NCBI GenBank assembly: GCA_020848655.1
Contig: JADLHU010000162.1
Span: forward strand, 62,001 to 126,000
Length of the DNA: 64,000 nt
Source of the DNA: Novosphingobium sp.
GTDB lineage: Bacteria; Pseudomonadota; Alphaproteobacteria; Sphingomonadales; Sphingomonadaceae
Reading direction: 5' to 3'
Shown one piece after another: positions 1-64,000 of this stretch. Under the pieces are notes generated by a model. That model was not told the origin of the DNA. It made no database searches and saw nothing but the letters and a program-made list of their open reading frames with translations. A program made the position numbers and the translations under genes. How positions within the stretch are numbered: the first letter of the stretch is position 1; every line of letters begins with the position of its first letter.

Positions 1-361
1 GCAGTGACATGACGAAGCCCGGCGTGCAGAAGCCGCATTGCGACGCCCCGTTCGCGGCCATCGTCGCCTGTAGCGGCGTGGGCGTGCCGCTGCGGGACAG
101 GCTTTCCACGGTCATCAGCGCGCGGCCGTGCAGCATCGGCAGGAACTGGATGCAGGCGTTGACCGCGCGCCATGCCACGCCATCGCCGGCCAGTTCGCCC
201 ACCAGCACGGTGCAGGCGCCGCAATCGCCCTCGGCGCAGCCTTCCTTTGTGCCGGTGCGGCCAAGGCGCGTGCGCAAGTGATCGAGCAGCGTACCCGTGG
301 GATCGGCATCGGCGATCTCGATCACCGCGCCGTCGAGCAGGAAGCGGACAGGATCTGTCAT
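1..361 (-). CDS. xdhA: Xanthine dehydrogenase small subunit, N-terminal part (cut by window edge)
   Basis: Only the first 120 codons are in the window; the gene runs off the left edge, so the ORF track does not list it. The start is the ATG at 361, giving MTDPVRFLLDG. The protein shows a plant-type 2Fe-2S motif (GCAEGDCGACTVLVGE, about residues 40-55) and then the first half of the second 2Fe-2S motif (QCGFCTPGF, about residue 110), the signature of the iron-sulfur domain of xanthine dehydrogenases. In the family this subunit passes electrons from the molybdenum subunit that oxidises hypoxanthine and xanthine to urate. It begins one base after the uraH stop codon, as the last visible gene of the purine operon. 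FAD and molybdenum subunit genes are not visible. Confidence 0.9.
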   Translation of the reverse strand, partial: MTDPVRFLLDGAVIEIADADPTGTLLDHLRTRLGRTGTKEGCAEGDCGACTVLVGELAGDGVAWRAVNACIQFLPMLHGRALMTVESLSRSGTPTPLQATMAANGASQCGFCTPGFVMSL

Positions 362-362
362 C

Positions 363-692
363 TCAGCTTCCCCGATAGGTCGAATAGGAAAAGGGCGAGA
401 CGAGCAGCGGCACGTGATAGTGCGCATCGGCCTCGGCCACGCCGAAATCGATGCCGATCACGTCAAGGAAGGGCGGCTCGGGCAGCACCACGCCGCGCGC
501 GCGAAACCAGGCGGCTATGGAAAATTCCAGCCGATAGGCGCCTGGGGCGATCGCGGGCAGATCGCGGCAGCGGCCATCGGCATCGGTCCGGCCGGCGAAT
601 AGCACCGCGCCATCTGACAGCAGCCGCACCGCCACCCCGGCGGCGGGGCAGCCGTGCATGGTATCGAGAACGTGCGTGGAAAGGCTGGTCAT
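363..692 (-). CDS. uraH: 5-hydroxyisourate hydrolase (transthyretin-like)
   Basis: Hydrolyses 5-hydroxyisourate to OHCU, the step after urate oxidation. The 109-residue protein has the family N-terminal motif LSTHVLDTMHGCPA and ends in the diagnostic YRGS tetrapeptide; HYHVPLLVSPFSYSTYRGS matches the active-site C-terminus of transthyretin-related hydrolases. The ORF track starts at 722, but the ATG at 692 overlaps the stop of the upstream FAD gene as ATGA and gives the normal family length, so I use it. Cytoplasmic, no signal peptide. It lies between the FAD oxidoreductase and xdhA and is almost certainly cotranscribed with them. Confidence 0.95.
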   Translation of the reverse strand: MTSLSTHVLDTMHGCPAAGVAVRLLSDGAVLFAGRTDADGRCRDLPAIAPGAYRLEFSIAAWFRARGVVLPEPPFLDVIGIDFGVAEADAHYHVPLLVSPFSYSTYRGS

Positions 693-2113
693 GCCGCCGC
701 ATTCTCCTCTCGCGGTGGCCATTCGCCAAGGAATTCCGGCTCGTCATAGGCGATCAGATCGGCGACCAGCACGTCGCGATCATCGAGGAACAACTGGTCG
801 GCCACGCCCCGCACTAGTCGGGGCAGCGCGTTCTTCAGGCCTGACAGCGCCGATGCCGAAAGCCCCAGGCTGATCAGCGCCGAATAGTTGAACGCGAACA
901 ATCCGTGCAGCGCGGCGGCATCGGCCGGATCGCGCGGCAGCAGTTCGAAGCCGGGACCGAGATAGGGATGCGCGTCGATCAGCGCATTGGCCTGTCCGGC
1001 GGGCGGTGCATGGCGATCGGCCCAGCGCGCGATGCGATCCGCCACCAGCCGCAGTTCGGGGCGCAGGCCGGGATCGCTGACCAGCCCGGTCGACAGCACC
1101 AGGAAATCGAAGCGGTGCGGGCCTTGCGGTGTCGTCACCACCGCGCCGTCCCCATCGGGCGAAACCGAAAGCCATGGCGCGCCCAGATGCAGCGCGAAGC
1201 CCGGCCAGGCCGCCGCGCGCGCGAAGGTGTCGTTCGTGGGCGGCTGGTTGTGCCCCAGGAACGCGGCCATGACCGCATACTTGGTAGCATCGTCGAGCGC
1301 GGGATAGCGGCCGGTGAAGCCCACGCGCTCCATGAAGCGGATCGGATTGATGCGCGGCAGCGCCTTGCGTCGCAGGAACACATGGACTTCGGCCACGCCG
1401 GCGCCGAGCGCGCAGTTGGCATTGTCGAACGCCGAAGCGCCGCCGCCCAGCATGCCGATGCGCTTGCCGGCCAGCGCGGCATAGTCGATCGCCTCGCTGG
1501 TGTGGGCATAGCGCGTGCGCGGCAGGGCCTTGGCGATCATCGGCGGCACGTGCCATTCGCCGCCGCCCTGGATACCGGTGGCCAGCACCACCTTGCGCGC
1601 CAGCAGTGTTTCGCCGCCAGCCAGGTGCAGGCGATGCAGGCCATTGTCCAGCGGCTCTATCAGGTCCAGCCTGGCCTCGTTGCGCACCGGCAGGGCCAGC
1701 ACGCGGCGATACCAGCGCAAATAGTCCATCCAGTCGCCGCGCAGGATCTTGTCCACCGCATCCCAGCTATCCGGCCCGTGCTGCGCCTCCCACCAGGCGC
1801 GATAGGTCAGCGCGGGCAGGCCGAAATCGATGGGGGTCAGGTCCTTGGGCGTGCGCAGCGTGATCATCCGCGCATAGGTTTCCCACGGACCTTCGTAGCC
1901 GGCCGGATTCTCGTCGATGATCAGGATGTTGGACACGCGTTCGCGCAGCAGGCCGAAGGCGGTGGCCAGCCCGCTCTGCCCGCCGCCGACGATGACGACA
2001 TCGTGCACATGCTCGCCGCCGGCAGCGCGCGGCCGGGTCCAGTCCGCACCGCCGTGGCCGGTCAGCACAAGCTGGCGGGAAAGGTCCTGTTCGAGTGCGT
2101 CCAGCCCGTTCAC
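689..2113 (-). CDS. FAD/NAD(P)-dependent oxidoreductase, candidate urate hydroxylase
   Basis: A 474-residue flavoprotein. A Rossmann dinucleotide motif (VVIVGGGQSGLA, about residues 39-50) binds FAD, a second glycine-rich motif (GMLGGGASAFD) near residue 220 probably binds NAD(P)H, and LVLSTGL occurs near residue 340. The architecture resembles flavin monooxygenases of the FMO/BVMO type rather than the HpxO type. The start is a GTG at 2113 overlapping the uraD stop as GTGA. The gene sits between uraD and uraH, so catalysis of the missing urate to 5-hydroxyisourate step is inferred from position. A flavoprotein urate hydroxylase unrelated to HpxO, called HpyO, has been described from Xanthomonas; whether this is an orthologue needs alignment. 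Confidence 0.75.
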   Translation of the reverse strand: MNGLDALEQDLSRQLVLTGHGGADWTRPRAAGGEHVHDVVIVGGGQSGLATAFGLLRERVSNILIIDENPAGYEGPWETYARMITLRTPKDLTPIDFGLPALTYRAWWEAQHGPDSWDAVDKILRGDWMDYLRWYRRVLALPVRNEARLDLIEPLDNGLHRLHLAGGETLLARKVVLATGIQGGGEWHVPPMIAKALPRTRYAHTSEAIDYAALAGKRIGMLGGGASAFDNANCALGAGVAEVHVFLRRKALPRINPIRFMERVGFTGRYPALDDATKYAVMAAFLGHNQPPTNDTFARAAAWPGFALHLGAPWLSVSPDGDGAVVTTPQGPHRFDFLVLSTGLVSDPGLRPELRLVADRIARWADRHAPPAGQANALIDAHPYLGPGFELLPRDPADAAALHGLFAFNYSALISLGLSASALSGLKNALPRLVRGVADQLFLDDRDVLVADLIAYDEPEFLGEWPPREENAAA

Positions 2114-2601
2114 AGCACGTCCTCCAGCCGCAGCTTCACGATCTTGCCCACTTCGGTCAGCGCGGTGGCGAGTTCGCCCGTGCGGTCATGGCCCAGCCGC
2201 TGCTCCATCGCGGCCAGGATGCCGGCCTTGTCGGTCAGCCGCACGCAGATCACGAAAGGAAAGCCGAAGCGCGCGCGATAGGCAGCGTTCAGCGCGTGGA
2301 AGCGTTCGAATTCCGCCTCGGTCAGCCGGTCCAGCCCGGCAGAGGCCTGCTCGGCGGTGGATTCGGCGGTCAGCGTGCGGTCGATCGCGGCCTTGCCGGC
2401 CAGTTCCGGGTGCGCGCGGACCAGCGCCAGTTGCTCGTCCTCGCTGGCGTCGGCCACGACCTGCATCAGCCCGGCATGAAGATCGGCGAAGGGGCGGCGC
2501 GCGGCGGCGCGCTCCACCACCCAGGGGCTGTGTTCGAACAGGAAGCCGAAGCGGGCGACGAAGGCTTCGTCGGTAAGGTCCATGGTCGTGTCCTGGGTCA
2601 T
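2110..2601 (-). CDS. uraD: OHCU decarboxylase
   Basis: 2-oxo-4-hydroxy-4-carboxy-5-ureidoimidazoline decarboxylase, which yields S-allantoin. The 163-residue product carries family motifs RAHPELAGK (catalytic-region His and Glu), AEQASAGLD, NAAYRARFGFPFVIC and the C-terminal EVGKIVKLRLEDVL. The track ORF begins at 2655, but the ATG at 2601 (MTQDTTMDLTDEAF) overlaps the upstream puuE stop as ATGA and gives the usual length; an internal ATG at 2583 is also possible. It is coupled at its 3' end to the flavoprotein gene by a GTGA overlap. Confidence 0.95.
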   Translation of the reverse strand: MTQDTTMDLTDEAFVARFGFLFEHSPWVVERAAARRPFADLHAGLMQVVADASEDEQLALVRAHPELAGKAAIDRTLTAESTAEQASAGLDRLTEAEFERFHALNAAYRARFGFPFVICVRLTDKAGILAAMEQRLGHDRTGELATALTEVGKIVKLRLEDVL

Positions 2602-3476
2602 GCCGGGTGGGTTTCCAGCCAGTGGCGCGCGATATCGCAGCGCCGCGCGATCCATGCATCGGGATGGGCCAGCACGTGATCGAGGAACTTGGCCACCGCC
2701 AGCGCGCGGCCGGGCTTGCCGGCGATGCGTCCGTGCAGCCCTATGGACATCATCCGTCCGCCTTCCGCATAGAGCATGTCAAAGCTGTCGCGCAGGTAGC
2801 GGAAGAACTGCGCCGGTTCGGTGAAGCCGTTGAGCGCGACGAACTTCATGTCGTTGGCGTCGAGCGAATAGGGCACGATGAGCTGCGCGGCCCCATGCTG
2901 CCGGTCGTAATAGGGCAGGTCGTCGGCATAGCTGTCGGCGTCGTAGAGGAAACCGCCTTCCTCGGCCACGATCCGTGCGGTGTTGGGGCTGGTGCGGCCC
3001 TGATACCAGCCGAGCGGACGTTCGCCGGTGACCTGCGTGTGCAGCCGGATCGCTTCGGCGATGTGCGCGCGCTCCACCGCTTCGGGCACCGACTGGTAAT
3101 CGATCCAGCGCAGTCCGTGGCTGGCGATTTCCCACTCCGCCGCCTGCATCGCGGCGACCGCTTCGGGATTGGTGGCGAGGGCCCGGGCCACGCCGAACAC
3201 CGTGACCGGGGCGGCGCGCGCGGTGAACAGGCGGTGGAGCCGCCAGAACCCGGCGCGGCTGCCGTATTCGTAAAGGCTTTCCATCGCCATGGCGCGCGCG
3301 GGATGGCTTTGCGCGCCGACCATTTCGGAAAGGAACGCCTCGGACATATCGTCGCCCAGTTCGACGCTGCGTTCCGCGCCTTCCTCGTAGTTGATGACGA
3401 ACTGCACCGCGATGCGCGCGTTGCCCGGCCAGTGCGGATCGGGCGGGCTGGCCCCGTAGCCGACGAGATCGCGCAT
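2598..3476 (-). CDS. puuE: Allantoinase, polysaccharide-deacetylase type
   Basis: Cofactor-independent allantoinase of the PuuE family, converting allantoin to allantoate. The 292 residues have the NodB-like deacetylase fold features of this family: VQFVINYEEGAERS near the N-terminus, IASHGLRWIDYQSV near residue 115 and GWYQGRTSPNTARIVAEEGG followed by YDADSYADDLPYY. It is not the metal-dependent cyclic-amidohydrolase AllB. The start overlaps the allC stop as TGATG and the stop overlaps uraD as ATGA, so translation is probably coupled through the operon. Confidence 0.95.
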   Translation of the reverse strand: MRDLVGYGASPPDPHWPGNARIAVQFVINYEEGAERSVELGDDMSEAFLSEMVGAQSHPARAMAMESLYEYGSRAGFWRLHRLFTARAAPVTVFGVARALATNPEAVAAMQAAEWEIASHGLRWIDYQSVPEAVERAHIAEAIRLHTQVTGERPLGWYQGRTSPNTARIVAEEGGFLYDADSYADDLPYYDRQHGAAQLIVPYSLDANDMKFVALNGFTEPAQFFRYLRDSFDMLYAEGGRMMSIGLHGRIAGKPGRALAVAKFLDHVLAHPDAWIARRCDIARHWLETHPA

Positions 3477-4798
3477 CAGGCCGCCTCGCTTTCAGCAGCC
3501 AGGCCCTCGATGAAGTGCAGCATGGCCGCCAGCGCCAGTTCGACGTCGGCGGCGTGCACGTCTTCGGCGGGGTTGTGGCTGATCCCGCCGGTGCAGCGGA
3601 TGAACAGCATCGCGGTGGGCGCGAGCGCGGCCATGACCATGGCATCGTGCCCTGCGCCGCTGACCAGCCGGCGAGCGGGGGCGCCGGTGGCGGTGCGAAC
3701 GGCATCGGCCAGCCGCTCGGCCAGCGCGGGCGCGCAGGGACTGGCGGGCAGGACTTGCGTTTCCTCCACCGCCAGCGCGATGCCGCGCGCGGCGCCGATC
3801 GTGTCCAGCGCGGCAAGGATTTCAGCCGTTGCGCGATCTCGCACCATGTCGGCCCCGGCGCGCCCCTCGATGGTGAAATCGACGCGGCCGGGCACCACGT
3901 TGGTTGCCCCCGGCGCCACGCTCAGCCGGCCCACGGTGGCGACCAGATCGTCCGGCCCGGCGCGCGCGATGCGCTCCACCGCCAGCACCGCTTCGGCGGC
4001 GGCGGCCAGCGCATCGCGGCGCAGCGTCATGGCGCTGGTGCCGGCGTGGCCGGGCGTGCCGGTGAAGGTTACGGCCAGCCGCCGCTGCCCGGCGATGGCG
4101 GTGACGACGCCCAGCGCCAGCCCTTCGGCTTCAAGCACCGGGCCTTGTTCGATATGCGCTTCCAGATAGGCGAACGCGCTGCCGGTGGGATACCGCGCCG
4201 AAAGGAATGTGCCGGCATCGCGGCCGAAACCGGCCAGCGCCTCGGCCAGCGTCACGCCGTCGCCATCGGCGATGGCCAGATCGGCGGGATCGAGCGTGCC
4301 GGCCACCGCGCGGCTGGTCAGCATCGATGCGGGAAAGCGCGATCCTTCCTCGTCCCCGAAGGCGATCACATCGATCGGGAACGGCAGGCGGCGGCCCTGG
4401 AGATGCAGCGCGGCGGCGCATTCGATGCCCAGCATCACGCCCAGCGGCCCGTCGAACGCGCCGGCATCGCGCACGCTGTCGATATGGCTGCCGATCAGCA
4501 GCGCCGGGCGATCGCTGGCGCCGGAATAGCGCCCGATCAGGTTGCCGGCGGCATCGATGCGTGGCTCCATGCCGGCCTGCGCCATCCATTCGGCAATCTG
4601 GCGGCAGGCTTCGGCATGGGCTGGGGTCAGGTAGGCGCGGGTGAGGCCGTTCGGGTCGGCGCTGAACGGCGGGCGGGTGAGCAGGCGGCACCGCTCCACC
4701 GCGCGCGTGCCGCCACTGGCGCTACGCACGGTCAGGTCGGGCCGGGCCAGATCGGGGTGGGCCAAGTCGGGGCCGGAAGGAGCCATGGTCACGCTCAT
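3476..4798 (-). CDS. allC: Allantoate amidohydrolase, M20 family
   Basis: A binuclear-metal amidohydrolase of the AllC/HyuC group, predicted to split allantoate to ureidoglycine/ureidoglycolate, CO2 and ammonia. Metal-ligand motifs are all present: GSHIDSV, AGAFDGPLG, GDEEGSRF, EAHIEQGP and GISHNPAED, plus the lid-domain motif GHAGTSAMTLRRD. The track ORF starts at 4816; the ATG at 4798 overlaps the permease stop as ATGA and gives 440 residues. An internal ATG at 4786 is also possible. Its place directly before puuE supports allantoate over N-carbamoyl amino acids as substrate. No ureidoglycolate lyase is visible here. Confidence 0.92.
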   Translation of the reverse strand: MSVTMAPSGPDLAHPDLARPDLTVRSASGGTRAVERCRLLTRPPFSADPNGLTRAYLTPAHAEACRQIAEWMAQAGMEPRIDAAGNLIGRYSGASDRPALLIGSHIDSVRDAGAFDGPLGVMLGIECAAALHLQGRRLPFPIDVIAFGDEEGSRFPASMLTSRAVAGTLDPADLAIADGDGVTLAEALAGFGRDAGTFLSARYPTGSAFAYLEAHIEQGPVLEAEGLALGVVTAIAGQRRLAVTFTGTPGHAGTSAMTLRRDALAAAAEAVLAVERIARAGPDDLVATVGRLSVAPGATNVVPGRVDFTIEGRAGADMVRDRATAEILAALDTIGAARGIALAVEETQVLPASPCAPALAERLADAVRTATGAPARRLVSGAGHDAMVMAALAPTAMLFIRCTGGISHNPAEDVHAADVELALAAMLHFIEGLAAESEAA

Positions 4799-6138
4799 CC
4801 CCCGGCGGAAAGCCACGCGAAGCGCAGCACGAACAGCGCCGCCAGCACGATCAGCAGCCAGTCCTTGCGCCCCAACTGGCCGCGCAGCGCCTTGAGCAGG
4901 GCATGCGCGGTGATGCCGAAGGCGAGGCCGTTGGCGATCGAGAATGTCAGCGGGATCATGGCGACGGTGAGGAAGGCCGGGATCGCCGCCAGCGGATCGT
5001 CCCAGGCGATTTCGGCCAGCGGCAGCAGCATCAGCCCGCCCACGATGATCAGCGCCGGCGCCGTCGCTGCCAGGGGTACAAGCTGGGCATAAGGCGCCAC
5101 AAACATGGTCAAGAGGAACAGAACCCCGGTCACCACCGCCGTCAACCCGGTGCGACCGCCGGCCTGCACCCCGGCGGCGCTTTCGACGTAGCTGGTGACG
5201 GTGCTGGTCCCCGCCAGCGAGCCGACCATGGTGGCGGTGGCATCGGCGACGAGGATGCGGTTGAGGCGCGGGATGCGTCCGTCCGGCCCGATCAGCCCGG
5301 CGCGCTTGGTGACGGCCACGAGCGTGCCGATGTTGTCGAACAGGTCGACGAACAGGAACACGAAGAGGATTTCCAGCAAGCCCAGCCCGTGGCTGCCCGA
5401 CAGGCCGAACACGCCGGCCAGGTCGAGCTGGAACACCGTCGCGGTCATGGTTTCGAACGAATAGGGTTCGGGCTTGAATTCAACCTGGCCAAGCAGCCAG
5501 CCGAGCAGGGTGGTGGCGACGATGCCGATCAGCATTGCCCCGCGCACGTTCCACACGCTGAGCGCGGCGATCACCGCTAGCCCGAACAGGGCCAGCGCCG
5601 CGCCGGGGGCGTGGAGATCGCCCAGGGCCACCAGCGTGGCCGGATTGCCGACGATGATGCCGGCGTTCTTCAGTCCGATGAAGCCGATGAACAGGCCGAT
5701 GCCGCCGGCCACCGCCGCGAACAGATAGGCGGGGATCGCCGAGACGATAAGCTGGCGAACGCCGGTCAGCGTCAGGATCAGGAAGGCGACGCCCGATATG
5801 AACACGCAGCCCAGCGCGACGGGCCAGGGGACGCCCATCTGCTGGACCACGGTGAAGCTGAAATAGGCGTTCAGCCCCATGCCCGGCGCCAGCGCCAGCG
5901 GCACGTTGGCATAGAACCCCATGAGGATCGAGGCGAAGGCGGCGGCAAAGCACGTGGCGGCGGCCACGGCGGCCACCGGCATCCCCGCCTGGCCCAGAAT
6001 CGCCGGGTTGACGAGGACGATATAGGCCATGGTCAGGAAAGTGGTGGTGCCGGCCAGCACTTCGCGCCCGGCGGTGCTGCCGCGTTCCGAAACGCCGAAC
6101 CAGCGTTCCAGCGCGGGACCGATCGTGGAGCCGTTCAT
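4795..6138 (-). CDS. NCS2-family purine permease (AzgA/PbuG type)
   Basis: A 447-residue inner-membrane protein with about 12-14 hydrophobic segments. It matches the adenine/guanine/hypoxanthine branch of the NCS2 family: TFLTMAYIVLVNPAILGQAG near the N-terminus, LAPGMGLNAYFSFTVV and FLFVDLFDNIGTLVAVTKRAG in the substrate-binding region. It is predicted to import purine bases by proton symport. It is the first gene of the minus-strand catabolic operon, with its start 250 bp from the divergent nucleoside permease gene. Exact substrate preference cannot be read from sequence. Confidence 0.9.
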   Translation of the reverse strand: MNGSTIGPALERWFGVSERGSTAGREVLAGTTTFLTMAYIVLVNPAILGQAGMPVAAVAAATCFAAAFASILMGFYANVPLALAPGMGLNAYFSFTVVQQMGVPWPVALGCVFISGVAFLILTLTGVRQLIVSAIPAYLFAAVAGGIGLFIGFIGLKNAGIIVGNPATLVALGDLHAPGAALALFGLAVIAALSVWNVRGAMLIGIVATTLLGWLLGQVEFKPEPYSFETMTATVFQLDLAGVFGLSGSHGLGLLEILFVFLFVDLFDNIGTLVAVTKRAGLIGPDGRIPRLNRILVADATATMVGSLAGTSTVTSYVESAAGVQAGGRTGLTAVVTGVLFLLTMFVAPYAQLVPLAATAPALIIVGGLMLLPLAEIAWDDPLAAIPAFLTVAMIPLTFSIANGLAFGITAHALLKALRGQLGRKDWLLIVLAALFVLRFAWLSAGG

Positions 6139-6247
6139 CGGTGGCCCCCGTCACGCTGGTTCGTGCCTGTCTGCGATCCGGTCTGGCTGGTCATGGCTAC
6201 CCCTTCGTATCCGATCATGCGGAGAAAGCAGCGCGCAATCCAACGCT

Positions 6248-6312
6248 TTGATTGGAATACTGTGTTGCAAAAAATAGGGTGTCTTGTGCGAAAGTGTAGC
6301 TCTCTTGAGAGA
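6248..6312. promoter_or_regulatory. Divergent control region of the purine island, with inverted repeat
   Basis: The 249-bp gap between the two divergent purine operons contains an unusually AT-rich patch for this genome. TTGATT at 6248 is a possible -35 for the plus strand. A short inverted repeat TCTCT-TG-AGAGA lies at 6301-6312, about 75 bp before the plus-strand start, and could be an operator. No regulator gene is encoded in the island, so the controlling protein is unknown. Promoter positions are guesses. Confidence 0.35.
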
Positions 6313-6374
6313 TGGCGGGCGGGTGGTATGCTTTGATTCGCGAAACCGGACGGGCGAAACGAGGCGCATGTCCC

Positions 6375-6382
6375 AAAGGAGG
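6375..6382 (+). promoter_or_regulatory. Strong ribosome binding site deciding a TTG start
   Basis: AAAGGAGG ends 5 bases before TTG at 6388. The ATG at 6368 is out of frame with the reading frame, so this Shine-Dalgarno supports the rare TTG as the real start of the nucleoside permease gene. Confidence 0.75.
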
Positions 6383-6387
6383 CTCTC

Positions 6388-7494
6388 TTGGCCCGAAGTT
6401 GCTTGCCGTCCGTCCTGATGTTCCTGCTGGCCTGCACGCTGGCGCCGGTCCCGGCCGGGGCAAGGGCGCCGCGCCCGATCGAAATCCGGGCCGTGGTCAT
6501 CACCGCGTTCGAGATCGGCGATGATACCGGCGATACCCCCGGCGAATTGCAGCGCTGGGCCAGCACGATCCCGGCCACGCTGCCGTTCCCGGCCGGCGAT
6601 CGCGCGCTGCGCTATGATCCGGCGCGGCGGCTGGTGGTGGTCAGCACCGGCATTGGCACCAATCGCGCCGCGGTTTCGATCATGGCGCTGGGCACCGACC
6701 CGCGCTTCGACCTGACCCATGCCTATTGGCTGGTCGCGGCCATCGCCGGGATCGATCCGCGCGTCGGCGCGGTGGGATCGGCGGGCTGGATGGGCGATCT
6801 GGTCGATACCGACCACGGGTACGAGATCGACGCGCGCGAAGTGCCGGCGGGCTGGACCACGGGCATCTTCCCGCACGATCGCGCCGCGCCCTATCAGGCG
6901 CCGCGCGGCGATACGCGCTATAACCTGTTCCCGCTGAACAAGGGCCTGCGCGACTGGGCCTATGCGTTGACCCGCGACATGCCGCTGCCCGATGGACCCA
7001 TCCTGGCGCGGATGCGCAGCGGCTATCCGGGCTATCCGGCCGCGCAGTGCCTGCCCATGGTGATGACCGGCGACGAGGCGACGGGCCAGGGCTTCTGGCA
7101 CGGCGTGCTGCTGAACGAACATGTCGGCAAGTGGGTCGGCTACTGGACCGGGCGGCCCGGCACGTTCGTGATGACCGGCATGGAGGATACCGGCGTCGCC
7201 CATGCGCGGACCGCGCTGGGCAAGCTGGGTAAGGCCGATCCGCAGCGGCTGATGGTGCTGCGCACCGCCAGCAACTTCACCGTCCAGCCGCAGGGCAAGG
7301 ACGCCGCGCAAAGCCTTTCGGCCGAAGCGATGGAGCTTTCGGCGCTGCAGCCATCCGTCGATGCCGCGTTCCTGCTGGGATCGCGCGTGGTCGACGAGAT
7401 CGCCGGCAACTGGACGAAGTATCGCGCCGCCGTGCCGGCCGGGCCGCCCGCGCCGCCGGTAACGCCGGCCAGTTGCCCGGAACGGCAGCCCTGA
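6388..7494 (+). CDS. Exported purine nucleoside permease (NUP family)
   Basis: A 368-residue NUP-family protein. It starts at a TTG with a strong upstream AAAGGAGG. A signal peptide is clear (SVLMFLLACTLAPVPAGARA, cleavage near residue 26). The body has NUP features: IRAVVITAFEIGDDTGDTPGE, VVSTGIGTNRAA, YWLVAAIAGIDP and GSAGWMGDLVDTDHGYEID. Members are described as purine nucleoside transport proteins but resemble nucleoside phosphorylases in fold and carry no obvious membrane helices, so a periplasmic binding or phosphorolysis role is possible. It is the first gene of the plus-strand purine operon, followed after 2 bases by guanine deaminase. Confidence 0.88.
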   Translation: MARSCLPSVLMFLLACTLAPVPAGARAPRPIEIRAVVITAFEIGDDTGDTPGELQRWASTIPATLPFPAGDRALRYDPARRLVVVSTGIGTNRAAVSIMALGTDPRFDLTHAYWLVAAIAGIDPRVGAVGSAGWMGDLVDTDHGYEIDAREVPAGWTTGIFPHDRAAPYQAPRGDTRYNLFPLNKGLRDWAYALTRDMPLPDGPILARMRSGYPGYPAAQCLPMVMTGDEATGQGFWHGVLLNEHVGKWVGYWTGRPGTFVMTGMEDTGVAHARTALGKLGKADPQRLMVLRTASNFTVQPQGKDAAQSLSAEAMELSALQPSVDAAFLLGSRVVDEIAGNWTKYRAAVPAGPPAPPVTPASCPERQP

Positions 7495-7496
7495 CG

Positions 7497-8828
7497 ATGC
7501 CCGCGACCGGCTATCGCGCCGAACTGCTCAGCGTGCCGCACGATCCGCGCGCGGCGGGATCGGGGGCAGTGGTGCACCACGCCGATGGCCTGCTGGTGGT
7601 CGAAGGCGGCCATGTGGCGGCGGCGGGCGATTTCGCCACGCTGGTCGCGCGCTGGCCGGGGCTGGCGGTGCGGCACTATCCGGGCAAGACGATAGTGCCC
7701 GGCTTCGTCGACGCGCATGTCCACTATCCGCAGACCGATTGCATCGCCGCGCACGGGCACCAGTTGCTCGACTGGCTGGAACGGCACGTGTTTCCGGCCG
7801 AGGCGGCCTTCGCCGATCCGGCCCATGCCCGCGCCACGGCGGACTTCTTCCTGGGCGAGCTGCTGCGCAACGGCACCACCAGCGCGCTGGTCTTCGCCAC
7901 GGTCCACGCCGCTTCGGTCGATGCGCTGTTCGATGCGGCGCTGGCGCGCGACATGCGGATCGTTTCGGGCAAGGTGCTGATGGATCTTGGCCCGCCCACG
8001 CTGCGCGACAGCGCCGGGCCGGACCGCGCCGAAAGCGAGGCGCTGATCGCGCGCTGGCACGGGCGCGGCCGGCTGGGCTATGCGGTGACGCCGCGCTTCG
8101 CGCTGACATCCAGCGATGCGCAACTGGCGATGGCGGGCGATCTGCTGGCGGCGCACCCCGAAGCGCTGCTCCACACCCACATGGCGGAAAACCACGCGGA
8201 AATCACCGCCGTCCAGGCGCGCTTTTCCGGCTGCGCGGACTATCTGGCCGTCTATGAGGCATTCGGGCTGGTCGGCCCGCGATCGGTCTTCGCGCATTGC
8301 GTGCACATGGAAGCCGGGGCGCTGGCGCGCATGGCGGCGGCGGGCGCGGGAGCGGCGCTGTGCCCCACGTCCAACCTGTTCCTGGGATCGGGCCTGTTCG
8401 ATCTGGCCGCGCTGGACGCCGCCGGGGTGCGGCTGGGGCTGGGCACCGATGTCGGTGCGGGCACCAGCTTTTCGCTGCTGGCGACGATGGGCGAAGCCTA
8501 CAAGGTCTGCCAGTTGCGCGAAAACCCGCTCGATCCGTTCCGTGCGCTGCATCTGGCCACGGCGGGCGGGGCACAACTGCTGGGCATCGGCGATCGGGTC
8601 GGGACGCTGCAGCCGGGCAGCGAGGCCGATTTCGTCGTGCTCGATCCCGCCGCCACGCCGCTGCTGGCCCGCCGCACGGCCGGCCGCAATGTGGCCGAGC
8701 GGCTGTTCGCATTGCAAGTGCTGGGCGATGACCGCGCCGTCCACGCCACGTACCTTGCCGGCCGACTTGCGCATGGGCGCGGACCGTGCTGGCCCGAATC
8801 CCCGACCCTTGCGGACGATAGGGCATGA
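7497..8828 (+). CDS. guaD: Guanine deaminase
   Basis: Converts guanine to xanthine, feeding the XDH step encoded on the divergent operon. The 443-residue amidohydrolase shows PGFVDAHVHYPQTD (HxH zinc ligands), HTHMAEN, FAHCVHM, PTSNLFLGSGLFD and GTDVGAGTSFS, all typical of GuaD. The track lists a TTG at 7473 inside the previous gene; the ATG at 7497, 2 bases after the NUP stop, is preferred and gives the normal N-terminus. Cytoplasmic. Confidence 0.95.
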   Translation: MPATGYRAELLSVPHDPRAAGSGAVVHHADGLLVVEGGHVAAAGDFATLVARWPGLAVRHYPGKTIVPGFVDAHVHYPQTDCIAAHGHQLLDWLERHVFPAEAAFADPAHARATADFFLGELLRNGTTSALVFATVHAASVDALFDAALARDMRIVSGKVLMDLGPPTLRDSAGPDRAESEALIARWHGRGRLGYAVTPRFALTSSDAQLAMAGDLLAAHPEALLHTHMAENHAEITAVQARFSGCADYLAVYEAFGLVGPRSVFAHCVHMEAGALARMAAAGAGAALCPTSNLFLGSGLFDLAALDAAGVRLGLGTDVGAGTSFSLLATMGEAYKVCQLRENPLDPFRALHLATAGGAQLLGIGDRVGTLQPGSEADFVVLDPAATPLLARRTAGRNVAERLFALQVLGDDRAVHATYLAGRLAHGRGPCWPESPTLADDRA

Positions 8829-8904
8829 GCGCCGGGCTTTCCTGCGCCGCGCGCCGCGGTTACGGCGGTTGCCGTCCATTCCATCAAGCCCGGAAGCCGC
8901 AGAC

Positions 8905-9456
8905 ATGAGCAATCCCGCCCAGATCACCTTCACCCATATCACCTATGACCGGTTCCTGGCCGATATCGAGACGCTGGCCCAGCGCATCGAAAGCCAGGGC
9001 TGGCGCCCCGATTTCATCGTCGGCATCGGGCGCGGCGGGCTGGTGCCCGGTGCGTTCCTGTCGCACCGCACCGGCATCGCGCTGCTGTCGGTCGATCATT
9101 CGTCGAAGGTCTACGATTTCGCCGAGGCGCTGCTCGTCCACCTGGCGGGCTGCACCACGCGCGGCGAACGCTATTTGTTCGTCGACGACATCAACGACAG
9201 CGGCAAGACCATCGCCCACATGCGCGATACGCTGCGCCAGAACGGCGGCACGGCGGACAACGTGCGTTTCGCCGTGCTGATCGACAACGCCAGTTCGTGC
9301 GAAACGGTGGATTACGCCGCGTGGACGATCGATCGCCGGGTGGACAAGGACTGGTTCGTGTTCCCGTGGGAATCGGTCGCGCCGCAAGAAACGCTGGCCG
9401 AAGAAGCGATGGAAGACCCCGATCGCCTCTCGCTGCCGACCAGCGAAATCCCCTGA
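8905..9456 (+). CDS. Purine-type phosphoribosyltransferase
   Basis: A 183-residue type I phosphoribosyltransferase, hidden in the track inside ORF 8116..9456; the first in-frame ATG after guaD is at 8905. The motifs are [13 protein letters not shown] (pyrophosphate loop region) and [11 protein letters not shown] (PRPP-binding loop). The family includes xanthine/guanine/hypoxanthine salvage enzymes, and the context (after guanine deaminase, before a LOG-family protein) favours a purine base acceptor, making nucleotides from bases the operon takes up. The C-terminus is rich in Glu/Asp. The precise base is not determinable. Confidence 0.85.
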
Positions 9457-9487
9457 TTTCCCAGGCTTCAACCCACCCGGAGACGCC

Positions 9488-10066
9488 ATGCGCATTTGTG
9501 TATTCCTTGGTTCCAGCATCGGTGTTTCGCCCGCCTATGGCGCGGCGGCGCGCAATTTCGGCGCGCTGCTGGCCCGGCGCGGGATCGGGGTGGTCTATGG
9601 CGGCGGGTCGATCGGGCTGATGGGGCTGGTCGCCGATGGGGCCAGCAAGGCCGGCGGCGAAGTGATCGGCGTGATCCCCGATGCGCTGCGCGCGCGCGAA
9701 CAGGATCACACCGGGCTGACCGAACTGCACGTCGTGGCCAACATGCACGAACGCAAGGCGATGATGGCCGAGATGTCGGATGCCTTCGTGGCACTGCCCG
9801 GCGGCATCGGCACGTTCGAGGAACTGTTCGAAGTGTGGACCTGGTCGCAGCTTGGCTATCACGAAAAGCCTTGCGCGCTGCTCAACGTCAACGGGTTCTA
9901 CGATGCGATGCGCGCCTTCATCGATCATGTCGTGGCCGAAGGGTTCCTGCGCGCCGATCACCGCGACATGCTGATGGTGCACGAAGATCCCGAGGAACTG
10001 CTGGACGCGCTGACCGGCTATGTTCCCCCCGTGGTGCCGCACTGGGTGGGCCGGCAGGACTTGTGA
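9488..10066 (+). CDS. LOG-family nucleoside 5'-monophosphate phosphoribohydrolase
   Basis: A 192-residue member of the TIGR00730/LOG family. The nucleotide-binding motif [16 protein letters not shown] and the family signature [14 protein letters not shown] are intact, with MHERKAMM between them. Characterised members split a base from its ribose 5-monophosphate (cytokinin activation, or AMP/GMP in bacteria). Next to purine salvage and deaminase genes a role in nucleotide breakdown is the more likely one, but cytokinin-type activity cannot be excluded. An AGAC-ATG start with GGAG at about 9480; its stop overlaps the next gene as TGATG. Confidence 0.88.
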
Positions 10067-11631
10067 TGCGCGGCGGGGCGATACTCGGAACGGCGCTGGG
10101 GGCGATCCTGTTGGCGGCGCTGCCGGGCGGGGCCGCTGCGGCGCAGGCGCAAACCGCCTCGTCCCCACCGGCGGATGAGGCCGCCGTCGCGGCGCTGTTC
10201 GATCGCGTTGTCGACCGGCCGGCGCGGCTGCGCGTGTTCCTGCAGGCGATGCCCAAGGGCGGCGATCTGCACAACCACTTGTGGGGGCAGCCTTATGCCG
10301 AACAGTTCATGGCCTGGGGGGCGCAAGCCGGGCTTTGCGCATCGCGCCGCGCGCTGGCCATCGCGCCGCCGCCCTGCCACGCGCCCGACAGCGAGCCGCT
10401 GAAAGACCTGGGCCAGCGCGACGAGGCGCTGTGGACCGCGATGATCGAGGCGCTGTCCACGCGCGGCCGCGCGCAGGGCCTTGGCGTCAACACCGTGACC
10501 GGGCACGACGATTTCTTTGGTTCGTTCGATCGCTTCGGCGCGGTGGCGATGCATGAGCCTGGCGCGATGCTGGCATCGGCGCGGGCCAGCGCGGCGGCGG
10601 GGCAGGTATCCTACCTCGAACTGATGCAGAACCCGGCGGCGGCCACGCGGGCGGCGCGGATCGCCGACGACACGCCCTGGAATCCCGATGATTTCGCCGG
10701 CGCGCTGCGCGCTCTCGCGCCGGCGCTGCCCGCGCTGGTGGAACAGGGCGTGGCCGAGACCGACGCGATGGAGCGCGATGCGGCGCGGCGGCTGGGCTGC
10801 CGGGGTGATGCGTCCGCGCCGGGGGCCTGCGCGGTCACGGTGCGCTACCAGGCCTTCGCTTTGCGCGGTTTGCCGCCCGCGCAGGTCTTCGCCCAGCTTG
10901 CCTATGCCTTCGCGCTGGTAGAGCGCGATCCGCGCTATGTCGGGATCAACTTCGTCGCGCCGGAAGATGGCCCGGTGGCGATCGGCGATTTCGATCTGCA
11001 CATGTGCATGTTCCGCTTCTTCGCGGCGCGCCATCGCCAGGTGAAGCTGTCGCTCCATGCGGGCGAGCTGGACCTGGGCCTTGTGCCGCCCAGCGATCTG
11101 GCGCACCACATCCGCGATTCGATCGAGATCGCGGGCGCGCGCCGCATCGGGCACGGCGTGGCCATCGCTTACGAGGCGGACGCGCCCGGCCTGCTGGCGC
11201 GCATGGCGCGCGATCGGATCGCGGTGGAAATCAACCTGACCAGCAACGACACCATCCTGGGCGTGCGCGGCGCGCGCCATCCGCTGGCGCTCTATCGCGC
11301 GGCGGGGGTGCCGGTGGTGCTGTCCACCGATGACGAAGGCGTTTCGCGCAGCGACATGACCAACGAATATCTGCGCGCCGCGACCGAGCAGGGCCTGCGC
11401 TATGCCGATCTCAAGCAGATCGCCCGCGCCAGCCTGGAATATGCGTTCCTGCCCGGCGCCAGCCTGTGGCGCGACGGCCGGATCGGCGAACGCGCCGCGC
11501 CTTGCGGGGATGCGCCGGCGCCGCCCGCCTGCGCCGCGCTGCTTGCCGCCAGCGACAAGGCGCGCGCGCAGTGGCGGCTGGAACAGGAATTGTCCCGCTT
11601 CGAACAGTCCATCCTCACCCAGCGTTTCTGA
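10066..11631 (+). CDS. Exported adenosine deaminase family protein
   Basis: A 521-residue metal-dependent deaminase with an N-terminal signal peptide (ILGTALGAILLAALPGGAAAA, cleavage near residue 28). Zinc and catalytic motifs of adenosine deaminases are complete: GDLHNHLWG, KLSLHAGELD, RIGHGVA, INLTSND and VVLSTDDEGVSRSD. It is much longer than cytoplasmic Add (about 330 residues) and contains two cysteine pairs that could form disulfides in the periplasm. It probably turns extracellular adenosine into inosine ahead of the NUP protein. The track hides it in ORF 9496..11631; the true ATG at 10066 overlaps the LOG gene stop as TGATG. Confidence 0.9.
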   Translation: MRGGAILGTALGAILLAALPGGAAAAQAQTASSPPADEAAVAALFDRVVDRPARLRVFLQAMPKGGDLHNHLWGQPYAEQFMAWGAQAGLCASRRALAIAPPPCHAPDSEPLKDLGQRDEALWTAMIEALSTRGRAQGLGVNTVTGHDDFFGSFDRFGAVAMHEPGAMLASARASAAAGQVSYLELMQNPAAATRAARIADDTPWNPDDFAGALRALAPALPALVEQGVAETDAMERDAARRLGCRGDASAPGACAVTVRYQAFALRGLPPAQVFAQLAYAFALVERDPRYVGINFVAPEDGPVAIGDFDLHMCMFRFFAARHRQVKLSLHAGELDLGLVPPSDLAHHIRDSIEIAGARRIGHGVAIAYEADAPGLLARMARDRIAVEINLTSNDTILGVRGARHPLALYRAAGVPVVLSTDDEGVSRSDMTNEYLRAATEQGLRYADLKQIARASLEYAFLPGASLWRDGRIGERAAPCGDAPAPPACAALLAASDKARAQWRLEQELSRFEQSILTQRF

Positions 11632-11645
11632 ACCAGAGGCACCCC

Positions 11646-12065
11646 ATGACGCAAAGCCTGATCATCACCGCCGGTCCCTTCACCTTCCGCGCGCGCCTTG
11701 AAGACGCGCTGGCCCCGGCCACCTGCGCCGCGTTCCGCGCGATGCTGCCTTATGACGAGCGGATCATCCACGTGCGCTGGAGCGGCGAGGGCATGTGGAT
11801 TCCGATGGGCGACCAGGCGTTCGACCTGCCGTGGGAAAACAACACCAGCTATCCCGCGCCCGGCCAGTTCATCTTCTATCCCAAGGGCATCAGCGAGACG
11901 GAAATCCTGCTGGCCTATGGCGGCGTGCGCTTTGCCAGCAAGGCGGGGCAGCTTTCGGGCAACCAGTTCCTGACCATCTACGAAGGGCTGGAAAACCTGA
12001 CCGCGCTAGGCAAGATGACGCTGTGGCAAGGCGCGCAGCCGATCCGCTTCGCGCTGGAAGGATAA
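11646..12065 (+). CDS. DUF3830 protein, cyclophilin-like fold
   Basis: A 139-residue protein I recognise as DUF3830; the ATG is at 11646 with AGAGG upstream (the track ORF starts earlier, in the ADA gene). Family features include the N-terminal beta strand ITAGPFTFRARLEDALAPAT, VRWSGEGMWIP, PWENNTSYPAPGQFIFYPKGISETEILLAYG and SKAGQLSGNQFLTI. The family adopts a cyclophilin-like barrel without known enzymatic activity. It is the last gene of the plus-strand purine operon, 14 bp after the deaminase, so a purine or ureide-related role is inferred. No signal peptide. Confidence 0.8.
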   Translation: MTQSLIITAGPFTFRARLEDALAPATCAAFRAMLPYDERIIHVRWSGEGMWIPMGDQAFDLPWENNTSYPAPGQFIFYPKGISETEILLAYGGVRFASKAGQLSGNQFLTIYEGLENLTALGKMTLWQGAQPIRFALEG

Positions 12066-12076
12066 GGCGGGCGGGG

Positions 12077-13477
12077 TCAGCGCGGGGCCGGCTCGGCTTG
12101 CCAGCCGCCGCCCAGCGCCTTGAACAGGTCCACCCGCAACGAGCCGAGCTGCTGGCTGGAAGCGGCCAGCGCGGCGCGCGTGTCGAGCAGGTCGCGCTGG
12201 GTCTGGAGCAAGTCGCTCAGCGCGATCGATCCGGCCCGGTAACGGCGGTCGGCCAGGCCAAAGGCGGCCTCGGCATGGGTGGCCGCTTCGCGCAGGCGCG
12301 CATTGCGCTCGCCCTCCGCCGCATAGAGCGTCAGCGCCTGCTCCACTTCCTTGAGCGCGGTCAGCACCGCCCCGTCGAACAGCGCGAGCGAGGCCTGCGC
12401 GCCGGCTTCGGCCTGGCGGATGCGGGCGCGCCCGGCGAAGAGGTTGGGAAAGCTCCACGCGATCAGCGGCCCGGCCGAGACCGTGAACGAATCGCCGCCG
12501 CGCACCTGATCGTTGCGCAGGAAGTTGCCCGATCCACCCAGCGAGATGCGGGGATAAAGTTCCGCCGTGGCCACGCCGATGCGCGCGGTGTCGGCGGCCA
12601 GCCTGCGCTCGGCCTCGCGCACGTCGGGGCGGCGGGCCAGCAGCGCGCGGCCATCGCCCAGCGGGATCGCCGCGGTCGGCGCGGGCGCGCGCGCGCATTG
12701 CCGCGCGTCCTCGGGCACGTCGCCGGGCGTCGCGCCCAGCAGCGCCGCCAGTTCGAACAGCGTGGCGCGCCGGCGTCCTTCGAGTGCGGGCAGCGTGGCG
12801 CGGATATTGGCCAGCGCCGTGGCGGTGCGCTCGCTGTCCAGCCGCGATGCGCCGCCGGCGCGTTCGCGCAACTGCTGGATGGCAAGCTGGCGTTCGGCGA
12901 TGGCGATCGATGAACGCGCCACGGCCACGGCTTCGGCCAGCGCGCAGCCATCGGCATAGGCGCGGGTCACTTCCGCCGCGACGGTCAGCGCCACGCGATC
13001 ACGCGTCGCCGCGATGGCGCCGGCATCGCCGCGCGCGGCTTCGGCCGACCGCGCGATGCGGCCGAACAGGTCAAGTTCCCAGGTCAGCGTCTGCGCGGCA
13101 TTGTACGACCATTGCGTCGAACCGCCCTGCGCCTGGCCGCTGCCGCCGTCGTCGCCGTAATTCGCCCCGGCGCTGACCTGGCCGTGGGGCAGGCCGGCGG
13201 CACGCGCTTCGCGCAGCGCCGCCTGGGCGCGGCGCAAGTTGGCCTCTGCCGCGCGCAGATCGGTGTTGGCGGCCAGCGCGCGTTCGACCAGCCGATCGAG
13301 CACGGGATCGTCATAGAGCCGCCACCAGCGATCGGCGGGCGCATCGGTGGTGGTGCCGGGCGCGGTGGAGAGGAAGGCCTGCGCCGCCGGGGCGGGCGGC
13401 TGCGGCGGGCGGTAATCCGGTCCCACCGCGCAGGCGCCCGCCAGCAGCGGCATCAGCAGGACGGCCAGCCTACGCAT
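12077..13477 (-). CDS. NodT-family outer-membrane efflux lipoprotein (RND system)
   Basis: A 466-residue TolC-like outer-membrane factor. The N-terminus has a lipoprotein signal with lipobox LLAGAC (Cys16), then CAVGPDYRPPQPP, the typical start of NodT/OprM proteins. Two TolC-type repeats follow (AANTDLRAAEANLRRAQAAL and LARRPDVREAERRLAADTA). It is the last gene of the RND operon, and its start overlaps the pump gene stop by 8 bases. It forms the exit duct for the pump at 13470-16550. Confidence 0.93.
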   Translation of the reverse strand: MRRLAVLLMPLLAGACAVGPDYRPPQPPAPAAQAFLSTAPGTTTDAPADRWWRLYDDPVLDRLVERALAANTDLRAAEANLRRAQAALREARAAGLPHGQVSAGANYGDDGGSGQAQGGSTQWSYNAAQTLTWELDLFGRIARSAEAARGDAGAIAATRDRVALTVAAEVTRAYADGCALAEAVAVARSSIAIAERQLAIQQLRERAGGASRLDSERTATALANIRATLPALEGRRRATLFELAALLGATPGDVPEDARQCARAPAPTAAIPLGDGRALLARRPDVREAERRLAADTARIGVATAELYPRISLGGSGNFLRNDQVRGGDSFTVSAGPLIAWSFPNLFAGRARIRQAEAGAQASLALFDGAVLTALKEVEQALTLYAAEGERNARLREAATHAEAAFGLADRRYRAGSIALSDLLQTQRDLLDTRAALAASSQQLGSLRVDLFKALGGGWQAEPAPR

Positions 13478-16400
13478 GGGCCGGCGCTCCTTCCCCGGCG
13501 AGTTCGCGGGCGCGCGGGCTGTCGGCGGCGGCGCGGTGGTCGCGCGCGACGAACGTATAGATCGTGGGCAGCACGAACAGCGTGAACATCGTGCCCACCA
13601 GCATTCCCATGACCACGACGATGCCGATGGCGAAGCGGCTTGCCGCGCCCGCGCCGGCGGCGAACAGCAGCGGCACCAGGCCCGCGACCATCGCCGCCGT
13701 GGTCATCAGCACCGGCCGCATGCGCACCGCCGCCGCCTTGCGGATCGCGGCAGTGCGGTCCAGCCCTTCGCTGTGCTGGATCTCGTTGGCGAAGGACACC
13801 ATCAGGATGCCGTGCTTCGAGATCAGCCCGATCAGCGTGACAAGGCCGATCTGGGTATAGATGTTGAGCGTGGCATAGCCGAGATAGAGCGGGATCAGCG
13901 CCCCGCAGACCGCCAGCGGCACGGTGACGAGGATCACGACCGGATCGCGGAAGCTTTCGAACTGCGCGGCCAGCACCAGGAAGATCACCACCAGCGCGAA
14001 GCCGAACGACACGGTCAGCCGGTTGCCTTCGTTGACGTACTGGCGGCTGTCGGACAGCCAGTCGATCTGGAAGCCGGAGGGCAGCGGCTGCGCCTGAAGG
14101 AATTTCACCGCCTCGCCCATCGTCCGGCCGGGGGCCAGCACGGCCGAAAGCGTGGCCGAGTTCATCTGGTTGAACTGCGGCAACTGGTTGGCCTGCGGGC
14201 GCATGTCCACGCGCACCACGGTGGCCAGCGGCACCAGATTGCCGCCGCGCGCCTTCACATAGAAGCGGCCAAGGCTTTCCGGAGTCAGCCGCTTGTCCTG
14301 CGGCACTTGCGCGATCACATCATAGGAACGGTCGTGAAAGTTGAAGCGGTTGACGAAGTTTTCGCCCACCAGCGTGGCCAGCGTGCCCGAGATCGCGTCC
14401 ATCGTCACGCCCAGTTCGCCGGCCTTGGCGCGATCGATCACGATGTGCGCTTCGGGACTGTCGAACGCGAGGTCGCTGTCGACGAAAGCGAACAGCCCGC
14501 TGCCCCACGCCGCGCCTTTGACCTGCTCAAGCGCCTGGTAGATCTGGCTGAAATCGCCCGAGGAACGCAGCACCATCTGGACCGGCAAGCCGCCGCTGCC
14601 GGCCGGCAGCGATGCGGGCTGAAACGCCGTGGCGAACACCCCGGTCAGCCCGGCGCCCCTGGCGTTGAGTTCGGCCTGGATCTCCGCCGCGCTGCGGCTG
14701 CGCTTGGCCCAGTCGGTCAGGAGGATGCCGCCGAAGCCGTTGTTCTGCCCGCCGCCGCCACCGCCGAACCAGGAACCCGAATATTCGGGCTGCTGCTGGA
14801 AGAACCGGTCCATTTCGTCGGCATAATGCTGGGTATAGGCCATGTTGGCATATTGCGGCGCCTTGAACTGGACGAAGATGACGCCCTGGTCTTCTTCGGG
14901 CGCCAGTTCGCGTTGCGCGCCGCTGAACAGCAATACGATGCCGCCCAGCACCGCCAGCCCCGCCAGCAGCACCGCGCCGCGCGCCGCCAGCGTGGCCGCC
15001 AGCATGCGATCGTACAGGCGGGTCACGCGCTGCATGTTCGCTTCGACCGCGCGGGACAGGCGGCCCTCGGTCAGCTTGCTGTCGAGCAGGTAGCTGCTCA
15101 TCATCGGCGAAAGCGTCAGCGCCACCACGCCCGAGACGATGACCGCCCCGGCCAGCGTGAAGGCGAATTCGCGGAACAGCGCGCCGGTCAGCCCGCCCAT
15201 CAGGCCGATGGGGGTGTATACCGCCGCCAGCGTGATCGTCATCGCGATCACCGGGCCAACGATCTCGCGCGCACCCACCAGCGCGGCCTGCACCGGCGCC
15301 AGGCCGTCCTCGATATGGCGGTGGATGTTCTCCACCACCACGATCGCGTCGTCCACGACAAGGCCGATCGCCAGCACCATGGCCAGCAGCGTCAGAAGAT
15401 TGAAAGAGAACCCGAAGGCCAGCATCAGTGCTGCCGTGCCGACCAGCGAAAGCGGTATGGTCAGCACCGGGATCAGCACCGCGCGCAAGGTGCCCAGGAA
15501 CAGGAAGATCACGATCACCACAATCAGGATGGCTTCGACCAGCGTGCTGGTCACTTCATCGATCGATGCGTTGACGAAGTGCGCGGAATCGAACTGGTTG
15601 ACCACTTCCACGCCGGGCGGCGCGACGCGCTCTATGGTCGGCAAAAGGGCCTTGACGCCTTTGACGATCTCCAGCGGATTGCCATCGGGCGTGGGTGAGA
15701 TCGCCAGGAAAACGGCGCGCCTGCCGTCCTGAGTCGCGCTGGTATCATAGTTCTGGCCGCCCAGTTCGATCGTCGCCACGTCGCCCAGCCGGACGATCGA
15801 GGCGCCGGTGGACTTGATGACCATGTCGCGGAATTCGTCGATCCCGGTCAGGTCGGTGGAGGCCGTGATATTGATCACGGTGCGCGCGGTCTTGAGCTGG
15901 CCGGGCGCCGACTGGACGTTGTTGTTCCGCAGCGCATCGGCGATCTCGCCGGCGGAAATGCCGCGCGCGGTCAGCTTGTCGGGATCGAGCCAGATGCGCA
16001 TGGCCAGCGCCTGCTGCCCGCCCAGGTCGGCCGAAGCGACGCCGGGCACGGCGGTGATCAGCGGCCGTGCGACGCGCGTGACGAAATCGGTCAGTTGCGG
16101 GATGGACAGCGTGTCGCTTTTAAAGGCGATGTACTGGATTGCCGAAATGCCGTCGGTGATCTTGTTGATGACGGGATCGGTGGCGCCGGGCGGAAGCTGG
16201 TATTTCACCTGCTGCACTTTGGCCAGGATCTCGGTCATCGAACGGTCGGCGTTGGCGTTCAGCTTGAGCTTGGCCTGAACCGTGCTGGTGCCCTGGCGGG
16301 ACGTGGAGGTAAGGTATTCGATGCCGTTGGCGGTGGCGATGGCCTGCGCGATGGGGGTGGTCACGAAGCCCTGCATCACGTCCTGCGTGGCGCCGGGATA

Positions 16401-16550
16401 GCTGGTGCTGACGGTGATCGTGGCGCTTTCCATGTTCGGATATTCGCGCACGTTAAGCAGGAATACCGACGCCCCGCCGACGAGCAGGATCAGCAGGCTG
16501 ACCACGATCGCAAGGATCGGACGGCGGATGAAAAGGTCGGTGAAGCGCAC
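13470..16550 (-). CDS. RND multidrug efflux pump, inner-membrane permease
   Basis: A 1026-residue HAE1-family RND transporter, related to MexI/MexW/OqxB pumps. It begins FTDLFIRRPILAIVVSLLILLVGG (TM1). The TM4 proton-relay motif GLVVDDAIVVVENIHRHIEDG is intact, and the two halves are duplicated with large periplasmic loops. Start GTG at 16550, three bases after the adaptor stop. It should export hydrophobic or amphiphilic compounds by proton antiport; the substrate is not readable from sequence. Operon: adaptor, pump, outer-membrane factor. Confidence 0.95.
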   Translation of the reverse strand: MRFTDLFIRRPILAIVVSLLILLVGGASVFLLNVREYPNMESATITVSTSYPGATQDVMQGFVTTPIAQAIATANGIEYLTSTSRQGTSTVQAKLKLNANADRSMTEILAKVQQVKYQLPPGATDPVINKITDGISAIQYIAFKSDTLSIPQLTDFVTRVARPLITAVPGVASADLGGQQALAMRIWLDPDKLTARGISAGEIADALRNNNVQSAPGQLKTARTVINITASTDLTGIDEFRDMVIKSTGASIVRLGDVATIELGGQNYDTSATQDGRRAVFLAISPTPDGNPLEIVKGVKALLPTIERVAPPGVEVVNQFDSAHFVNASIDEVTSTLVEAILIVVIVIFLFLGTLRAVLIPVLTIPLSLVGTAALMLAFGFSFNLLTLLAMVLAIGLVVDDAIVVVENIHRHIEDGLAPVQAALVGAREIVGPVIAMTITLAAVYTPIGLMGGLTGALFREFAFTLAGAVIVSGVVALTLSPMMSSYLLDSKLTEGRLSRAVEANMQRVTRLYDRMLAATLAARGAVLLAGLAVLGGIVLLFSGAQRELAPEEDQGVIFVQFKAPQYANMAYTQHYADEMDRFFQQQPEYSGSWFGGGGGGQNNGFGGILLTDWAKRSRSAAEIQAELNARGAGLTGVFATAFQPASLPAGSGGLPVQMVLRSSGDFSQIYQALEQVKGAAWGSGLFAFVDSDLAFDSPEAHIVIDRAKAGELGVTMDAISGTLATLVGENFVNRFNFHDRSYDVIAQVPQDKRLTPESLGRFYVKARGGNLVPLATVVRVDMRPQANQLPQFNQMNSATLSAVLAPGRTMGEAVKFLQAQPLPSGFQIDWLSDSRQYVNEGNRLTVSFGFALVVIFLVLAAQFESFRDPVVILVTVPLAVCGALIPLYLGYATLNIYTQIGLVTLIGLISKHGILMVSFANEIQHSEGLDRTAAIRKAAAVRMRPVLMTTAAMVAGLVPLLFAAGAGAASRFAIGIVVVMGMLVGTMFTLFVLPTIYTFVARDHRAAADSPRARELAGEGAPAHA

Positions 16551-16553
16551 GGC

Positions 16554-17720
16554 CTAGCGACCTGCGGTGGCGGCAGGAACGGCCGGGACCAGTCGCGAAA
16601 CGTGGACCGGCGCGCCGGGCTGCACGCGCAACTGGCCTTCGGTTACCACCACGTCGCCGGCCTTCAGCCCCTTGGTGATGACCACGGCATCGCCGAAGCG
16701 GCGCCCGGTGGTGACCGAAACGGCCTGTGCCTTGCCCTGGCGGCGGGCGTTGCTGCCGCGGATCACGATCACGCTGTCGCCTTGCGCGGATGTCAGGATC
16801 GCTGTCACGGGCACGACGAGCGCGCCCGCCAGCGGCGGCAGCGAGAGCGCGGCGGTCACGTACATGCCGGGGCGCAGCGCCCGGTCGGGGTTGGCGAGCG
16901 TGCCTTGCACCAGCACGTTGCGGCTGTCCTCGGCGATGCGCGGTTCGATCGCGGTGACGCGCGCGGTGAAGGCGCGGGTCGGCCAGGCATCGGACGTGAC
17001 GCGCACTTTGCCGCCGGGGGCAAGTTGCGCCAGTTCCTGCTGCGGCACGCTGAAATCGACGAAAAGCTGGTCAAGGCTGGTCAGCGTCGCCACCGCATCG
17101 CCCGGGTTCAGGTATTGCCCCAGGTTCACCCGGCGCACGCCGACTTCCCCGGGGAAGGGCGCAGCGACGCGCTTCTGGGCCAGCCGCGCGTCAATCTGGC
17201 GCACGGCGGCGATGGCCTGGTCATACTCTGCCTGGCGCTGTTGCAGCGTTTCGCGCGATTCGGCGCCGCCGGGCACCAGTTGGCGCGTGCGGGCCAGTTG
17301 CAGCCGGGCGAATTCGGCCTTGGCGGCGGCGGCGGCGCGGTCCGCGCGTTCCGGCCCGTCGTTCAACTGAAGCAGCACCGTGCCCGCGCCGACGCGCTGG
17401 CCGGCGGTGAAGCGGATTGCGGTGATGCGCCCGGCAACTTCGGGGGAAAGCGTGACTTCGCGCACCGCGCGCAGCGTTCCCACCGCTTCCAGCGCGGTCG
17501 GAACGTCAACCGGGACGACCACGGCGGCGGCGACGGCGGTGGGGGGTGGCGCGCCGCGCGGCGGGCCGGCGTTGTGCCATCCGCGCCACGCGAACAGCGC
17601 CGCGAACACCAGCGCGACCACGCCCAGCACGCTGATCGTCTGGCGAAGCGGCAGCAATGGCGCGCGGGCCGTATCGTCGGGAACGCCATCGGCGGCGGAC
17701 GATTGTTCGATCTGCGACAT
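16554..17720 (-). CDS. RND efflux periplasmic adaptor subunit
   Basis: A 388-residue membrane-fusion protein. One N-terminal membrane segment (ISVLGVVALVFAALFAW, about residues 29-45) anchors it; a lipoyl/barrel-sandwich domain is split around a coiled hairpin (RADRAAAAAKAEFARLQLARTRQLVP), followed by beta-barrel and membrane-proximal domains (VTEGQLRVQPGAPVHV). It joins the RND pump to the NodT factor. The gene is first in the operon and starts 18 bp from a perfect palindrome shared with the divergent TetR gene, so TetR repression is likely. Confidence 0.93.
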   Translation of the reverse strand: MSQIEQSSAADGVPDDTARAPLLPLRQTISVLGVVALVFAALFAWRGWHNAGPPRGAPPPTAVAAAVVVPVDVPTALEAVGTLRAVREVTLSPEVAGRITAIRFTAGQRVGAGTVLLQLNDGPERADRAAAAAKAEFARLQLARTRQLVPGGAESRETLQQRQAEYDQAIAAVRQIDARLAQKRVAAPFPGEVGVRRVNLGQYLNPGDAVATLTSLDQLFVDFSVPQQELAQLAPGGKVRVTSDAWPTRAFTARVTAIEPRIAEDSRNVLVQGTLANPDRALRPGMYVTAALSLPPLAGALVVPVTAILTSAQGDSVIVIRGSNARRQGKAQAVSVTTGRRFGDAVVITKGLKAGDVVVTEGQLRVQPGAPVHVSRLVPAVPAATAGR

Positions 17721-17737
17721 GACCCCAAAACCTCTCG

Positions 17738-17768
17738 CGCATTAATCGACTAGCGGTCGATTAATGCG
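17738..17768. promoter_or_regulatory. Perfect palindromic TetR operator
   Basis: CGCATTAATCGAC-tagcg-GTCGATTAATGCG: two perfect 13-bp arms around a 5-base centre, placed between the divergent RND adaptor gene and the TetR gene. Size and symmetry fit a TetR dimer site that controls both promoters. AT content in the arms (TTAATCGA) also suggests overlap with promoter elements. Confidence 0.85.
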
Positions 17769-17809
17769 TTGCGCCGATTATCAACGCTGTATTACAAGGT
17801 CAACGCAGA

Positions 17810-18487
17810 ATGGTCGCAAATTCCGCTAAACCGCCCTATAGGCCATGTATGGGTCGACCGGAAACAGGTGCAAGCAGTGTGCGCGGTCGTCCTGCGCGGG
17901 TTGCCGGCGCGCCTCCGGGTCCGCGCCGGCAGGACTTGCGCAAGGGCGCGCTGCTCGACGCGGCGGCGTCGCTGTTCGTCGAACAGGGCATGGTGGCGAC
18001 CAGCATCGATCATATCGTCGATCGCGCCGGCGTGGCCAAGGGCACGTTCTATCACTATTTCCAGGATCGCGCGGCGATGCTCGAAGCCTTGCGCTGCCGC
18101 TATTCGCAGCACTTCGCCGAAGTCGCCCTCGCCGCGATCGAAGCCAACGCCGGGCAGGGCCACAAGGCCCGACTGGAAGCGTGGATCGATGCGGTGGTGC
18201 GTGTCTATCTCGGCACATATGCGCTGCACGATGCGATCTTCCACGATCCCGCGATCTGCCATCGCTGGGTGATGGGGGAAGAGCCGGTGGTGAAACTGCT
18301 CGCGGCGCTGCTGGAAGAAGGCGTCGCGGCGGGCGAATGGGACGTTGACGATCCGGTCGGCAGCGCGGTGTGCATGTTCTATGGCCTGCACGGCCTGGTC
18401 GACGAGACGATCGCCGCCGGCGCCGATGCCGATGCGATCGTGCCCTGCCTGACCCGGCTTTACGGCAACATGGTGCGCCGGGCCTGA
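17810..18487 (+). CDS. TetR/AcrR-family regulator of the RND operon
   Basis: A 225-residue TetR-type repressor. The N-terminal helix-turn-helix is clear (KGALLDAAASLFVEQGMVATSIDHIVDRAGVAKGTFYHYFQDRAAML, about residues 44-90), preceded by about 40 basic, disordered residues. The start used is 17810; an ATG at 17849 would remove 13 residues and leave the domain intact. The C-terminal ligand domain contains several Cys and His residues. It is divergent from the RND operon with a palindrome between them, so it very likely represses the pump and itself, released by a pump substrate. Confidence 0.9.
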   Translation: MVANSAKPPYRPCMGRPETGASSVRGRPARVAGAPPGPRRQDLRKGALLDAAASLFVEQGMVATSIDHIVDRAGVAKGTFYHYFQDRAAMLEALRCRYSQHFAEVALAAIEANAGQGHKARLEAWIDAVVRVYLGTYALHDAIFHDPAICHRWVMGEEPVVKLLAALLEEGVAAGEWDVDDPVGSAVCMFYGLHGLVDETIAAGADADAIVPCLTRLYGNMVRRA

Positions 18488-18533
18488 ACGCGGGGGCGTT
18501 CGATCAGAACGGGGCGATCAGAACGGCCAACAA

Positions 18534-21125
18534 TCAGAACGCGAAATCGAAGCCGATCCGCACCGTGCGCGGTTGCAGCGGGGTGATCTGGTTGCGATCG
18601 CGCACCAGGAACGGCGAACCGAGCGCGAAGCGGTTGCCGCGCGCATCGAGCAGGTTGGTCATCGTCAGGGTCAGGCCCTTGCGATCATCGCCGACGCGCA
18701 GTTCCATCCCGGTATCGAGGTAATCGCCCTGCAACTGGCCGAGCACCGGCCCGACGCCCAGCGTGGACTTGCCGACATAGCGCGCGAACCCACGCATCTG
18801 CGCATCGAAGCGGCGGCCCATGCGCGCGCTGTAGGTAAAGCCGACGCGCCCGGTGACATCGGCGATGTTGGGCAGCCGGTTGAAACTGGCAAGGCTGGTT
18901 TCGGCCGCGCTGCTGCCGATGCCGATCGCGATGCCGTTGACGATATCGATGTCGCCGCTGGTCGGCGCGCCGAAGCTGCCATCGGCAGGCGATTCGATGG
19001 TCACCGGCTGCAGCGCGTTGCGTTCGGTCACCTTGCTTTTGTTGACGTAGACCGAAAGGTCGAGTTCCAGCCCGGGCAGCGGCCGCCAGCGCGTTTTCGC
19101 GCCGAGCGAAAGGATATGCCCGTCGCCGACATTGGCGGTGGTCGCGAAGCCATAGCCGTCGATGAGGTCGGCCTGGATATCGGTCCAGCGCGTCCACGAT
19201 GCGCTCAGCGTCAGGTCCAGCCGCCGGGTGCCGTGGCGCGCGCCGGCTTCGATCGTGGCGACGTGATCGCCCTTGAAGCGCTGGATGAAATTGCGGCGCA
19301 CCGCGATGCCGCCGGGGCGGAAGCCTTCCTGGTAGCGGGCGAACAGCGTCGTCGTGCGGTTCGGCCGCCAGGCCAGCGCGGCGGACGGCAGCAGGCGGGT
19401 TTCGCGGCGCGCGGCGCGCGCGCTGGGATCGATGTCGAACGCCAGCAGCCGATCGACATCCTCGGAATTGCCGGTGAGCCGGGAATGAGTCAGCCGCCCG
19501 CCCGCGGTCAGCGTCAGGCGCGGGACAGGCTCGATCGTGCCTTCGCCGTAAAGCGTGGCTTCCTGCACCCGGTTGCGCACCCCGGTCAGCGCGCTGTCGA
19601 ACAGGTATTGCTGCATGTCGCGGTGGACCTTGGCTTCGTTGTGCAGCAGGCTGATGCCCAGCAGCCAGCCCGTGCCGTTCGGCCCGCGCCGCGCCAGCCG
19701 GGTTTCGGCGGTCACCATTTCGATGTGGTTGGTTTGCACCAGCCCGGCCGCCCGCGCGCCGGCGGTGGGGCTGAGCATGACCTTGCCGCTATCGGTGACG
19801 ACGATGTCCTTGCCGTCGATCTCGGGCGTCTTCAGCACCACGAGATCACCCGTGCGGGTGAACGTGACGCCATCGAACTGCTCGAACACATATTGCCGCG
19901 CATAGCCCAACGAGGATGTCAGCTCGATGTCGTCCCAGCGCTTGCGGGCGACCAGATCGACCATCCAGAAATTGTTGCGATAGGGCTGGGCGATGCTGCT
20001 CGACCGGGTCAGGCCATTGCCGCCGCGTTCGGCGTATTGGCTGTCGTCGCCCTTGATGCGCTGGCCCACGGCGCTCACGTCGACGATCGTGTCCGCGTCG
20101 GGGCTGTAGCGCAGCGCCAGCCGCCCGCCGAACGAGCGGACATCGTTCACGTCTTTCAGATGGCGGCTGACATCGTCGATATAGCCGCCCTCGGTCCCGG
20201 CGAAGGCCACCGCGCGCAAGGCCAGCCTGTCTTCCACCACCGGCAGGTTGATGATGGCGCCGCCATCCGCGCCGGCCTGGCCGTGCTGGACCTGCTGCAC
20301 CCCGGCCCAGACCGCGCCGCCCACCGTGTCCATATCGGGCGCATGCGGCACCACGCGCACCACGCCGCCCAGCGACCCCGCGCCATAAAGCGTGCCTTGT
20401 GGTCCTTCGAGCACTTCGACGCTGCGCACGTCGTAGAGCCGCAGGCTGGGATCGGGCGCGCTGTAGGTGATGCGGCTGTTGCCCCAGTATTGGCCCACGG
20501 TGGCCTGGGTCGGGCCGACGAAGCTGGAATCGGCGATGCCGCGGATGAACAGCTTGTTGCGGCCCTGCCCCAGGTGCGTCGACGCGACGCTGGCGATGCG
20601 GGCCTCGATCGCGGCGGTGCCGCGCGCGCCATCGGCTTTCGACAGGCTGGTGCCGTCGATGATCTCGATGCCGCCGGGATAGGCGCTGAGCGGGATGTCG
20701 CGCTTGGTGCCGGTCACGACGATTTCGGTGCCGCGCGATTCCGGCGGCGGGCCGGATGGCGGCGCGGGCGGGCGCGGCGGTGACGGCGGCTTCGCGCGCG
20801 CCAGGCGCGGCGGCGGCGCGGGCGCGTGTTCGATCAGGAACGTGGCCGGGGCGACCTGGCGCGCGCGCGCATCGGTATGGCGCAGCATCCGGTCAAGCGC
20901 CTGCGCCACGGTCAGCCGGCCGCGCACGCCGCGAATGCGCAAGTCCGAAAGCCGCCCATCGCGAAAGCCGATGCTGGCCCCGGTCTGGTTGCTGAGCATG
21001 CGGATCGCATCTTCCAGCCGCGAAGCGGGCACATCGACAGAACCCCCGCGCTGCTGGGCGAGCGCGGGGGTGCCAGCCATGATTGCGGCCGTCGCCAGAA
21101 GCGTCAGGCTATTGCGGCGCGGCAT
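18534..21125 (-). CDS. TonB-dependent receptor with STN signalling domain
   Basis: An 863-residue outer-membrane receptor. Order: signal peptide (LTLLATAAIMAGTPALAQ), STN domain (about residues 29-100: VPASRLEDAIRMLSNQTGASIGF ... ALDRMLRHT), a Pro-rich linker (residues 107-132), the plug (EIVVTGTKRDIPLSAYPGGIEI onward) and a beta barrel ending in IGFDFAF with the terminal Phe used by the BAM machine. STN-bearing receptors pass a ligand signal to a FecR partner; that partner is encoded just upstream with a 17-bp overlap. The ligand is unknown (siderophore, heme or glycan are options). Confidence 0.93.
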   Translation of the reverse strand: MPRRNSLTLLATAAIMAGTPALAQQRGGSVDVPASRLEDAIRMLSNQTGASIGFRDGRLSDLRIRGVRGRLTVAQALDRMLRHTDARARQVAPATFLIEHAPAPPPRLARAKPPSPPRPPAPPSGPPPESRGTEIVVTGTKRDIPLSAYPGGIEIIDGTSLSKADGARGTAAIEARIASVASTHLGQGRNKLFIRGIADSSFVGPTQATVGQYWGNSRITYSAPDPSLRLYDVRSVEVLEGPQGTLYGAGSLGGVVRVVPHAPDMDTVGGAVWAGVQQVQHGQAGADGGAIINLPVVEDRLALRAVAFAGTEGGYIDDVSRHLKDVNDVRSFGGRLALRYSPDADTIVDVSAVGQRIKGDDSQYAERGGNGLTRSSSIAQPYRNNFWMVDLVARKRWDDIELTSSLGYARQYVFEQFDGVTFTRTGDLVVLKTPEIDGKDIVVTDSGKVMLSPTAGARAAGLVQTNHIEMVTAETRLARRGPNGTGWLLGISLLHNEAKVHRDMQQYLFDSALTGVRNRVQEATLYGEGTIEPVPRLTLTAGGRLTHSRLTGNSEDVDRLLAFDIDPSARAARRETRLLPSAALAWRPNRTTTLFARYQEGFRPGGIAVRRNFIQRFKGDHVATIEAGARHGTRRLDLTLSASWTRWTDIQADLIDGYGFATTANVGDGHILSLGAKTRWRPLPGLELDLSVYVNKSKVTERNALQPVTIESPADGSFGAPTSGDIDIVNGIAIGIGSSAAETSLASFNRLPNIADVTGRVGFTYSARMGRRFDAQMRGFARYVGKSTLGVGPVLGQLQGDYLDTGMELRVGDDRKGLTLTMTNLLDARGNRFALGSPFLVRDRNQITPLQPRTVRIGFDFAF

Positions 21126-22140
21126 TGGCGGCGGTCATCCTCCACCCATCTCCATCGGGCGCGAAACCGACGCCGAGCAAAGGCCCGGCGCGGGCCAGCA
21201 CGTCGCGTTCCGCGCCATCGACCACCAGCGTGCCCGAAAAGCGCAAGCGTTCGACGCCCGGGGCCACGCGCACCGTGCGGCCCAGGTTGCGGCCCAGATC
21301 GCGTGCCACTTCGGCCAGCGAGGCGCCATCGTATTCCAGCCGGCCGGCACGCCACGCGCCAATGGCCTGCGGCGCGGTCTTGCGCAGCACCGGCTTCGCA
21401 TCGCGTCCGGCACGGACCAGCGCGTCGCCCGGGCTGAGCCGGATCGCCTCGCGCCCGGGTTCATAGATGACTTCGCCTTCGGCCACGGCGACATCGACGG
21501 CGCCGTCATCGGTCACCACGTTGAACACCGTGCCAACATCGAGCAGGCGCGTCTCTCCGGCCATGACCACGAAGGGGTCTTTCGCGTCGTGGCGCACGTC
21601 GAACAGCGCCTCGCCCTGGGCCAGGGTGATGATGCGCGGCTTTTCGGGATCGAAGCGGATGCGCGTGCCGCCGTTCAGCGTGATGCGCGAACCATCGGCC
21701 AGCGCCACGGTGCGATGTTCGCCCCGCGCGGTGACGATTTCCTGCGCGCCGCCCTGGAAAAGCACCCAGCCGGCCACTGCCGTGATCGCCGCTGCCACCG
21801 CGCCACCCCATACCGGCCAGCGCCGCCGCGTGCGCCAGCCGGCGCCATCGCTTTCGCTATCGTTTGCCGGGGTGCTTGCGGACGGGGCGACAGGGGCGGC
21901 GGGATGCGTTGCGGCGGCGAAGGCGGGCCTGGCGTCGCCGCTTTCCTCAAGCAGATCGTCCAGCCATTCGTCCTGCGCCAGCACGGCCTCGTAGGCGGCG
22001 AGATGGGCGGGATCGGCCTCAAGCCAATCGGTCAGCGCATCCCAATCGGCGAAGGCACGGTCGCGCGCGCGGATCACCCACAGGCGGGCGGTCTCTGCCG
22101 GGTCGGAATCGGGTTCCGGGTTGTAAGCTGTCATATCCAT
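21109..22140 (-). CDS. FecR-family anti-sigma / sigma regulator
   Basis: An inner-membrane signal relay between the STN receptor and the ECF sigma factor. It has an N-terminal cytoplasmic DUF4880 segment (ETARLWVIRARDRAFADWDALTDWLEADPAHLAAYE), one membrane helix (VWGGAVAAAITAVAGWVLF), a FecR domain (TARGEHRTVALADGSRITLNGGTRI) and a C-terminal DUF4974/STN-like part. The track ORF runs to 22212 from a TTG; I use the ATG at 22140 because it precedes the conserved domain closely, but no good ribosome site marks any choice (22134 and 22179 are alternatives). It overlaps the receptor gene by 17 bases. Confidence 0.85.
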   Translation of the reverse strand: MDMTAYNPEPDSDPAETARLWVIRARDRAFADWDALTDWLEADPAHLAAYEAVLAQDEWLDDLLEESGDARPAFAAATHPAAPVAPSASTPANDSESDGAGWRTRRRWPVWGGAVAAAITAVAGWVLFQGGAQEIVTARGEHRTVALADGSRITLNGGTRIRFDPEKPRIITLAQGEALFDVRHDAKDPFVVMAGETRLLDVGTVFNVVTDDGAVDVAVAEGEVIYEPGREAIRLSPGDALVRAGRDAKPVLRKTAPQAIGAWRAGRLEYDGASLAEVARDLGRNLGRTVRVAPGVERLRFSGTLVVDGAERDVLARAGPLLGVGFAPDGDGWRMTAANAAPQ

Positions 22141-22313
22141 TGCCGCTACGAGGACGCAGCCGCCACGCGGATTCCGCATTGCATTTTCATGACTGACCCC
22201 TGTTATCGCCAATCAGCCCGCCGTGCAGCGGGATGACGCCCCATTATCCGAAATCCAAAGAGTGCCAACCTTGTGCCGATCGCGCTCTGCCCCGCGATAC
22301 GGCTACGCCTTTC

Positions 22314-22829
22314 CTACTCCAGATCAAGCCGGGCCTTTACCTGGGCCAGTGCCCGGTAGGCCTTCTGCAAATCCTTTTCCACCGAACTCAGGCTGATGCC
22401 AAGTTCGCGCGCGATCACCGCCTGGCCGATGCCTTCGATCCGATAGCGGCGAAACACCTGTTCGACGCGCGGACCCAGCGCCGCCAGCGCCGCATTCACT
22501 TCGCGCAGCCGTTCGCGCGCGATCAGCACGCGTTCGCCGTGCGGTTCTTCCTGCGGGGAAATCGATGTCTCGTGCCAATCGAACTGGCGGCGTTCGCGGC
22601 TGACGCTGGACCGGCGGCGATCGCGGATCAGGTTTTCGGCGGCGCGAAACAGATAGGATACCGGATCGGCGATCGGATGGCCGGGGCCGGCGGCCACGCG
22701 CTGCCACAGATCGTGGAGCAGATCCTCCGCATCATCGCCCGCGCCACGCGCAGCAAGAAAGCGCAGCAGGCGACGCCGTTCGACGATGACCACGCGTTGT
22801 AGCCCGTCGATTTCCTCAACGCGATTCAT
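22314..22829 (-). CDS. ECF (FecI-like) RNA polymerase sigma factor
   Basis: A sigma-70-family factor of 171 residues from the ATG at 22829. Region 2 is seen as GDDAEDLLHDLWQRVAAG and SYLFRAAENLIRDRRR; region 4 as LGPRVEQVFRRYRIEGIGQAVIARELGISLSSVEKDLQKAY. It should direct RNA polymerase to the promoter of the fecR-receptor pair and possibly its own. The ORF extends upstream to a GTG at 22943 that overlaps the M23 peptidase stop as GTGA, but the extra 38 residues look disordered and unlike the family, so I do not use it. Confidence 0.88.
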   Translation of the reverse strand: MNRVEEIDGLQRVVIVERRRLLRFLAARGAGDDAEDLLHDLWQRVAAGPGHPIADPVSYLFRAAENLIRDRRRSSVSRERRQFDWHETSISPQEEPHGERVLIARERLREVNAALAALGPRVEQVFRRYRIEGIGQAVIARELGISLSSVEKDLQKAYRALAQVKARLDLE

Positions 22830-22939
22830 GGTGGCAGTGAAAGCACCCCGGGCGCGGCTTGCCAACCCCGACTCTTGCGGTTGCATCGGTTCTGGACCGG
22901 TCAAGCGAGGCAGGGACGCGACGGACGCCCGATCGGTGT

Positions 22940-23704
22940 TCACAAGCCGCCTCCGGCAGGGCCCGGCGCGGCCGATCGGGCGCGGGCGAACCGCGAAATG
23001 TGCGGTTCGGCCTGATCTTCGTCGGGCCTGTATTCACGCGCCATGGACGTGGACGCGCCAAAGGACACAGCGCGCGGCGCGGGGCCGCCCAGCCAGGCCA
23101 GCGGATTGGTGGCCCGGCCATGATCGCGCACTTCGAAATGCAGGTGGCTGCCGGTGGAAAGCCCGGTCGATCCCATCAGCGCGATCGTCTCGCCCGGGGC
23201 GACCGGCGTGCCGGGCGAAACCAGCAGCCGAGAAAGATGGGCGTAGCGCGTTTCCAGGCCATTGCCGTGATCGATCTCTATCATGTTGCCATAGCCGCCG
23301 GCCGGCCCGGCAAAGCGGACGCGGCCGCCGGCCGAAGCCAGCACGGGCGTGCCCAGCCGGCCGGGAATGTCGATGCCCGAGTGCAGCCGGTACGTTCCGC
23401 GAATGGGATGAAGGCGCCAGCCGAACGCCGAGGAGAGATGGGGCAGCGCCACCATGGCCCGCTGCTGCGGGCGGGCCGGAACCCGCTGTTGCGGGGGGGA
23501 TAGGGTTACCGGCCCGTGCGCTGGCGCCGACCACGCCATCATCCTTTCGCGAAACGCCGCGCTGTTTCCGCCGGGCAACAGCCCCTGCGGCACGGCCGAT
23601 CCTGGTCCGGGACCGGCCGAAAGCCACAGTGCAAAGGGCAGTTGAAGAGCGAAACACCCGGGCATCGCCGACAACACGAAGCCGCGCCGGCGATCCCGCA
23701 ACAC
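22940..23704 (-). CDS. M23-family peptidoglycan endopeptidase
   Basis: A LytM/M23 metallopeptidase domain fills the middle: SAFGWRLHPIRGTYRLHSGIDI (HxxxD zinc ligands) and GSHLHFEVRDHG (HxH). These enzymes cut peptide cross-links in peptidoglycan, or are degenerate activators; here the ligands are intact. A signal/anchor segment (RRRGFVLSAMPGCFALQLPFALWLSA) is present. The track ORF opens at 23827, only 14 bp from the divergent aldolase gene; I choose GTG at 23704 because it leaves a normal basic n-region before the hydrophobic stretch. The start is uncertain (ATG 23665 also possible). Confidence 0.8.
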   Translation of the reverse strand: MLRDRRRGFVLSAMPGCFALQLPFALWLSAGPGPGSAVPQGLLPGGNSAAFRERMMAWSAPAHGPVTLSPPQQRVPARPQQRAMVALPHLSSAFGWRLHPIRGTYRLHSGIDIPGRLGTPVLASAGGRVRFAGPAGGYGNMIEIDHGNGLETRYAHLSRLLVSPGTPVAPGETIALMGSTGLSTGSHLHFEVRDHGRATNPLAWLGGPAPRAVSFGASTSMAREYRPDEDQAEPHISRFARARSAAPGPAGGGL

Positions 23705-23841
23705 GCGCCGCAAAAAAGTCGCGCCCGGTATCGCGCCGGTTCCGTGCTTGGCCGGCGGGTGCGCGCCATGCGGGTTACGGAACCGGCCGGGGCGCTCCGT
23801 CTGGTTGGTATTGGCAACGCTCTGCACTCAAGGGAGGCACG

Positions 23842-24651
23842 ATGAATTCGACCGAACGTCGCATGCTGGACATGCTGAAGAAGGGCCGCGACCGCTATGG
23901 AGTCGTCGCGATCAAGGCCGAATTCGAAGCCGAGGGCACGCGCCCCGACGAGCTGCTGCGGCTGCTCGAACTGGCCTGGCGCGCGGATCTGGACGTGGCG
24001 CTGAAGATCGGCGGCTGCGAAGCGGTGTCCGACCTGCTGGCCTCCAAGCTCTATGGTGCGAACTACATCATCGCGCCGATGGTCGAGACGCCTTATGCGC
24101 TGTCCAAGTTCGTCGATGCGCGGAACAAGACCTACCCGGCGGACAGCGACACGCAGTTCCTGTTCAATCTCGAAACCGAAGCCACGCTGGCCAATCTCGA
24201 TGCGATGCTGCCGCTCGCCCGGGCGGAGCTTGACGGCATCGTCTTCGGCCGCGTCGATTTCACGCTGTCGCGCGGGTTGCCGCGCGGCGCGATCAACGAA
24301 CGGCAGATCACCGACGCGGTGCTGCGCGTGGCCGAGGCGTGCCGCGCCAACGACCTGGAACTCGTCGTCGGCGGATCGGTGGCGGTAGAGGCGATCGCGG
24401 CGCTGCGCGAAATCCGCAGCGTACGGCTCGATCGCTTCGAAACGCGCAAGGTGATCTTCGATGGCGCCGCCGTGGAAGCGCCGGGCTTCGAGGCGGGGAT
24501 CGCCAATGCGGTATCGTTCGAACTGGCCTGGCTCCAGAACAAGCGCGAATATTACCTGGCCATCGCGGACGAGGACCTGCCGCGCATCCGCATGATGCAG
24601 GACCGCGACGCCGCCGCCGCGCGCACCAAGCTTGCCAGCGTCGCCGCCTGA
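23842..24651 (+). CDS. HpcH/HpaI-like aldolase (citrate-lyase beta superfamily)
   Basis: A 269-residue protein starting at the ATG at 23842 after an AAGGGAGG ribosome site (the track fuses it to a long upstream frame). It resembles the HpcH/HpaI aldolase/citrate lyase superfamily: KIGGCEAVSDLLASKLYGANYIIAPMVETPYALSKFVDA and GIVFGRVDFTLSRGL have the pattern of the metal-binding barrel loops. Such enzymes make or split carbon bonds using pyruvate or acetyl groups. It opens the polysaccharide cluster, so action on a sugar or keto-acid precursor is inferred; the substrate is unknown. The inositol-phosphatase-like gene follows 5 bases after its stop. Confidence 0.75.
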   Translation: MNSTERRMLDMLKKGRDRYGVVAIKAEFEAEGTRPDELLRLLELAWRADLDVALKIGGCEAVSDLLASKLYGANYIIAPMVETPYALSKFVDARNKTYPADSDTQFLFNLETEATLANLDAMLPLARAELDGIVFGRVDFTLSRGLPRGAINERQITDAVLRVAEACRANDLELVVGGSVAVEAIAALREIRSVRLDRFETRKVIFDGAAVEAPGFEAGIANAVSFELAWLQNKREYYLAIADEDLPRIRMMQDRDAAAARTKLASVAA

Positions 24652-24656
24652 TCGCG

Positions 24657-25484
24657 ATGCCACTCGAACGGCAGGTCTCGGCGCTGCTGCGCGGCGTGGC
24701 GCAAGCCGTGGTGACGCCACGCTTCCGCCAGCTTGCCACGCATGAGATCGCGGAAAAAAGCCCCGGCGAGATCGTCACCACGGTCGATCGCGAGGCCGAG
24801 GCGCGGCTCTATGACGGGCTGGCCGCGCTGGGCCTTGGCGCGCGCATCGTGGGCGAGGAAGCGGCGGCGCACGATCCCGCGCTGCTCGATCGTGTGGACG
24901 AAGGGCTGGTCTGGCTGGTCGATCCGCTGGACGGCACGGCCAATTTCGCCGCCGGGCGCGAACCGTTCGGCATGATGGTGGCGCTAGTCGAGGACGGCGC
25001 GCCGCTGGCCGGCTGGATCTATGACCCGCTGGGCGATCGGCTGCACCATGCCGAACGGGGCCGGGGCGCGACCTGCAATGGCGATCGGGTGCAGGCCCGC
25101 GCCACGGGGCAGGCAGTGCCCGTCGCCGCGCTGGGCACGCATTTTCTCTCGCCCGAACGGCGCGAGCGAGTCCATGCCGCCGCCGCTGCGCGGATGGCGG
25201 TGCATCCCGTGCCGCGCTGCGCCGCCGCCAGCTATCCGCGGCTTGCCACGGGGCACGATGATGTGGCGCTGTTCCAGCGCATCCTGCCCTGGGATCACGC
25301 GGCGGGCGTGCTGTTCCTGACCGAAGCGGGCGGCGTCGTCACGCACTGGGATCGCCAGCCCTATCGCGTCGGCGGCAGCGGCGCGGGCGTGCTCGCCGCC
25401 GCGAACGGCGCCTTGTGGCAGGCCGCCGCCGAAGTGCTGCTGGCGCCCGGCGCGGGCCTGATCGAAATGGAAGGCTGCAACTGA
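24657..25484 (+). CDS. Inositol monophosphatase-family phosphatase
   Basis: A 275-residue IMPase-fold phosphatase; the ATG at 24657 follows the aldolase stop closely (the track ORF starts in that gene). Metal-site motifs: IVGEEAA, VWLVDPLDGTANFAAGREPFG and LPWDHAAG. Relatives act on inositol phosphate, histidinol phosphate, 3'-phosphoadenosine phosphate or sugar phosphates. A separate HisN-like gene lies at 60520, so this copy is probably specialised for a sugar-phosphate step in the polysaccharide pathway. This is inferred from position. Confidence 0.85.
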   Translation: MPLERQVSALLRGVAQAVVTPRFRQLATHEIAEKSPGEIVTTVDREAEARLYDGLAALGLGARIVGEEAAAHDPALLDRVDEGLVWLVDPLDGTANFAAGREPFGMMVALVEDGAPLAGWIYDPLGDRLHHAERGRGATCNGDRVQARATGQAVPVAALGTHFLSPERRERVHAAAAARMAVHPVPRCAAASYPRLATGHDDVALFQRILPWDHAAGVLFLTEAGGVVTHWDRQPYRVGGSGAGVLAAANGALWQAAAEVLLAPGAGLIEMEGCN

Positions 25485-25485
25485 C

Positions 25486-27390
25486 ATGACCGTGCGTCCC
25501 AAGCCCTTGCTGAGCGGTTGCGCCGTGGTGGCCCTGATGCTGTCCGGGGCGATGCTGTCCGGGCCGGCCTTTGCGCAGCTTGCGGCGCCCGTCGCCCAGC
25601 CGTCTGCGTCCGGCGATGCCAGCGCGCGCCAGGCCGCGTCGGGCCAGGTGGCGGTGCCGTCCGGCACGGTGGCTTCCTATCAGCCCGATGTCATCCAGAA
25701 CGCCGTGCCCGCCGGCGACCAGTCGGCGGCGCGCGGCGGTGGCGATCCGGCCGGGCCGCCGCCCGCGCGGCGCGACAAGGACGAGGCCCCGCCGCCGCCC
25801 AGCGAGTTCGAGGACTTCGCCTCCACCGTCGTCGGCAAGCCGCTGCGCCGCTTCGGCGCGGACCTCTTGGTGCCCGAAGCGCGCGATTTCACCGCGCCGC
25901 CGACCACCACCGTGCCGGCCGACTATCGGCTCAATCCCGGCGACCAGTTGCTGATCGGGCTGACCGGTTCGGTGCAGGCGGCGGACTTGCGTCTGACGGT
26001 GGACAACGAAGGGCGCATCTTCGTGCCGCGCGTCGGCGCGATCCTGGTGGGCGGGGTGCGCTATGGCGATCTGCACGCCACGATCGAGCGGCAGGTGTCG
26101 CGCCAGTATCGCAGCTTCACCCTGGACGTGACGGTGGCCCGGCTGCACGGCGTGACCGTCTACGTCACCGGCTTCGCGCGCCAGCCGGGGGCCTATACCG
26201 TCGGCAGCCTGTCCACCCTGGTCAACGCCGTGCTGGCGGCGGGCGGCCCGGCGGCGGGGGGCAGCTTTCGTTCCATCCAGTTGCGGCGCGGCGGGCGGCT
26301 GCTTTCGGACTTCGATCTTTATGACCTGCTGCTCAAGGGCGACAAGAGCGGCGACAAGGTGCTGCAGAACGGCGACGTGATCTATGTCGCCCCCGCCGGC
26401 GAGCAAGTGGCGGTGATCGGCAGCGTCAATCACGAGGCGATCTTCGAAGTCGGCCCGGGCGAGACGGTGCAGGACGCCATCCTCTATGCCGGCGGCGTCA
26501 GCACCGTGGCCGATGGCACGCGGCTGATGGTGCTCGATTCGCTGGGGACAGAGCGGCAGGCCTGGGAACAGCTTTCCGCCGCCGATGCGGCGACACGCAA
26601 GGCGCGGCGCGGCGATGTGATCCGCGTGCTGTCCAACGCCGGCATCGCCCGCCCGATCCAGCAGCAATCGGTGCTGGTCACGATCAGCGGCGAAGTGGCG
26701 CGGCCGGGCCGCTATTACTTCCAGCCCGGCACGCGCCTGGCCGATGTGGTGGCGCAGGCCGGCGGGCTGACGGAGCAAGCCTTTCCCTATGCCAGCGTGA
26801 TCACGCGCGAAAGCGTGAAGCGCCAGCAGCGGCAGAGCTTCGACAACGCCATCCGGGACATGGAATTCCTGCTGACCGCGCAGCCGATCACGTCGGCCAA
26901 CCGCGCGCAACTGGTGCAGCCGCAGAACCTGACGCTGGTGCGCTCGATCGTCGACCAGTTGCGCCAGCGCGAGCCGACCGGGCGGTTGGTGTTCGACCTG
27001 CCGGTGACGGCGGCGGCGCTGCCGGCCGACCTGATCGTCGAAAACAACGACACGATCTATGTACCGCCGCGCCCGGTTACGGTGGGCGTGTTCGGCGCGG
27101 TGCCGACGCAGGCCTCGTTCGCCTATCGCGGCGGCGCCACGGTGCGCGATTACCTGACTTCGGCGGGCGGCGTACAGAAGCTGGGCGATCGCGGCGAAAT
27201 CTTCGTGGTGCGCGCCAATGGCACCGTCCTGTCCAAGGGCGCGCTGCGGGCGCGGGCCTTGCCGGGCGACCTGATCTTCGTGCCGATCGACGCCGATCGC
27301 GGTGAGTTCTGGGCGCGGCTGCGCGATATCACCGGCAGCCTGTTCGGCGGGGTCGTCGCCGCCGCATCGGTGAGCGCGCTGGTCCAATGA
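25486..27390 (+). CDS. Polysaccharide export protein with multiple SLBB domains (Wza-like)
   Basis: A 634-residue exported protein. Signal peptide (VVALMLSGAMLSGPAFAQ), a low-complexity Ala/Pro/Gly region, a Poly_export domain (from about residue 142, DYRLNPGDQLLIGLTG), then four SLBB-like repeats starting near residues 225, 307, 396 and 531 (for example VTISGEVARPGRYYFQPGT). It lacks the lipobox of E. coli Wza. It should form the outer-membrane export channel for the glycan made by this cluster. Its stop overlaps the Wzz-like gene as ATGA. Confidence 0.88.
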   Translation: MTVRPKPLLSGCAVVALMLSGAMLSGPAFAQLAAPVAQPSASGDASARQAASGQVAVPSGTVASYQPDVIQNAVPAGDQSAARGGGDPAGPPPARRDKDEAPPPPSEFEDFASTVVGKPLRRFGADLLVPEARDFTAPPTTTVPADYRLNPGDQLLIGLTGSVQAADLRLTVDNEGRIFVPRVGAILVGGVRYGDLHATIERQVSRQYRSFTLDVTVARLHGVTVYVTGFARQPGAYTVGSLSTLVNAVLAAGGPAAGGSFRSIQLRRGGRLLSDFDLYDLLLKGDKSGDKVLQNGDVIYVAPAGEQVAVIGSVNHEAIFEVGPGETVQDAILYAGGVSTVADGTRLMVLDSLGTERQAWEQLSAADAATRKARRGDVIRVLSNAGIARPIQQQSVLVTISGEVARPGRYYFQPGTRLADVVAQAGGLTEQAFPYASVITRESVKRQQRQSFDNAIRDMEFLLTAQPITSANRAQLVQPQNLTLVRSIVDQLRQREPTGRLVFDLPVTAAALPADLIVENNDTIYVPPRPVTVGVFGAVPTQASFAYRGGATVRDYLTSAGGVQKLGDRGEIFVVRANGTVLSKGALRARALPGDLIFVPIDADRGEFWARLRDITGSLFGGVVAAASVSALVQ

Positions 27391-28514
27391 GCGGCGTTTC
27401 CGACATGACCCGCCGCGCCGGGGCCATCGCCGCCGATCCGCGCAAGCGCCGGCTGGGCTATGCGCTGCTGGCGCTGGTGCTGGCGGCGCTGTGCGTGGTG
27501 CCGCGCCCTTACGTGGCGCGCGCCAAGATGCTGCCGCAGGATGCCAGCAGCATCGGGCTGGGTTCGATGATGAATGCGCTGGGCGCGCAGTTGCAGGGCC
27601 TGGCCGCGCTGTTCGGCGGGGCCAAGCAGCCGATCGACCTGTACCTGGCCATCGCGCGCGGCACTGAAGTGACCGACGCGGTGATCGCGCGGCTTAGGCT
27701 GGTCGGTCCCGATGGCTATGCCACGCAGGATGCCGCGCGTGTCGCGATGGAACGCAAGGTCGATGTCCATTCGCTGACCGGCGGCATCATCGAGGTCGAG
27801 GTCAGGACGCACGACCGCAAGCAGGCCGAGGCGCTGGCCGCGGCCTATGTCCAGGCGATCAGCGATCGCATCGTCGCGCTCAGCCGCGATCGGGTGGAGC
27901 GCAAGCGCAAGATTGTGCTCGATCGGTTCCGCGATGCCTCGCGCAAGGTCGTCGCCAGCGAGGCGGCGCTGGCCAAGTTCCGCCGCAGCAACCAGCTTGC
28001 GGCGCCCGAGGCCGAACTGGGCGCGGCGCTTTCGATCCGCGCCGGGCTGGAAGCGCAGCTCAAGGCCAGACAGGTCGAACTGCAGACGCTGGAACGCTTC
28101 CAGGGACCGGACAACGCGCAGCTTCAGGCGGTGCGCCAGCAAGTCGCCTCGCTGCGCCAGCAGATCGCCAGCGCGGGCGAGCCGGGGCGCGATGCCTCTG
28201 GCCCGAACGTGGCCGGGATGTCGCAGATTTCGGGCGAATACCTCGATCTCTATCGCAACTACCGGTTCGCCCAGGCGCTCTACGAAGTCTATGCGCGGTC
28301 TTCGGAAGAAGTAGCGGTGGAAACGCTGGCCGGGGAAACCGCGTCCGACGTGCAACTGGTCGAAGCGCCGCACGCCGATCCCGATCGCAAGTACAATATC
28401 CCGGCGGTGGCGCTGCTGCTGCTGGTGCTGCTGGGCGCCGCGTTCACCGAAGTCTACGCGCCGGCCACCGGCATCGCCATGCCGTTTCGCCGCCAGCAGG
28501 ACCGCGCGCCATGA
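27387..28514 (+). CDS. Wzz/KpsE-like polysaccharide chain-length or export protein
   Basis: A 375-residue inner-membrane protein with a TM helix near each end (LGYALLALVLAALCVVP, residues 23-39; YNIPAVALLLLVLLGAAFTEVY, about residues 334-355) and a long periplasmic coiled-coil region between them (ERKRKIVLDRFRDASRKVVASEAALAKF). This is the topology of polysaccharide co-polymerases. No tyrosine-kinase domain is fused and none is visible nearby. It is translationally coupled to both neighbours by ATGA overlaps. Confidence 0.85.
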   Translation: MSGVSDMTRRAGAIAADPRKRRLGYALLALVLAALCVVPRPYVARAKMLPQDASSIGLGSMMNALGAQLQGLAALFGGAKQPIDLYLAIARGTEVTDAVIARLRLVGPDGYATQDAARVAMERKVDVHSLTGGIIEVEVRTHDRKQAEALAAAYVQAISDRIVALSRDRVERKRKIVLDRFRDASRKVVASEAALAKFRRSNQLAAPEAELGAALSIRAGLEAQLKARQVELQTLERFQGPDNAQLQAVRQQVASLRQQIASAGEPGRDASGPNVAGMSQISGEYLDLYRNYRFAQALYEVYARSSEEVAVETLAGETASDVQLVEAPHADPDRKYNIPAVALLLLVLLGAAFTEVYAPATGIAMPFRRQQDRAP

Positions 28515-29506
28515 GCGTGGCCGGCTCCGCTCCCGAACTCTCGCCCGAACTCTCGATCGTCATCCCCTGCTTTAACGAGGAAGGCAACGTCCGCGAAATC
28601 TGCGCGGCGGTGACGGCCGAGGCCGAACGCCATGTCGCCTCGCACGAGATCATCCTGATCGACAACCGTTCCACCGACGCCACGCGCGCGCTGATGCGCG
28701 AATTGTGCGCGGGGGACGCGCGCATCCGGGCGATCTTCAACAACCGCAACTATGGCCAGATGCGATCGCCCACATACGGCATCTACCAGGCCGAAGGCGC
28801 GGCGGTGATCGGCATGTGCGCCGATTTTCAGGACCCGCCCGAATGCATCGGCGAATTCGTGCGCCAGTGGCGTGCGGGCGCGCAAGTGGTGCTGGCCCAG
28901 CGCAAGACCGAAAAGGCCTCGCTGCTCCTCGGGCTGGGGCGGCGCGTCGGCTATGCCTTCCTGCGCCGCTTCGGCGATTATCCGGTGATCGCCGGAGCCA
29001 CCGGCTTTGGTCTCTACACGCGCGAGGTCGTCGATACGCTGGCCGCGTGGAACGAGCCTGAGCCGTTCTTCCGGGGCATGCTGGTGGAAAGCGGCTTCCG
29101 GCTGGCGGTGGTGCCGGTGGATCGGCCGCCGCGCGCGGCGGGGGAAAGCAAGAACGATTTCGCCGCGCTCGCCTCGTTCGCGCTGTCGGGGCTGGCGTCG
29201 TCGGCCAAGTCGCTGCTGCGCCTGCCGATCCTGCTGTCGGTGTGGATGGGCGGCGCGGCGCTGCTGCTGCTGCTGGCGGCAATGGTGGCGCTGGTGCTGG
29301 CCGGGCCGGTCTGGCCGCTGCTGGGGCTGGGCGTGGCCTTCGCCATGTTCGCGGTGCTGCTGCTGTTCCAGGGGCTGACCGGCGAACAGGTGCGCATGCT
29401 GGCCGAGCGCAGCCGCAACATGCCGCTGGTGATCGAGGAGGAACGGATCAACTTTCCGCCCACCCGCGCCCGCCCCGCCGCGCGCGTGCTGGTGCGGCGG
29501 CCGTGA
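28511..29506 (+). CDS. GT2 glycosyltransferase, GtrB/DPM1-like
   Basis: A 331-residue family-2 glycosyltransferase with the signature LSIVIPCFNEEGNVREI, DNRSTDATRALMRE and CADFQDPPE, followed by two C-terminal membrane helices (about residues 240-290). This layout is that of GtrB/ArnC/DPM1 enzymes that load a sugar onto polyprenyl phosphate on the cytoplasmic face. A GtrA-type protein, the usual partner, is encoded later in the same operon (33664). ATGA overlap upstream, GTGA overlap downstream. Confidence 0.9.
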   Translation: MSVAGSAPELSPELSIVIPCFNEEGNVREICAAVTAEAERHVASHEIILIDNRSTDATRALMRELCAGDARIRAIFNNRNYGQMRSPTYGIYQAEGAAVIGMCADFQDPPECIGEFVRQWRAGAQVVLAQRKTEKASLLLGLGRRVGYAFLRRFGDYPVIAGATGFGLYTREVVDTLAAWNEPEPFFRGMLVESGFRLAVVPVDRPPRAAGESKNDFAALASFALSGLASSAKSLLRLPILLSVWMGGAALLLLLAAMVALVLAGPVWPLLGLGVAFAMFAVLLLFQGLTGEQVRMLAERSRNMPLVIEEERINFPPTRARPAARVLVRRP

Positions 29507-30822
29507 CCAGCGATCCGCCGTCGACGGGCCGCGGCAGCATCCATGCGCTGCTACCCGAAGTGCTGCTGTCGCTGGCGGTGGTGGCGAGTTTCGCGTGGAC
29601 GCTGCGTTTCTTCGTGCTCAACGGCTATCTGCCGCAGCCTTTCGTGTTCGATACCAACGACACCTTCATGGACTGGTTCAACACCGCGTTCTGGGCCAAC
29701 CGGCCGGGCGCGTTCGACGTCTGGCGCACGATCTACCCGCCGCTGTCCTTCGCCTTCCTCGATACCTTCAGCTTGTCGGGCTGCTATCGCGATTCGCCGT
29801 TCCACGCGCGCGATTGCGACTGGCTGGCGCGCTCGGTGATCTATGGTTTCTACCTGATCGATGCAGGGCTGGTCTGGCTGGCGTTCCGCCGCGCCAACTG
29901 CGCGACCGCGCCGATGCGCGCCGCCGCCTTCGCGCTGGGCCTGCCGCTGCTGTTCACGCTGGAACGCGGCAACCTGATCCTCGTCGCCCTGGCCTGCTTC
30001 GTCGTGGCTTATGGTGATGTGGTCCGCTCGCGCGGGGTCAGGGCGCTGGCGATCGCGGCGACGATCAACTTCAAGCCCTATCTGGTGCTGCCCGCGCTGG
30101 CGGCCGGGGTGAAGCGGCACTGGCGCGCGCTGGAACTGGCGGGCATCGCCACCATCGCGCTCTACCTCGTCACGCTGGCGATGGTGGGCAGCGGCACGCC
30201 GATGCAGATCGCTGCGAACACCGCCAACTGGGTCCTGTTCCAAAGCGGGCAGATCTGGGGTGAGATCTATTTTTCCACCAGCTACGCCCCGCTGCTGCAA
30301 CTGAAGGTCGCGCCGATCGCGGTGCTGGATTTCCTGCCGTCGCGCGTGGTCGAAACGATCTATGTGCTGGTCCCCGCCGTGATCCGCGCCAGCCAGGCGG
30401 CGGCGCTGCTCGCGCTGGCGGCGGCATGGCTGCAGCCCACGGCGGTGACGGCGAACCGCGTATCGGCGATCCTGCTCGCCGCCTATCTCGTCACCCAGTC
30501 ACCCGGCGGCTATACGCAGACGTTCCTGCTGTTCCTGGTGCTGCTGGAGCCATTCCGGCGGCCGGGGCCGATCGTGGCCGTGATCTGCGCCTATCTGCTG
30601 TGCCTGGTGGGTGAATGGCCGCTCGCCACCGTGCTCAACGTCAGCAGCGCAAGCTGGCTGGGCGATCGGCCGGTCAACCCCAGCTTCGCGATCGGCGTGG
30701 GCCAGTTTTTGCGCCCCGGCCTGATCGTGCTGATCCTGTGGAGCCTCGTTCTCGACACCGTGGTCCAGGTCGCCCGTGCGCACCGCACGCATCGCCCCAG
30801 TCTTGGGCTGGCCCCGGCATGA
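29503..30822 (+). CDS. Multi-spanning membrane glycosyltransferase (GT87/DUF2029-like)
   Basis: A 439-residue membrane protein with about 9-11 hydrophobic helices. It starts at GTG 29503, overlapping the GT2 stop as GTGA (track ORF 29242 is an upstream extension). An early loop contains DTNDTFMDWFNTAFW, an acidic motif as in GT-C enzymes that use lipid-linked donors, and NFKPYLVLPALAAG occurs mid-protein as in the GT87 family. It probably transfers a sugar from polyprenyl phosphate in the periplasm. The family call is moderate. Its stop overlaps the SDR gene as ATGA. Confidence 0.7.
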   Translation: MTSDPPSTGRGSIHALLPEVLLSLAVVASFAWTLRFFVLNGYLPQPFVFDTNDTFMDWFNTAFWANRPGAFDVWRTIYPPLSFAFLDTFSLSGCYRDSPFHARDCDWLARSVIYGFYLIDAGLVWLAFRRANCATAPMRAAAFALGLPLLFTLERGNLILVALACFVVAYGDVVRSRGVRALAIAATINFKPYLVLPALAAGVKRHWRALELAGIATIALYLVTLAMVGSGTPMQIAANTANWVLFQSGQIWGEIYFSTSYAPLLQLKVAPIAVLDFLPSRVVETIYVLVPAVIRASQAAALLALAAAWLQPTAVTANRVSAILLAAYLVTQSPGGYTQTFLLFLVLLEPFRRPGPIVAVICAYLLCLVGEWPLATVLNVSSASWLGDRPVNPSFAIGVGQFLRPGLIVLILWSLVLDTVVQVARAHRTHRPSLGLAPA

Positions 30823-31847
30823 GCGCGCCACTGTGGAGCTTCGCGCAGGATCTGGCCGCGATGGACCGTGCGCTGGCGCCGCTGTGGCCGCGGCTTGCGG
30901 GCGCGCGCATCTTCATGACCGGGGGCACCGGCTTCATCGGCCGCTGGATGCTGGAAGCCCTGGCGCATGCCGGCGTGGACGCGCACGTCACGCTGCTCAG
31001 CCGCGATCCCGATGCCTTCGCGCGCCGCGTGCCGCATCTGGCGGGCCGCTTCACGCTGGTCGCTGGCGGGATCGCGGATTTCGTTCCGCCGCCGGGCGAT
31101 TTCACCCACGTGATCCACGGCGCCACCGATGCCAGCGCCGATCTCAACGCCCGTGATCCGCGCCGCATGTTCGATACGATCGTGGCGGGCACGCGCCGCG
31201 TGCTCGACCTCGCGGTGGAGCGCGGCGCGGGGCGCGTGTTGTTCATGAGTTCGGGCGCCGTCTATGGTGTGCAGCCGTGGGATGTGTCGCATGTGGCGGA
31301 GGATTGGCACGGCGGCCCCGATCCGCGCGATCCCAAGTCCGCCTATGGCGAGGGCAAGCGCGCGGCCGAAACGCTATGCGCGATCTATGGCCAGCAGTTC
31401 GGGCTGGACGTGGTGGGCGCGCGCATCTTCGCGCTGCTGGGGCCGCTGCTGTCGCTCGACACCCATTTCGCCGCCGGCAATTTCATCCGCGATGCCATGG
31501 CCGGGCGCACGATCCGCGTCGAAAGCGCGGGCACGGCGGTGCGCTCATACCTTTATGCCGCCGATCTGGCCGTCTGGCTGTGGACGTTGCTGATCGCAGG
31601 GCAGCGCGGCGCGACCTATAACATGGGATCGGAACAGGCCGTCTCGATCGCCGATCTGGCGCGCCGCACCGCCGCCGTGCTGGGCGGCCCCGGCGTGGAG
31701 GTTCTCGGCCGCGCCGATCCCGGCTGGAACCCTGGCCGCTATGTCCCTTCGACCGCGGCGATCCGCCGCGACCTTGGCGTATCGCCCACCGTCGGCCTCG
31801 ACGAGGCGATCCGCCGCACCGCGCTCTGGAATGGATGGCAACCGTGA
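30819..31847 (+). CDS. NAD-dependent epimerase/dehydratase (extended SDR)
   Basis: A 342-residue extended SDR from the ATG at 30819 (ATGA overlap; the track ORF extends upstream). Cofactor motif MTGGTGFIGRW (about residues 33-43) and catalytic MSSGAVYG with SAYGEGKRAAE (YxxxK) are intact. It acts on a nucleotide sugar; epimerase, dehydratase or keto-reductase are all possible. Directly before the TPP enzyme and in a CDP-glucose cluster it is a good candidate for a keto-sugar reductase like YerF of yersiniose synthesis, which is an inference. Confidence 0.85.
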   Translation: MSAPLWSFAQDLAAMDRALAPLWPRLAGARIFMTGGTGFIGRWMLEALAHAGVDAHVTLLSRDPDAFARRVPHLAGRFTLVAGGIADFVPPPGDFTHVIHGATDASADLNARDPRRMFDTIVAGTRRVLDLAVERGAGRVLFMSSGAVYGVQPWDVSHVAEDWHGGPDPRDPKSAYGEGKRAAETLCAIYGQQFGLDVVGARIFALLGPLLSLDTHFAAGNFIRDAMAGRTIRVESAGTAVRSYLYAADLAVWLWTLLIAGQRGATYNMGSEQAVSIADLARRTAAVLGGPGVEVLGRADPGWNPGRYVPSTAAIRRDLGVSPTVGLDEAIRRTALWNGWQP

Positions 31848-33667
31848 CGCTCATCAAACTCTCCGACTGGGTGGCCGAAACGCTGGCCGGCCATGGCATT
31901 CGCGATGTCTTCATGCTGACGGGGGGCGGGGCGATGCACCTCAACCACTCGCTCGGCACGCATCCCGCGCTCACAACCACGTTCACGCACCACGAACAGG
32001 CGCTGTCGATGGCGGCGGAGGCCTATTACCGGCTGACCAACCGGCTGGCGGTGGTCAACGTCACCTCCGGTCCCGGCGGCACCAACGCCATTACCGGGGT
32101 TTATGGCGCCTTCGTCGATTCGATTGGCATGCTGGTGATCTCTGGCCAGGTGAAGACCGAAACCACGGTGCGCCACACCGGCTTGCCATTGCGCCAGTAC
32201 GGCGATCAGGAGCTCGACATCGAGGAACTGGTCCGCCCGATCACCAAGTACGCGACGATGATCACCGACCCGCGCGCGATCCGCTATCATCTGGAAAAGG
32301 CGATCCATCTGGCCACCACCGGACGGCCGGGGCCGGTCTGGCTGGACATTCCGCTGGATGTGCAGGCCGCCAAGATCGATCCCGAAGACCTGCTGCCCGG
32401 CTTCGATCCCGCCGAACTGGACGAGCCGTGGACGAAAACCGACCTCGATGCCGCAGCGGCCGAAATCCTCGATCGTATCGCGAAGGCAGAGCGGCCGGTG
32501 GTCTTCGCCGGGGGCGGGGTGCGGCTGTCGGGCGCGCATGGCCATTTCCTGAAGCTGATCGAAAAGCTGGGCGTGCCCGTGGTCAGCGGCTGGAACGCGC
32601 ATGACGTGCTGTGGAACGATCACCCGCTCTATGCCGGGCGGCCCGGTTCGGTGGGGGACCGCGGCGGCAACATGGTGACGCAAAGCGCCGACCTGCTGCT
32701 GGTGCTGGGCAGCCGGCTCAACATCCGTCAGGTCAGCTACAACTGGAAAAGCTTTGCGCGCGCGGCGTTCAAGATCTGGGTCGATATCGATCCGGTCGAA
32801 TTGCAGAAGCCCAACGTGCAGCCCGACCTGCCGGTGGTGGCGGACCTGGGCGATCTGATCCCGGCGCTGCTGGCCGCCCCCTATGCCGGGCCGGACGCGC
32901 GCCACCGCGAATGGCTGGCCTGGGCGAAAGAGCGCGTGCGCCGCTTCCCGGCGGTGCTGCCCGAATATCGCGATCACGGCCCCGGCATCCACCCTTATGT
33001 GGCGATGGACGAACTGTTCGCGCAACTGGCAGAGGACGAGATCGTCGTTACCGGCAATGGCAGCGCCTGCGTGGTCAGCTTCCAGGCGGGGGTGATCCGG
33101 CGCGGGCAGCGACTGTGGACCAATTCGGGCTGCGCGACGATGGGGTATGACCTGCCCGCCGCGATCGGGGTGTGCGCCGCCACGCAAGGGCGTCAGCGCG
33201 TGATCTGCATCGCCGGTGATGGCTCGATCATGATGAACCTGCAGGAATTGCAGACCATCGCCGGATATGGCCTGCCGGTGAAGGTCTTCCTCATCAACAA
33301 CGCGGGCTATGTTTCCATCTTCCAGACGCACCGCAATTTCTTCAACGGGGTGGAAGTGGGCGGCGGGCCGAAAAGCAACGTCACCTTTCCCGATTTCGGC
33401 AAAGTCGCCGCCGCGTTCGGCTTCGGCTATGTCCGTGCGCAATCGCACGATGATCTGCCCGCCGCGATCGGCACGGCGCTGGCCATGGAAGGCCCGGCGA
33501 TCTGCGAGATCATGGTGGACGAGCACGTCGCGTTCGCGCCCAAGCTCAGCGCCAAGTCGCATCCCGACGGGCGCATCACGTCGCCCGCGCTGGAAGACCT
33601 TTCGCCCTTCCTGCCGCGCGACGTGCTACGCGAGAACATGCTGATAGACCTGATGGAGGACGAATGA
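31835..33667 (+). CDS. TPP-dependent acetolactate-synthase-like enzyme of a sugar cluster
   Basis: A 610-residue protein with the three-domain TPP enzyme layout: N-terminal PYR domain (IKLSDWVAETLAGHGIRDVF, TGGGAMHLNHS, catalytic Glu in THHEQALSMAAEAYYR near residue 55), a central domain and a C-terminal PP domain with the TPP/Mg motif (GDGSIMMNLQELQTI ... NNAGYVSI, about residues 460-490). It resembles catabolic and biosynthetic acetolactate synthases but sits in a glycan operon without an IlvN subunit. YerE, a related TPP enzyme, adds a two-carbon unit to a CDP-ketosugar; I infer a similar role. GTG at 31844 (GTGA overlap) is an alternative start. Confidence 0.85.
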   Translation: MATVTLIKLSDWVAETLAGHGIRDVFMLTGGGAMHLNHSLGTHPALTTTFTHHEQALSMAAEAYYRLTNRLAVVNVTSGPGGTNAITGVYGAFVDSIGMLVISGQVKTETTVRHTGLPLRQYGDQELDIEELVRPITKYATMITDPRAIRYHLEKAIHLATTGRPGPVWLDIPLDVQAAKIDPEDLLPGFDPAELDEPWTKTDLDAAAAEILDRIAKAERPVVFAGGGVRLSGAHGHFLKLIEKLGVPVVSGWNAHDVLWNDHPLYAGRPGSVGDRGGNMVTQSADLLLVLGSRLNIRQVSYNWKSFARAAFKIWVDIDPVELQKPNVQPDLPVVADLGDLIPALLAAPYAGPDARHREWLAWAKERVRRFPAVLPEYRDHGPGIHPYVAMDELFAQLAEDEIVVTGNGSACVVSFQAGVIRRGQRLWTNSGCATMGYDLPAAIGVCAATQGRQRVICIAGDGSIMMNLQELQTIAGYGLPVKVFLINNAGYVSIFQTHRNFFNGVEVGGGPKSNVTFPDFGKVAAAFGFGYVRAQSHDDLPAAIGTALAMEGPAICEIMVDEHVAFAPKLSAKSHPDGRITSPALEDLSPFLPRDVLRENMLIDLMEDE

Positions 33668-34080
33668 GCCGCGCCATGGCGATGAAGGGCGAACGCCCGC
33701 TGCGCTTCGCGCTGGCCGGGGCGGCGAACACCGCGTTCGGGCTGTCGTTCTATCCGGCGCTGCTGTGGGCCGTGCCGCTGCTGCGCACGCACTATCTGGT
33801 GGCGCTGGGCATCGCGCAGGTGGTGTGCCTGTGCTTTGCCTATGCCACCTACAAGCTGGGCGTGTTTCGCACGCGGGGCAATTTCCTGCGCGAATTCAGC
33901 ACGTTCTCCAGCTTCTACCTGTTCAACTACGCGGTGAACTGGGCAGCGCTGCCGATGCTGGTCGAATGGGGCCGCGTCCCGCCGGCGATCGCCCAGCTTG
34001 GCTTCAACGCCGTGGTGATCGTGGGCAGCTATTTCTGGCACAGCCGCGTCACGTTCCGCACGCAGGGAGACGCGCGATGA
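33664..34080 (+). CDS. GtrA-family membrane protein
   Basis: A 138-residue protein with four membrane helices (RFALAGAANTAFGLSFYPALL, VALGIAQVVCLCFAYATYKLGVF, SSFYLFNYAVNWAALPML, IAQLGFNAVVIVGSYFWHSRVTF), ending with the family's typical basic/aromatic R-V-T-F motif. GtrA proteins are thought to flip polyprenyl-phosphate-linked sugars to the periplasm for a GT-C enzyme. The GT2 at 28511 is its likely partner. ATGA overlaps on both sides put it firmly in the operon. Confidence 0.9.
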   Translation: MSRAMAMKGERPLRFALAGAANTAFGLSFYPALLWAVPLLRTHYLVALGIAQVVCLCFAYATYKLGVFRTRGNFLREFSTFSSFYLFNYAVNWAALPMLVEWGRVPPAIAQLGFNAVVIVGSYFWHSRVTFRTQGDAR

Positions 34081-35036
34081 CCGCGCCGGCCTTTCTCCGC
34101 CGGCCCTGCCCGTTGTGCGGGTCTAACGTCACCAAGGGCGAGGTGAACAGCCGACAGCGGGCCGAGACACTGACACTGGACGGGTTGCGACCGTTCTGGT
34201 CGGGCCTGTTCCAGGAAAAGCTGTTCTTCAGCTATCATCGCTGCGCGCGCTGCGGGCTGCTCTACAACCCGGTCTATTTCGACGACGCGCAACTGGGCGA
34301 ACTTTACGGCGCGATGGCGCCCAACATGGAAGCCGTTTCGGGCGAGGCCGTGGCCGCCACCCAGCGCGGCTATTTCGATCAGGCGGCGGCGCAGGGCGCG
34401 CTGGCGGGCGGCTATCTGGAGATCGGGCCGGACGTTGGCCATATCGTCGGCGAAGCGGCGCGGCGCGGCGCGTTCGAGCATTTCTGGCTGTTCGAGCCGA
34501 ACCGCGCGATCCACGATACGTTGCGCGCGGCGGCGGGCGGCCATCCCGCCACGGTGCTGCCGGTGATGGACGATCTGTCCGCCGTGCCCGATGGCTCGGT
34601 GGGCCTGGCGGTGATGGTCCACGTGCTCGATCATCTGCTCGATCCGGTGGCGATGCTCGAACAGATCCGCGCCAAGCTGCTGCCCGGCGGCACGCTGATG
34701 ATCGTAACGCACAACGAACGCTCGCTGCTGCGCTGGGTGATGGGCACGCGCTGGCCGCCGTTCTGCCTCCAGCATCCCGAACTCTACAATCCCGATACGA
34801 TGCACGCGCTGCTGGCGCGCGCGGGGTATCACGGCGTGGCGGTGCAGCGCTCGGTCAACTGGTTCCCGCTCGATTTCCTGGCGCGGCAGGCGGCGTGGAC
34901 GGTGGGCGTGAAGGTGAACCGCGTGCCGCTGCCGGCGCGCCCCGTGGGGCTGCGGCTCGGCAACATCCTTACGCTGGCGCGCGCGCCGCTTCAGGCGGCG
35001 GCGCGATCTCCCGATTGGCTGGACGCGGCGGCATAG
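34077..35036 (+). CDS. Class I SAM methyltransferase with N-terminal zinc ribbon
   Basis: A 319-residue protein from the ATG at 34077 (ATGA overlap with gtrA; the track frame begins earlier). The N-terminus holds CPLCGSN and, 40 residues later, YHRCARCGLLYNP, a four-Cys zinc ribbon as in sugar C-methyltransferases and related enzymes. A SAM domain follows (GYLEIGPDVGHIVGEAA, MVHVLDHLLDPVAMLEQI). The long C-terminal domain of TylCIII-type C-methyltransferases is absent. Probably methylates a sugar intermediate of the cluster. Its last 46 bases overlap the convergent rfbG gene. Confidence 0.8.
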   Translation: MTAPAFLRRPCPLCGSNVTKGEVNSRQRAETLTLDGLRPFWSGLFQEKLFFSYHRCARCGLLYNPVYFDDAQLGELYGAMAPNMEAVSGEAVAATQRGYFDQAAAQGALAGGYLEIGPDVGHIVGEAARRGAFEHFWLFEPNRAIHDTLRAAAGGHPATVLPVMDDLSAVPDGSVGLAVMVHVLDHLLDPVAMLEQIRAKLLPGGTLMIVTHNERSLLRWVMGTRWPPFCLQHPELYNPDTMHALLARAGYHGVAVQRSVNWFPLDFLARQAAWTVGVKVNRVPLPARPVGLRLGNILTLARAPLQAAARSPDWLDAAA

Positions 35037-36085
35037 TCCGCGATCTGGCCCAGCGTGACGGCGCGTGCATCGGCGCCGCCGGCCACCGCGCGGTGCCAGG
35101 CGACGATCCAGTCGATGGTCCGTTCCAGGTTCAGCGCCGGCCGCCAGCCCAATGCGGCGCGCGCCTTGGAACAGTCCAGCCGCAGCAGGCCGGCCTCGTG
35201 CGGGCGGGGGCCGGCATCGGGCAGGGCATCGCTGGCCGCGCCACCGCTTTCGGTCCACGCGGCGCGCATCCGTTCGACGATCCACGAAACCGGCCGCGCA
35301 TCATCGTCGGCCGGGCCGAAGTTCCAGCCATCGGCGAAGTGGCGTTCGCCCGCCAGCAGCCGCTCGGCGATCTGGATATAGCCGCCCAGCGCTTCCAGCA
35401 CGTGCTGCCAGGGGCGCACCGCCTGCGGCGCGCGGATCAGCGGCGAAACGCCGGCCTCGAACGCGCGGACCAGATCGGGCACCAGCCGGTCCGCCGCCCA
35501 GTCTCCCCCGCCGATGACGTTGCCCGCCCGCACCGATGCCAGCGCCGGCGCGCCCGGATCGGCGAAGAACGACTTGCGCCAGGCCGCCGTGACTAGTTCG
35601 GCGCAGCCCTTGCTGGAACTGTAGGGATCGTGCCCGCCCATCGGATCGCTTTCGCGATAGGGCCAGATCCATTCGCGGTTTTCATAGCACTTGTCGCTGG
35701 TCACGCTGACGATCGCACGCACCGCGCCGTCCAGCCGCGCCGCTTCCAGCACGTGCACGGTGCCCATGACGTTGGTGGCATAGGTTTCCACCGGCTGTTC
35801 ATAGGACAGGCGCACCAGCGGCTGCGCGGCCAGGTGGAAGATCACCTCGGGCCGCGCCGTGGCGACCGCCGCGCGCACCGCGGCCAGATCGCGCACGTCG
35901 CCTTCGATGTGGCGGATCAGGCCGGCGATGCGCGCCGCCGCGAACAGGCTGGGATCGGTCGGCGGGGGCAGGGCAAAGCCGGTCACGTCCGCGCCCATGG
36001 CGTGAAGCCAGAGCGACAGCCAGCTTCCCTTGAAGCCGGTGTGCCCGGTCACCAGCACGCGGCGCCCTTGCCACACGGGGGTCAC
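34991..36085 (-). CDS. rfbG: CDP-glucose 4,6-dehydratase
   Basis: Converts CDP-glucose to CDP-4-keto-6-deoxyglucose. The 364-residue SDR has VLVTGHTGFKGSWLSLWL (NAD binding and the family signature), VTSDKCYENREW and DPYSSSKGCAELV (catalytic YxxxK). The track ORF starts at 36118; GTG at 36085 overlaps the rfbF stop as GTGA and starts right before the conserved domain, so it is preferred. With rfbF it supplies the activated deoxysugar that other cluster enzymes could modify. Its 3' end overlaps the convergent methyltransferase gene. Confidence 0.95.
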   Translation of the reverse strand: MTPVWQGRRVLVTGHTGFKGSWLSLWLHAMGADVTGFALPPPTDPSLFAAARIAGLIRHIEGDVRDLAAVRAAVATARPEVIFHLAAQPLVRLSYEQPVETYATNVMGTVHVLEAARLDGAVRAIVSVTSDKCYENREWIWPYRESDPMGGHDPYSSSKGCAELVTAAWRKSFFADPGAPALASVRAGNVIGGGDWAADRLVPDLVRAFEAGVSPLIRAPQAVRPWQHVLEALGGYIQIAERLLAGERHFADGWNFGPADDDARPVSWIVERMRAAWTESGGAASDALPDAGPRPHEAGLLRLDCSKARAALGWRPALNLERTIDWIVAWHRAVAGGADARAVTLGQIADYAAASSQSGDRAAA

Positions 36086-36855
36086 CAGCGCTTCCACGGC
36101 GCCGCGCCCGTGTTCCACAAGTCTTCCAGGTGCAGCTTGTCGCGCAGCGTATCCATCGGCTGCCAGAAACCGTCATGGCGATAGCCCATCAGCTCGCCGC
36201 CGCGTGCCAGCGTTTCGAGCGGGCCTTGTTCCCACACCGTGTCCGGCCCGTCGACCAGATCGAGCACCGAGGGATCGGCGACGAAGAACCCGCCGTTGAT
36301 CTGGCCGCCGTCGCCCGCCGGCTTTTCGCGGAAATCGGTAACGCGGCCGTCTGCGAATTCCAGCGCGCCGAAGCGGCCCGGCGGCGAGACGGAGGTGATC
36401 GTCGCGCGCAGCCCGTGCGCCTTGTGGAAGCGCACCAGATCGGCCACGTCGATGTCGGCCACGCCATCGCCATAGGTAAAGCAGAACGGCGCGTCGGGAT
36501 CGAGGTAGGGGCGGATCGCGGCCAGCCTGCCGCCGGTCATCGTGGCGGGGCCGGTATCGACCAGCGTGATGCGCCACGGTTCGCTGCCCGTGCGGTGCAC
36601 TTCCATGCCGTTGCCGTTGCGCAAGTCGATCGTCACGTCGGAGGTGTGCAGGAAATAGTTGGCGAAGTATTCCTTGATCATATAGCCCTTGTAACCGAGG
36701 CAGATCACGAAGTCGTTGAATCCACTGGCGGAATAGATCTTCATGATATGCCAGAGAATCGGCTTTCCACCGATCTCGACCATGGGCTTGGGCCGTATGG
36801 CGGTCTCTTCGCCAAGCCGGCTGCCAAGGCCGCCGGCCAGAATTACGGTTTGCAT
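36082..36855 (-). CDS. rfbF: Glucose-1-phosphate cytidylyltransferase
   Basis: Makes CDP-glucose from glucose-1-phosphate and CTP. The 257-residue product starts MQTVILAGGLGSRLGEET and has the nucleotidyltransferase motifs RPKPMVEIGGKPILWHIMKIY, FCFTYGDGVADIDV and INGGFFV. The ATG at 36855 is preceded by GGAGG; the 32 extra residues of the track ORF come from Pro/Gly-rich repeats in the neighbouring gene and are not real. Divergent from the GT-C gene by only 29 bp. Confidence 0.96.
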   Translation of the reverse strand: MQTVILAGGLGSRLGEETAIRPKPMVEIGGKPILWHIMKIYSASGFNDFVICLGYKGYMIKEYFANYFLHTSDVTIDLRNGNGMEVHRTGSEPWRITLVDTGPATMTGGRLAAIRPYLDPDAPFCFTYGDGVADIDVADLVRFHKAHGLRATITSVSPPGRFGALEFADGRVTDFREKPAGDGGQINGGFFVADPSVLDLVDGPDTVWEQGPLETLARGGELMGYRHDGFWQPMDTLRDKLHLEDLWNTGAAPWKRW

Positions 36856-36884
36856 CGTTCCTCCACGTCTAGGCCTGCACCAGC

Positions 36885-38609
36885 ATGACGGATACGCCCC
36901 CCGCAGACCGTAAGGCCGCAGACCACAAGGTCGCAGGCCGCAAGGCGGCAACGCCCGCGCGCGCGGGGTGGCGCGCCGGGTGGCGCCGCTTCGTGCCGCT
37001 GGCGCTGGTCGTGCTGCTGGCGGCGGGGCTGCGCCTGCATGGCATCGGCTTTGGCCTGCCCTCGCTCAACGACCCGGACGAGCCGCTGTTCATGATGACG
37101 GCGTTCGAGATGCTGAAGCACCGCACGCTCAACCCCGGCTGGTTCGGCCATCCTGCCACCACCACGTTCTATGCGCTGGCGCTGGTCCTGCTGGGCGTGG
37201 CCGGTTTTGCCATCGGCAGCGGGCGCTATGCCGATATCAAGGCGTTCGGCGATGCCGCCTATGCCGATCCCGGCATCGCCTTCCTGCCCGCCCGCGTGCT
37301 GATGGCGGGCTTCGGGGTGATCTGCGTGCTGCTGGTCCACCGGCTGGGCCGGCGGCTGGGGGATGACACGCCGGGTGGCGATAAGCTGGGCCTGATCGCG
37401 GCGCTGCTGCTGGCGGTGAACGCCATCCATATCGAATATTCGCAGATCATCCGTACCGATGTGCATGCCAGCATGTTCATGCTGCTGGGCGCGCTGGCGG
37501 CGCTGGCGATCGTGCGCGACGGGCGGCGGCGCGATTATGTGCTGGCCGGGGTCTTCGCCGGGCTGGCCTGCGCCACCAAGTGGCCGGCGGCGCTGATCCT
37601 GCTCAACGCGCTGGGCGCGGGGCTGTGGCGCTGGCGCCAGGGCCGGCGCGACTGGCGCATGCTCGGGCTGACCGGGCTGGCGGCCGCGGCAACGCTGATC
37701 ATGGTCTCGCCCTATCTCGTGCTCGACTGGCCGGCGCTGCTGCGCAATCTGGCCGGAGAGGCGCGGCCGGTCCATCCGGGCGCGACCGGCGGCGGTTTCC
37801 TGTTCAACCTCGGCTGGTATCTGGACCACACGCTGATCGCCTCGCTGGGCCTTGCGGGGACGATGCTGGCAGGGCTGGGCGCGGTCACGCTGGCGCGCGC
37901 CGCGCCGCGCGATGCCGCCGCGCTGCTGCCGGCGCCGGCGGTGCTGCTGGCGGTCATCTGCGGGCAGTCGCTGCTGTGGGAACGCTGGATCGTGCCACTG
38001 CTGCCTTTCGCCGCGCTGCTTGCCGCGCATGCGATGGTCACGCTGGCGGACGGGCTGCGCGCGCGGCTTGGCGCGGGGCGGGGGCGGGCGATGATGCGCT
38101 GGCTGGGGCCACTGGCGCTGCTGGCGCTGCTGGCGCCGATGCTGCGCGCCGAATTCGTGCGTGCGCGGGAACGCGCGCATGACACGCGCCAGATCGCCGC
38201 CGCCTGGGTGCGCGGCCATGTGCCGCCCGGCTCCACCATCCTGGTCGAGCATGCCGCCTTCGATCTGTTGCAAGGCCCGTGGACCTTGCGCTTTCCGCTG
38301 GGCGCGCTGGGCTGCGTCGATCCGCGCGCGGCGCTTTCAGGGCAGATCGGCTATTCGAAAGTGGAAGCCGCGCGCCACGGCAGCCCGCTGGTGGATCTGG
38401 GGCATGTCGATCGCGATCGGCTGGACTCGTGCCGGGCGGACTATGCGCTGTTCAGCAACTATGGCCGCTACCGGAACCGCCCCGGCGTGTTCGCGGCCGA
38501 ACTGGAACGCTATGACAGCTTGCGCGGCGCGGCGCCTTTCGTGGCGGTAATCCGGCCGGTGGCGGGGGAAAGCTCCGGCCCGGCGATCTACATCGCCCGG
38601 CTGCGTTAA
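36885..38609 (+). CDS. GT-C family (GT39/ArnT-like) membrane glycosyltransferase
   Basis: A 574-residue membrane protein with about 10-12 helices, beginning after a basic N-terminal tail. The first periplasmic loop has SLNDPDEPLFMMTAFEML, the acidic motif of GT-C/PMT-type enzymes, with YSQIIRTDVHASMFM further on. These enzymes use polyprenyl-phosphate sugars in the periplasm. The N-terminal 22 codons include three imperfect 15-bp repeats. It is divergent from rfbF, and 29 bp between the starts leaves little room for two independent promoters. Confidence 0.75.
   Translation: MTDTPPADRKAADHKVAGRKAATPARAGWRAGWRRFVPLALVVLLAAGLRLHGIGFGLPSLNDPDEPLFMMTAFEMLKHRTLNPGWFGHPATTTFYALALVLLGVAGFAIGSGRYADIKAFGDAAYADPGIAFLPARVLMAGFGVICVLLVHRLGRRLGDDTPGGDKLGLIAALLLAVNAIHIEYSQIIRTDVHASMFMLLGALAALAIVRDGRRRDYVLAGVFAGLACATKWPAALILLNALGAGLWRWRQGRRDWRMLGLTGLAAAATLIMVSPYLVLDWPALLRNLAGEARPVHPGATGGGFLFNLGWYLDHTLIASLGLAGTMLAGLGAVTLARAAPRDAAALLPAPAVLLAVICGQSLLWERWIVPLLPFAALLAAHAMVTLADGLRARLGAGRGRAMMRWLGPLALLALLAPMLRAEFVRARERAHDTRQIAAAWVRGHVPPGSTILVEHAAFDLLQGPWTLRFPLGALGCVDPRAALSGQIGYSKVEAARHGSPLVDLGHVDRDRLDSCRADYALFSNYGRYRNRPGVFAAELERYDSLRGAAPFVAVIRPVAGESSGPAIYIARLR
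36906..36950 (+). repeat. Three tandem 15-bp repeats in the GT-C gene 5' end
   Basis: GACCGTAAGGCCGCA, GACCACAAGGTCGCA and GGCCGCAAGGCGGCA stand head to tail and encode DRKAA-DHKVA-GRKAA, a basic cytoplasmic tail. The unit length (five codons) keeps the frame, so copy number may vary without breaking the gene. Confidence 0.8.
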
Positions 38610-38662
38610 GTTGGATCGACATTCAAGTATCTGGAAATTCGGGGCGGCGTTTCATCCCAGTG

Positions 38663-38753
38663 CGTCATGCTGAACTTGTTTCAGCATCCATCCCTCCCCA
38701 CGCGCCGAGGTTCCTGGAGGCACAATGGATCCTGAAACAAGTTCAGGATGACA
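38663..38753. repeat. REP-like inverted pair of hairpins with compensatory changes
   Basis: Two 28-base copies in opposite orientation: GTCATGCTGAACTTGTTT on the left, and its near inverse (GGATCCTGAAACAAGTTC) on the right, about 35 bases apart. Each copy is itself a hairpin, ATGCTGAA-n5-TTCAGCAT and ATCCTGAA-n5-TTCAGGAT. The two copies differ at both sides of the stem in a way that keeps pairing. It lies in the 203-bp gap between the GT-C gene and the 3' end of a TetR gene, outside any coding region. Such elements are scattered through many alphaproteobacterial genomes. Confidence 0.85.
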
Positions 38754-38812
38754 CGTCTCATTGGCAATCGCGCAAAGAAGTCTTGAATGTCGATCCGCTC
38801 TCGGTCCTGACG

Positions 38813-39463
38813 CTAAATTGCGTAGGCGCGCAGGAACACCCGCGTCGCCTGTTCGGCGTCGGCGGCCACGGTGTCTTCGCATTCCGCGGCGCGCAGGCCC
38901 ATCAGCCGCTCGCTGTGGGAATTGCACATGCACAGCCCGATCAGTTCGCGCGCGGCGCGAAAGGGATCGTCGCGGCGCAGCCGGCCGCGTTCCATCGCGG
39001 TGGAAAGATATTCCGCCAGCAGGATGCGCGTCTGGAGGGGCGCGCGTTCATAGAAGATGCGGCCCACTTCGGGAAAGCGATTGGCCTCGCCGATCACCAG
39101 CCGGTACAGCGCGACCGCCTCGGGCGAACTGGTCTTGCGCAGCAGTTCGCCGCAGAAGCGATAGAGCGCGGTTTCCGTTTCGTCGTGCGGGTTGAGGATC
39201 AGCAGAAGCTGTTCCCGGAACGCGGTGGTCACCTGATCGATCACGGCGGCGAACAGCACGTCCTTGGACGGGAAATAGTTCCACAAGGTGCCCTTGGAGC
39301 CGCCCAGCGCCGTGGCAATGGCCGACATCGTGGTGCCGTCATAACCATGTTCCAGAAACCACTGCGCGGCAACGTCAAGGATCGTTTCGCGGCGCGAATG
39401 GCGTCGCGCCTCGCGGCGGCTGGCGGGCTTGGCGGCAGGACAGGGGGCGGAAACGGCATTCAT
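38813..39463 (-). CDS. TetR/AcrR-family regulator of the EmrAB-type exporter
   Basis: A 216-residue TetR repressor. The helix-turn-helix is at about residues 25-71 (RETILDVAAQWFLEHGYDGTTMSAIATALGGSKGTLWNYFPSKDVLF), with a basic N-terminal stretch. The C-terminal domain fits AcrR-like ligand sensors. It is divergent from the NodT-EmrA-EmrB genes, and two matching operator-like 19-mers lie in the 91-bp gap, so it probably represses both directions. Confidence 0.9.
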   Translation of the reverse strand: MNAVSAPCPAAKPASRREARRHSRRETILDVAAQWFLEHGYDGTTMSAIATALGGSKGTLWNYFPSKDVLFAAVIDQVTTAFREQLLLILNPHDETETALYRFCGELLRKTSSPEAVALYRLVIGEANRFPEVGRIFYERAPLQTRILLAEYLSTAMERGRLRRDDPFRAARELIGLCMCNSHSERLMGLRAAECEDTVAADAEQATRVFLRAYAI

Positions 39464-39470
39464 GATTGCC

Positions 39471-39489
39471 GTACCGTATAGTACGATTT
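39471..39489. promoter_or_regulatory. Operator-like site 1 (TetR)
   Basis: GTACCGTATAGTACGATTT, containing the inverted repeat CGTAC-n6-GTACG (39470-39485). It lies 7 bp from the tetR start and just upstream of the TTGACA hexamer at 39495. It matches site 2 at every position outside position 1 and the five-base centre. Confidence 0.65.
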
Positions 39490-39494
39490 TCTGG

Positions 39495-39524
39495 TTGACA
39501 ATGGCTTCGCGCCGGCCGACTGAT
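39495..39524 (+). promoter_or_regulatory. Promoter of the NodT-EmrA-EmrB operon
   Basis: TTGACA at 39495-39500 is a perfect -35 hexamer. The -10 element is weak (ACTGAT at 18-base spacing, or GACTGA at 17). It lies between the two operator-like 19-mers, which fits tight repression. Confidence 0.5.
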
Positions 39525-39531
39525 GAAATTC

Positions 39532-39550
39532 ATACCAGGCGGTACGATTT
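39532..39550. promoter_or_regulatory. Operator-like site 2 (TetR)
   Basis: ATACCAGGCGGTACGATTT, the second copy of the site-1 pattern RTACC-n5-GTACGATTT, placed just before the start codon of the outer-membrane factor gene, downstream of the predicted promoter. Confidence 0.6.
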
Positions 39551-39554
39551 CACG

Positions 39555-41063
39555 ATGCCCACCCGTTATTTGCAGTTTCCCTTGCTGAAGCCGGCCATGC
39601 TGGCGGCTGGTCTCGCGGCGATGCTCGCGGTGGCTTGCGCGCCGCTGCCGGCCACGGGGCCAAAGCCGATGCCGCGCCCGCCCGAATCGGTTGCCGCCGC
39701 GCAAAGCCTGCCTGGCTCTGCGGAAGGCGCGTGGCCGGACGAACGGTGGTGGCAGGCCTATGGCGATGCGCAGCTCGATGCGCTGATCGCCGAAGGGATG
39801 GCCAGCTCTCCCGATGTCGCCGCCGCCGCGGCGCGGCTGCGCCGGGCAGGCGGGCTGGCCCAGCAGGCCGGCGCGGCGCGGCTGCCCTCGGTCGATGTCA
39901 ATGGCCAGGCCAACGCTGAAAAGCAAAGCTACAACAATGGCTTCCCCAAGGAATTCCTGCCGCAGGGCTGGCAGGATACGGGGCAGCTCGCCGCCAGCCT
40001 GGGCTTCGATCTGGACCTGTGGGGCCGCAATCGCGCGGCGCTGGCCGCCGCCACGTCGGAAAAACGCGCCGCCGCGATCGATGCCCGCCAGGCGCACCTG
40101 ATGCTCGCCACCGCGATCGCCTCTGCCTATGTCGATCTGGCCCGATTGTTCGAGGAACGCGACGTTCGCCAGGGTGAACTCGACACCCGCACCGCCACGC
40201 AGCGGCTTGTCGCCCAGCGCCAGGCCAATGGCCTGGAAACGCGCGGCAGCCTGCGCCAGTCGGATTCGCAGGCGGCGGCGGCCCGCGCCGCGCTGGCCGC
40301 GGCAGACCAGGCCATCGCCGTGCGCCGCAACCAGATCGCCGCGCTGGTCGGCGCCGGGCCGGATCGCGGGCTGGCGCTGGCCCGGCCCGCGCTGATCCGC
40401 CCGGCCCTGTCGGGGCCCGCGTCCGGCGGGCTGCCCGAAGGCGTCACCACCGACCTGGTCGGGCGCCGCCCCGATATCGCCGCCGCGCGGGCGCGGGTGG
40501 AAGCCGCCGCCAGCCGGATCAAGGTGGCGCGCGCCGATTTCTTCCCCGCGATCCGCCTGAACGCGCTGGTCGGCGTGCAATCGCTGGGGCTGGAAAACCT
40601 GTTCGCCGGTGGTTCCAGCTATGGCCGCGCGGGTCCGGCGATCAGCCTGCCGATCTTCCACGGCGGCGCGCTTCAGGGGCGCTATCGGGCCGAGCGCGCC
40701 AGCTATGACGAAGCCGTGGCCGATTACGATCGCACGGTGCTGGCCGCCTATCAGCAGGCCGCCGACGCGGTAAGCGGCCGTCGCCTGCTGGCCGAACAGC
40801 TTGCCCGCTCGGCCGAGGCGCTGGCCGCCGCCGAAGATGCCTATGCCGTGGCGCAAAGCCGCTATCGCGGCGGGCTGTCGTCCTATCTCGATGTGCTGAC
40901 GGTGGAAGACCGCTTGCTGCAGGCGCGGCTGGCCCACGCCAGCGTGGCCGCCGCCGCGCGCGCCATCGATATCGATCTTGTCCGGGCGCTGGGTGGAGGC
41001 TTCGCGCCTGCCGCCGCATTCGCCCCCGCCGCCAACAGTGCCAAGGACGCCCCCAATGGCTGA
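39555..41063 (+). CDS. NodT-family outer-membrane efflux lipoprotein (EmrAB system)
   Basis: A 502-residue TolC-like factor starting at ATG 39555 (MPTRYLQFPLL); the track's earlier start lies in the operator region. It has a lipoprotein signal with lipobox LAVAC followed by APLPATGPKP. Family repeats: ERWWQAYGDAQLDALIAEGMASSPDVAAAAARL and LVGRRPDIAAARARVEAAASRI. It is the outer-membrane part of the tripartite exporter encoded next, with an 8-base overlap into emrA. A second, RND-linked NodT protein is at 12077. Confidence 0.92.
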   Translation: MPTRYLQFPLLKPAMLAAGLAAMLAVACAPLPATGPKPMPRPPESVAAAQSLPGSAEGAWPDERWWQAYGDAQLDALIAEGMASSPDVAAAAARLRRAGGLAQQAGAARLPSVDVNGQANAEKQSYNNGFPKEFLPQGWQDTGQLAASLGFDLDLWGRNRAALAAATSEKRAAAIDARQAHLMLATAIASAYVDLARLFEERDVRQGELDTRTATQRLVAQRQANGLETRGSLRQSDSQAAAARAALAAADQAIAVRRNQIAALVGAGPDRGLALARPALIRPALSGPASGGLPEGVTTDLVGRRPDIAAARARVEAAASRIKVARADFFPAIRLNALVGVQSLGLENLFAGGSSYGRAGPAISLPIFHGGALQGRYRAERASYDEAVADYDRTVLAAYQQAADAVSGRRLLAEQLARSAEALAAAEDAYAVAQSRYRGGLSSYLDVLTVEDRLLQARLAHASVAAAARAIDIDLVRALGGGFAPAAAFAPAANSAKDAPNG

Positions 41064-42237
41064 TGCCGATCCCCAGAACGCTGTCCCCACCGAAGAGATG
41101 CTGGCCGCCGATGCCGCACAGGTCGCCGCCATCGCGCGGTCGCGCCAGCTTGCCGCGCGCCGCACCTGGCTGACGCGGCTTGTCGTGGCGGTGGTCGTCG
41201 TCGGCGTGCTGTGGGGGCTGTGGTACGCCCTGATCGGGCGCAATCACGTCAGCACCGACAATGCCTATGTCAATGCCGAGGCGGCGCAAGTGACGCCGCT
41301 CGTCGCGGGCGCGGTGATCGAAGTGAACGTGCGCGATACCCAGGCCGTCAAGCAGGGCGAAGTGCTGGCCCGGATCGATCCCGCCAATGCCACGATCGCG
41401 GTGGCCCAGGCCGAAGCCGAACTGGCCGATGCGCTGCGCCGCTTTCGCCAGACCCGCGCGACGAGCGGCGCGCTTTCGGCGCAAGTCGCGGCGCGCGGCG
41501 CGGATATCGCCCAGGCGCGCGCGCAACTGGCCGCCACGCAGGCCGATCTCGAAAAGACGCGCATCGATCTGCAGCGGCGCGTTGCGCTGGCCAGCAGCGG
41601 CGCGGTTTCGGGCGAGGAACTGACCGCCGCGCGCAAGGCCTTCGCCAGCGCCCGCGCCGCCGTGGAAGCCGCGCAGGCGGGCGTCGCCCAGACCCAGTCG
41701 ACCCGGCTTGCCGCCGAAGGCGAACTGGCCGCGAACGAGGCGCTGGTGCGCGGGCTGAGCGAGGACAGCGATCCCGGCGTGCTGGCGGCCAAGTCCAGGC
41801 TGGCCACCGCCAAGCTCGATCTTACCCGCACCGTGATCCGCGCGCCGATCGCCGGCACGGTGACGCGCCGCCAGGTCCAGCTTGGCCAGCGCCTGACCGC
41901 GGGGCAGACGATGATGACGATCGTGCCGCTGACCAAGGTCTATGTCGATGCCAACTTCAAGGAACGCCAGTTGACGCGCGTCAGGATCGGCATGCCGGCC
42001 ACGGTCACCGCCGATATCTATGGTGGTTCGGTGATCTATCATGGCCGCGTTGCCGGCATTTCCGGCGGCACCGGTGCCTCGATGGCGCTGATCCCGGCGC
42101 AGAACGCGACCGGCAACTGGATCAAGGTGGTTCAGCGCCTGCCGGTGCGGATCGAGCTTGATCCCGGGGAACTGGCGCAGCACCCGCTGCGCGTCGGGCT
42201 TTCGACCGAGGTCGAGATCGACCTTTCGGGGAACTGA
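41056..42237 (+). CDS. emrA: EmrA-like membrane-fusion protein
   Basis: A 393-residue HlyD/EmrA-family adaptor from ATG 41056. One N-terminal membrane helix (LTRLVVAVVVVGVLWGLWYAL, about residues 37-57) is followed by the barrel-sandwich start (HVSTDNAYVNAEAAQVTPLVAGAVIEV), a long coiled-coil hairpin rich in Ala/Arg/Gln, and the second half (TVIRAPIAGTVTRRQVQLGQRL). It bridges the MFS pump and the NodT factor. Its start lies inside the NodT stop region (ATGGCTGA). Confidence 0.93.
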   Translation: MADADPQNAVPTEEMLAADAAQVAAIARSRQLAARRTWLTRLVVAVVVVGVLWGLWYALIGRNHVSTDNAYVNAEAAQVTPLVAGAVIEVNVRDTQAVKQGEVLARIDPANATIAVAQAEAELADALRRFRQTRATSGALSAQVAARGADIAQARAQLAATQADLEKTRIDLQRRVALASSGAVSGEELTAARKAFASARAAVEAAQAGVAQTQSTRLAAEGELAANEALVRGLSEDSDPGVLAAKSRLATAKLDLTRTVIRAPIAGTVTRRQVQLGQRLTAGQTMMTIVPLTKVYVDANFKERQLTRVRIGMPATVTADIYGGSVIYHGRVAGISGGTGASMALIPAQNATGNWIKVVQRLPVRIELDPGELAQHPLRVGLSTEVEIDLSGN

Positions 42238-42244
42238 GCAAGCC

Positions 42245-43786
42245 ATGGCGACACAGGCGATGGGAACGGCCGCCGCGCCGATGATCGCGCCATCGCGCCG
42301 CGCCCTGGCCGGGCTGGTGCTGGCGGCCGGCAATTTCATGGTGGTGCTGGACCTTAGCATCGCCAACGTATCGGTGCCGCATATCGCCGGTGACCTGGGC
42401 ATTTCCATGGATCAGGGCGCCTGGATCATCACGTCCTATGCCGTGGCCGAGGCGATCTGCGTGCCGTTGACCGGCTGGATCGCCCAGCGCTTTGGCGCGG
42501 TGCGCGCCTTCGTGCTGGCGATGCTGGGCTTCGGCCTGTTTTCGGCGATGTGCGGCCTGTCGATTTCGCTGACCATGCTGGTCGTCTGCCGCATCGGCCA
42601 GGGCCTGTGCGGCGCGCCGCTGATGCCGATATCGCAAACCCTGATGCTGCGCGTCTTCCCGCCCGAACAGCGCGGCATGGCGATGGGCATCTGGGCGATG
42701 ACCACGCTGGCAGGGCCGGCGATGGGTCCGATCATCGGCGGCACGATCAGCGACAACCTGAGCTGGCACTGGATATTCCTGATCAACATCCCGCTGGCGG
42801 TGCTGTGCGCCGCTGCGGCCTGGTGGCTGCTGCGCGGCGTGGAAACGCCCACGCGCAAGCTGCCGATCGATGGGATCGGGCTGATCCTGCTGGTGTTCTG
42901 GATCGGCGCCTTGCAGATCATGCTCGATATCGGGCGCGATCATGATTGGTTCGCCGATCCGTTGATCGTGGCGCTGGCGATCATGGCCTTCCTGGGGTTC
43001 CTGGTCTTCGTGATCTGGGAACTGACCGAGGAACACCCGATCGTGAACTTGCGCATTTTCGCAAATCGATCGTTCAGCGCGGGCGTGTTCACGCTGGCGC
43101 TTTCGTTCGGCGCCTATTTCGCGGGGATTGTGATCATCCCGCAATGGTTGCAGACCTCGCTGGGCTATACCGCCACGCTGGCCGGGCTGACCACCGCGTT
43201 CGCCGCCATGGCGGCGATCACCACCTCGCAAATCGCCGCGCGGATGCTGACGCGCGCCGATCCGCGCCTGATGGTGTCGCTGGCGGTGGGCTGGCTGGGG
43301 CTGATGACCCTGCTGCGCGTCGGCTGGACGACCAATGCCGATTTCTGGACGCTTTCGCTGCCGCAACTGCTTCAGGGCTTCGGCATGTCGTTCTTCATGA
43401 TCCCGCTGACGGTCATCTCGCTGAGCACGATCAAGCCGCAGGACATGGCATCGGCGACGGGGCTGCAAAGCTTCGTGCGCACGCTGGCGCTGGCCGTGTC
43501 GACGTCATTGGCGCTGTCCATCTGGGGCAATGCGCAGCGCACGTCGCACAACGCGCTGGCCGATACGCTGCAACCCGATGCGACCATGGCCACGCTTTCC
43601 GCGCAAGGCATGTCGACCGAGCAGGCCCGGCAGGTCATTGCCAGTATGGTCGATCAGGAAGCGACGACGCTGGCGCTGAACCACACGTTCCTGATCAGCG
43701 CCGTCGTGCTGTTCGTGGCGGCCGGGCTGATCTGGCTGTCGCCGCGCCCCCGGCCATCGGGAACGCCGATCGAAGGCGCGCACTGA
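42245..43786 (+). CDS. emrB: EmrB-like MFS exporter (DHA2, 14 helices)
   Basis: A 513-residue DHA2-family transporter with about 14 membrane helices. TM1 region: FMVVLDLSIANVSVPHIAG, then GAWIITSYAVAEAICVPLTGWIAQRFG, typical of EmrB/QacA. ATG 42245 is preferred over the earlier frame start at 42158. It should expel drugs or uncoupler-like compounds through EmrA and NodT to the outside. Last gene of the operon, convergent with the ASFNRGGD protein gene. Confidence 0.93.
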   Translation: MATQAMGTAAAPMIAPSRRALAGLVLAAGNFMVVLDLSIANVSVPHIAGDLGISMDQGAWIITSYAVAEAICVPLTGWIAQRFGAVRAFVLAMLGFGLFSAMCGLSISLTMLVVCRIGQGLCGAPLMPISQTLMLRVFPPEQRGMAMGIWAMTTLAGPAMGPIIGGTISDNLSWHWIFLINIPLAVLCAAAAWWLLRGVETPTRKLPIDGIGLILLVFWIGALQIMLDIGRDHDWFADPLIVALAIMAFLGFLVFVIWELTEEHPIVNLRIFANRSFSAGVFTLALSFGAYFAGIVIIPQWLQTSLGYTATLAGLTTAFAAMAAITTSQIAARMLTRADPRLMVSLAVGWLGLMTLLRVGWTTNADFWTLSLPQLLQGFGMSFFMIPLTVISLSTIKPQDMASATGLQSFVRTLALAVSTSLALSIWGNAQRTSHNALADTLQPDATMATLSAQGMSTEQARQVIASMVDQEATTLALNHTFLISAVVLFVAAGLIWLSPRPRPSGTPIEGAH

Positions 43787-43832
43787 CCTGTGATCGGGGA
43801 TTGGCCCGCAGCGCCGCCCCGGCGATCCGTAT

Positions 43833-44729
43833 TCAGGCGAACGTGAGCAAGGCCGTGGGATCGCCGGTGATCACCTGGTCCCCGATGCGAAACTGCCCCA
43901 GCGCCTCGTTGTAGATCAGCGTCCGGTCGCCATCGGCGAAATCCAGGGTAAGCCCGACCGGGCCGACGGGGATCGTCAGGTCGAGGTGGGAACTGGGTGT
44001 CGATGACGTCAGGTGAACCGATGATCCGGTGACCGACGCGACCAGATCGGCCGCATTTGCGGGCAGCGTCAGGGTGTCCCCGCCGCGATTGAAGGATGCG
44101 TCGAACACCGCCTTTCCGATCTGGAAGGTCACGTGCTCTGCCTCGTTCGTGCCGGAGATGATGATCTGATTCGCCGACACGATGGTCTGGCTGTCAGCCG
44201 ACAGAAATAACCTGTGAACCGCGTTAAAGTTCGGCACGTCAGGCCCGAGCCAATTTCCATCGAACGGCGGAGACTGAATCGCGGCTGGAACGGCATCGAC
44301 GATCTGATCGCCGATCAGCATGTTTCCCGTCGCGCTGTCGAACCGGAGGAAACGGATATCGTCGTCGATGATGATCACCAGACTTTGCCCCACGGGCACG
44401 ATGACGTGGGTATCCCCCTTGTCGAGCGTGGCATTCGATCCGCTGCGACCGATTTGCCAGTCCTGGGCCAGGCCGGCCAGGCGAAGTACGTCGCCGCCAC
44501 GGTTGAACGAGGCGTCCAGCATGATGGTGCCGGGAACATCGCGGACATTGATGGAATCGTCGGAAAGCGTGCCGGTGATCGTTCCGCTGCCACCGATACC
44601 AATTCCGCTGGAGGGCGCGAGGAACACGCGAAAGCCATCACCGGGCACGGGCGCTGGCGTGACTGGCCCCGCCGGTTCTTCAAGGAACAGCATATTGGGC
44701 AAGGCGTTCGTTTCACCGGTTATCGCCAT
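43833..44729 (-). CDS. Uncharacterised two-repeat protein with ASFNRGGD motif
   Basis: A 298-residue acidic protein without cysteine. It contains two related halves 138 residues apart: LDASFNRGGDVLRL (72-84) ... NMLIGDQIV, and FDASFNRGGDTLTL (209-222) ... QFRIGDQVITG. Each half is beta-rich with Gly/Ser/Asp/Asn turns, as in surface or secreted repeat domains. There is no N-terminal signal peptide, and the C-terminus is hydrophobic (PTALLTFA), which would fit type I secretion but does not prove it. I do not recognise a characterised family. Convergent with emrB, with 46 bp between the ends. Confidence 0.8.
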   Translation of the reverse strand: MAITGETNALPNMLFLEEPAGPVTPAPVPGDGFRVFLAPSSGIGIGGSGTITGTLSDDSINVRDVPGTIMLDASFNRGGDVLRLAGLAQDWQIGRSGSNATLDKGDTHVIVPVGQSLVIIIDDDIRFLRFDSATGNMLIGDQIVDAVPAAIQSPPFDGNWLGPDVPNFNAVHRLFLSADSQTIVSANQIIISGTNEAEHVTFQIGKAVFDASFNRGGDTLTLPANAADLVASVTGSSVHLTSSTPSSHLDLTIPVGPVGLTLDFADGDRTLIYNEALGQFRIGDQVITGDPTALLTFA

Positions 44730-44857
44730 TTGCCTGAAATCCCGCTGTCTATTCTGCCATTTCGCAGCAGACTATCGATTATTTCGCATCGAACAAGTCG
44801 ATATATCCGAAACGGTGCCTGTTCGTTGCTCGCCGGTCCTGGAATATACGAAACGAA

Positions 44858-44883
44858 AAGGGCGAGCCTTGCGGCCCGCCCTT
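44858..44883 (-). terminator. Rho-independent terminator after the CsgG-like gene
   Basis: On the minus strand AAGGGCGGGCC-GCAA-GGCTCGCCCTT forms an 11-bp stem (one G-U pair) closed by a GNRA tetraloop and followed by TTTTCG. It sits 27 bases past the CsgG-like stop. Confidence 0.85.
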
Positions 44884-44909
44884 CGCAGTCTTGCCGATGT
44901 GTTTGGCGT

Positions 44910-45695
44910 TTATTGCGCGCGCGGTGCCGCTGCCGAGGCGTCCTCGGGCAATCCGCCAAGCTGGGTGACCAGCTTGGTATAGGCATCGAGGTAGGCCAGC
45001 ACGATGATCTGGCCGATCGCCGTGTCCTGGTAGCCGCCGCCGCCCGCCCCGGCGAACGTGCCCCAGAAGCTGCCGCCGCCGGCGCCGCCGCCGAAGCTGA
45101 CGTCGGACTTGCGGGCATAGCCTTCGACCAGCGCTTCTTCCTCGGTCGTGCGGGCGTTGACGATCGACAGCGTGACGTTGGCTTCGCCCTTCTTCACGTT
45201 GATGCTGCCCGCGATGGCGCCGAAGCCCCGGCCGAACAGGCCGCCGCCGATGCTGCCCAGCACCGCGCCGGCGCCGCCGCCGCCCGAATTGCGGTTGGCG
45301 CTGACGATGTTGGGTTCAAGGAAATAGTCCGCCGCGCGCACCTGGCCCCGGCCCAGGTTGGAGCCGCGCTGCAACTCGCCGCTGTCGGCCAGTTCGCGCT
45401 CCATCGCCCGGCTCTGCATCGAGCGGCCGCGATTGACCAGCGTGAAGCAGCCCGACTGCTGCACGAAGACGCGCAGGATCGCTTCCGGGCTGCCCAGGTT
45501 GTATTCGCGCCACCACTGGTTGTCCGGCTCGACGATGGCCAGCGCGCCGAGCCGGCGGGTGCAGCGCGGAATCTGCTGCGTTTCGCGGGTCTGCTGCTGG
45601 CGCGCCGAAGACCCCTTGGTATCCTTGGCCCAGCCGGTCGCCGTGCCCCCCAGAGCGAGCGCGACAGCGGCTGCTCCACAGACGAACTTCCTCAT
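44910..45695 (-). CDS. CsgG/HfaB-like exported protein
   Basis: A 261-residue exported protein from the ATG at 45695, marked by AAGGAG 8 bases upstream (the track merges it with an upstream frame). Signal peptide: KFVCGAAAVALALGGTATGWA. The body recalls CsgG/HfaB proteins: ILRVFVQQSGCFTLVNRGRSMQSRAMERELADSGE, ADYFLEPNIVSANR and SGGGGAGAVLGSIGGGLFGRGFGAIAGS. No lipobox cysteine is seen at the usual place, unlike E. coli CsgG. A role in the envelope (a pore, or holdfast/curli-type export) is possible but not shown; no curli or holdfast gene is nearby. Confidence 0.7.
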   Translation of the reverse strand: MRKFVCGAAAVALALGGTATGWAKDTKGSSARQQQTRETQQIPRCTRRLGALAIVEPDNQWWREYNLGSPEAILRVFVQQSGCFTLVNRGRSMQSRAMERELADSGELQRGSNLGRGQVRAADYFLEPNIVSANRNSGGGGAGAVLGSIGGGLFGRGFGAIAGSINVKKGEANVTLSIVNARTTEEEALVEGYARKSDVSFGGGAGGGSFWGTFAGAGGGGYQDTAIGQIIVLAYLDAYTKLVTQLGGLPEDASAAAPRAQ

Positions 45696-45841
45696 TGATC
45701 GAACTCCTTGCCAATCCAGTTCGCGACGGTGACGCACAGGTCTGCCTGTTCCCGTAACGCCGCACTCGAAATAGCGCCCATGATCAGGCTCATACCCGCG
45801 TTCGCGGTCCGCGCAAACGCCTAAAGCGCGGCCGTTGTGCT

Positions 45842-46702
45842 TCAAGGGGCCGGGGCCACGGCCAGGTTGTCGATCAGGCGCGCCCGGCCGATGCGCGCGG
45901 CCACCAGCAGGCGGGCAGGGACCGCGCCCGGCCGATCGATCGCGGCAAGCGAATCGGCATCGCGCAGTTCGGCATAGTCGACCGCGGTGAATCCCCCCGC
46001 GATCAGCGCGGTGGACAGCGTGGCGAGCGTGGCGGGCACATCCGCGCCGCGTTCGATCGCGGCCACGGCATCGGCCATGGCGCGGGGCAGTGTGGCGGCC
46101 TGCGCGCGTTGTTCCGCCGTCAGGTAGGCGTTGCGCGAACTCATCGCGAGGCCGTCCGCCTCGCGCACGGTGGGCACGCCCAGGATGCGATCGACATGCG
46201 GGCGCACCAGATCGAGATCGCGCGCCATGCGGCGGATCACGGCGAGTTGCTGCCAGTCCTTTTCGCCGAACAGCGCCACGTCGGGGCGGACCTGGTTGAA
46301 CAGTTTGCAGACCACGGTGGCGACGCCATCGAAATGGCCCGGCCGCGCCGCGCCGCACAGCCCGTCGCTGACGCCGGAAACCGAAATGTTGGTGGCGAAG
46401 CCCGCCGGGTACATGCCCTCTGCCGTGGGTGTCCAGACCAGCGAGACGCCTTCGCCGCGCAGCAGGTCCAGGTCGCGCTCGCGCGGGCGGGGATAGGCGG
46501 CCAGATCCTCGTTCGCGCCGAATTGCAGCGGGTTGACGAAGATCGACACGGCAACGTGGGCGGCGTGCCGCCGCGCCGCGCGCACCAGCGTCAGATGGCC
46601 TTCATGCAGCGCGCCCATCGTGGGGACCAGCGCCAGCGGGCCGTCGCGGCGAAGCTGGCTTGCCGCACTGCGCAGTGGATCAAGGCCTTCGATGGTTTGC
46701 AT
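45842..46702 (-). CDS. panC: Pantoate--beta-alanine ligase (pantothenate synthetase)
   Basis: Joins pantoate and beta-alanine to give pantothenate, the CoA precursor. The 286 residues show LVPTMGALHEGHLTLVRAAR (ATP HIGH-like motif), VSIFVNPLQFGANEDLAAYPR, LFGEKDWQQLAVIRRMARDL and AMSSRNAYL (KMSKS-like), all standard for PanC. Divergent from mipZ with a 122-bp gap. No panB or panD is adjacent. Confidence 0.97.
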   Translation of the reverse strand: MQTIEGLDPLRSAASQLRRDGPLALVPTMGALHEGHLTLVRAARRHAAHVAVSIFVNPLQFGANEDLAAYPRPRERDLDLLRGEGVSLVWTPTAEGMYPAGFATNISVSGVSDGLCGAARPGHFDGVATVVCKLFNQVRPDVALFGEKDWQQLAVIRRMARDLDLVRPHVDRILGVPTVREADGLAMSSRNAYLTAEQRAQAATLPRAMADAVAAIERGADVPATLATLSTALIAGGFTAVDYAELRDADSLAAIDRPGAVPARLLVAARIGRARLIDNLAVAPAP

Positions 46703-46824
46703 GGCGCCATCCCCTCCGATAAGACCCGGCGCATCGGCCAGGCCGCGTCCGCCCTAAACCCGGCACGCGGTGGGCCGCAACATCTTGATCCGGCAACCAC
46801 CTGAAGAAAGCGAACATCAGCCTC

Positions 46825-47637
46825 GTGTCACCGCATCGCATCGTCTTCGCCAACGAGAAGGGCGGCACCGGCAAGTCCACCACCGCCGTCCATGTCGCCA
46901 TCGCGCTGGCCTATCAGGGCGCGAAAGTGGCCGCGATCGATCTCGACCCGCGCCAGCGCACGCTGCACCGCTATCTCGAAAACCGCGCCGAAACCGAAAA
47001 GCGGCGCGGCATCACGCTGCCCAATGCCCGGTTCGACGTGTTCAACGGCACCACGGTGGCAGAGCTGGACGCGATGGCGCAGGAACTGGGCGAAGGGCAG
47101 GATTTCCTGCTGTTCGACACGCCGGGCCGCGACGATGATTTCGCCCGCCACGCCGCCACCACCGCCGATACGCTGGTCACGCCGTTGAACGACAGTTTCG
47201 TCGATTTCGACCTGATCGGGCAGGTCGATGCCGAAACCTTCAAGGTCCGCCGGTTGTCGTTCTATGCCGAACTGATCTGGGAAGCGCGCAAGAAGCGCGC
47301 GATGGCCACGATCCGCGATCAGCGCCGCGAGATGGACTGGGTGGTGGTGCGCAACCGCACCCAGCACGTCGAGGCGCGCAACATGCGCCGCCTCGACGGC
47401 GCGCTGACCGAACTGTCCAAGCGCGTCGGCTTTCGCATCGCCAACGGCTTGTCCGAACGCGTCATCTATCGCGAACTGTTCCCGTCGGGGCTGACCTTGC
47501 TCGACAAGGGGCACCTGGGCGAACTGGGCACCAGCCATCTCGTCGCCCGGCAGGAACTGCGCGCGCTGCTGGCGGGGCTGAACCTGCCGATGCCGGCGCG
47601 GCCGCAGGCCGAAATGGCCCTGGCCCCGGAAGGCTGA
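46825..47637 (+). CDS. mipZ: Division plane positioning ATPase MipZ
   Basis: A 270-residue ParA/MinD-type ATPase. Deviant Walker A NEKGGTGKSTTAVHVAIAL, IDLDPRQRTLHRYLENR, FLLFDTPGRDDDFARHAA and TPLNDSFVDFDLIGQVD match MipZ of alphaproteobacteria, as does the late VGFRIANGLSERVIYRELFPSGLTLLD. MipZ forms a gradient from the poles with ParB and prevents FtsZ polymerisation away from midcell. Start GTG at 46825. It is followed after 8 bp by the J-domain gene. Confidence 0.95.
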   Translation: MSPHRIVFANEKGGTGKSTTAVHVAIALAYQGAKVAAIDLDPRQRTLHRYLENRAETEKRRGITLPNARFDVFNGTTVAELDAMAQELGEGQDFLLFDTPGRDDDFARHAATTADTLVTPLNDSFVDFDLIGQVDAETFKVRRLSFYAELIWEARKKRAMATIRDQRREMDWVVVRNRTQHVEARNMRRLDGALTELSKRVGFRIANGLSERVIYRELFPSGLTLLDKGHLGELGTSHLVARQELRALLAGLNLPMPARPQAEMALAPEG

Positions 47638-47645
47638 GCAGGCGC

Positions 47646-47942
47646 GTGAAATTCCTCCTCTTCCTGGCCCTGGCGGTGCTGGCGTTCCGCCTGGTCATGG
47701 GCCGCTGGCCGTGGCAGCCGGGGCGCGGCGGCAAGCGCGTGACGGCGAAGGCGCGCGCGCAGGCGCAGGCTCTGCTGGGCGTTGCGCCCGGCGCGCCGCG
47801 CACCGAGATCATCGAAGCGCATCGCCGGCTGATCGGCATGGTCCACCCGGACCGCGGCGGCACCAGCGACCTGGTCCATGAAGCCAACGCCGCGCGCGAC
47901 TTGCTGCTGGCCGATATCGCGATCGCTTCCGACGCGCGGTGA
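47646..47942 (+). CDS. Small membrane-anchored J-domain protein
   Basis: A 98-residue protein starting at GTG 47646. One N-terminal membrane helix (FLLFLALAVLAFRLVMG) and a short C-terminal J domain (QALLGVAPGAPRTEIIEAHRRLIGMVHPDRGGTSDLVHEANAARDLLL) with the essential HPD. The layout is that of Tim14/Pam18-type proteins, which stimulate an Hsp70 at a membrane. It lies between mipZ and a phosphohexomutase gene, and its stop overlaps the next start (GTGATG). Confidence 0.88.
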   Translation: MKFLLFLALAVLAFRLVMGRWPWQPGRGGKRVTAKARAQAQALLGVAPGAPRTEIIEAHRRLIGMVHPDRGGTSDLVHEANAARDLLLADIAIASDAR

Positions 47943-49348
47943 TGGCGCACCGCTTCGATCCCACCATTCTCAGGGAATACGATATCCGCGGCGTCGTGGG
48001 GCAGACGCTGGGCGCCGACGATGCCCATGCCGTGGGCCGCAGCTTCGCCACGGTGCTGCGCCGGGCGGGCGGGCGCAAGCTGGCGGTCGGTTATGACGGG
48101 CGGCTCGGTTCGCCGATGCTCGAAGCGGCGCTGGTCGCCGGGGTGCGCGCCAGCGGCGTCGATGTGGTGCGGATCGGCATGGGGCCGACGCCGATGCTCT
48201 ACTACGCAGAAGCCTCAGCGCAGGATCTGGATGGCGGCATCCAGATAACCGGCAGCCATAATCCCGCCGATCACAATGGCTTCAAGCTGGTGATGCAGGG
48301 CGGCGCGTTCTTCGGCCCAAACATCCAGGCGCTGGGCCGGATGGCGGCGCAGGGCGACTGGCTGGACGGCGCGGGCGCCTGCGAGGAGCGCGATGTCCTG
48401 CCCGCCTATGTGGAGCGCTTGCTGGCCGGGGTGGCCGGGATCGATCGGGCCGCGCTGGCCGGCCTGCGCATCGGCTGGGACGCCGGCAACGGCGCGGCCG
48501 GGCCGGCGCTGGAACGGCTCACCGCCGCATTGCCGGGCGAGCATCATCTGCTGTTCACGAAGGTCGACGGTCATTTTCCGAACCACCATCCAGATCCCAC
48601 CGTTGAGGCCAACCTGGCAGACCTGAAGGCGCTGGTCCTGGCCAGGCACCTCGATTTTGGAGTGGCTTTCGATGGCGATGCCGACCGGATCGGCGTGGTC
48701 GACGCGCGTGGCCGCGTGATCCAGGGCGATCAGTTGCTGGCGATCTTTGCCGAGGACGTGCTGCGCGCGCGGCCCGGCGCCACGGTTATCGCCGATGTGA
48801 AGGCTTCGGGCGCGCTGTTCGCGCGGATCGCGGAGCTGGGCGGCCGGCCGCTGATGTGGAAAAGCGGGCACAGCCACATCAAGTCCAAAATGAAGGCGGT
48901 TGGCGCGCCGCTGGGCGGGGAAATGAGCGGCCACGTCTTCTTCGCCGACCAGTTCTACGGTTTCGACGATGGGCTTTACGCCGCCGTGCGGCTGATCGCG
49001 GCTTCGCTGCGGCTGGGCCGCAGCGTCACCCGGTTGCACGATGCCATGCCGGCGATGGTCAACACGCCGGAACTGCGCTTCCACGTGGATGAGGCGCGCA
49101 AGTTCGCGGTGATCGAGGAAGTGCGCGATCGGCTGGCGGCTGCGGGCGATGGCGATGTCGTCGCCATCGATGGCGTGCGCGTGACCACGCCCGACGGCTG
49201 GTGGCTGCTACGCGCCTCGAACACGCAGGACGTCCTGGTGGCGCGGGCCGAAAGCACCGACGCGGCGGGGCTGGCGCGCCTGCTCGCCCGGATCGACGCA
49301 CAACTGGCCGCCTCGGGCCTGTCGCGGGGCGATCCGGGGGGCCACTGA
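47942..49348 (+). CDS. Phosphomannomutase/phosphoglucomutase
   Basis: A 468-residue alpha-D-phosphohexomutase. Catalytic serine loop QITGSHNPADHNGFK, metal loop AFDGDADRIGVVD and sugar-binding GGEMSGHVFF are all intact. It interconverts mannose or glucose 1- and 6-phosphates and so feeds the glucose-1-phosphate used by RfbF and other glycan pathways. The track starts at GTG 47939; the ATG at 47942 (TGATG overlap) is equally good and chosen here. In the AlgC/ManB class; the substrate mix is not determinable. Confidence 0.93.
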   Translation: MAHRFDPTILREYDIRGVVGQTLGADDAHAVGRSFATVLRRAGGRKLAVGYDGRLGSPMLEAALVAGVRASGVDVVRIGMGPTPMLYYAEASAQDLDGGIQITGSHNPADHNGFKLVMQGGAFFGPNIQALGRMAAQGDWLDGAGACEERDVLPAYVERLLAGVAGIDRAALAGLRIGWDAGNGAAGPALERLTAALPGEHHLLFTKVDGHFPNHHPDPTVEANLADLKALVLARHLDFGVAFDGDADRIGVVDARGRVIQGDQLLAIFAEDVLRARPGATVIADVKASGALFARIAELGGRPLMWKSGHSHIKSKMKAVGAPLGGEMSGHVFFADQFYGFDDGLYAAVRLIAASLRLGRSVTRLHDAMPAMVNTPELRFHVDEARKFAVIEEVRDRLAAAGDGDVVAIDGVRVTTPDGWWLLRASNTQDVLVARAESTDAAGLARLLARIDAQLAASGLSRGDPGGH

Positions 49349-49382
49349 ACTATCGACACCATTCCCGCTCGCGCGCATGGAA

Positions 49383-49401
49383 GCGGGGTGAGTGACCCCG
49401 C
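49383..49401 (+). promoter_or_regulatory. Hairpin over the helicase start codon
   Basis: GCGGGGT-gagtg-ACCCCGC is a perfect 7-bp inverted repeat containing the GTG start at 49388 and part of the upstream G-rich ribosome site. If folded in mRNA it would hide the start. Confidence 0.5.
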
Positions 49402-51862
49402 CCAGTCGCCGATGGCACCGCTGCCGCCGGAAATCGCCGCATGGTTCGCCGCACGCGGCTGGCGCGTGCGGCGCCATCAGGCGAACATGCTCGCCGCCGC
49501 CGACGCCGGGCTGCATGCGCTGCTGGTGGCCGATACCGGCGCTGGCAAGACGCTGGCCGGCTTCCTGCCGACACTGGCCGATTTCGCGCCCTCGCGCCTT
49601 GCCGGGGCATCTGTGCCCGATGGCCTGCACACGCTCTATGTCTCGCCGCTGAAGGCGCTGGCGCACGATGTGCAGCGCAACCTGATGACCCCGATCGCCG
49701 AGATCGGGTTGCCGATCCGCGTGGAGACGCGCAGCGGCGATACCCCGTCCGATCGCAAGGCCCGCCAGCGCACCCGCCCGCCGCATGTGCTGCTGACCAC
49801 GCCCGAATCGCTGTCGCTGCTGCTGACGTACCCCGAAAGCGCCGATCTGTTCGCCAGCCTGAAGCGCGTGGTGATCGACGAAGTGCACGCCTTCGCCAGC
49901 GGCAAGCGCGGCGATCTGCTGGCGCTGTCGCTGGCCCGCCTGCAACGCCTGGCCCCGGACATGCGCCGCGCCGCGCTGTCGGCCACGCTGGCCGATCCCG
50001 AGGCCTATCGCGGCTGGCTTGCCCCCGATGGCGATATCGACAGCGTGGCGCTGGTGGCGGGAGAGCCGGGCGCGCCGCCTGAAGTGGACATCCTGTTGCC
50101 GCAGGGCGAGCGGGTGCCGTGGAGCGGCCATGCCGCCGCCTGGGCGATCCCGCAGCTTTACGCGGAAATCCGCCGCAACCGCACCACGCTGGTCTTCACC
50201 AACACGCGCTTCCTGGCCGAATATATCTTCCAGTTGCTGTGGGACGCCAACGACGAGACGCTGCCCATCGGCATCCACCACGGCTCGCTGTCGAAAGAGG
50301 CGCGGCGCAAGGTGGAAGGGGCGATGGCGCGGGGTGAACTGCGCGCGCTGGTCTGCACCGCCAGCCTCGATCTGGGGGTCGACTGGGGCGACATCGACCT
50401 TGTCGTGCAGATGGGCGCGCCCAAGGGATCGTCGCGCCTGCTCCAGCGCATTGGGCGCGCCAACCATCGGCTGGACCAGCCCAGCCGCGCGCTGCTGGTG
50501 CCGGGCAATCGCTTCGAATTCCTCGAAGCCGTGGCCGCCGTCGATGCGGTCAACGAAGGGCAGCGCGATGGCGAGGATTTTCGCCCCGGCGGGCTGGATG
50601 TGCTGGCGCAGCACGTGATGGGCCGCGCCTGTGCCGGACCGTTCGCCGAGGACGAACTGCTGCGCGAAGTGCGCTCGGCGCTGCCCTATGCCTGGCTCGA
50701 TGCGGCGGGCCTGTCGCGCGTGCTCGATTTCGTGGCGACCGGCGGCTATGCCTTGCGCGCCTATGATCGCTTCCGCCGCATCGTGCGCGAACGCAGCGGG
50801 GTGTGGCGGCTGACCCACCCCGATCAGGCGCATCGCCATCGGCTCAACGCGGGGATCATCGTCGACGCCGAAATGCTGGAGGTGCGCTTCCGCAACGGCC
50901 GTGCGCTGGGCCGGGTGGAGGAGATGTTCGGCGCCAGCCTGAAGCCGGGCGATACCTTCCGCTTCGCCGGCATGGACCTTGAAGTCGAATCGATCCGCGA
51001 TCTCGAACTGGTCGTGCGCGCGGCGCGCAAGTCGGCGCAGATCCCCAGCTACATGGGCGCGCGCATGCCGCTGACCACCCATCTGGGCGAGCGGGTGCGC
51101 GCGATCCTTTCAGATCGCGCCGGCTGGGCGCGGCTGCCCGACGATGTGCGCGAATGGCTGGAAATGCAGGACTGGCGCTCGCGCCTGCCCGCGCCGGGGC
51201 GGTTGCTGGTGGAAAGCTTCCCGCACCGGGGGCTGGAATACACCACCTATTACACGTTCGAGGGGTGGAACGCGAACCAGTCGCTCGGCATGCTGATCAC
51301 GCGGCGCATGGAGGATCGCGGGCAGGGGCCGTTGGGCTTCGTCGCCAACGACTATGCGCTGGCCGTCTGGGGCCTGCGCGCGGTGGACGATCCGGCGGCG
51401 CTGCTCTCGCCCGATATCCTTACCCATGAGTTCGTCGATTGGGTGCAGCAATCCTATCTGCTGCGCCGCGCCTTCCGCGAAGTCGCGGTGATATCGGGAC
51501 TGGTCGAACGCCAGCATCCGGGGAAGCGCAAGAGCGGGCGGCAGGTCACTTTTTCCACCGATCTCATCTACGATGTGCTGCGCAAGTACGAACCCGATCA
51601 CCTGCTGATCGAAGCCGCCTGGGCCGATGCCCGCGCGCGGATGACCGACGTGGCGCGCGTGGCCGACGTGCTCGATCGGGCGGCGCGCGAGGTGGACCAC
51701 GTGGCGCTCGATCGGATCAGCCCGCTGTCGGTGCCGGTGCTGTCGATGATCGGGCGCGAAAGCCTGCCGGCGGGCGCGGCGGATGACATGGTGCTGGAAG
51801 AGGCGGAAAGCCTGGCGGCGGCGGCGATGCGGCCGGAAGGCGGTGCCGGCGCGGGCGCGTAA
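49388..51862 (+). CDS. Ligase-associated DEXH-box DNA helicase (Lhr-type)
   Basis: An 824-residue superfamily-2 helicase. Motifs: Q-like RRHQANMLAAAD, Walker A VADTGAGKTLAGFLP, DEVHAFASGKRG (DEVH box), SATLADPEAY (SAT), VFTNTRFLAEYIFQLLWD, CTASLDLGVDWGDIDLVVQMGAPKGSSRLLQRIGRANH (motifs V and VI). The C-terminal half matches the ligase-associated DNA damage response helicase family. These are usually beside an ATP-dependent DNA ligase and an MBL-fold exonuclease, but neither is in this window. Start GTG 49388; an ATG at 49412 would also work. Confidence 0.92.
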   Translation: MSDPAQSPMAPLPPEIAAWFAARGWRVRRHQANMLAAADAGLHALLVADTGAGKTLAGFLPTLADFAPSRLAGASVPDGLHTLYVSPLKALAHDVQRNLMTPIAEIGLPIRVETRSGDTPSDRKARQRTRPPHVLLTTPESLSLLLTYPESADLFASLKRVVIDEVHAFASGKRGDLLALSLARLQRLAPDMRRAALSATLADPEAYRGWLAPDGDIDSVALVAGEPGAPPEVDILLPQGERVPWSGHAAAWAIPQLYAEIRRNRTTLVFTNTRFLAEYIFQLLWDANDETLPIGIHHGSLSKEARRKVEGAMARGELRALVCTASLDLGVDWGDIDLVVQMGAPKGSSRLLQRIGRANHRLDQPSRALLVPGNRFEFLEAVAAVDAVNEGQRDGEDFRPGGLDVLAQHVMGRACAGPFAEDELLREVRSALPYAWLDAAGLSRVLDFVATGGYALRAYDRFRRIVRERSGVWRLTHPDQAHRHRLNAGIIVDAEMLEVRFRNGRALGRVEEMFGASLKPGDTFRFAGMDLEVESIRDLELVVRAARKSAQIPSYMGARMPLTTHLGERVRAILSDRAGWARLPDDVREWLEMQDWRSRLPAPGRLLVESFPHRGLEYTTYYTFEGWNANQSLGMLITRRMEDRGQGPLGFVANDYALAVWGLRAVDDPAALLSPDILTHEFVDWVQQSYLLRRAFREVAVISGLVERQHPGKRKSGRQVTFSTDLIYDVLRKYEPDHLLIEAAWADARARMTDVARVADVLDRAAREVDHVALDRISPLSVPVLSMIGRESLPAGAADDMVLEEAESLAAAAMRPEGGAGAGA

Positions 51863-51877
51863 GCCGCCCAAAAGAAC

Positions 51878-51905
51878 AGGGGCGGATCGCTCCGCCCCTT
51901 TTCGC
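51878..51905. terminator. Bidirectional terminator between helicase and exbD
   Basis: AGGGGCGGA-TCGC-TCCGCCCCT, a perfect 9-bp stem, followed by TTTTCGCTTTTT on the plus strand. It sits between two convergent genes, and the minus-strand copy (GNRA loop GCGA) would also fold, so it can end both transcripts. Confidence 0.88.
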
Positions 51906-51931
51906 TTTTTCCGGTCAGGCCGGCTGGCACC

Positions 51932-52381
51932 TTACTGGGTGGCGGCCGACTTGGAGAATTCGGAAAACTGCTCGTTGCCGACGAAGACGAACTTCGTGAC
52001 CTTCGAGGCCTTGATGATGTTGAGGACCTGCGCCGAGATATCGTAGCTCGCGTCCGGTTCGGGCTGGAGCTGCAATTCCGGTTCGGGGTTCATCGTCGTG
52101 GTGATCTTCAGGTTGGTGACGAGCTGGCCGCCCGTAACTGCCTGACCGTTCCACAACACGTCCCCATTGCGGGTAAGGACCACCTTGTTGACCTCCGGCT
52201 TGACCGGGGGCGGCGGTTGGTCGTTCGGGTTCGGCACCGGAAGATCGATGTCCACCGAGTGGGTGGCGACCGGGATCGTGATGATGAACATGATGAGAAG
52301 CACGAGCATGACGTCGATCAGCGGCGTCGTGTTCATCTCCATCATCGGCGAGCCATCGTCCTTGCCGCCTGACATAGCCAT
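51932..52381 (-). CDS. exbD: ExbD/TolR-family protein (second copy)
   Basis: A 149-residue biopolymer-transport protein. The N-terminal helix carries the essential Asp in MNTTPLIDVMLVLLIMFIITIPV; a periplasmic domain follows (VDIDLPVPNPNDQPPPPVKP, NKVVLTRNGDVLWNGQAV). With ExbB it uses the proton gradient to power TonB. It differs clearly in its periplasmic part from the neighbouring ExbD at 52430. Last gene of the tonB operon, before a terminator. Confidence 0.93.
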   Translation of the reverse strand: MAMSGGKDDGSPMMEMNTTPLIDVMLVLLIMFIITIPVATHSVDIDLPVPNPNDQPPPPVKPEVNKVVLTRNGDVLWNGQAVTGGQLVTNLKITTTMNPEPELQLQPEPDASYDISAQVLNIIKASKVTKFVFVGNEQFSEFSKSAATQ

Positions 52382-52429
52382 GTCGAAATACTCCTGCGTT
52401 TACCTGCCGGCCAATGTGCCCAGGCGCCG

Positions 52430-52966
52430 TTAGGCGTTGGGATCGACGGGGTTCGAGATGAAGCCCACGGTCGGATAGCCGGAAATCTGGACGTTGTAGA
52501 TCGCGCCGGCAACGCACCGCCACGGAGCGTTCTTGTCACCACGGATGTGGACCTGCGGAACCTTGTCCGGGTTGTCCCGCAGAGCTTCGGGGCCGCCCTC
52601 GCGCTTGACGATCGCGTCAAGCCGCTTGAACGCCTGGTCGCGGAGCTCTTCCGACGTCACCGGGGTGATGTTGTTGAAATAGATGCGGCATTCGCCGTAG
52701 CGCGATGCACCTTCATAGCCCGGCTCGCCGGCGCTGCGGCCTGCCTGGTCGGTGGTGGTCACCGTCAGTAGCAGGTTTTCGACCTTATCCTTCGATTCCT
52801 GAGAGACGAGGATCGGGATCTTCAGCTTCTCAATCGTCTGGATAGCGACCGGAACCGCGATGAGGAAGATGATCAGCAGCACCAGCATCACGTCGACGAG
52901 CGGCGTGGTGTTGATTTCGGACATCGGGGTTTCAGCCCCGCCCGCGCCGCCTGTGGAAATCGCCAT
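52430..52966 (-). CDS. exbD: ExbD/TolR-family protein (first copy)
   Basis: A 178-residue ExbD-like protein with the same membrane motif (SEINTTPLVDVMLVLLIIFLIAVPV, essential Asp present). The periplasmic domain is larger than usual (GECRIYFNNITPVTSEELRDQAFKRLD ... PQVHIRGDKNAPWRCVAGAIYNVQISGYPTVGF) and has two cysteines. Two ExbD genes in tandem after exbB are common in sphingomonads and Xanthomonas-like systems. A strong hairpin separates it from exbB. Confidence 0.92.
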   Translation of the reverse strand: MAISTGGAGGAETPMSEINTTPLVDVMLVLLIIFLIAVPVAIQTIEKLKIPILVSQESKDKVENLLLTVTTTDQAGRSAGEPGYEGASRYGECRIYFNNITPVTSEELRDQAFKRLDAIVKREGGPEALRDNPDKVPQVHIRGDKNAPWRCVAGAIYNVQISGYPTVGFISNPVDPNA

Positions 52967-53005
52967 AGTGTCATCCTATCCTTGCATTGCCCGGGGGCGG
53001 GTGGC

Positions 53006-53033
53006 CGACGGACCGGCCTGTGCCGGTCCGTCG
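53006..53033 (-). promoter_or_regulatory. Intercistronic hairpin between exbB and exbD
   Basis: CGACGGACCGGC-CTGT-GCCGGTCCGTCG, a perfect 12-bp stem without a T-run on the minus strand. It lies between the exbB stop and the first exbD start. It probably protects or separates the exbB message and may lower exbD expression relative to exbB. Confidence 0.7.
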
Positions 53034-53086
53034 CGCCCGGTCTCCGGGTCAGGCGGAGGCGGGAAGCCATCCGCCCTTGCGGGCAC

Positions 53087-53866
53087 TTACGGCTTCGTCG
53101 GAGCAGCGGCCGGCTTGGCAGCGGCAGGAGCCGCGACGGGCTTGGCCGGAGCGGCGGCGATGGCCGGCTTGATCGCACCCTTCGAGTTGATGTTGGCGAG
53201 AACGTCGGTCGAGAAGCCGACGAGCTGCTCGGAGATGCGCTTGTTGCGGGCCTGCAGGTAGTTGTAGGCAAGCACCGCGGGCACGGCGACGAGCAGGCCG
53301 AGCGCGGTCATGATCAGGGCTTCACCGACCGGGCCGGCGACCTTGTCGATCGAGGCCGAACCGGCGATGCCGATGTTGATCAGCGCGCGGTAGATGCCGA
53401 CCACGGTGCCGAACAGACCGATGAACGGTGCGGTGGCGCCGACGGTGGCGAGGAAGGGCAGGCCCGAAGCGAGGCGGGCGTTGATCGAGTTTTCCGAGCG
53501 GCTCAGCGAACCGTGCAGCCAGTCATGGGCTTCAAGGCTGTCCACCAGCTTGCCGTGCTGGTCTTCGGCCTGAAGGCCATCGTCGACGAGCTGGCGCCAT
53601 GCGCTGTTCTTTTCCAGCTTGGCGGCGCCTTCGCGAAGCGAGGCGGCCTTCCAGAAGCTGCTGCGAAGCTCGCGGCCCTGACGCAGGATCTTCGACTGTT
53701 CGAACCACTTGGTGAACAGGATGTAGAACGAACCGAACGACATGATGCCGAGAATGACGACGGTGGCATAGGCGATGAAGCCGCCCTGCTCGAGCGCCTC
53801 GGCGAAGCCGAACTTGTTCTGAGGCGCCGCCTGCGTGGCAGCAGCAAGGATATCAACGATAAACAT
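53087..53866 (-). CDS. exbB: ExbB (MotA/TolQ/ExbB proton channel family)
   Basis: A 259-residue inner-membrane protein with three membrane helices: GGFIAYATVVILGIMSFGSFYILF, GLPFLATVGATAPFIGLFGTVVGIYRAL and VGEALIMTALGLLVAVPAVLAYNYL. The last two hold the conserved Thr/Gly channel residues of the family. It forms the proton channel with ExbD. The C-terminus ends in about 27 residues of Ala/Pro/Lys (KPAIAAAPAKPVAAPAAAKP), a low-complexity tail not usual in E. coli ExbB. Confidence 0.94.
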   Translation of the reverse strand: MFIVDILAAATQAAPQNKFGFAEALEQGGFIAYATVVILGIMSFGSFYILFTKWFEQSKILRQGRELRSSFWKAASLREGAAKLEKNSAWRQLVDDGLQAEDQHGKLVDSLEAHDWLHGSLSRSENSINARLASGLPFLATVGATAPFIGLFGTVVGIYRALINIGIAGSASIDKVAGPVGEALIMTALGLLVAVPAVLAYNYLQARNKRISEQLVGFSTDVLANINSKGAIKPAIAAAPAKPVAAPAAAKPAAAPTKP

Positions 53867-53935
53867 GAGAAAGGTCCTCTCAAGAAGATTAAGCAGAGAA
53901 CGCCGGCGACCAGCAGTCCGGAGCCGGCCAAAAAA

Positions 53936-54592
53936 TCAGTCCTTCGGAATGACCCAGCGGACTCGATTCTGATACGTGCCGGATGTGGGGTTCCCTTCGC
54001 CATCGGTGGCCGGTGCGAACCGGGCACGACGACGAACGTTGTCGCAGGTCGCCTGATCGAGATCGGAATGACCGCTCGAACTGGTGATCTGGCAATCGGT
54101 CACGCGGCCGTCAGGGCCGACAGTGACGCGAAAACCCGTGGTTCCTTCCCGTTCCTCGCGAAGCGCGCGCGCCGGGTAGTCATTGCTCGTCGCCCAGTTT
54201 CCGGGATTGCCCTTCGGGGCTGCGCCCTTGGGGGTGAAACGCGGCGGCGGCGGTGCAGCCGGCGGCGGCGGCACCAGAACCATGGGCGGTGCGACCGGCG
54301 GAGGCGTCGACACCGTATCGATCACCGGTGCCGCGGGGGCAACGTTGATCTTGGGCGGCGGCGCGACGATCGGCGGCGGCGGAGTATCCGCCTTCTTGGG
54401 CGGCGGCGGTGGCGGCTCTTCCTTCTTGACCTCTTCCTTGATGTCGACGGTGGTCACTTTCTGGATGACTTTTTTAGCGGCCTCATAAGCAAGGCCAGTC
54501 ACCAGAGCATACCCGACGGCAACATGAATAAGGGCAACGATGATCAAGGCGGTAAGCTTGTTACCGCTCATAGACTGGTCAGCGTAAGCCAT
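53936..54592 (-). CDS. tonB: TonB energy-transducing protein
   Basis: A 218-residue TonB. One N-terminal membrane helix (LTALIIVALIHVAVGYALVTGLA), a long Pro-rich linker (EEPPPPPPKKADTPPPP ... VLVPPPPAAPPPP) spanning the periplasm, and a C-terminal TonB domain (DYPARALREEREGTTGFRVTVGPDGRVTDCQITSSSGHSDLDQATCD). It drives outer-membrane receptors such as the STN receptor at 18534. First gene of tonB-exbB-exbD-exbD. Confidence 0.95.
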   Translation of the reverse strand: MAYADQSMSGNKLTALIIVALIHVAVGYALVTGLAYEAAKKVIQKVTTVDIKEEVKKEEPPPPPPKKADTPPPPIVAPPPKINVAPAAPVIDTVSTPPPVAPPMVLVPPPPAAPPPPRFTPKGAAPKGNPGNWATSNDYPARALREEREGTTGFRVTVGPDGRVTDCQITSSSGHSDLDQATCDNVRRRARFAPATDGEGNPTSGTYQNRVRWVIPKD

Positions 54593-54939
54593 TCAGATGC
54601 ATCACTCCATAACAAGACCTCGAGGCGAAGCTCGAGGCGGCCAAGGGCGAGCCAGTGTCACGCCCACGACGAAACCTTAATATCCACCACCCCGACGGAC
54701 TGATCGGTTCACATCACGGAGCCGACGCCCGCAGAGGCGAACCAGGAGGGCATAGTTGGCCTATGTGCCCAGATTGGCGGATGCTTTAACTCCGATGTGG
54801 CAACCGTGCAACGCCTTATCAGCGATTGTCCGAGTTAACGCATGATTCATCTGTATTAAGGTGGAACATAGTGCATGGGGTCCTATCACGGGCCCCTTGC
54901 AAGCGCAAAAGTCTGCTAAAATCGAGAGGTTCGGAATCG
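54593..54939. other. Gene-free divergent control region of tonB
   Basis: A 347-bp gap between tonB (leftward) and the exported hypothetical gene (rightward), clearly more AT-rich than its neighbours. It holds an inverted repeat CCTCGAG-gcgaag-CTCGAGG at 54618-54637, in the expected tonB 5' leader, and a TATTAA-type -10 candidate on the minus strand near 54678. I saw no convincing Fur-box match. No ORF with coding character was recognised here. Confidence 0.6.
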
Positions 54940-55806
54940 ATGTGCGTAGTGGGTCGTAGCTTCGTCATCGCCATGGCCAGGCTCGGGTTTGCGATTGTCG
55001 CGCCCGTTTCGGTGTCCGTTGCCGCGCAGGCGGCGACGATCATCCCTGCCGCCGCGCCCAATCCCGCCACTTATGCCGACCTTGCCGATCTGAGCGATTC
55101 GGCCCCGATCGTGCTGCGCGCGCAAGTGCGCAAGCTGGTGCCGGTGGACGCGGCGCGCGCGCGCGGCGTGCGGCCGGGCTGGGCGCGCTATTATGTCGAG
55201 GCCAGGACCAGCGCGCTGCTCTCGGGCAATACCGCACTGGGCGAAGCCTTGCGCTATCTCGTGGACCTTCCCCTGGATGCGCGGGGCAAGCCGCCGGCGC
55301 TGAAGAAGAAAGATGTCCTGCTGTTCGCGCGCACGATCCCGGCGCGGCCGGGCGAACTGCAACTCGTCGCCCCCGATGCGCAATTGCTGTGGGACGCGGC
55401 GACCGAGGCCCGCCTGCGCGCGATCCTGGCCGAACTGATCGCGCCGGGCGCACCGGGCGCGATCACCGGCGTGCGCGAGGCGATCAACGTGCCCGGCACG
55501 CTGGCCGGCGAGGGCGACACGCAGATCTTCCTCGATACCGCCAGCGGCGAGGCGGCTTCGATCACCGTCCAGCACCGCCCCGGCGCGCGGCCGGAATGGG
55601 GCGCTTCGTTTTCCGAAGTCCTGGCGCGAGTCGGCCAGCCGCCGGCGCGCGATACGCTGGCCTGGTATCGCCTGGCCTGCTTCCTGCCCAATGCGCTGCC
55701 GGCGGCCGCCAATCTTTCGGACACCGCCACCAGCCGGGCGCAGGCGGAGTCCGACTATCGCATGGTGCTGGGCGAACTGGGGGTCTGCCCGCGCACGCGG
55801 CGCTAG
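54940..55806 (+). CDS. Exported hypothetical protein
   Basis: A 288-residue protein from the ATG at 54940 (the track starts at 54826; another ATG is at 54973). A signal peptide is evident (MARLGFAIVAPVSVSVAAQAA). The mature part begins TIIPAAAPNPATYADLADLSDSAPIVLRAQVRK and ends with two cysteines (RLACFLPNA, LGVCPRTRR) that could form a disulfide. I do not recognise a functional family. It precedes homoserine dehydrogenase by 78 bp but need not be functionally linked. Confidence 0.75.
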   Translation: MCVVGRSFVIAMARLGFAIVAPVSVSVAAQAATIIPAAAPNPATYADLADLSDSAPIVLRAQVRKLVPVDAARARGVRPGWARYYVEARTSALLSGNTALGEALRYLVDLPLDARGKPPALKKKDVLLFARTIPARPGELQLVAPDAQLLWDAATEARLRAILAELIAPGAPGAITGVREAINVPGTLAGEGDTQIFLDTASGEAASITVQHRPGARPEWGASFSEVLARVGQPPARDTLAWYRLACFLPNALPAAANLSDTATSRAQAESDYRMVLGELGVCPRTRR

Positions 55807-55866
55807 GGTCCTGACCCTGGCTGGCGAACCCCTCTGGCCTTTCCGCCTTCGGTCGCCTAGGGCGCG

Positions 55867-55880
55867 CTCCCGAAAGGGAG
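55867..55880 (+). promoter_or_regulatory. Hairpin containing the homoserine dehydrogenase ribosome site
   Basis: CTCCC-GAAA-GGGAG forms a perfect 5-bp stem with a GNRA loop. The right arm (AAAGGGAG) is the Shine-Dalgarno, 4 bases before the ATG at 55885, so folding would block translation. Confidence 0.55.
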
Positions 55881-55884
55881 TATC

Positions 55885-57204
55885 ATGGCCAAACCGCTTC
55901 GCATCGCTCTTGCAGGTCTCGGAACCGTCGGCGCCGGCGTCATCCGCCTGATCGAGACCAACGCGAGCCTGATCGCGCGGCGTGCCGGCCGGACGATCGA
56001 GATCACCGCCGTCAGCGCGCGCGATCGCCACAAGGACCGCGGCATCGATCTTTCGGGCTATGCCTGGGAAGACGACATGACCGCGATGGCGGCGCGCGAT
56101 GATGTCGATGCGGTGGTCGAACTGGTCGGCGGCGCGGATGGCCCGGCGCTGACCCTGGCGCGCAACGCCATCGCCCATGGCAAGTCGCTGGTCACGGCCA
56201 ACAAGGCGATGATCGCGCACCACGGGCTGGAACTGGCGGCGCTGTCCGAGCAGGCGCGGGTCGCGCTGAAGTTCGAAGCGGCGGTGGCGGGCGGCATCCC
56301 GGTGATCAAGGGCTTGCGCGAAGGCGCGGCGGCCAATGCCATCGAACGGCTTTACGGCATCCTCAACGGCACCTGCAATTTCATCCTCTCGACGATGGAG
56401 GACACCGGTCGCGATTTCGCCGACGTGCTCGCCGAAGCGCAGGCCAAGGGCTATGCCGAAGCCGATCCCGGCTTCGACATCGAAGGCACCGACGCGGCGC
56501 ACAAGCTGGCGATCCTGTCGGCCATCGCCTTTGGCACGCGGATCGATTTCGCCTCGGTGGAAACCGCCGGCATCGCGCGTATCCTGGCGGCCGACATCGC
56601 CCAGGCCGATGCGCTGGGCTATGTCATCCGGCTGATCGGCATTGCCGAGACCGACGCCGCCGATGGCACCAATCGGCTGTTCCAGCGGGTCCAGCCCTAT
56701 CTGGTGCCGTTCGATCACCCGCTGGCCCATGTCGACGGGGCGACCAACGCGGTGGTGGCGGAAGGCAATTTCTCGGGCCGGCTGCTGTTCCAGGGCGCGG
56801 GCGCGGGCGACGGGCCGACCGCCAGCGCGGTGGTCGCCGATCTCATCGATATCGCCCGGGGCGACCTGGGGGGCGAGGCCGGCGCGCCGTTCTCGATCCA
56901 GGTGGCCGAGATGGAGGCGATGCCGCCCGCCCCTTCGGGCCATCGCCTGGGCCGCGCCTATATCCGCTTCGTCGTGGCCGATCGTCCCGGCGTGCTGGCA
57001 GAGATCACCGCGGCGATGCGCGATGCCGGCGTATCGATCGAAAGCCTGATCCAGAAGGGCCGCGCCGAGACCGAGGGCGACGTGCTCGTGGTCATGGTCA
57101 CGCACGAGGGGCCGGAATCCGGCGTGCGAGAGGCGCTGCGGCTGCTGGATGGTTCCGCCAGCCTCAAGGAAGCGCCGCTGGTCATGCAGATCCTGGGGGA
57201 CTGA
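55885..57204 (+). CDS. hom: Homoserine dehydrogenase with ACT domain
   Basis: Reduces aspartate semialdehyde to homoserine, the branch to threonine and methionine. The 439-residue enzyme has LRIALAGLGTVGAGVIRLI (NAD(P) site), VTANKAMIAHHG, YGILNGTCNFILSTME and the catalytic region GYAEADPGFDIEGTDAAHKLAIL. A C-terminal ACT domain (FVVADRPGVLAEITAAMRDAGVSIESLIQKGRA, about residues 350-430) suggests feedback control, normally by threonine. Confidence 0.97.
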   Translation: MAKPLRIALAGLGTVGAGVIRLIETNASLIARRAGRTIEITAVSARDRHKDRGIDLSGYAWEDDMTAMAARDDVDAVVELVGGADGPALTLARNAIAHGKSLVTANKAMIAHHGLELAALSEQARVALKFEAAVAGGIPVIKGLREGAAANAIERLYGILNGTCNFILSTMEDTGRDFADVLAEAQAKGYAEADPGFDIEGTDAAHKLAILSAIAFGTRIDFASVETAGIARILAADIAQADALGYVIRLIGIAETDAADGTNRLFQRVQPYLVPFDHPLAHVDGATNAVVAEGNFSGRLLFQGAGAGDGPTASAVVADLIDIARGDLGGEAGAPFSIQVAEMEAMPPAPSGHRLGRAYIRFVVADRPGVLAEITAAMRDAGVSIESLIQKGRAETEGDVLVVMVTHEGPESGVREALRLLDGSASLKEAPLVMQILGD

Positions 57205-57266
57205 GGCGGCCCCGGGGCGCCCCGCGCCGGGCGGCGTTGAAAAATTGCGCAGTGCAGCACCTCGAC

Positions 57267-57302
57267 AAGTACGCCGGTCCTGTCTAAGCGCCGGGCGTAC
57301 TT
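57267..57302 (+). promoter_or_regulatory. Inverted repeat in the glpX leader
   Basis: AAGTACGCC ... GGCGTACTT, perfect 9-bp arms around an 18-base loop, in the 126-bp gap between hom and glpX. No T-run follows, so a leader structure or operator is more likely than a terminator. Function unknown. Confidence 0.45.
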
Positions 57303-57330
57303 CCGTCATCAAAGGGCATCCGGCACGTCC

Positions 57331-58311
57331 ATGAACGCTACCCCAGCCAGCAAGGTACTCGACCGCGTCCTCGTGCTCGAAATGGTCCGCGTGACCGAAG
57401 CCGCCGCCATCGCCGCATCCAAGCTCATCGGGCGCGGTGACGAGAAGGCCGCCGATCACGCCGCCGTCGAAGCGATGCGCGCCGCGCTCAACGAACTGGC
57501 GATGGACGGCACCGTCGTCATCGGCGAGGGTGAGCGCGACGAGGCGCCGATGCTGTTCATCGGCGAGAAGGTGGGGTCCGCGCAAGGCACCGGACCCAAG
57601 ATCGACATCGCGCTCGATCCGCTGGAAGGCACCACGATCTGCGCCAAGGCCGGCCCCAATTCGCTCGCCGTTCTGGCGGTGGCCGAGGAAGGCAACCTGC
57701 TCAACGCGCCCGACGTCTATATGGACAAGCTGGCGGTCGGTCCGGGCTATCCCGATGGCATCATCGATCTGGCCAAGACGCCGACCGAGAACGTCAAGGC
57801 CGTGGCCGCCGCAAAGGGCGTGCAGCCCAACGAAATCATCGTCTGCGTGCTCGACCGGCCGCGCCATGCCGATCTCATCGCCGAACTGCGCGGCCTGGGC
57901 TGCGGCGTCGTGCTGATCGGCGATGGCGACGTGGCCGGGGTGATCGCGGTGACCGACGAGGATACCACGATCGACCTTTACATGGGGTCTGGCGGCGCGC
58001 CGGAAGGCGTGCTGGCGGCAGCCGCGCTGCGCTGCGTTGGCGGCCAGTTCAACGGTCGCCTGGTGTTCCGCAACGACGACGAGCGCGCCCGCGCCCGCAA
58101 GTGGGGCATTACCGACCTCAACAAGATCTACAAGCTTGAGGAACTCGCCAAGGGTGACTGCATCTTCGCCGCCACGGGCGTGACCGACGGTTCGCTGCTC
58201 GATGGCGTCAAGCGCCGCAAGGGCGGCACGATGACCACGGAAAGCGTCGTCATGCGCGCTTCGTCGGGCACCGTGCGCTGGGTGCGGGGCGAGCACCACA
58301 AGGGCCGCTGA
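57331..58311 (+). CDS. glpX: Class II fructose-1,6-bisphosphatase
   Basis: Gluconeogenic phosphatase of the GlpX type, 326 residues. Motifs: MDGTVVIGEGERDEAPMLFIGEKVG, IDIALDPLEGTTICAKAGPNSLAVLA (metal-binding), LYMGSGGAPEGVLAAAALRCVGG and FAATGVTDGSLLDGV, all typical. In many alphaproteobacteria this is the main or only FBPase. Some members also have sedoheptulose-1,7-bisphosphatase activity. Confidence 0.97.
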   Translation: MNATPASKVLDRVLVLEMVRVTEAAAIAASKLIGRGDEKAADHAAVEAMRAALNELAMDGTVVIGEGERDEAPMLFIGEKVGSAQGTGPKIDIALDPLEGTTICAKAGPNSLAVLAVAEEGNLLNAPDVYMDKLAVGPGYPDGIIDLAKTPTENVKAVAAAKGVQPNEIIVCVLDRPRHADLIAELRGLGCGVVLIGDGDVAGVIAVTDEDTTIDLYMGSGGAPEGVLAAAALRCVGGQFNGRLVFRNDDERARARKWGITDLNKIYKLEELAKGDCIFAATGVTDGSLLDGVKRRKGGTMTTESVVMRASSGTVRWVRGEHHKGR

Positions 58312-58392
58312 ACCGCCGGATTGCGGGTTCTGCGTGCCAGGCCCGTCCTGGCGGCAGCCCGGCTGGCGGCCGCACCCGTATTGCAATCATGA

Positions 58393-58416
58393 GACGCTCG
58401 GCTAGAGCCGGGCGTC
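58393..58416 (+). terminator. Possible terminator after glpX
   Basis: GACGCTCGGC-TAGA-GCCGGGCGTC, a 10-bp stem with one G-U pair, then ATTT. The T-run is short, so it may instead be a leader structure for prs, which starts 28 bp on. Confidence 0.45.
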
Positions 58417-58443
58417 ATTTCCGCGTTCTGGAAGGACCACGCA

Positions 58444-59379
58444 ATGAAGATCATGGCCGGCAACAGCAACCTGCCGCTCGCGCGCGCGATTGCGGGCTAT
58501 CTTGAGCAGCCGCTGACCGATGCCAGCGTGCGCCGTTTCGCCGACGAGGAAGTCTTCGTGGAAATCCACGAAAACGTGCGCGGCGAAGACGTGTTCGTGG
58601 TCCAGTCCACCAGCTATCCGGCCAACGACAACCTGATGGAACTGCTGATCTGCGTCGATGCGCTGCGCCGCGCCTCGGCGCGCCGCATCACCGCCGTGAT
58701 CCCCTATTTCGGCTATGCCCGGCAGGACCGCAAACCTGGTCCGCGCACGCCGATCTCGGCCAAGCTCGTCGCCAACCTGATCACCCAGGCGGGTGCGGAT
58801 CGCGTGCTCTCGGTCGATCTTCATGCCGGGCAGATCCAGGGCTTCTTCGACATCCCGACCGACAACCTGTTCGGCGCGCCGGTCATGGCGGCCGATATCC
58901 AGGCCCGCTATGGCGACCAGTCGCTGATGGTGGTCTCGCCCGATGTCGGCGGCGTGGTGCGCGCTCGCGCGCTGGCCAAGCGGCTGGACAATGCCCCGCT
59001 GGCCATCGTCGACAAGCGCCGCGACAAGCCTGGCCAATCGGAAGTGATGAATATCATCGGCGATGTGAAAGGACGCGCCTGCATCCTGATCGATGATATC
59101 ATCGATTCGGGCGGCACGCTGTGCAACGCCGCGCAGGCATTGATGGACGCGGGCGCGGCCAGCGTCACCGCCTATATCACCCACGGCGTGCTTTCGGGCG
59201 GTGCGGTGGCGCGGGTCAACGGTTCGGCGCTGAAGGAACTGGTCATCACCGATTCGATCCTGGGCACCGAAGCGACGCGCGAATCGGACCGCATCCGCAT
59301 CCTGACCATCGCGCCGCTGATCGGCGAGGCGATTCGCCGCATCGCCGATGAAAGCTCGGTCTCCAGCCTGTTCGACTGA
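58444..59379 (+). CDS. prs: Ribose-phosphate pyrophosphokinase (PRPP synthetase)
   Basis: Makes PRPP from ribose-5-phosphate and ATP for nucleotide, His and Trp synthesis. The 311 residues carry [50 protein letters not shown] (ATP loop), [30 protein letters not shown] and the PRPP site [13 protein letters not shown]. The PRPP it makes is the co-substrate of the phosphoribosyltransferase at 8905. Start ATG 58444 after GGAAGGACC. Confidence 0.97.
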
Positions 59380-59402
59380 TCGGGCGCGCGTCTGCGCCCC
59401 TG

Positions 59403-60347
59403 CTATTGCCAGGGACGCACCGCTCCCGGTGCGAGCCGCCGCAGCGATTCGAGCCGCCACGCTTGCCGTGATTCCAGCGCCAGCGTGAGGATCGGCTGCG
59501 GTGTCGCCACGAACTGCTTGGGCGACATGCCGAACAGTTCGGTGAATTCGCGGATCAGGTGGCTCTGGTCGTAATAGCGCAGCGCCAGTTGCTCGGCTTC
59601 CTCGTGATCGGCGACGCCGCGAAAATGGCTGGCCATGTCGATGGCGCGGCCGCGGCGCAGCACTTGCTTGGGCGACATGCCGAAATCGCGGCGCACGATT
59701 CGCTCCAGCCGCCGCTGGTCGATGCCGCATTCGCGCGCGAAAGCGGCCACGCTGCGGTTCGGGTCGGTCAGCACCAGCGATTCGAACAGCGTGGTCACGG
59801 GATCGGGCGTCCGGCCGCCCTTGCCGGCCACGATCTGGCGGATCAGCCCTTCCAGCGTCTGCAGCCACTGTTCGGGATCGTCACTGCTTTCCAGGATCCG
59901 CAACGCGGCCTCGCTGGGCAGGCCAAAGGCGTCGCACGACACCATGCGATCGAGATGGTCGGCAGTGCGCGCGCCGATCAGCGCGTGGCCGGAGCCGGGA
60001 CGCAGCAGGATGCCGACGCTGACGAAGCTGCCGGTCACCGTCACCGGCATGCGGCGGGTCTGCGGCCCGAAGAACAGCGCCGCCCGCGCGGCCTCGCGCG
60101 GGCCGTCGGCGGTCTGCGCGGTCCAGCGCCCTTTCAACTGGAGGCGGAACACCGAAGTGTCGTTGAACAGCCCGCATTCGACGCGGTGATCGTCGGGGGC
60201 ATCGACAACGGCGGCGTAAAGGCGCGCGATCCACGGGGCAAGATCGGGTGCCGGCGCGCGATTGTACGAAATGGGCTGGCCATCGCGCGAGCGCAGGCGC
60301 GGCGCGATCGCGCCATCGATGCCGGGCCGCCTGCGTTTCTGGGTCAT
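59403..60347 (-). CDS. AraC-family transcriptional regulator
   Basis: A 314-residue regulator. The C-terminal AraC domain is clear (VAAFARECGIDQRRLERIVRRDFGMSPKQVLRRGRAIDMASHF and ALRYYDQSHLIREFTELFGMSPKQFV, about residues 200-290) with two helix-turn-helix units. The N-terminal part (YNRAPAPDLAPWIARLYAAVVD ... FGPQTRRMPVTVTGSFVSVGILLRPG) resembles DUF6597-type sensor domains. Target and ligand unknown; no obvious effector gene is adjacent. Convergent with prs. Confidence 0.9.
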   Translation of the reverse strand: MTQKRRRPGIDGAIAPRLRSRDGQPISYNRAPAPDLAPWIARLYAAVVDAPDDHRVECGLFNDTSVFRLQLKGRWTAQTADGPREAARAALFFGPQTRRMPVTVTGSFVSVGILLRPGSGHALIGARTADHLDRMVSCDAFGLPSEAALRILESSDDPEQWLQTLEGLIRQIVAGKGGRTPDPVTTLFESLVLTDPNRSVAAFARECGIDQRRLERIVRRDFGMSPKQVLRRGRAIDMASHFRGVADHEEAEQLALRYYDQSHLIREFTELFGMSPKQFVATPQPILTLALESRQAWRLESLRRLAPGAVRPWQ

Positions 60348-60519
60348 CCCCCATCATCCTGTAACCGAAAGACTTTTCTTTCAGGCATGGCGGGATGGTA
60401 ACGGCATCGACCGATGCTTGGAAAGGCACCATTTCCGGCGCGGCCCACAGGCGCCGCCGGGTGTGGCCCACGCGCACCATGCCTTGACCGCCCCGGGCGA
60501 ATCCGGGCACAGCGCGGGC

Positions 60520-61302
60520 ATGAACCTTGATGCCGATATCGCGCTCGCGCTTCGCCTGGCCGATGCCGCCGGCGATGCGATTCGCCCCCATTTTCGCTCG
60601 GGCCTGACGTCCGAGCGCAAGGGCGATGCCACGCCCGTGACCCTGGCCGACCGCGCTGCGGAAGAGGTGATGCGCCGCATCCTCACCGCCGAAGTGCCGC
60701 GCGATACGGTGATCGGCGAGGAATTCGGCGCCACCGCCGGCACGTCGGCGCGCAGTTGGGTGCTGGATCCGATCGATGGCACCACCTCGTTCCTTGTCGG
60801 GCGGCCGATCTTCGGCACGCTGATCGCGCTGGTGATCGAAGGCTGGCCGGTGCTGGGGATCATCGACCAGCCGATCCTGGGTGAGCGCTGGGTCGGCGCG
60901 GCCGGGCGGCCGACCACGCTGAACGGCAAGCCGGCGCGCACGCGCCTGTGCCCCACGCTGGCCGACGCCACGCTGGCCACCACCGGTCCGCATTACTTCG
61001 ATGACCACCAGGGCGCGCACTTCATGGGGCTGGCCGCGAAGACCGATCATCGCCGCATGGTCATGGGCGGGGATTGCTACAACTACGCGCTGCTCGCCTC
61101 GGGCTATATCGACGTGGTCTGCGAAGCGAACCTGAAGCTGCACGACTGGGCGGCGCTGGTCCCCATCGTCGAAGGCGCGGGCGGCACGATGTGCGACTGG
61201 AACGGCGATCCGCTGCACGCGGGATCGGATGGCCACGTGCTCGCGCTGGGCGATCCGGCGCGGCTGGAAGACGTGGTCGAGGCGCTGGCCTGCGGGCATT
61301 GA
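60520..61302 (+). CDS. hisN: Histidinol-phosphatase, IMPase family
   Basis: A 260-residue IMPase-fold phosphatase; ATG at 60520 (the track frame begins earlier). Motifs: VTLADRAAEEVMRRIL, VIGEEFGAT, WVLDPIDGTTSFLVGRPIFGTLIAL and CEANLKLHDWAALVPIVEGAGG. The pattern fits HisN-type histidinol-phosphate phosphatases more than inositol phosphatases (the FLVGRP after DPIDGT is typical). It removes phosphate from histidinol phosphate in histidine synthesis. Confidence 0.88.
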   Translation: MNLDADIALALRLADAAGDAIRPHFRSGLTSERKGDATPVTLADRAAEEVMRRILTAEVPRDTVIGEEFGATAGTSARSWVLDPIDGTTSFLVGRPIFGTLIALVIEGWPVLGIIDQPILGERWVGAAGRPTTLNGKPARTRLCPTLADATLATTGPHYFDDHQGAHFMGLAAKTDHRRMVMGGDCYNYALLASGYIDVVCEANLKLHDWAALVPIVEGAGGTMCDWNGDPLHAGSDGHVLALGDPARLEDVVEALACGH

Positions 61303-61309
61303 TGCCGCC

Positions 61310-61777
61310 ATGCATTTCTTCTTCTACGGCACGCTGACGCACCAGCATGCCAATCCCGTCACCGCGGCGATTCGCGATGCGCTGGGGCCGGGGCGGCGGG
61401 CCTGGGTGCGCGGCGGGTTGCATGCCGTGGAATCGGCCGATGGCTGGTATCCGGCGCTCGATCCGGCGGCACGCGGCCGGGTCATGGGCTATTGCTATGC
61501 CGCCGGCGCGCGTTTCGACGCGGCAACGCTGGCGTTGCTCGATGCTTATGAAAACTATGTCCCGCAACGCCCGCGCGCTTCGGAATACTTGCGCCGCCGG
61601 GTGCCGGTGCGGCTGGCGCGGGGCGGTGTGCTGCTGGCCCACGCCTATCTGTGGAACCGCCCGCTGACGGGTGCCCTGCGGCCGGTGCCGCACGGCGATT
61701 TCGCGCGGTTCCTGGCCGAGGCGGGGGTGCCGGCGCTGTCGTCCGGGCTGGCGGGCGCACCGGCGCGATGGGCCTAG
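61310..61777 (+). CDS. Gamma-glutamylcyclotransferase/AIG2-like protein
   Basis: A 155-residue protein from ATG 61310, 7 bases after hisN. It begins FFFYGTLTHQHANP, the YGTL motif of the gamma-glutamylcyclotransferase fold, and has GYCYAAGARFDAATLALLDAYENYVPQRP, with a Glu in the position of the catalytic acid (YENY). Such proteins release 5-oxoproline from gamma-glutamyl compounds, but many are uncharacterised. Probably cotranscribed with hisN. Confidence 0.82.
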   Translation: MHFFFYGTLTHQHANPVTAAIRDALGPGRRAWVRGGLHAVESADGWYPALDPAARGRVMGYCYAAGARFDAATLALLDAYENYVPQRPRASEYLRRRVPVRLARGGVLLAHAYLWNRPLTGALRPVPHGDFARFLAEAGVPALSSGLAGAPARWA

Positions 61778-61925
61778 GCGCGGCAGCAGGCCCTGAAGCA
61801 GGCCTTGCGTTCCGCCGGCATTGCCGCTAACGGCGGCGCCTTCAACGACACGGATCAAGCGTCCGGCCTGGCTATCTAGGGCTGCCATGGCCGGTCGATC
61901 GTGTCCCTTTACCGAGGAGACGAAA

Positions 61926-62129
61926 ATGCCCAAGCTCAAGACCAAGAGCGGTGTGAAGAAGCGCTTCAAGATCACCGCGACGGGCAAGATCAAGCACGGC
62001 GTCGCCGGCAAGCGCCACCGCCTGATGAGCCATAATGCCAAGTACATCCGCCAGAACCGCGGCACCGAAGTGATCTCCGACGCCGATGCGAAGGTGATCA
62101 AGAAGTGGGCGCCCTACGGGCTGAACTGA
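61926..62129 (+). CDS. rpmI: 50S ribosomal protein L35
   Basis: A 67-residue L35: [41 protein letters not shown], ending [12 protein letters not shown] at 61926 with GAGGAGA upstream; the track ORF opens earlier at 61821. It precedes rplT as usual, but infC, which commonly comes before rpmI, is not here. Confidence 0.98.
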
Positions 62130-62142
62130 GGAGTACTGAAGT

Positions 62143-62502
62143 ATGGCACGTGTCAAAAGGGGTGTAACCACCCGCGCCAAGCACAAGAACATTCTGGAAC
62201 AGGCCAAGGGTTATCGCGGCCGCCGGAAGAACACGATCCGCGTTGCGCGTCAGGCCGTCGAAAAGGCCGGCCAGTACGCCTATCGCGACCGCAAGGTTAA
62301 GAAGCGCACCTTCCGCGCCCTGTGGATCCAGCGCATCAACGCCGCCGTCCGCGCCGAAGGCCTGACCTATTCGCAGTTCATCCACGGCACCAAGCTGGCC
62401 GGCATCGAACTCGATCGCAAGTCGATGGCCGATCTGGCGATGAACGAAGGCGGCGTGTTTACCGCCATCATCGCGCAGGCGAAGGCGGCGCTGCCGGCGT
62501 AA
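62143..62502 (+). CDS. rplT: 50S ribosomal protein L20
   Basis: A 119-residue L20: [55 protein letters not shown] and [25 protein letters not shown]. It binds 23S rRNA early in large-subunit assembly and can repress its own operon in other bacteria. Follows rpmI by 13 bp and is followed by a terminator before pheS. Confidence 0.99.
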
Positions 62503-62536
62503 GCCGACAGACGGATTTCGCTTCTACGCGCGATTG

Positions 62537-62573
62537 AAAGGGCGTGAGCGGTAGGTGCCGTTCGCGCCCTTTT
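62537..62573 (+). terminator. Terminator or attenuator between rplT and pheS
   Basis: AAAGGGCG and CGCCCTTT form the lower stem, GAGCGG and CCGTTC the upper one (one G-U pair, a T-G internal mismatch), around the loop TAGGTG, then TTTCGC. It may end rplT transcripts or modulate read-through into pheST. Confidence 0.8.
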
Positions 62574-62603
62574 CGCGTCCCGGGAACGCAAGAAGGCGGA
62601 AAG

Positions 62604-63704
62604 ATGAGCATCGAACAACTGAAGGCGGACTTGCTCGAGTCGATCGCCGGCGCGAGCGACGCCGCCGCGATCGAGCAGATCCGCGTCGCGGCGCTGGGCA
62701 AGCAAGGCTCGGTCTCGGCGCTGCTGAAGACGCTGGGCGCGATGAGCGCCGACGAGCGGCAGAGCGAAGGCCCCAGGATCCACGCGCTGCGCGAGGCGGT
62801 CACCGCCGCGCTGGCCGCGCGCAAGGACGCCATCGAAGGCGCCGCGCTCGAAGCGCGCCTCGCCGCCGAAACGATCGACCTTTCGCTCCCCGCGCCCGAC
62901 CGCCTGCGCGGCAGCGTGCATCCGATCTCGCAAGTGATGGACGAACTGGCCGAAATCTTCGCCGACATGGGTTTCGCCGTCGCCGCCGGTCCCGAGATCG
63001 AGGACGACTGGCACAACTTCACCGCGCTCAACATGCCCGAAAGCCATCCGGCGCGGGCGATGCACGATACGTTCTATTTTCCCGATACCAACGCCGATGG
63101 CCGCGAGATGCTGCTGCGCACGCACACTTCGCCCGTGCAGATCCGCGCCATGCTTGATGTGGTGAAGCAAAATCCGGGCGGCGCGCCTTTGCGCATCATC
63201 GCGCCCGGCCGCGTCTACCGGTCGGACAGCGACGCCACGCACACGCCGATGTTTCACCAGATCGAAGGCCTGGTCATCGACAAGGGCATTCACCTGGGCC
63301 ACCTCAAGTGGACGCTGGAAACCTTCCTCAAGGCCTTCTTCGAGCGCGAGGACATCGTGCTGCGCCTGCGGCCCAGCTATTTCCCGTTCACCGAGCCTTC
63401 GGTCGAAGTCGACGTCGGCTATTCGCTGGTGGGCGGCAAGCGCGTGGTCGGCGGGTCGGAAGGCTGGATGGAAGTGCTGGGCAGCGGCATGGTCAACCGC
63501 AAGGTGATCGCCGCCGGCGGCCTCGATCCCGATGAATGGCAAGGCTTTGCCTTCGGCACCGGCGTCGATCGGCTGGCCATGCTGAAATACGGCATGGATG
63601 ATCTGCGCGCCTTCTTCGATGGCGATGTCCGCTGGCTGTCGCACTATGGATTCGCCCCGCTTGACGTGCCGACCCTGTCGGGCGGCGTCGGCACGCCGGT
63701 TTGA
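62604..63704 (+). CDS. pheS: Phenylalanyl-tRNA synthetase alpha subunit
   Basis: Class II aminoacyl-tRNA synthetase catalytic subunit, 366 residues from ATG 62604 (GGCGGAAAG upstream). N-terminal coiled-coil arm, then [38 protein letters not shown] (motif 1 region), [28 protein letters not shown] (motif 2) and [22 protein letters not shown] (motif 3). Works as an alpha2-beta2 tetramer with PheT, encoded next. Confidence 0.99.
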
Positions 63705-63720
63705 GCGAGAGGACTACCCC

Positions 63721-64000
63721 ATGAAATTCTCGCTTTCCTGGCTGAAGGACCACCTCGAAACGACCGCTTCGGTCGATGACATCGCGCGCGCGCTCAACGC
63801 CATCGGGCTTGAGGTCGAAGGGATCGAGAACCCGGCGGAAAAGCTGGCCGGTTTCCGCGTGGCCAGAGTGCTGACCGCCGCGCGCCATCCCGATGCCGAC
63901 AAGTTGCAGGTCCTGACCGTCGATACCGGCGAGGGCGCGCCCTTGCAGGTGGTGTGCGGCGCGCCCAATGCGCGGGCCGGGCTGGTTGGCGTGCTGGGCC
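63721..64000 (+). CDS. pheT: Phenylalanyl-tRNA synthetase beta subunit, N-terminal part (cut by window edge)
   Basis: Starts at ATG 63721, 16 bp after pheS, and runs off the window, so it is absent from the ORF track. The visible 93 codons begin [36 protein letters not shown] and continue into the tRNA-binding (EMAP/OB) domain with [24 protein letters not shown] and [11 protein letters not shown], exactly as in PheT. Confidence 0.97.

What the first reader, a model, noticed from the sequence alone, without database searches (positions are those of the whole stretch)
43833..44729. Stand-alone protein made of two ASFNRGGD repeat units
Nearly the whole protein is two diverged copies of a beta-rich unit with the exact octapeptide ASFNRGGD. 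It lacks a signal peptide and cysteine and has a hydrophobic C-terminus, features compatible with type I secretion. I cannot assign it to a characterised family.
Basis: partly seen in the sequence, partly recalled or inferred. Interest (0 to 1): 0.6.

Follow-up and report, generated by a model that had tools for sequence, protein, structure and literature searches.

The report
Detached tail module of secreted Sphingomonad proteins
The protein is a free-standing copy of an uncatalogued two-part module that a few sphingomonad bacteria attach to many proteins they appear to export through type I secretion, probably to hold those proteins at the cell surface or in the matrix.

Summary
The 298-aa protein (43833-44729, minus strand) is two about 110-residue units, 35% identical, each carrying DASFNRGGD. 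Pfam, NCBIfam, PHROGs and PDB sequence searches give no family. It is not a local oddity. The same tandem pair forms the tail of three large proteins elsewhere in this genome (serralysin protease, GH113 glycosidase, CAP/cadherin protein) and of about 35 exoproteins in other sphingomonads. A single unit starts a large protein encoded last in a type I secretion operon. A tree of 93 units places this protein's first unit with the "first" units of the pairs and its second with the "second" units. It is therefore a detached tail module, not a new duplication. AlphaFold models (pLDDT 92-95) match RTX beta-roll domains best, and profile comparison links the unit to the RTX C-cap. Family proteins are acidic, mostly Cys-free, and end in hydrophobic-[AGV] far more often than background genes (42/55 against 34/440). 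Most likely: a Ca2+-dependent, type I-secreted, module-only protein for surface or matrix attachment. Export is well supported; the attachment role is inferred. The unit is rare and patchy (4 of 400 other family genomes).

The parts
43833..44729 (-). Gene for the two-unit protein (298 aa, no Cys, pI 4.2)
44637..44729 (-). N-terminal linker, residues 1-31, predicted disordered; no signal peptide seen
   Evidence: pLDDT 57-66
44295..44633 (-). Unit 1, residues 33-145; belongs to the 'first of the pair' clade
43860..44216 (-). Unit 2, residues 172-290; belongs to the 'second of the pair' clade
44490..44516 (-). DASFNRGGD, residues 72-80; proposed Ca2+ loop (inference)
44076..44102 (-). DASFNRGGD, residues 210-218; proposed Ca2+ loop (inference)
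43836..43871 (-). C-terminal tail ITGDPTALLTFA, proposed type I secretion signal end
44858..44883 (-). Hairpin AAGGGCG-G-GCC-GCAA-GGC-T-CGCCCTT followed by T-rich tail; likely terminator of the upstream CsgG-like gene, so the protein has its own transcript
   Evidence: read by eye output; not reported by the scan

Best explanation
The protein is a type I-secreted, module-only exoprotein. Its two domains are an RTX-cap-derived beta-solenoid unit (the 'SFNRGGD unit'). Steps: (1) made without signal peptide and kept loose in the low-Ca2+ cytosol [inferred]; (2) its acidic, hydrophobic-ended C-terminus is taken by a type I exporter, probably the LssB/HlyB-like one in this genome [export well supported, exporter inferred]; (3) outside, Ca2+ binding, probably at DxSFNRGGD, locks the fold [inferred]; (4) the paired units bind a cell-surface or matrix partner (surface glycan, or units on the large S-layer-like protein) and so hold cargo enzymes near the cell [inferred]; (5) this cargo-less version works as a bivalent matrix linker or filler [inferred]. 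My estimates: type I export 0.85; attachment role about 0.5; linker role of this protein about 0.35.
For: The same pair is the tail of serralysin, M64, GDSL, GH113, CAP and cadherin proteins, and lies near the N-terminus of a GH16 protein; 20 of 28 scanned carry RTX nonapeptides above cutoff. A single unit begins the last-gene product of operon OEP-ABC-HlyD-adhesin-unit protein in the own genome (L009), in several other sphingomonads and in G098. Tail ends in hydrophobic-[AGV] in 42/55 against 34/440 background; K/R in last 20 residues 1.4% against 13.2%. pI median 4.05; no Cys in 37/50. Top PDB fold matches are RTX domains. Unit-to-RTX-cap profile score 26.5 against at most 17.1 in 60 shuffles and 16.4 reversed. 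N-terminal placement in S-layer-like proteins, tail placement in enzymes and free versions together fit binding better than a pure secretion signal. In Caulobacter the RsaA N-terminal domain anchors the type I-secreted S-layer to O-antigen with Ca2+ (PMC8828063).
Against: No ligand identified. This gene is not next to any type I secretion gene; its neighbours are an EmrAB-type efflux cluster and a CsgG-like gene. Fold matches are weak (TM 0.4-0.5, E 1.5e-3 or worse). The unit-cap profile probability is only 45%. Some unit carriers (G012, G016, G448) lack the dedicated exporter. No ortholog with the same stand-alone two-unit layout was found, so selection on this form cannot be shown.
Confidence: 0.5

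Rival explanations
1. The unit pair is a secretion and folding aid: an extra C-terminal cap that folds on meeting external Ca2+ and pulls the rest of the exoprotein out; the free version is a leftover with little function.
For: Unit resembles the RTX C-cap; paired units mostly at C-termini; the CyaA cap is critical for folding of its RTX domain (PMC9120197, abstract).
Against: Units also sit at N-termini (L009, L023/L050, L068), which leave the exporter last, and in cargo-free proteins. Several carriers already have an RTX block with its own cap upstream.
Confidence: 0.25
2. Decaying remnant: the gene is the broken-off tail of a larger exoprotein and has no function of its own.
For: Its units fall in the pair1 and pair2 clades, so it descends from a tail; no ortholog in congeners; the ParA-PanC-CsgG block is conserved in 14 congeners without it nearby; a damaged carrier occurs in G016.
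Against: Frame intact, the conserved motif residues kept in both units, C-terminal signal kept, codon bias normal, no enzyme remnant upstream (180 bp gap).
Confidence: 0.17
3. The units bind each other: the unit on the S-layer-like protein docks unit-tagged enzymes, in the manner of cohesin and dockerin, and this protein is a bivalent cross-linker.
For: Single units on the S-layer-like protein and pairs on enzymes occur in the same genomes.
Against: Some unit-pair carriers have no S-layer-like carrier in the incomplete data; no complex prediction could be run.
Confidence: 0.2

Closest known systems
RTX beta-roll domain and its C-terminal cap (CyaA block V, MIS38 lipase, serralysin)
   Same: Type I-secreted context, acidic, Cys-poor; best fold matches; GGD segment aligns with the last nonapeptide and the cap
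   Different: No GGxGxDxUx repeat array (no PF00353 hit); single conserved DxSFNRGGD loop per unit; sequence not recognised by any library
RsaA-type S-layer proteins of Caulobacter
   Same: Type I-secreted, acidic, Cys-free; N-terminal domain anchors to surface glycan with Ca2+ (PMC8828063); here a unit is N-terminal in a large protein encoded by a type I operon
   Different: No sequence hit between the unit and RsaA (PDB search); no lattice shown; unit also tags enzymes
LapA/BapA-type large adhesins with LssB/LapB exporters
   Same: Exporter is nearest TIGR03375 LssB; a cadherin/tandem-95 adhesin lies in the operon
   Different: Exporter scores below the TIGR03375 cutoff (600.7 against 693.1); this protein has no adhesin repeats
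C-terminal sorting tags shared by many exoproteins (type IX secretion CTD, PEP-CTERM)
   Same: One module on many unrelated secreted proteins of a genome; rare but multi-copy (comparison from general knowledge)
   Different: No dedicated processing enzyme found; unit also N-terminal; no cleavage motif

Membership tests
RTX protein | Array of Gly/Asp nonapeptide repeats (PF00353) | tested here: not met
   No hit in P0001; present in 20 of 28 scanned relatives
RTX protein | Beta-roll/C-cap type fold | tested here: inconclusive
   Top PDB matches are RTX domains but TM 0.4-0.5; hhalign 26.5 against at most 17.1 in shuffles
Type I secretion substrate | No N-terminal signal peptide; uncleaved C-terminal signal with hydrophobic end | tested here: met
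   Sequence and tail statistics; consistent with, not proof of, export
Type I secretion substrate | Encoded beside ABC-HlyD-TolC genes | tested here: not met
   Neighbours of 43833-44729 are MFS efflux and CsgG-like genes; met for the single-unit relative L009
Type I secretion substrate | Found outside the cell and dependent on the exporter | not testable with these tools
   Needs proteomics
S-layer protein (RsaA type) | Forms a paracrystalline lattice | not testable with these tools
   None
SFNRGGD-unit family (defined here) | Unit profile match with DxSFNxGGD, GS and IPxG motifs | tested here: met
   Both units about 100-120 bits

The most novel reading that the evidence does not exclude
The unit is a general surface-retention tag in some sphingomonads: one Ca2+-dependent module, recognised by one surface partner, that sorts a whole set of type I-secreted enzymes and adhesins onto the cell, with cargo-free versions acting as matrix linkers or competitors.
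Probability: 0.3. Interest if true: 0.7.

Novelty: new variant of a known kind. Interest (0 to 1): 0.45.

Why it matters
An uncatalogued domain shared by many exoproteins of one genome defines a testable exoproteome. A pattern search for DxSFNxGGD or a profile of the unit predicts which proteases, lipases, glycosidases and adhesins are exported by type I secretion in these bacteria. If the attachment role holds, it would be a surface-retention tag for type I substrates in bacteria that, from general knowledge, carry glycosphingolipids in place of LPS.

Tried and rejected
Beta-lactamase PDB match (E 0.0017, one 58-residue stretch): rejected, because it is a single weak local match unsupported by the fold search. 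DUF6252 (E 0.17 whole protein, 0.012 for unit 2): below cutoff, only 32 residues, and 1 of 85 units matches. Phage origin: no hit in the phage or viral collections and no viral fold match. Local tandem duplication: rejected by the unit tree. Strict linkage between unit and exporter: rejected, because exporter orthologs occur in many genomes without units and some unit carriers lack it. Fold matches to large clostridial toxins read as shared solenoid geometry only: 6-15% identity and TM of at most about 0.55.

Full report
OBSERVATION. The ORF at 43833-44729 (minus strand, 298 aa) is as described. It holds two units, residues 33-145 and 172-290, with 35% identity and E 7e-12 to each other. The shared exact string is the nonapeptide DASFNRGGD (residues 72-80 and 210-218); 1 of 20,000 shuffles gave any repeated 8-mer. 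No Cys, pI 4.2. Pfam, NCBIfam and PHROGs give no family. The best PDB sequence hit is a weak stretch of a beta-lactamase, judged chance.

THE UNIT IS SHARED. The own genome has four more carriers: L006, a serralysin-type M10 protease with RTX repeats; L007, GH113 with Ig-like domains; L008, CAP with cadherin domains; and L009, a 1270-aa protein with one N-terminal unit (domain). The genome-contig search gave 48 loci: all but one (L062, a MAG labelled Gammaproteobacteria) are labelled as sphingomonads or come from an unclassified Pseudomonadota MAG. An iterated profile found 102 unit copies in the loci examined, some loci being fetched twice; 93 distinct ones went into the tree. Layouts are of three kinds: (a) a pair at or near the C-terminus of large exoproteins (M10, M64, GDSL, GH113, CAP, cadherin, FG-GAP), with a GH16 carrier having the pair near its N-terminus (L023); (b) one unit at the N-terminus of a large acidic protein, called S-layer-like here only for its size, acidity and operon, not because a lattice is known; (c) small proteins of 146-308 aa with one unit and little else (L064, L067, L069, L071, L073). 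RTX nonapeptides pass the cutoff in 20 of the 28 proteins scanned.

LINK TO TYPE I SECRETION. The N-terminal-unit protein follows the genes OEP, ABC, HlyD and a cadherin adhesin in the own genome (L009: 3538-14633) and, with genes of the same sizes and sequence starts, in L061, L068, L070 and L074; close variants of the operon lie beside it in L066 and L075, and a unit protein follows the same genes in G098. In G315 a unit protein and a small unit protein lie beside the same exporter genes. The ABC protein scores best to TIGR03375 (LssB) but below its cutoff; HlyD passes TIGR01843. Family C-termini end in hydrophobic-[AGV] in 42/55 against 34/440 background genes (p 1e-28), and basic residues in the last 20 are 1.4% against 13.2%. 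These fit an uncleaved C-terminal type I signal (RTX review PMC3034196). The same review describes RTX S-layer proteins as acidic and Cys-free. Family pI median is 4.05, with no Cys in 37 of 50. P0001 ends ITGDPTALLTFA, as typical as any.

DISTRIBUTION. Among 400 other genomes of the family, 4 carry units; among 384 other genomes drawn from the class, none does. Only about 11 candidates per genome were scored in these two runs, so the counts are lower bounds. In the fully scored relatives set, 3 of 60 other genomes carry units (G012, G016, G021). Carriers often have many copies (13 matches in G021). Exporter orthologs (E at most 1e-130) are in 24 of the 400; 3 of the 4 unit carriers have one (Fisher p 7e-4, not corrected for kinship). 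The converse fails: most exporter carriers lack units, and G025 keeps the exporter while the adhesin and unit genes are absent. The unit is thus a passenger, not part of the exporter.

ORIGIN. In a tree of 93 units, first-of-pair and second-of-pair units separate (2 and 5 changes against about 29 in shuffles). P0001 unit 1 lies with the first, unit 2 with the second units, the latter nearest those of L035, L028 and L032. The pair is therefore old, and P0001 is a tail without its cargo. Forks inside these clades are weakly resolved (116 columns). The ParA-PanC-CsgG block next to it is conserved in 14 congeners, with no P0001 match within the roughly 1.5 kb examined past CsgG, so the gene looks like an accessory insertion at this place.

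FOLD. AlphaFold2: full protein pLDDT 92, pTM 0.84; unit 2 alone pLDDT 95, pTM 0.87; almost all beta. Foldseek of the single unit against the PDB: the first 12 matches are all RTX proteins or RTX domains (MIS38 lipase, Aeromonas RTX-like domain, CyaA block V, Serratia LipA), E 1.5e-3 to 5e-2, TM 0.34-0.50. Profile comparison with the RTX C-caps of the relatives: score 26.5, aligning RGGDTLTLPANAADL with the last nonapeptide and cap GQDTAIFVGNRADY; reversed caps 16.4, best of 60 column shuffles 17.1. Reading: an RTX-cap-derived domain, likely but not proven. In the nonapeptide D1, S3, N5, G7 and D9 are nearly constant, while positions 2 and 6 vary (the regex used favours S3, N5 and G7; alignment-wide conservation agrees). 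This spacing is that of D-x-[DNS]-x-[DN]-x-G-x-D Ca2+ loops (general knowledge; inference).

MECHANISM. Shown: shared module, tail origin, type I-like C-terminus, operon link of a relative. Inferred: export of this protein, Ca2+ locking, and surface or matrix attachment. The Caulobacter precedent is RsaA, whose N-terminal domain anchors to O-antigen with Ca2+ after type I secretion (PMC8828063). The cap-folding rival rests on CyaA, where the C-terminal cap is critical for RTX folding (PMC9120197, abstract); N-terminal and cargo-free units speak against it as the only role.

NOVELTY. No library held here describes the unit, and a literature search for the octapeptide gave nothing (open-access papers only). 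I file it as a new variant of a known kind: an RTX-related accessory domain of type I exoproteins.

Noticed in passing
window 39429-43786 (+): Three-gene efflux set (outer-membrane factor, HlyD/EmrA-like adaptor, 14-TM MFS pump) convergent with the finding; not a type I exporter.
   Followed up: partly
window 44910-45695 (-): CsgG-like gene with a signal sequence; the ParA-PanC-CsgG order is conserved in 14 congeners.
   Followed up: partly
L064 3587-4042, L069 712-1206, L073 7935-8375: Tiny single-unit proteins (146-164 aa) next to PHA synthase/phasin or rpoN/lptB genes; a recurrent neighbourhood in different species that suggests orthology and selection.
   Followed up: partly
L027 3661-7197 (G016 C11): Unit protein interrupted by a stop and shifted frame: a decaying member.
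   Followed up: no
L116 (G025 C84): Exporter operon kept but adhesin and unit genes missing downstream.
   Followed up: yes
L062: MAG contig labelled Gammaproteobacteria carries two unit proteins; misbinning or transfer.
   Followed up: no
L120 4612-14327 (G315): Unit on a 2977-aa protein next to a 212-aa single-unit protein beside the exporter; a pair of large and small unit proteins in one locus.
   Followed up: no
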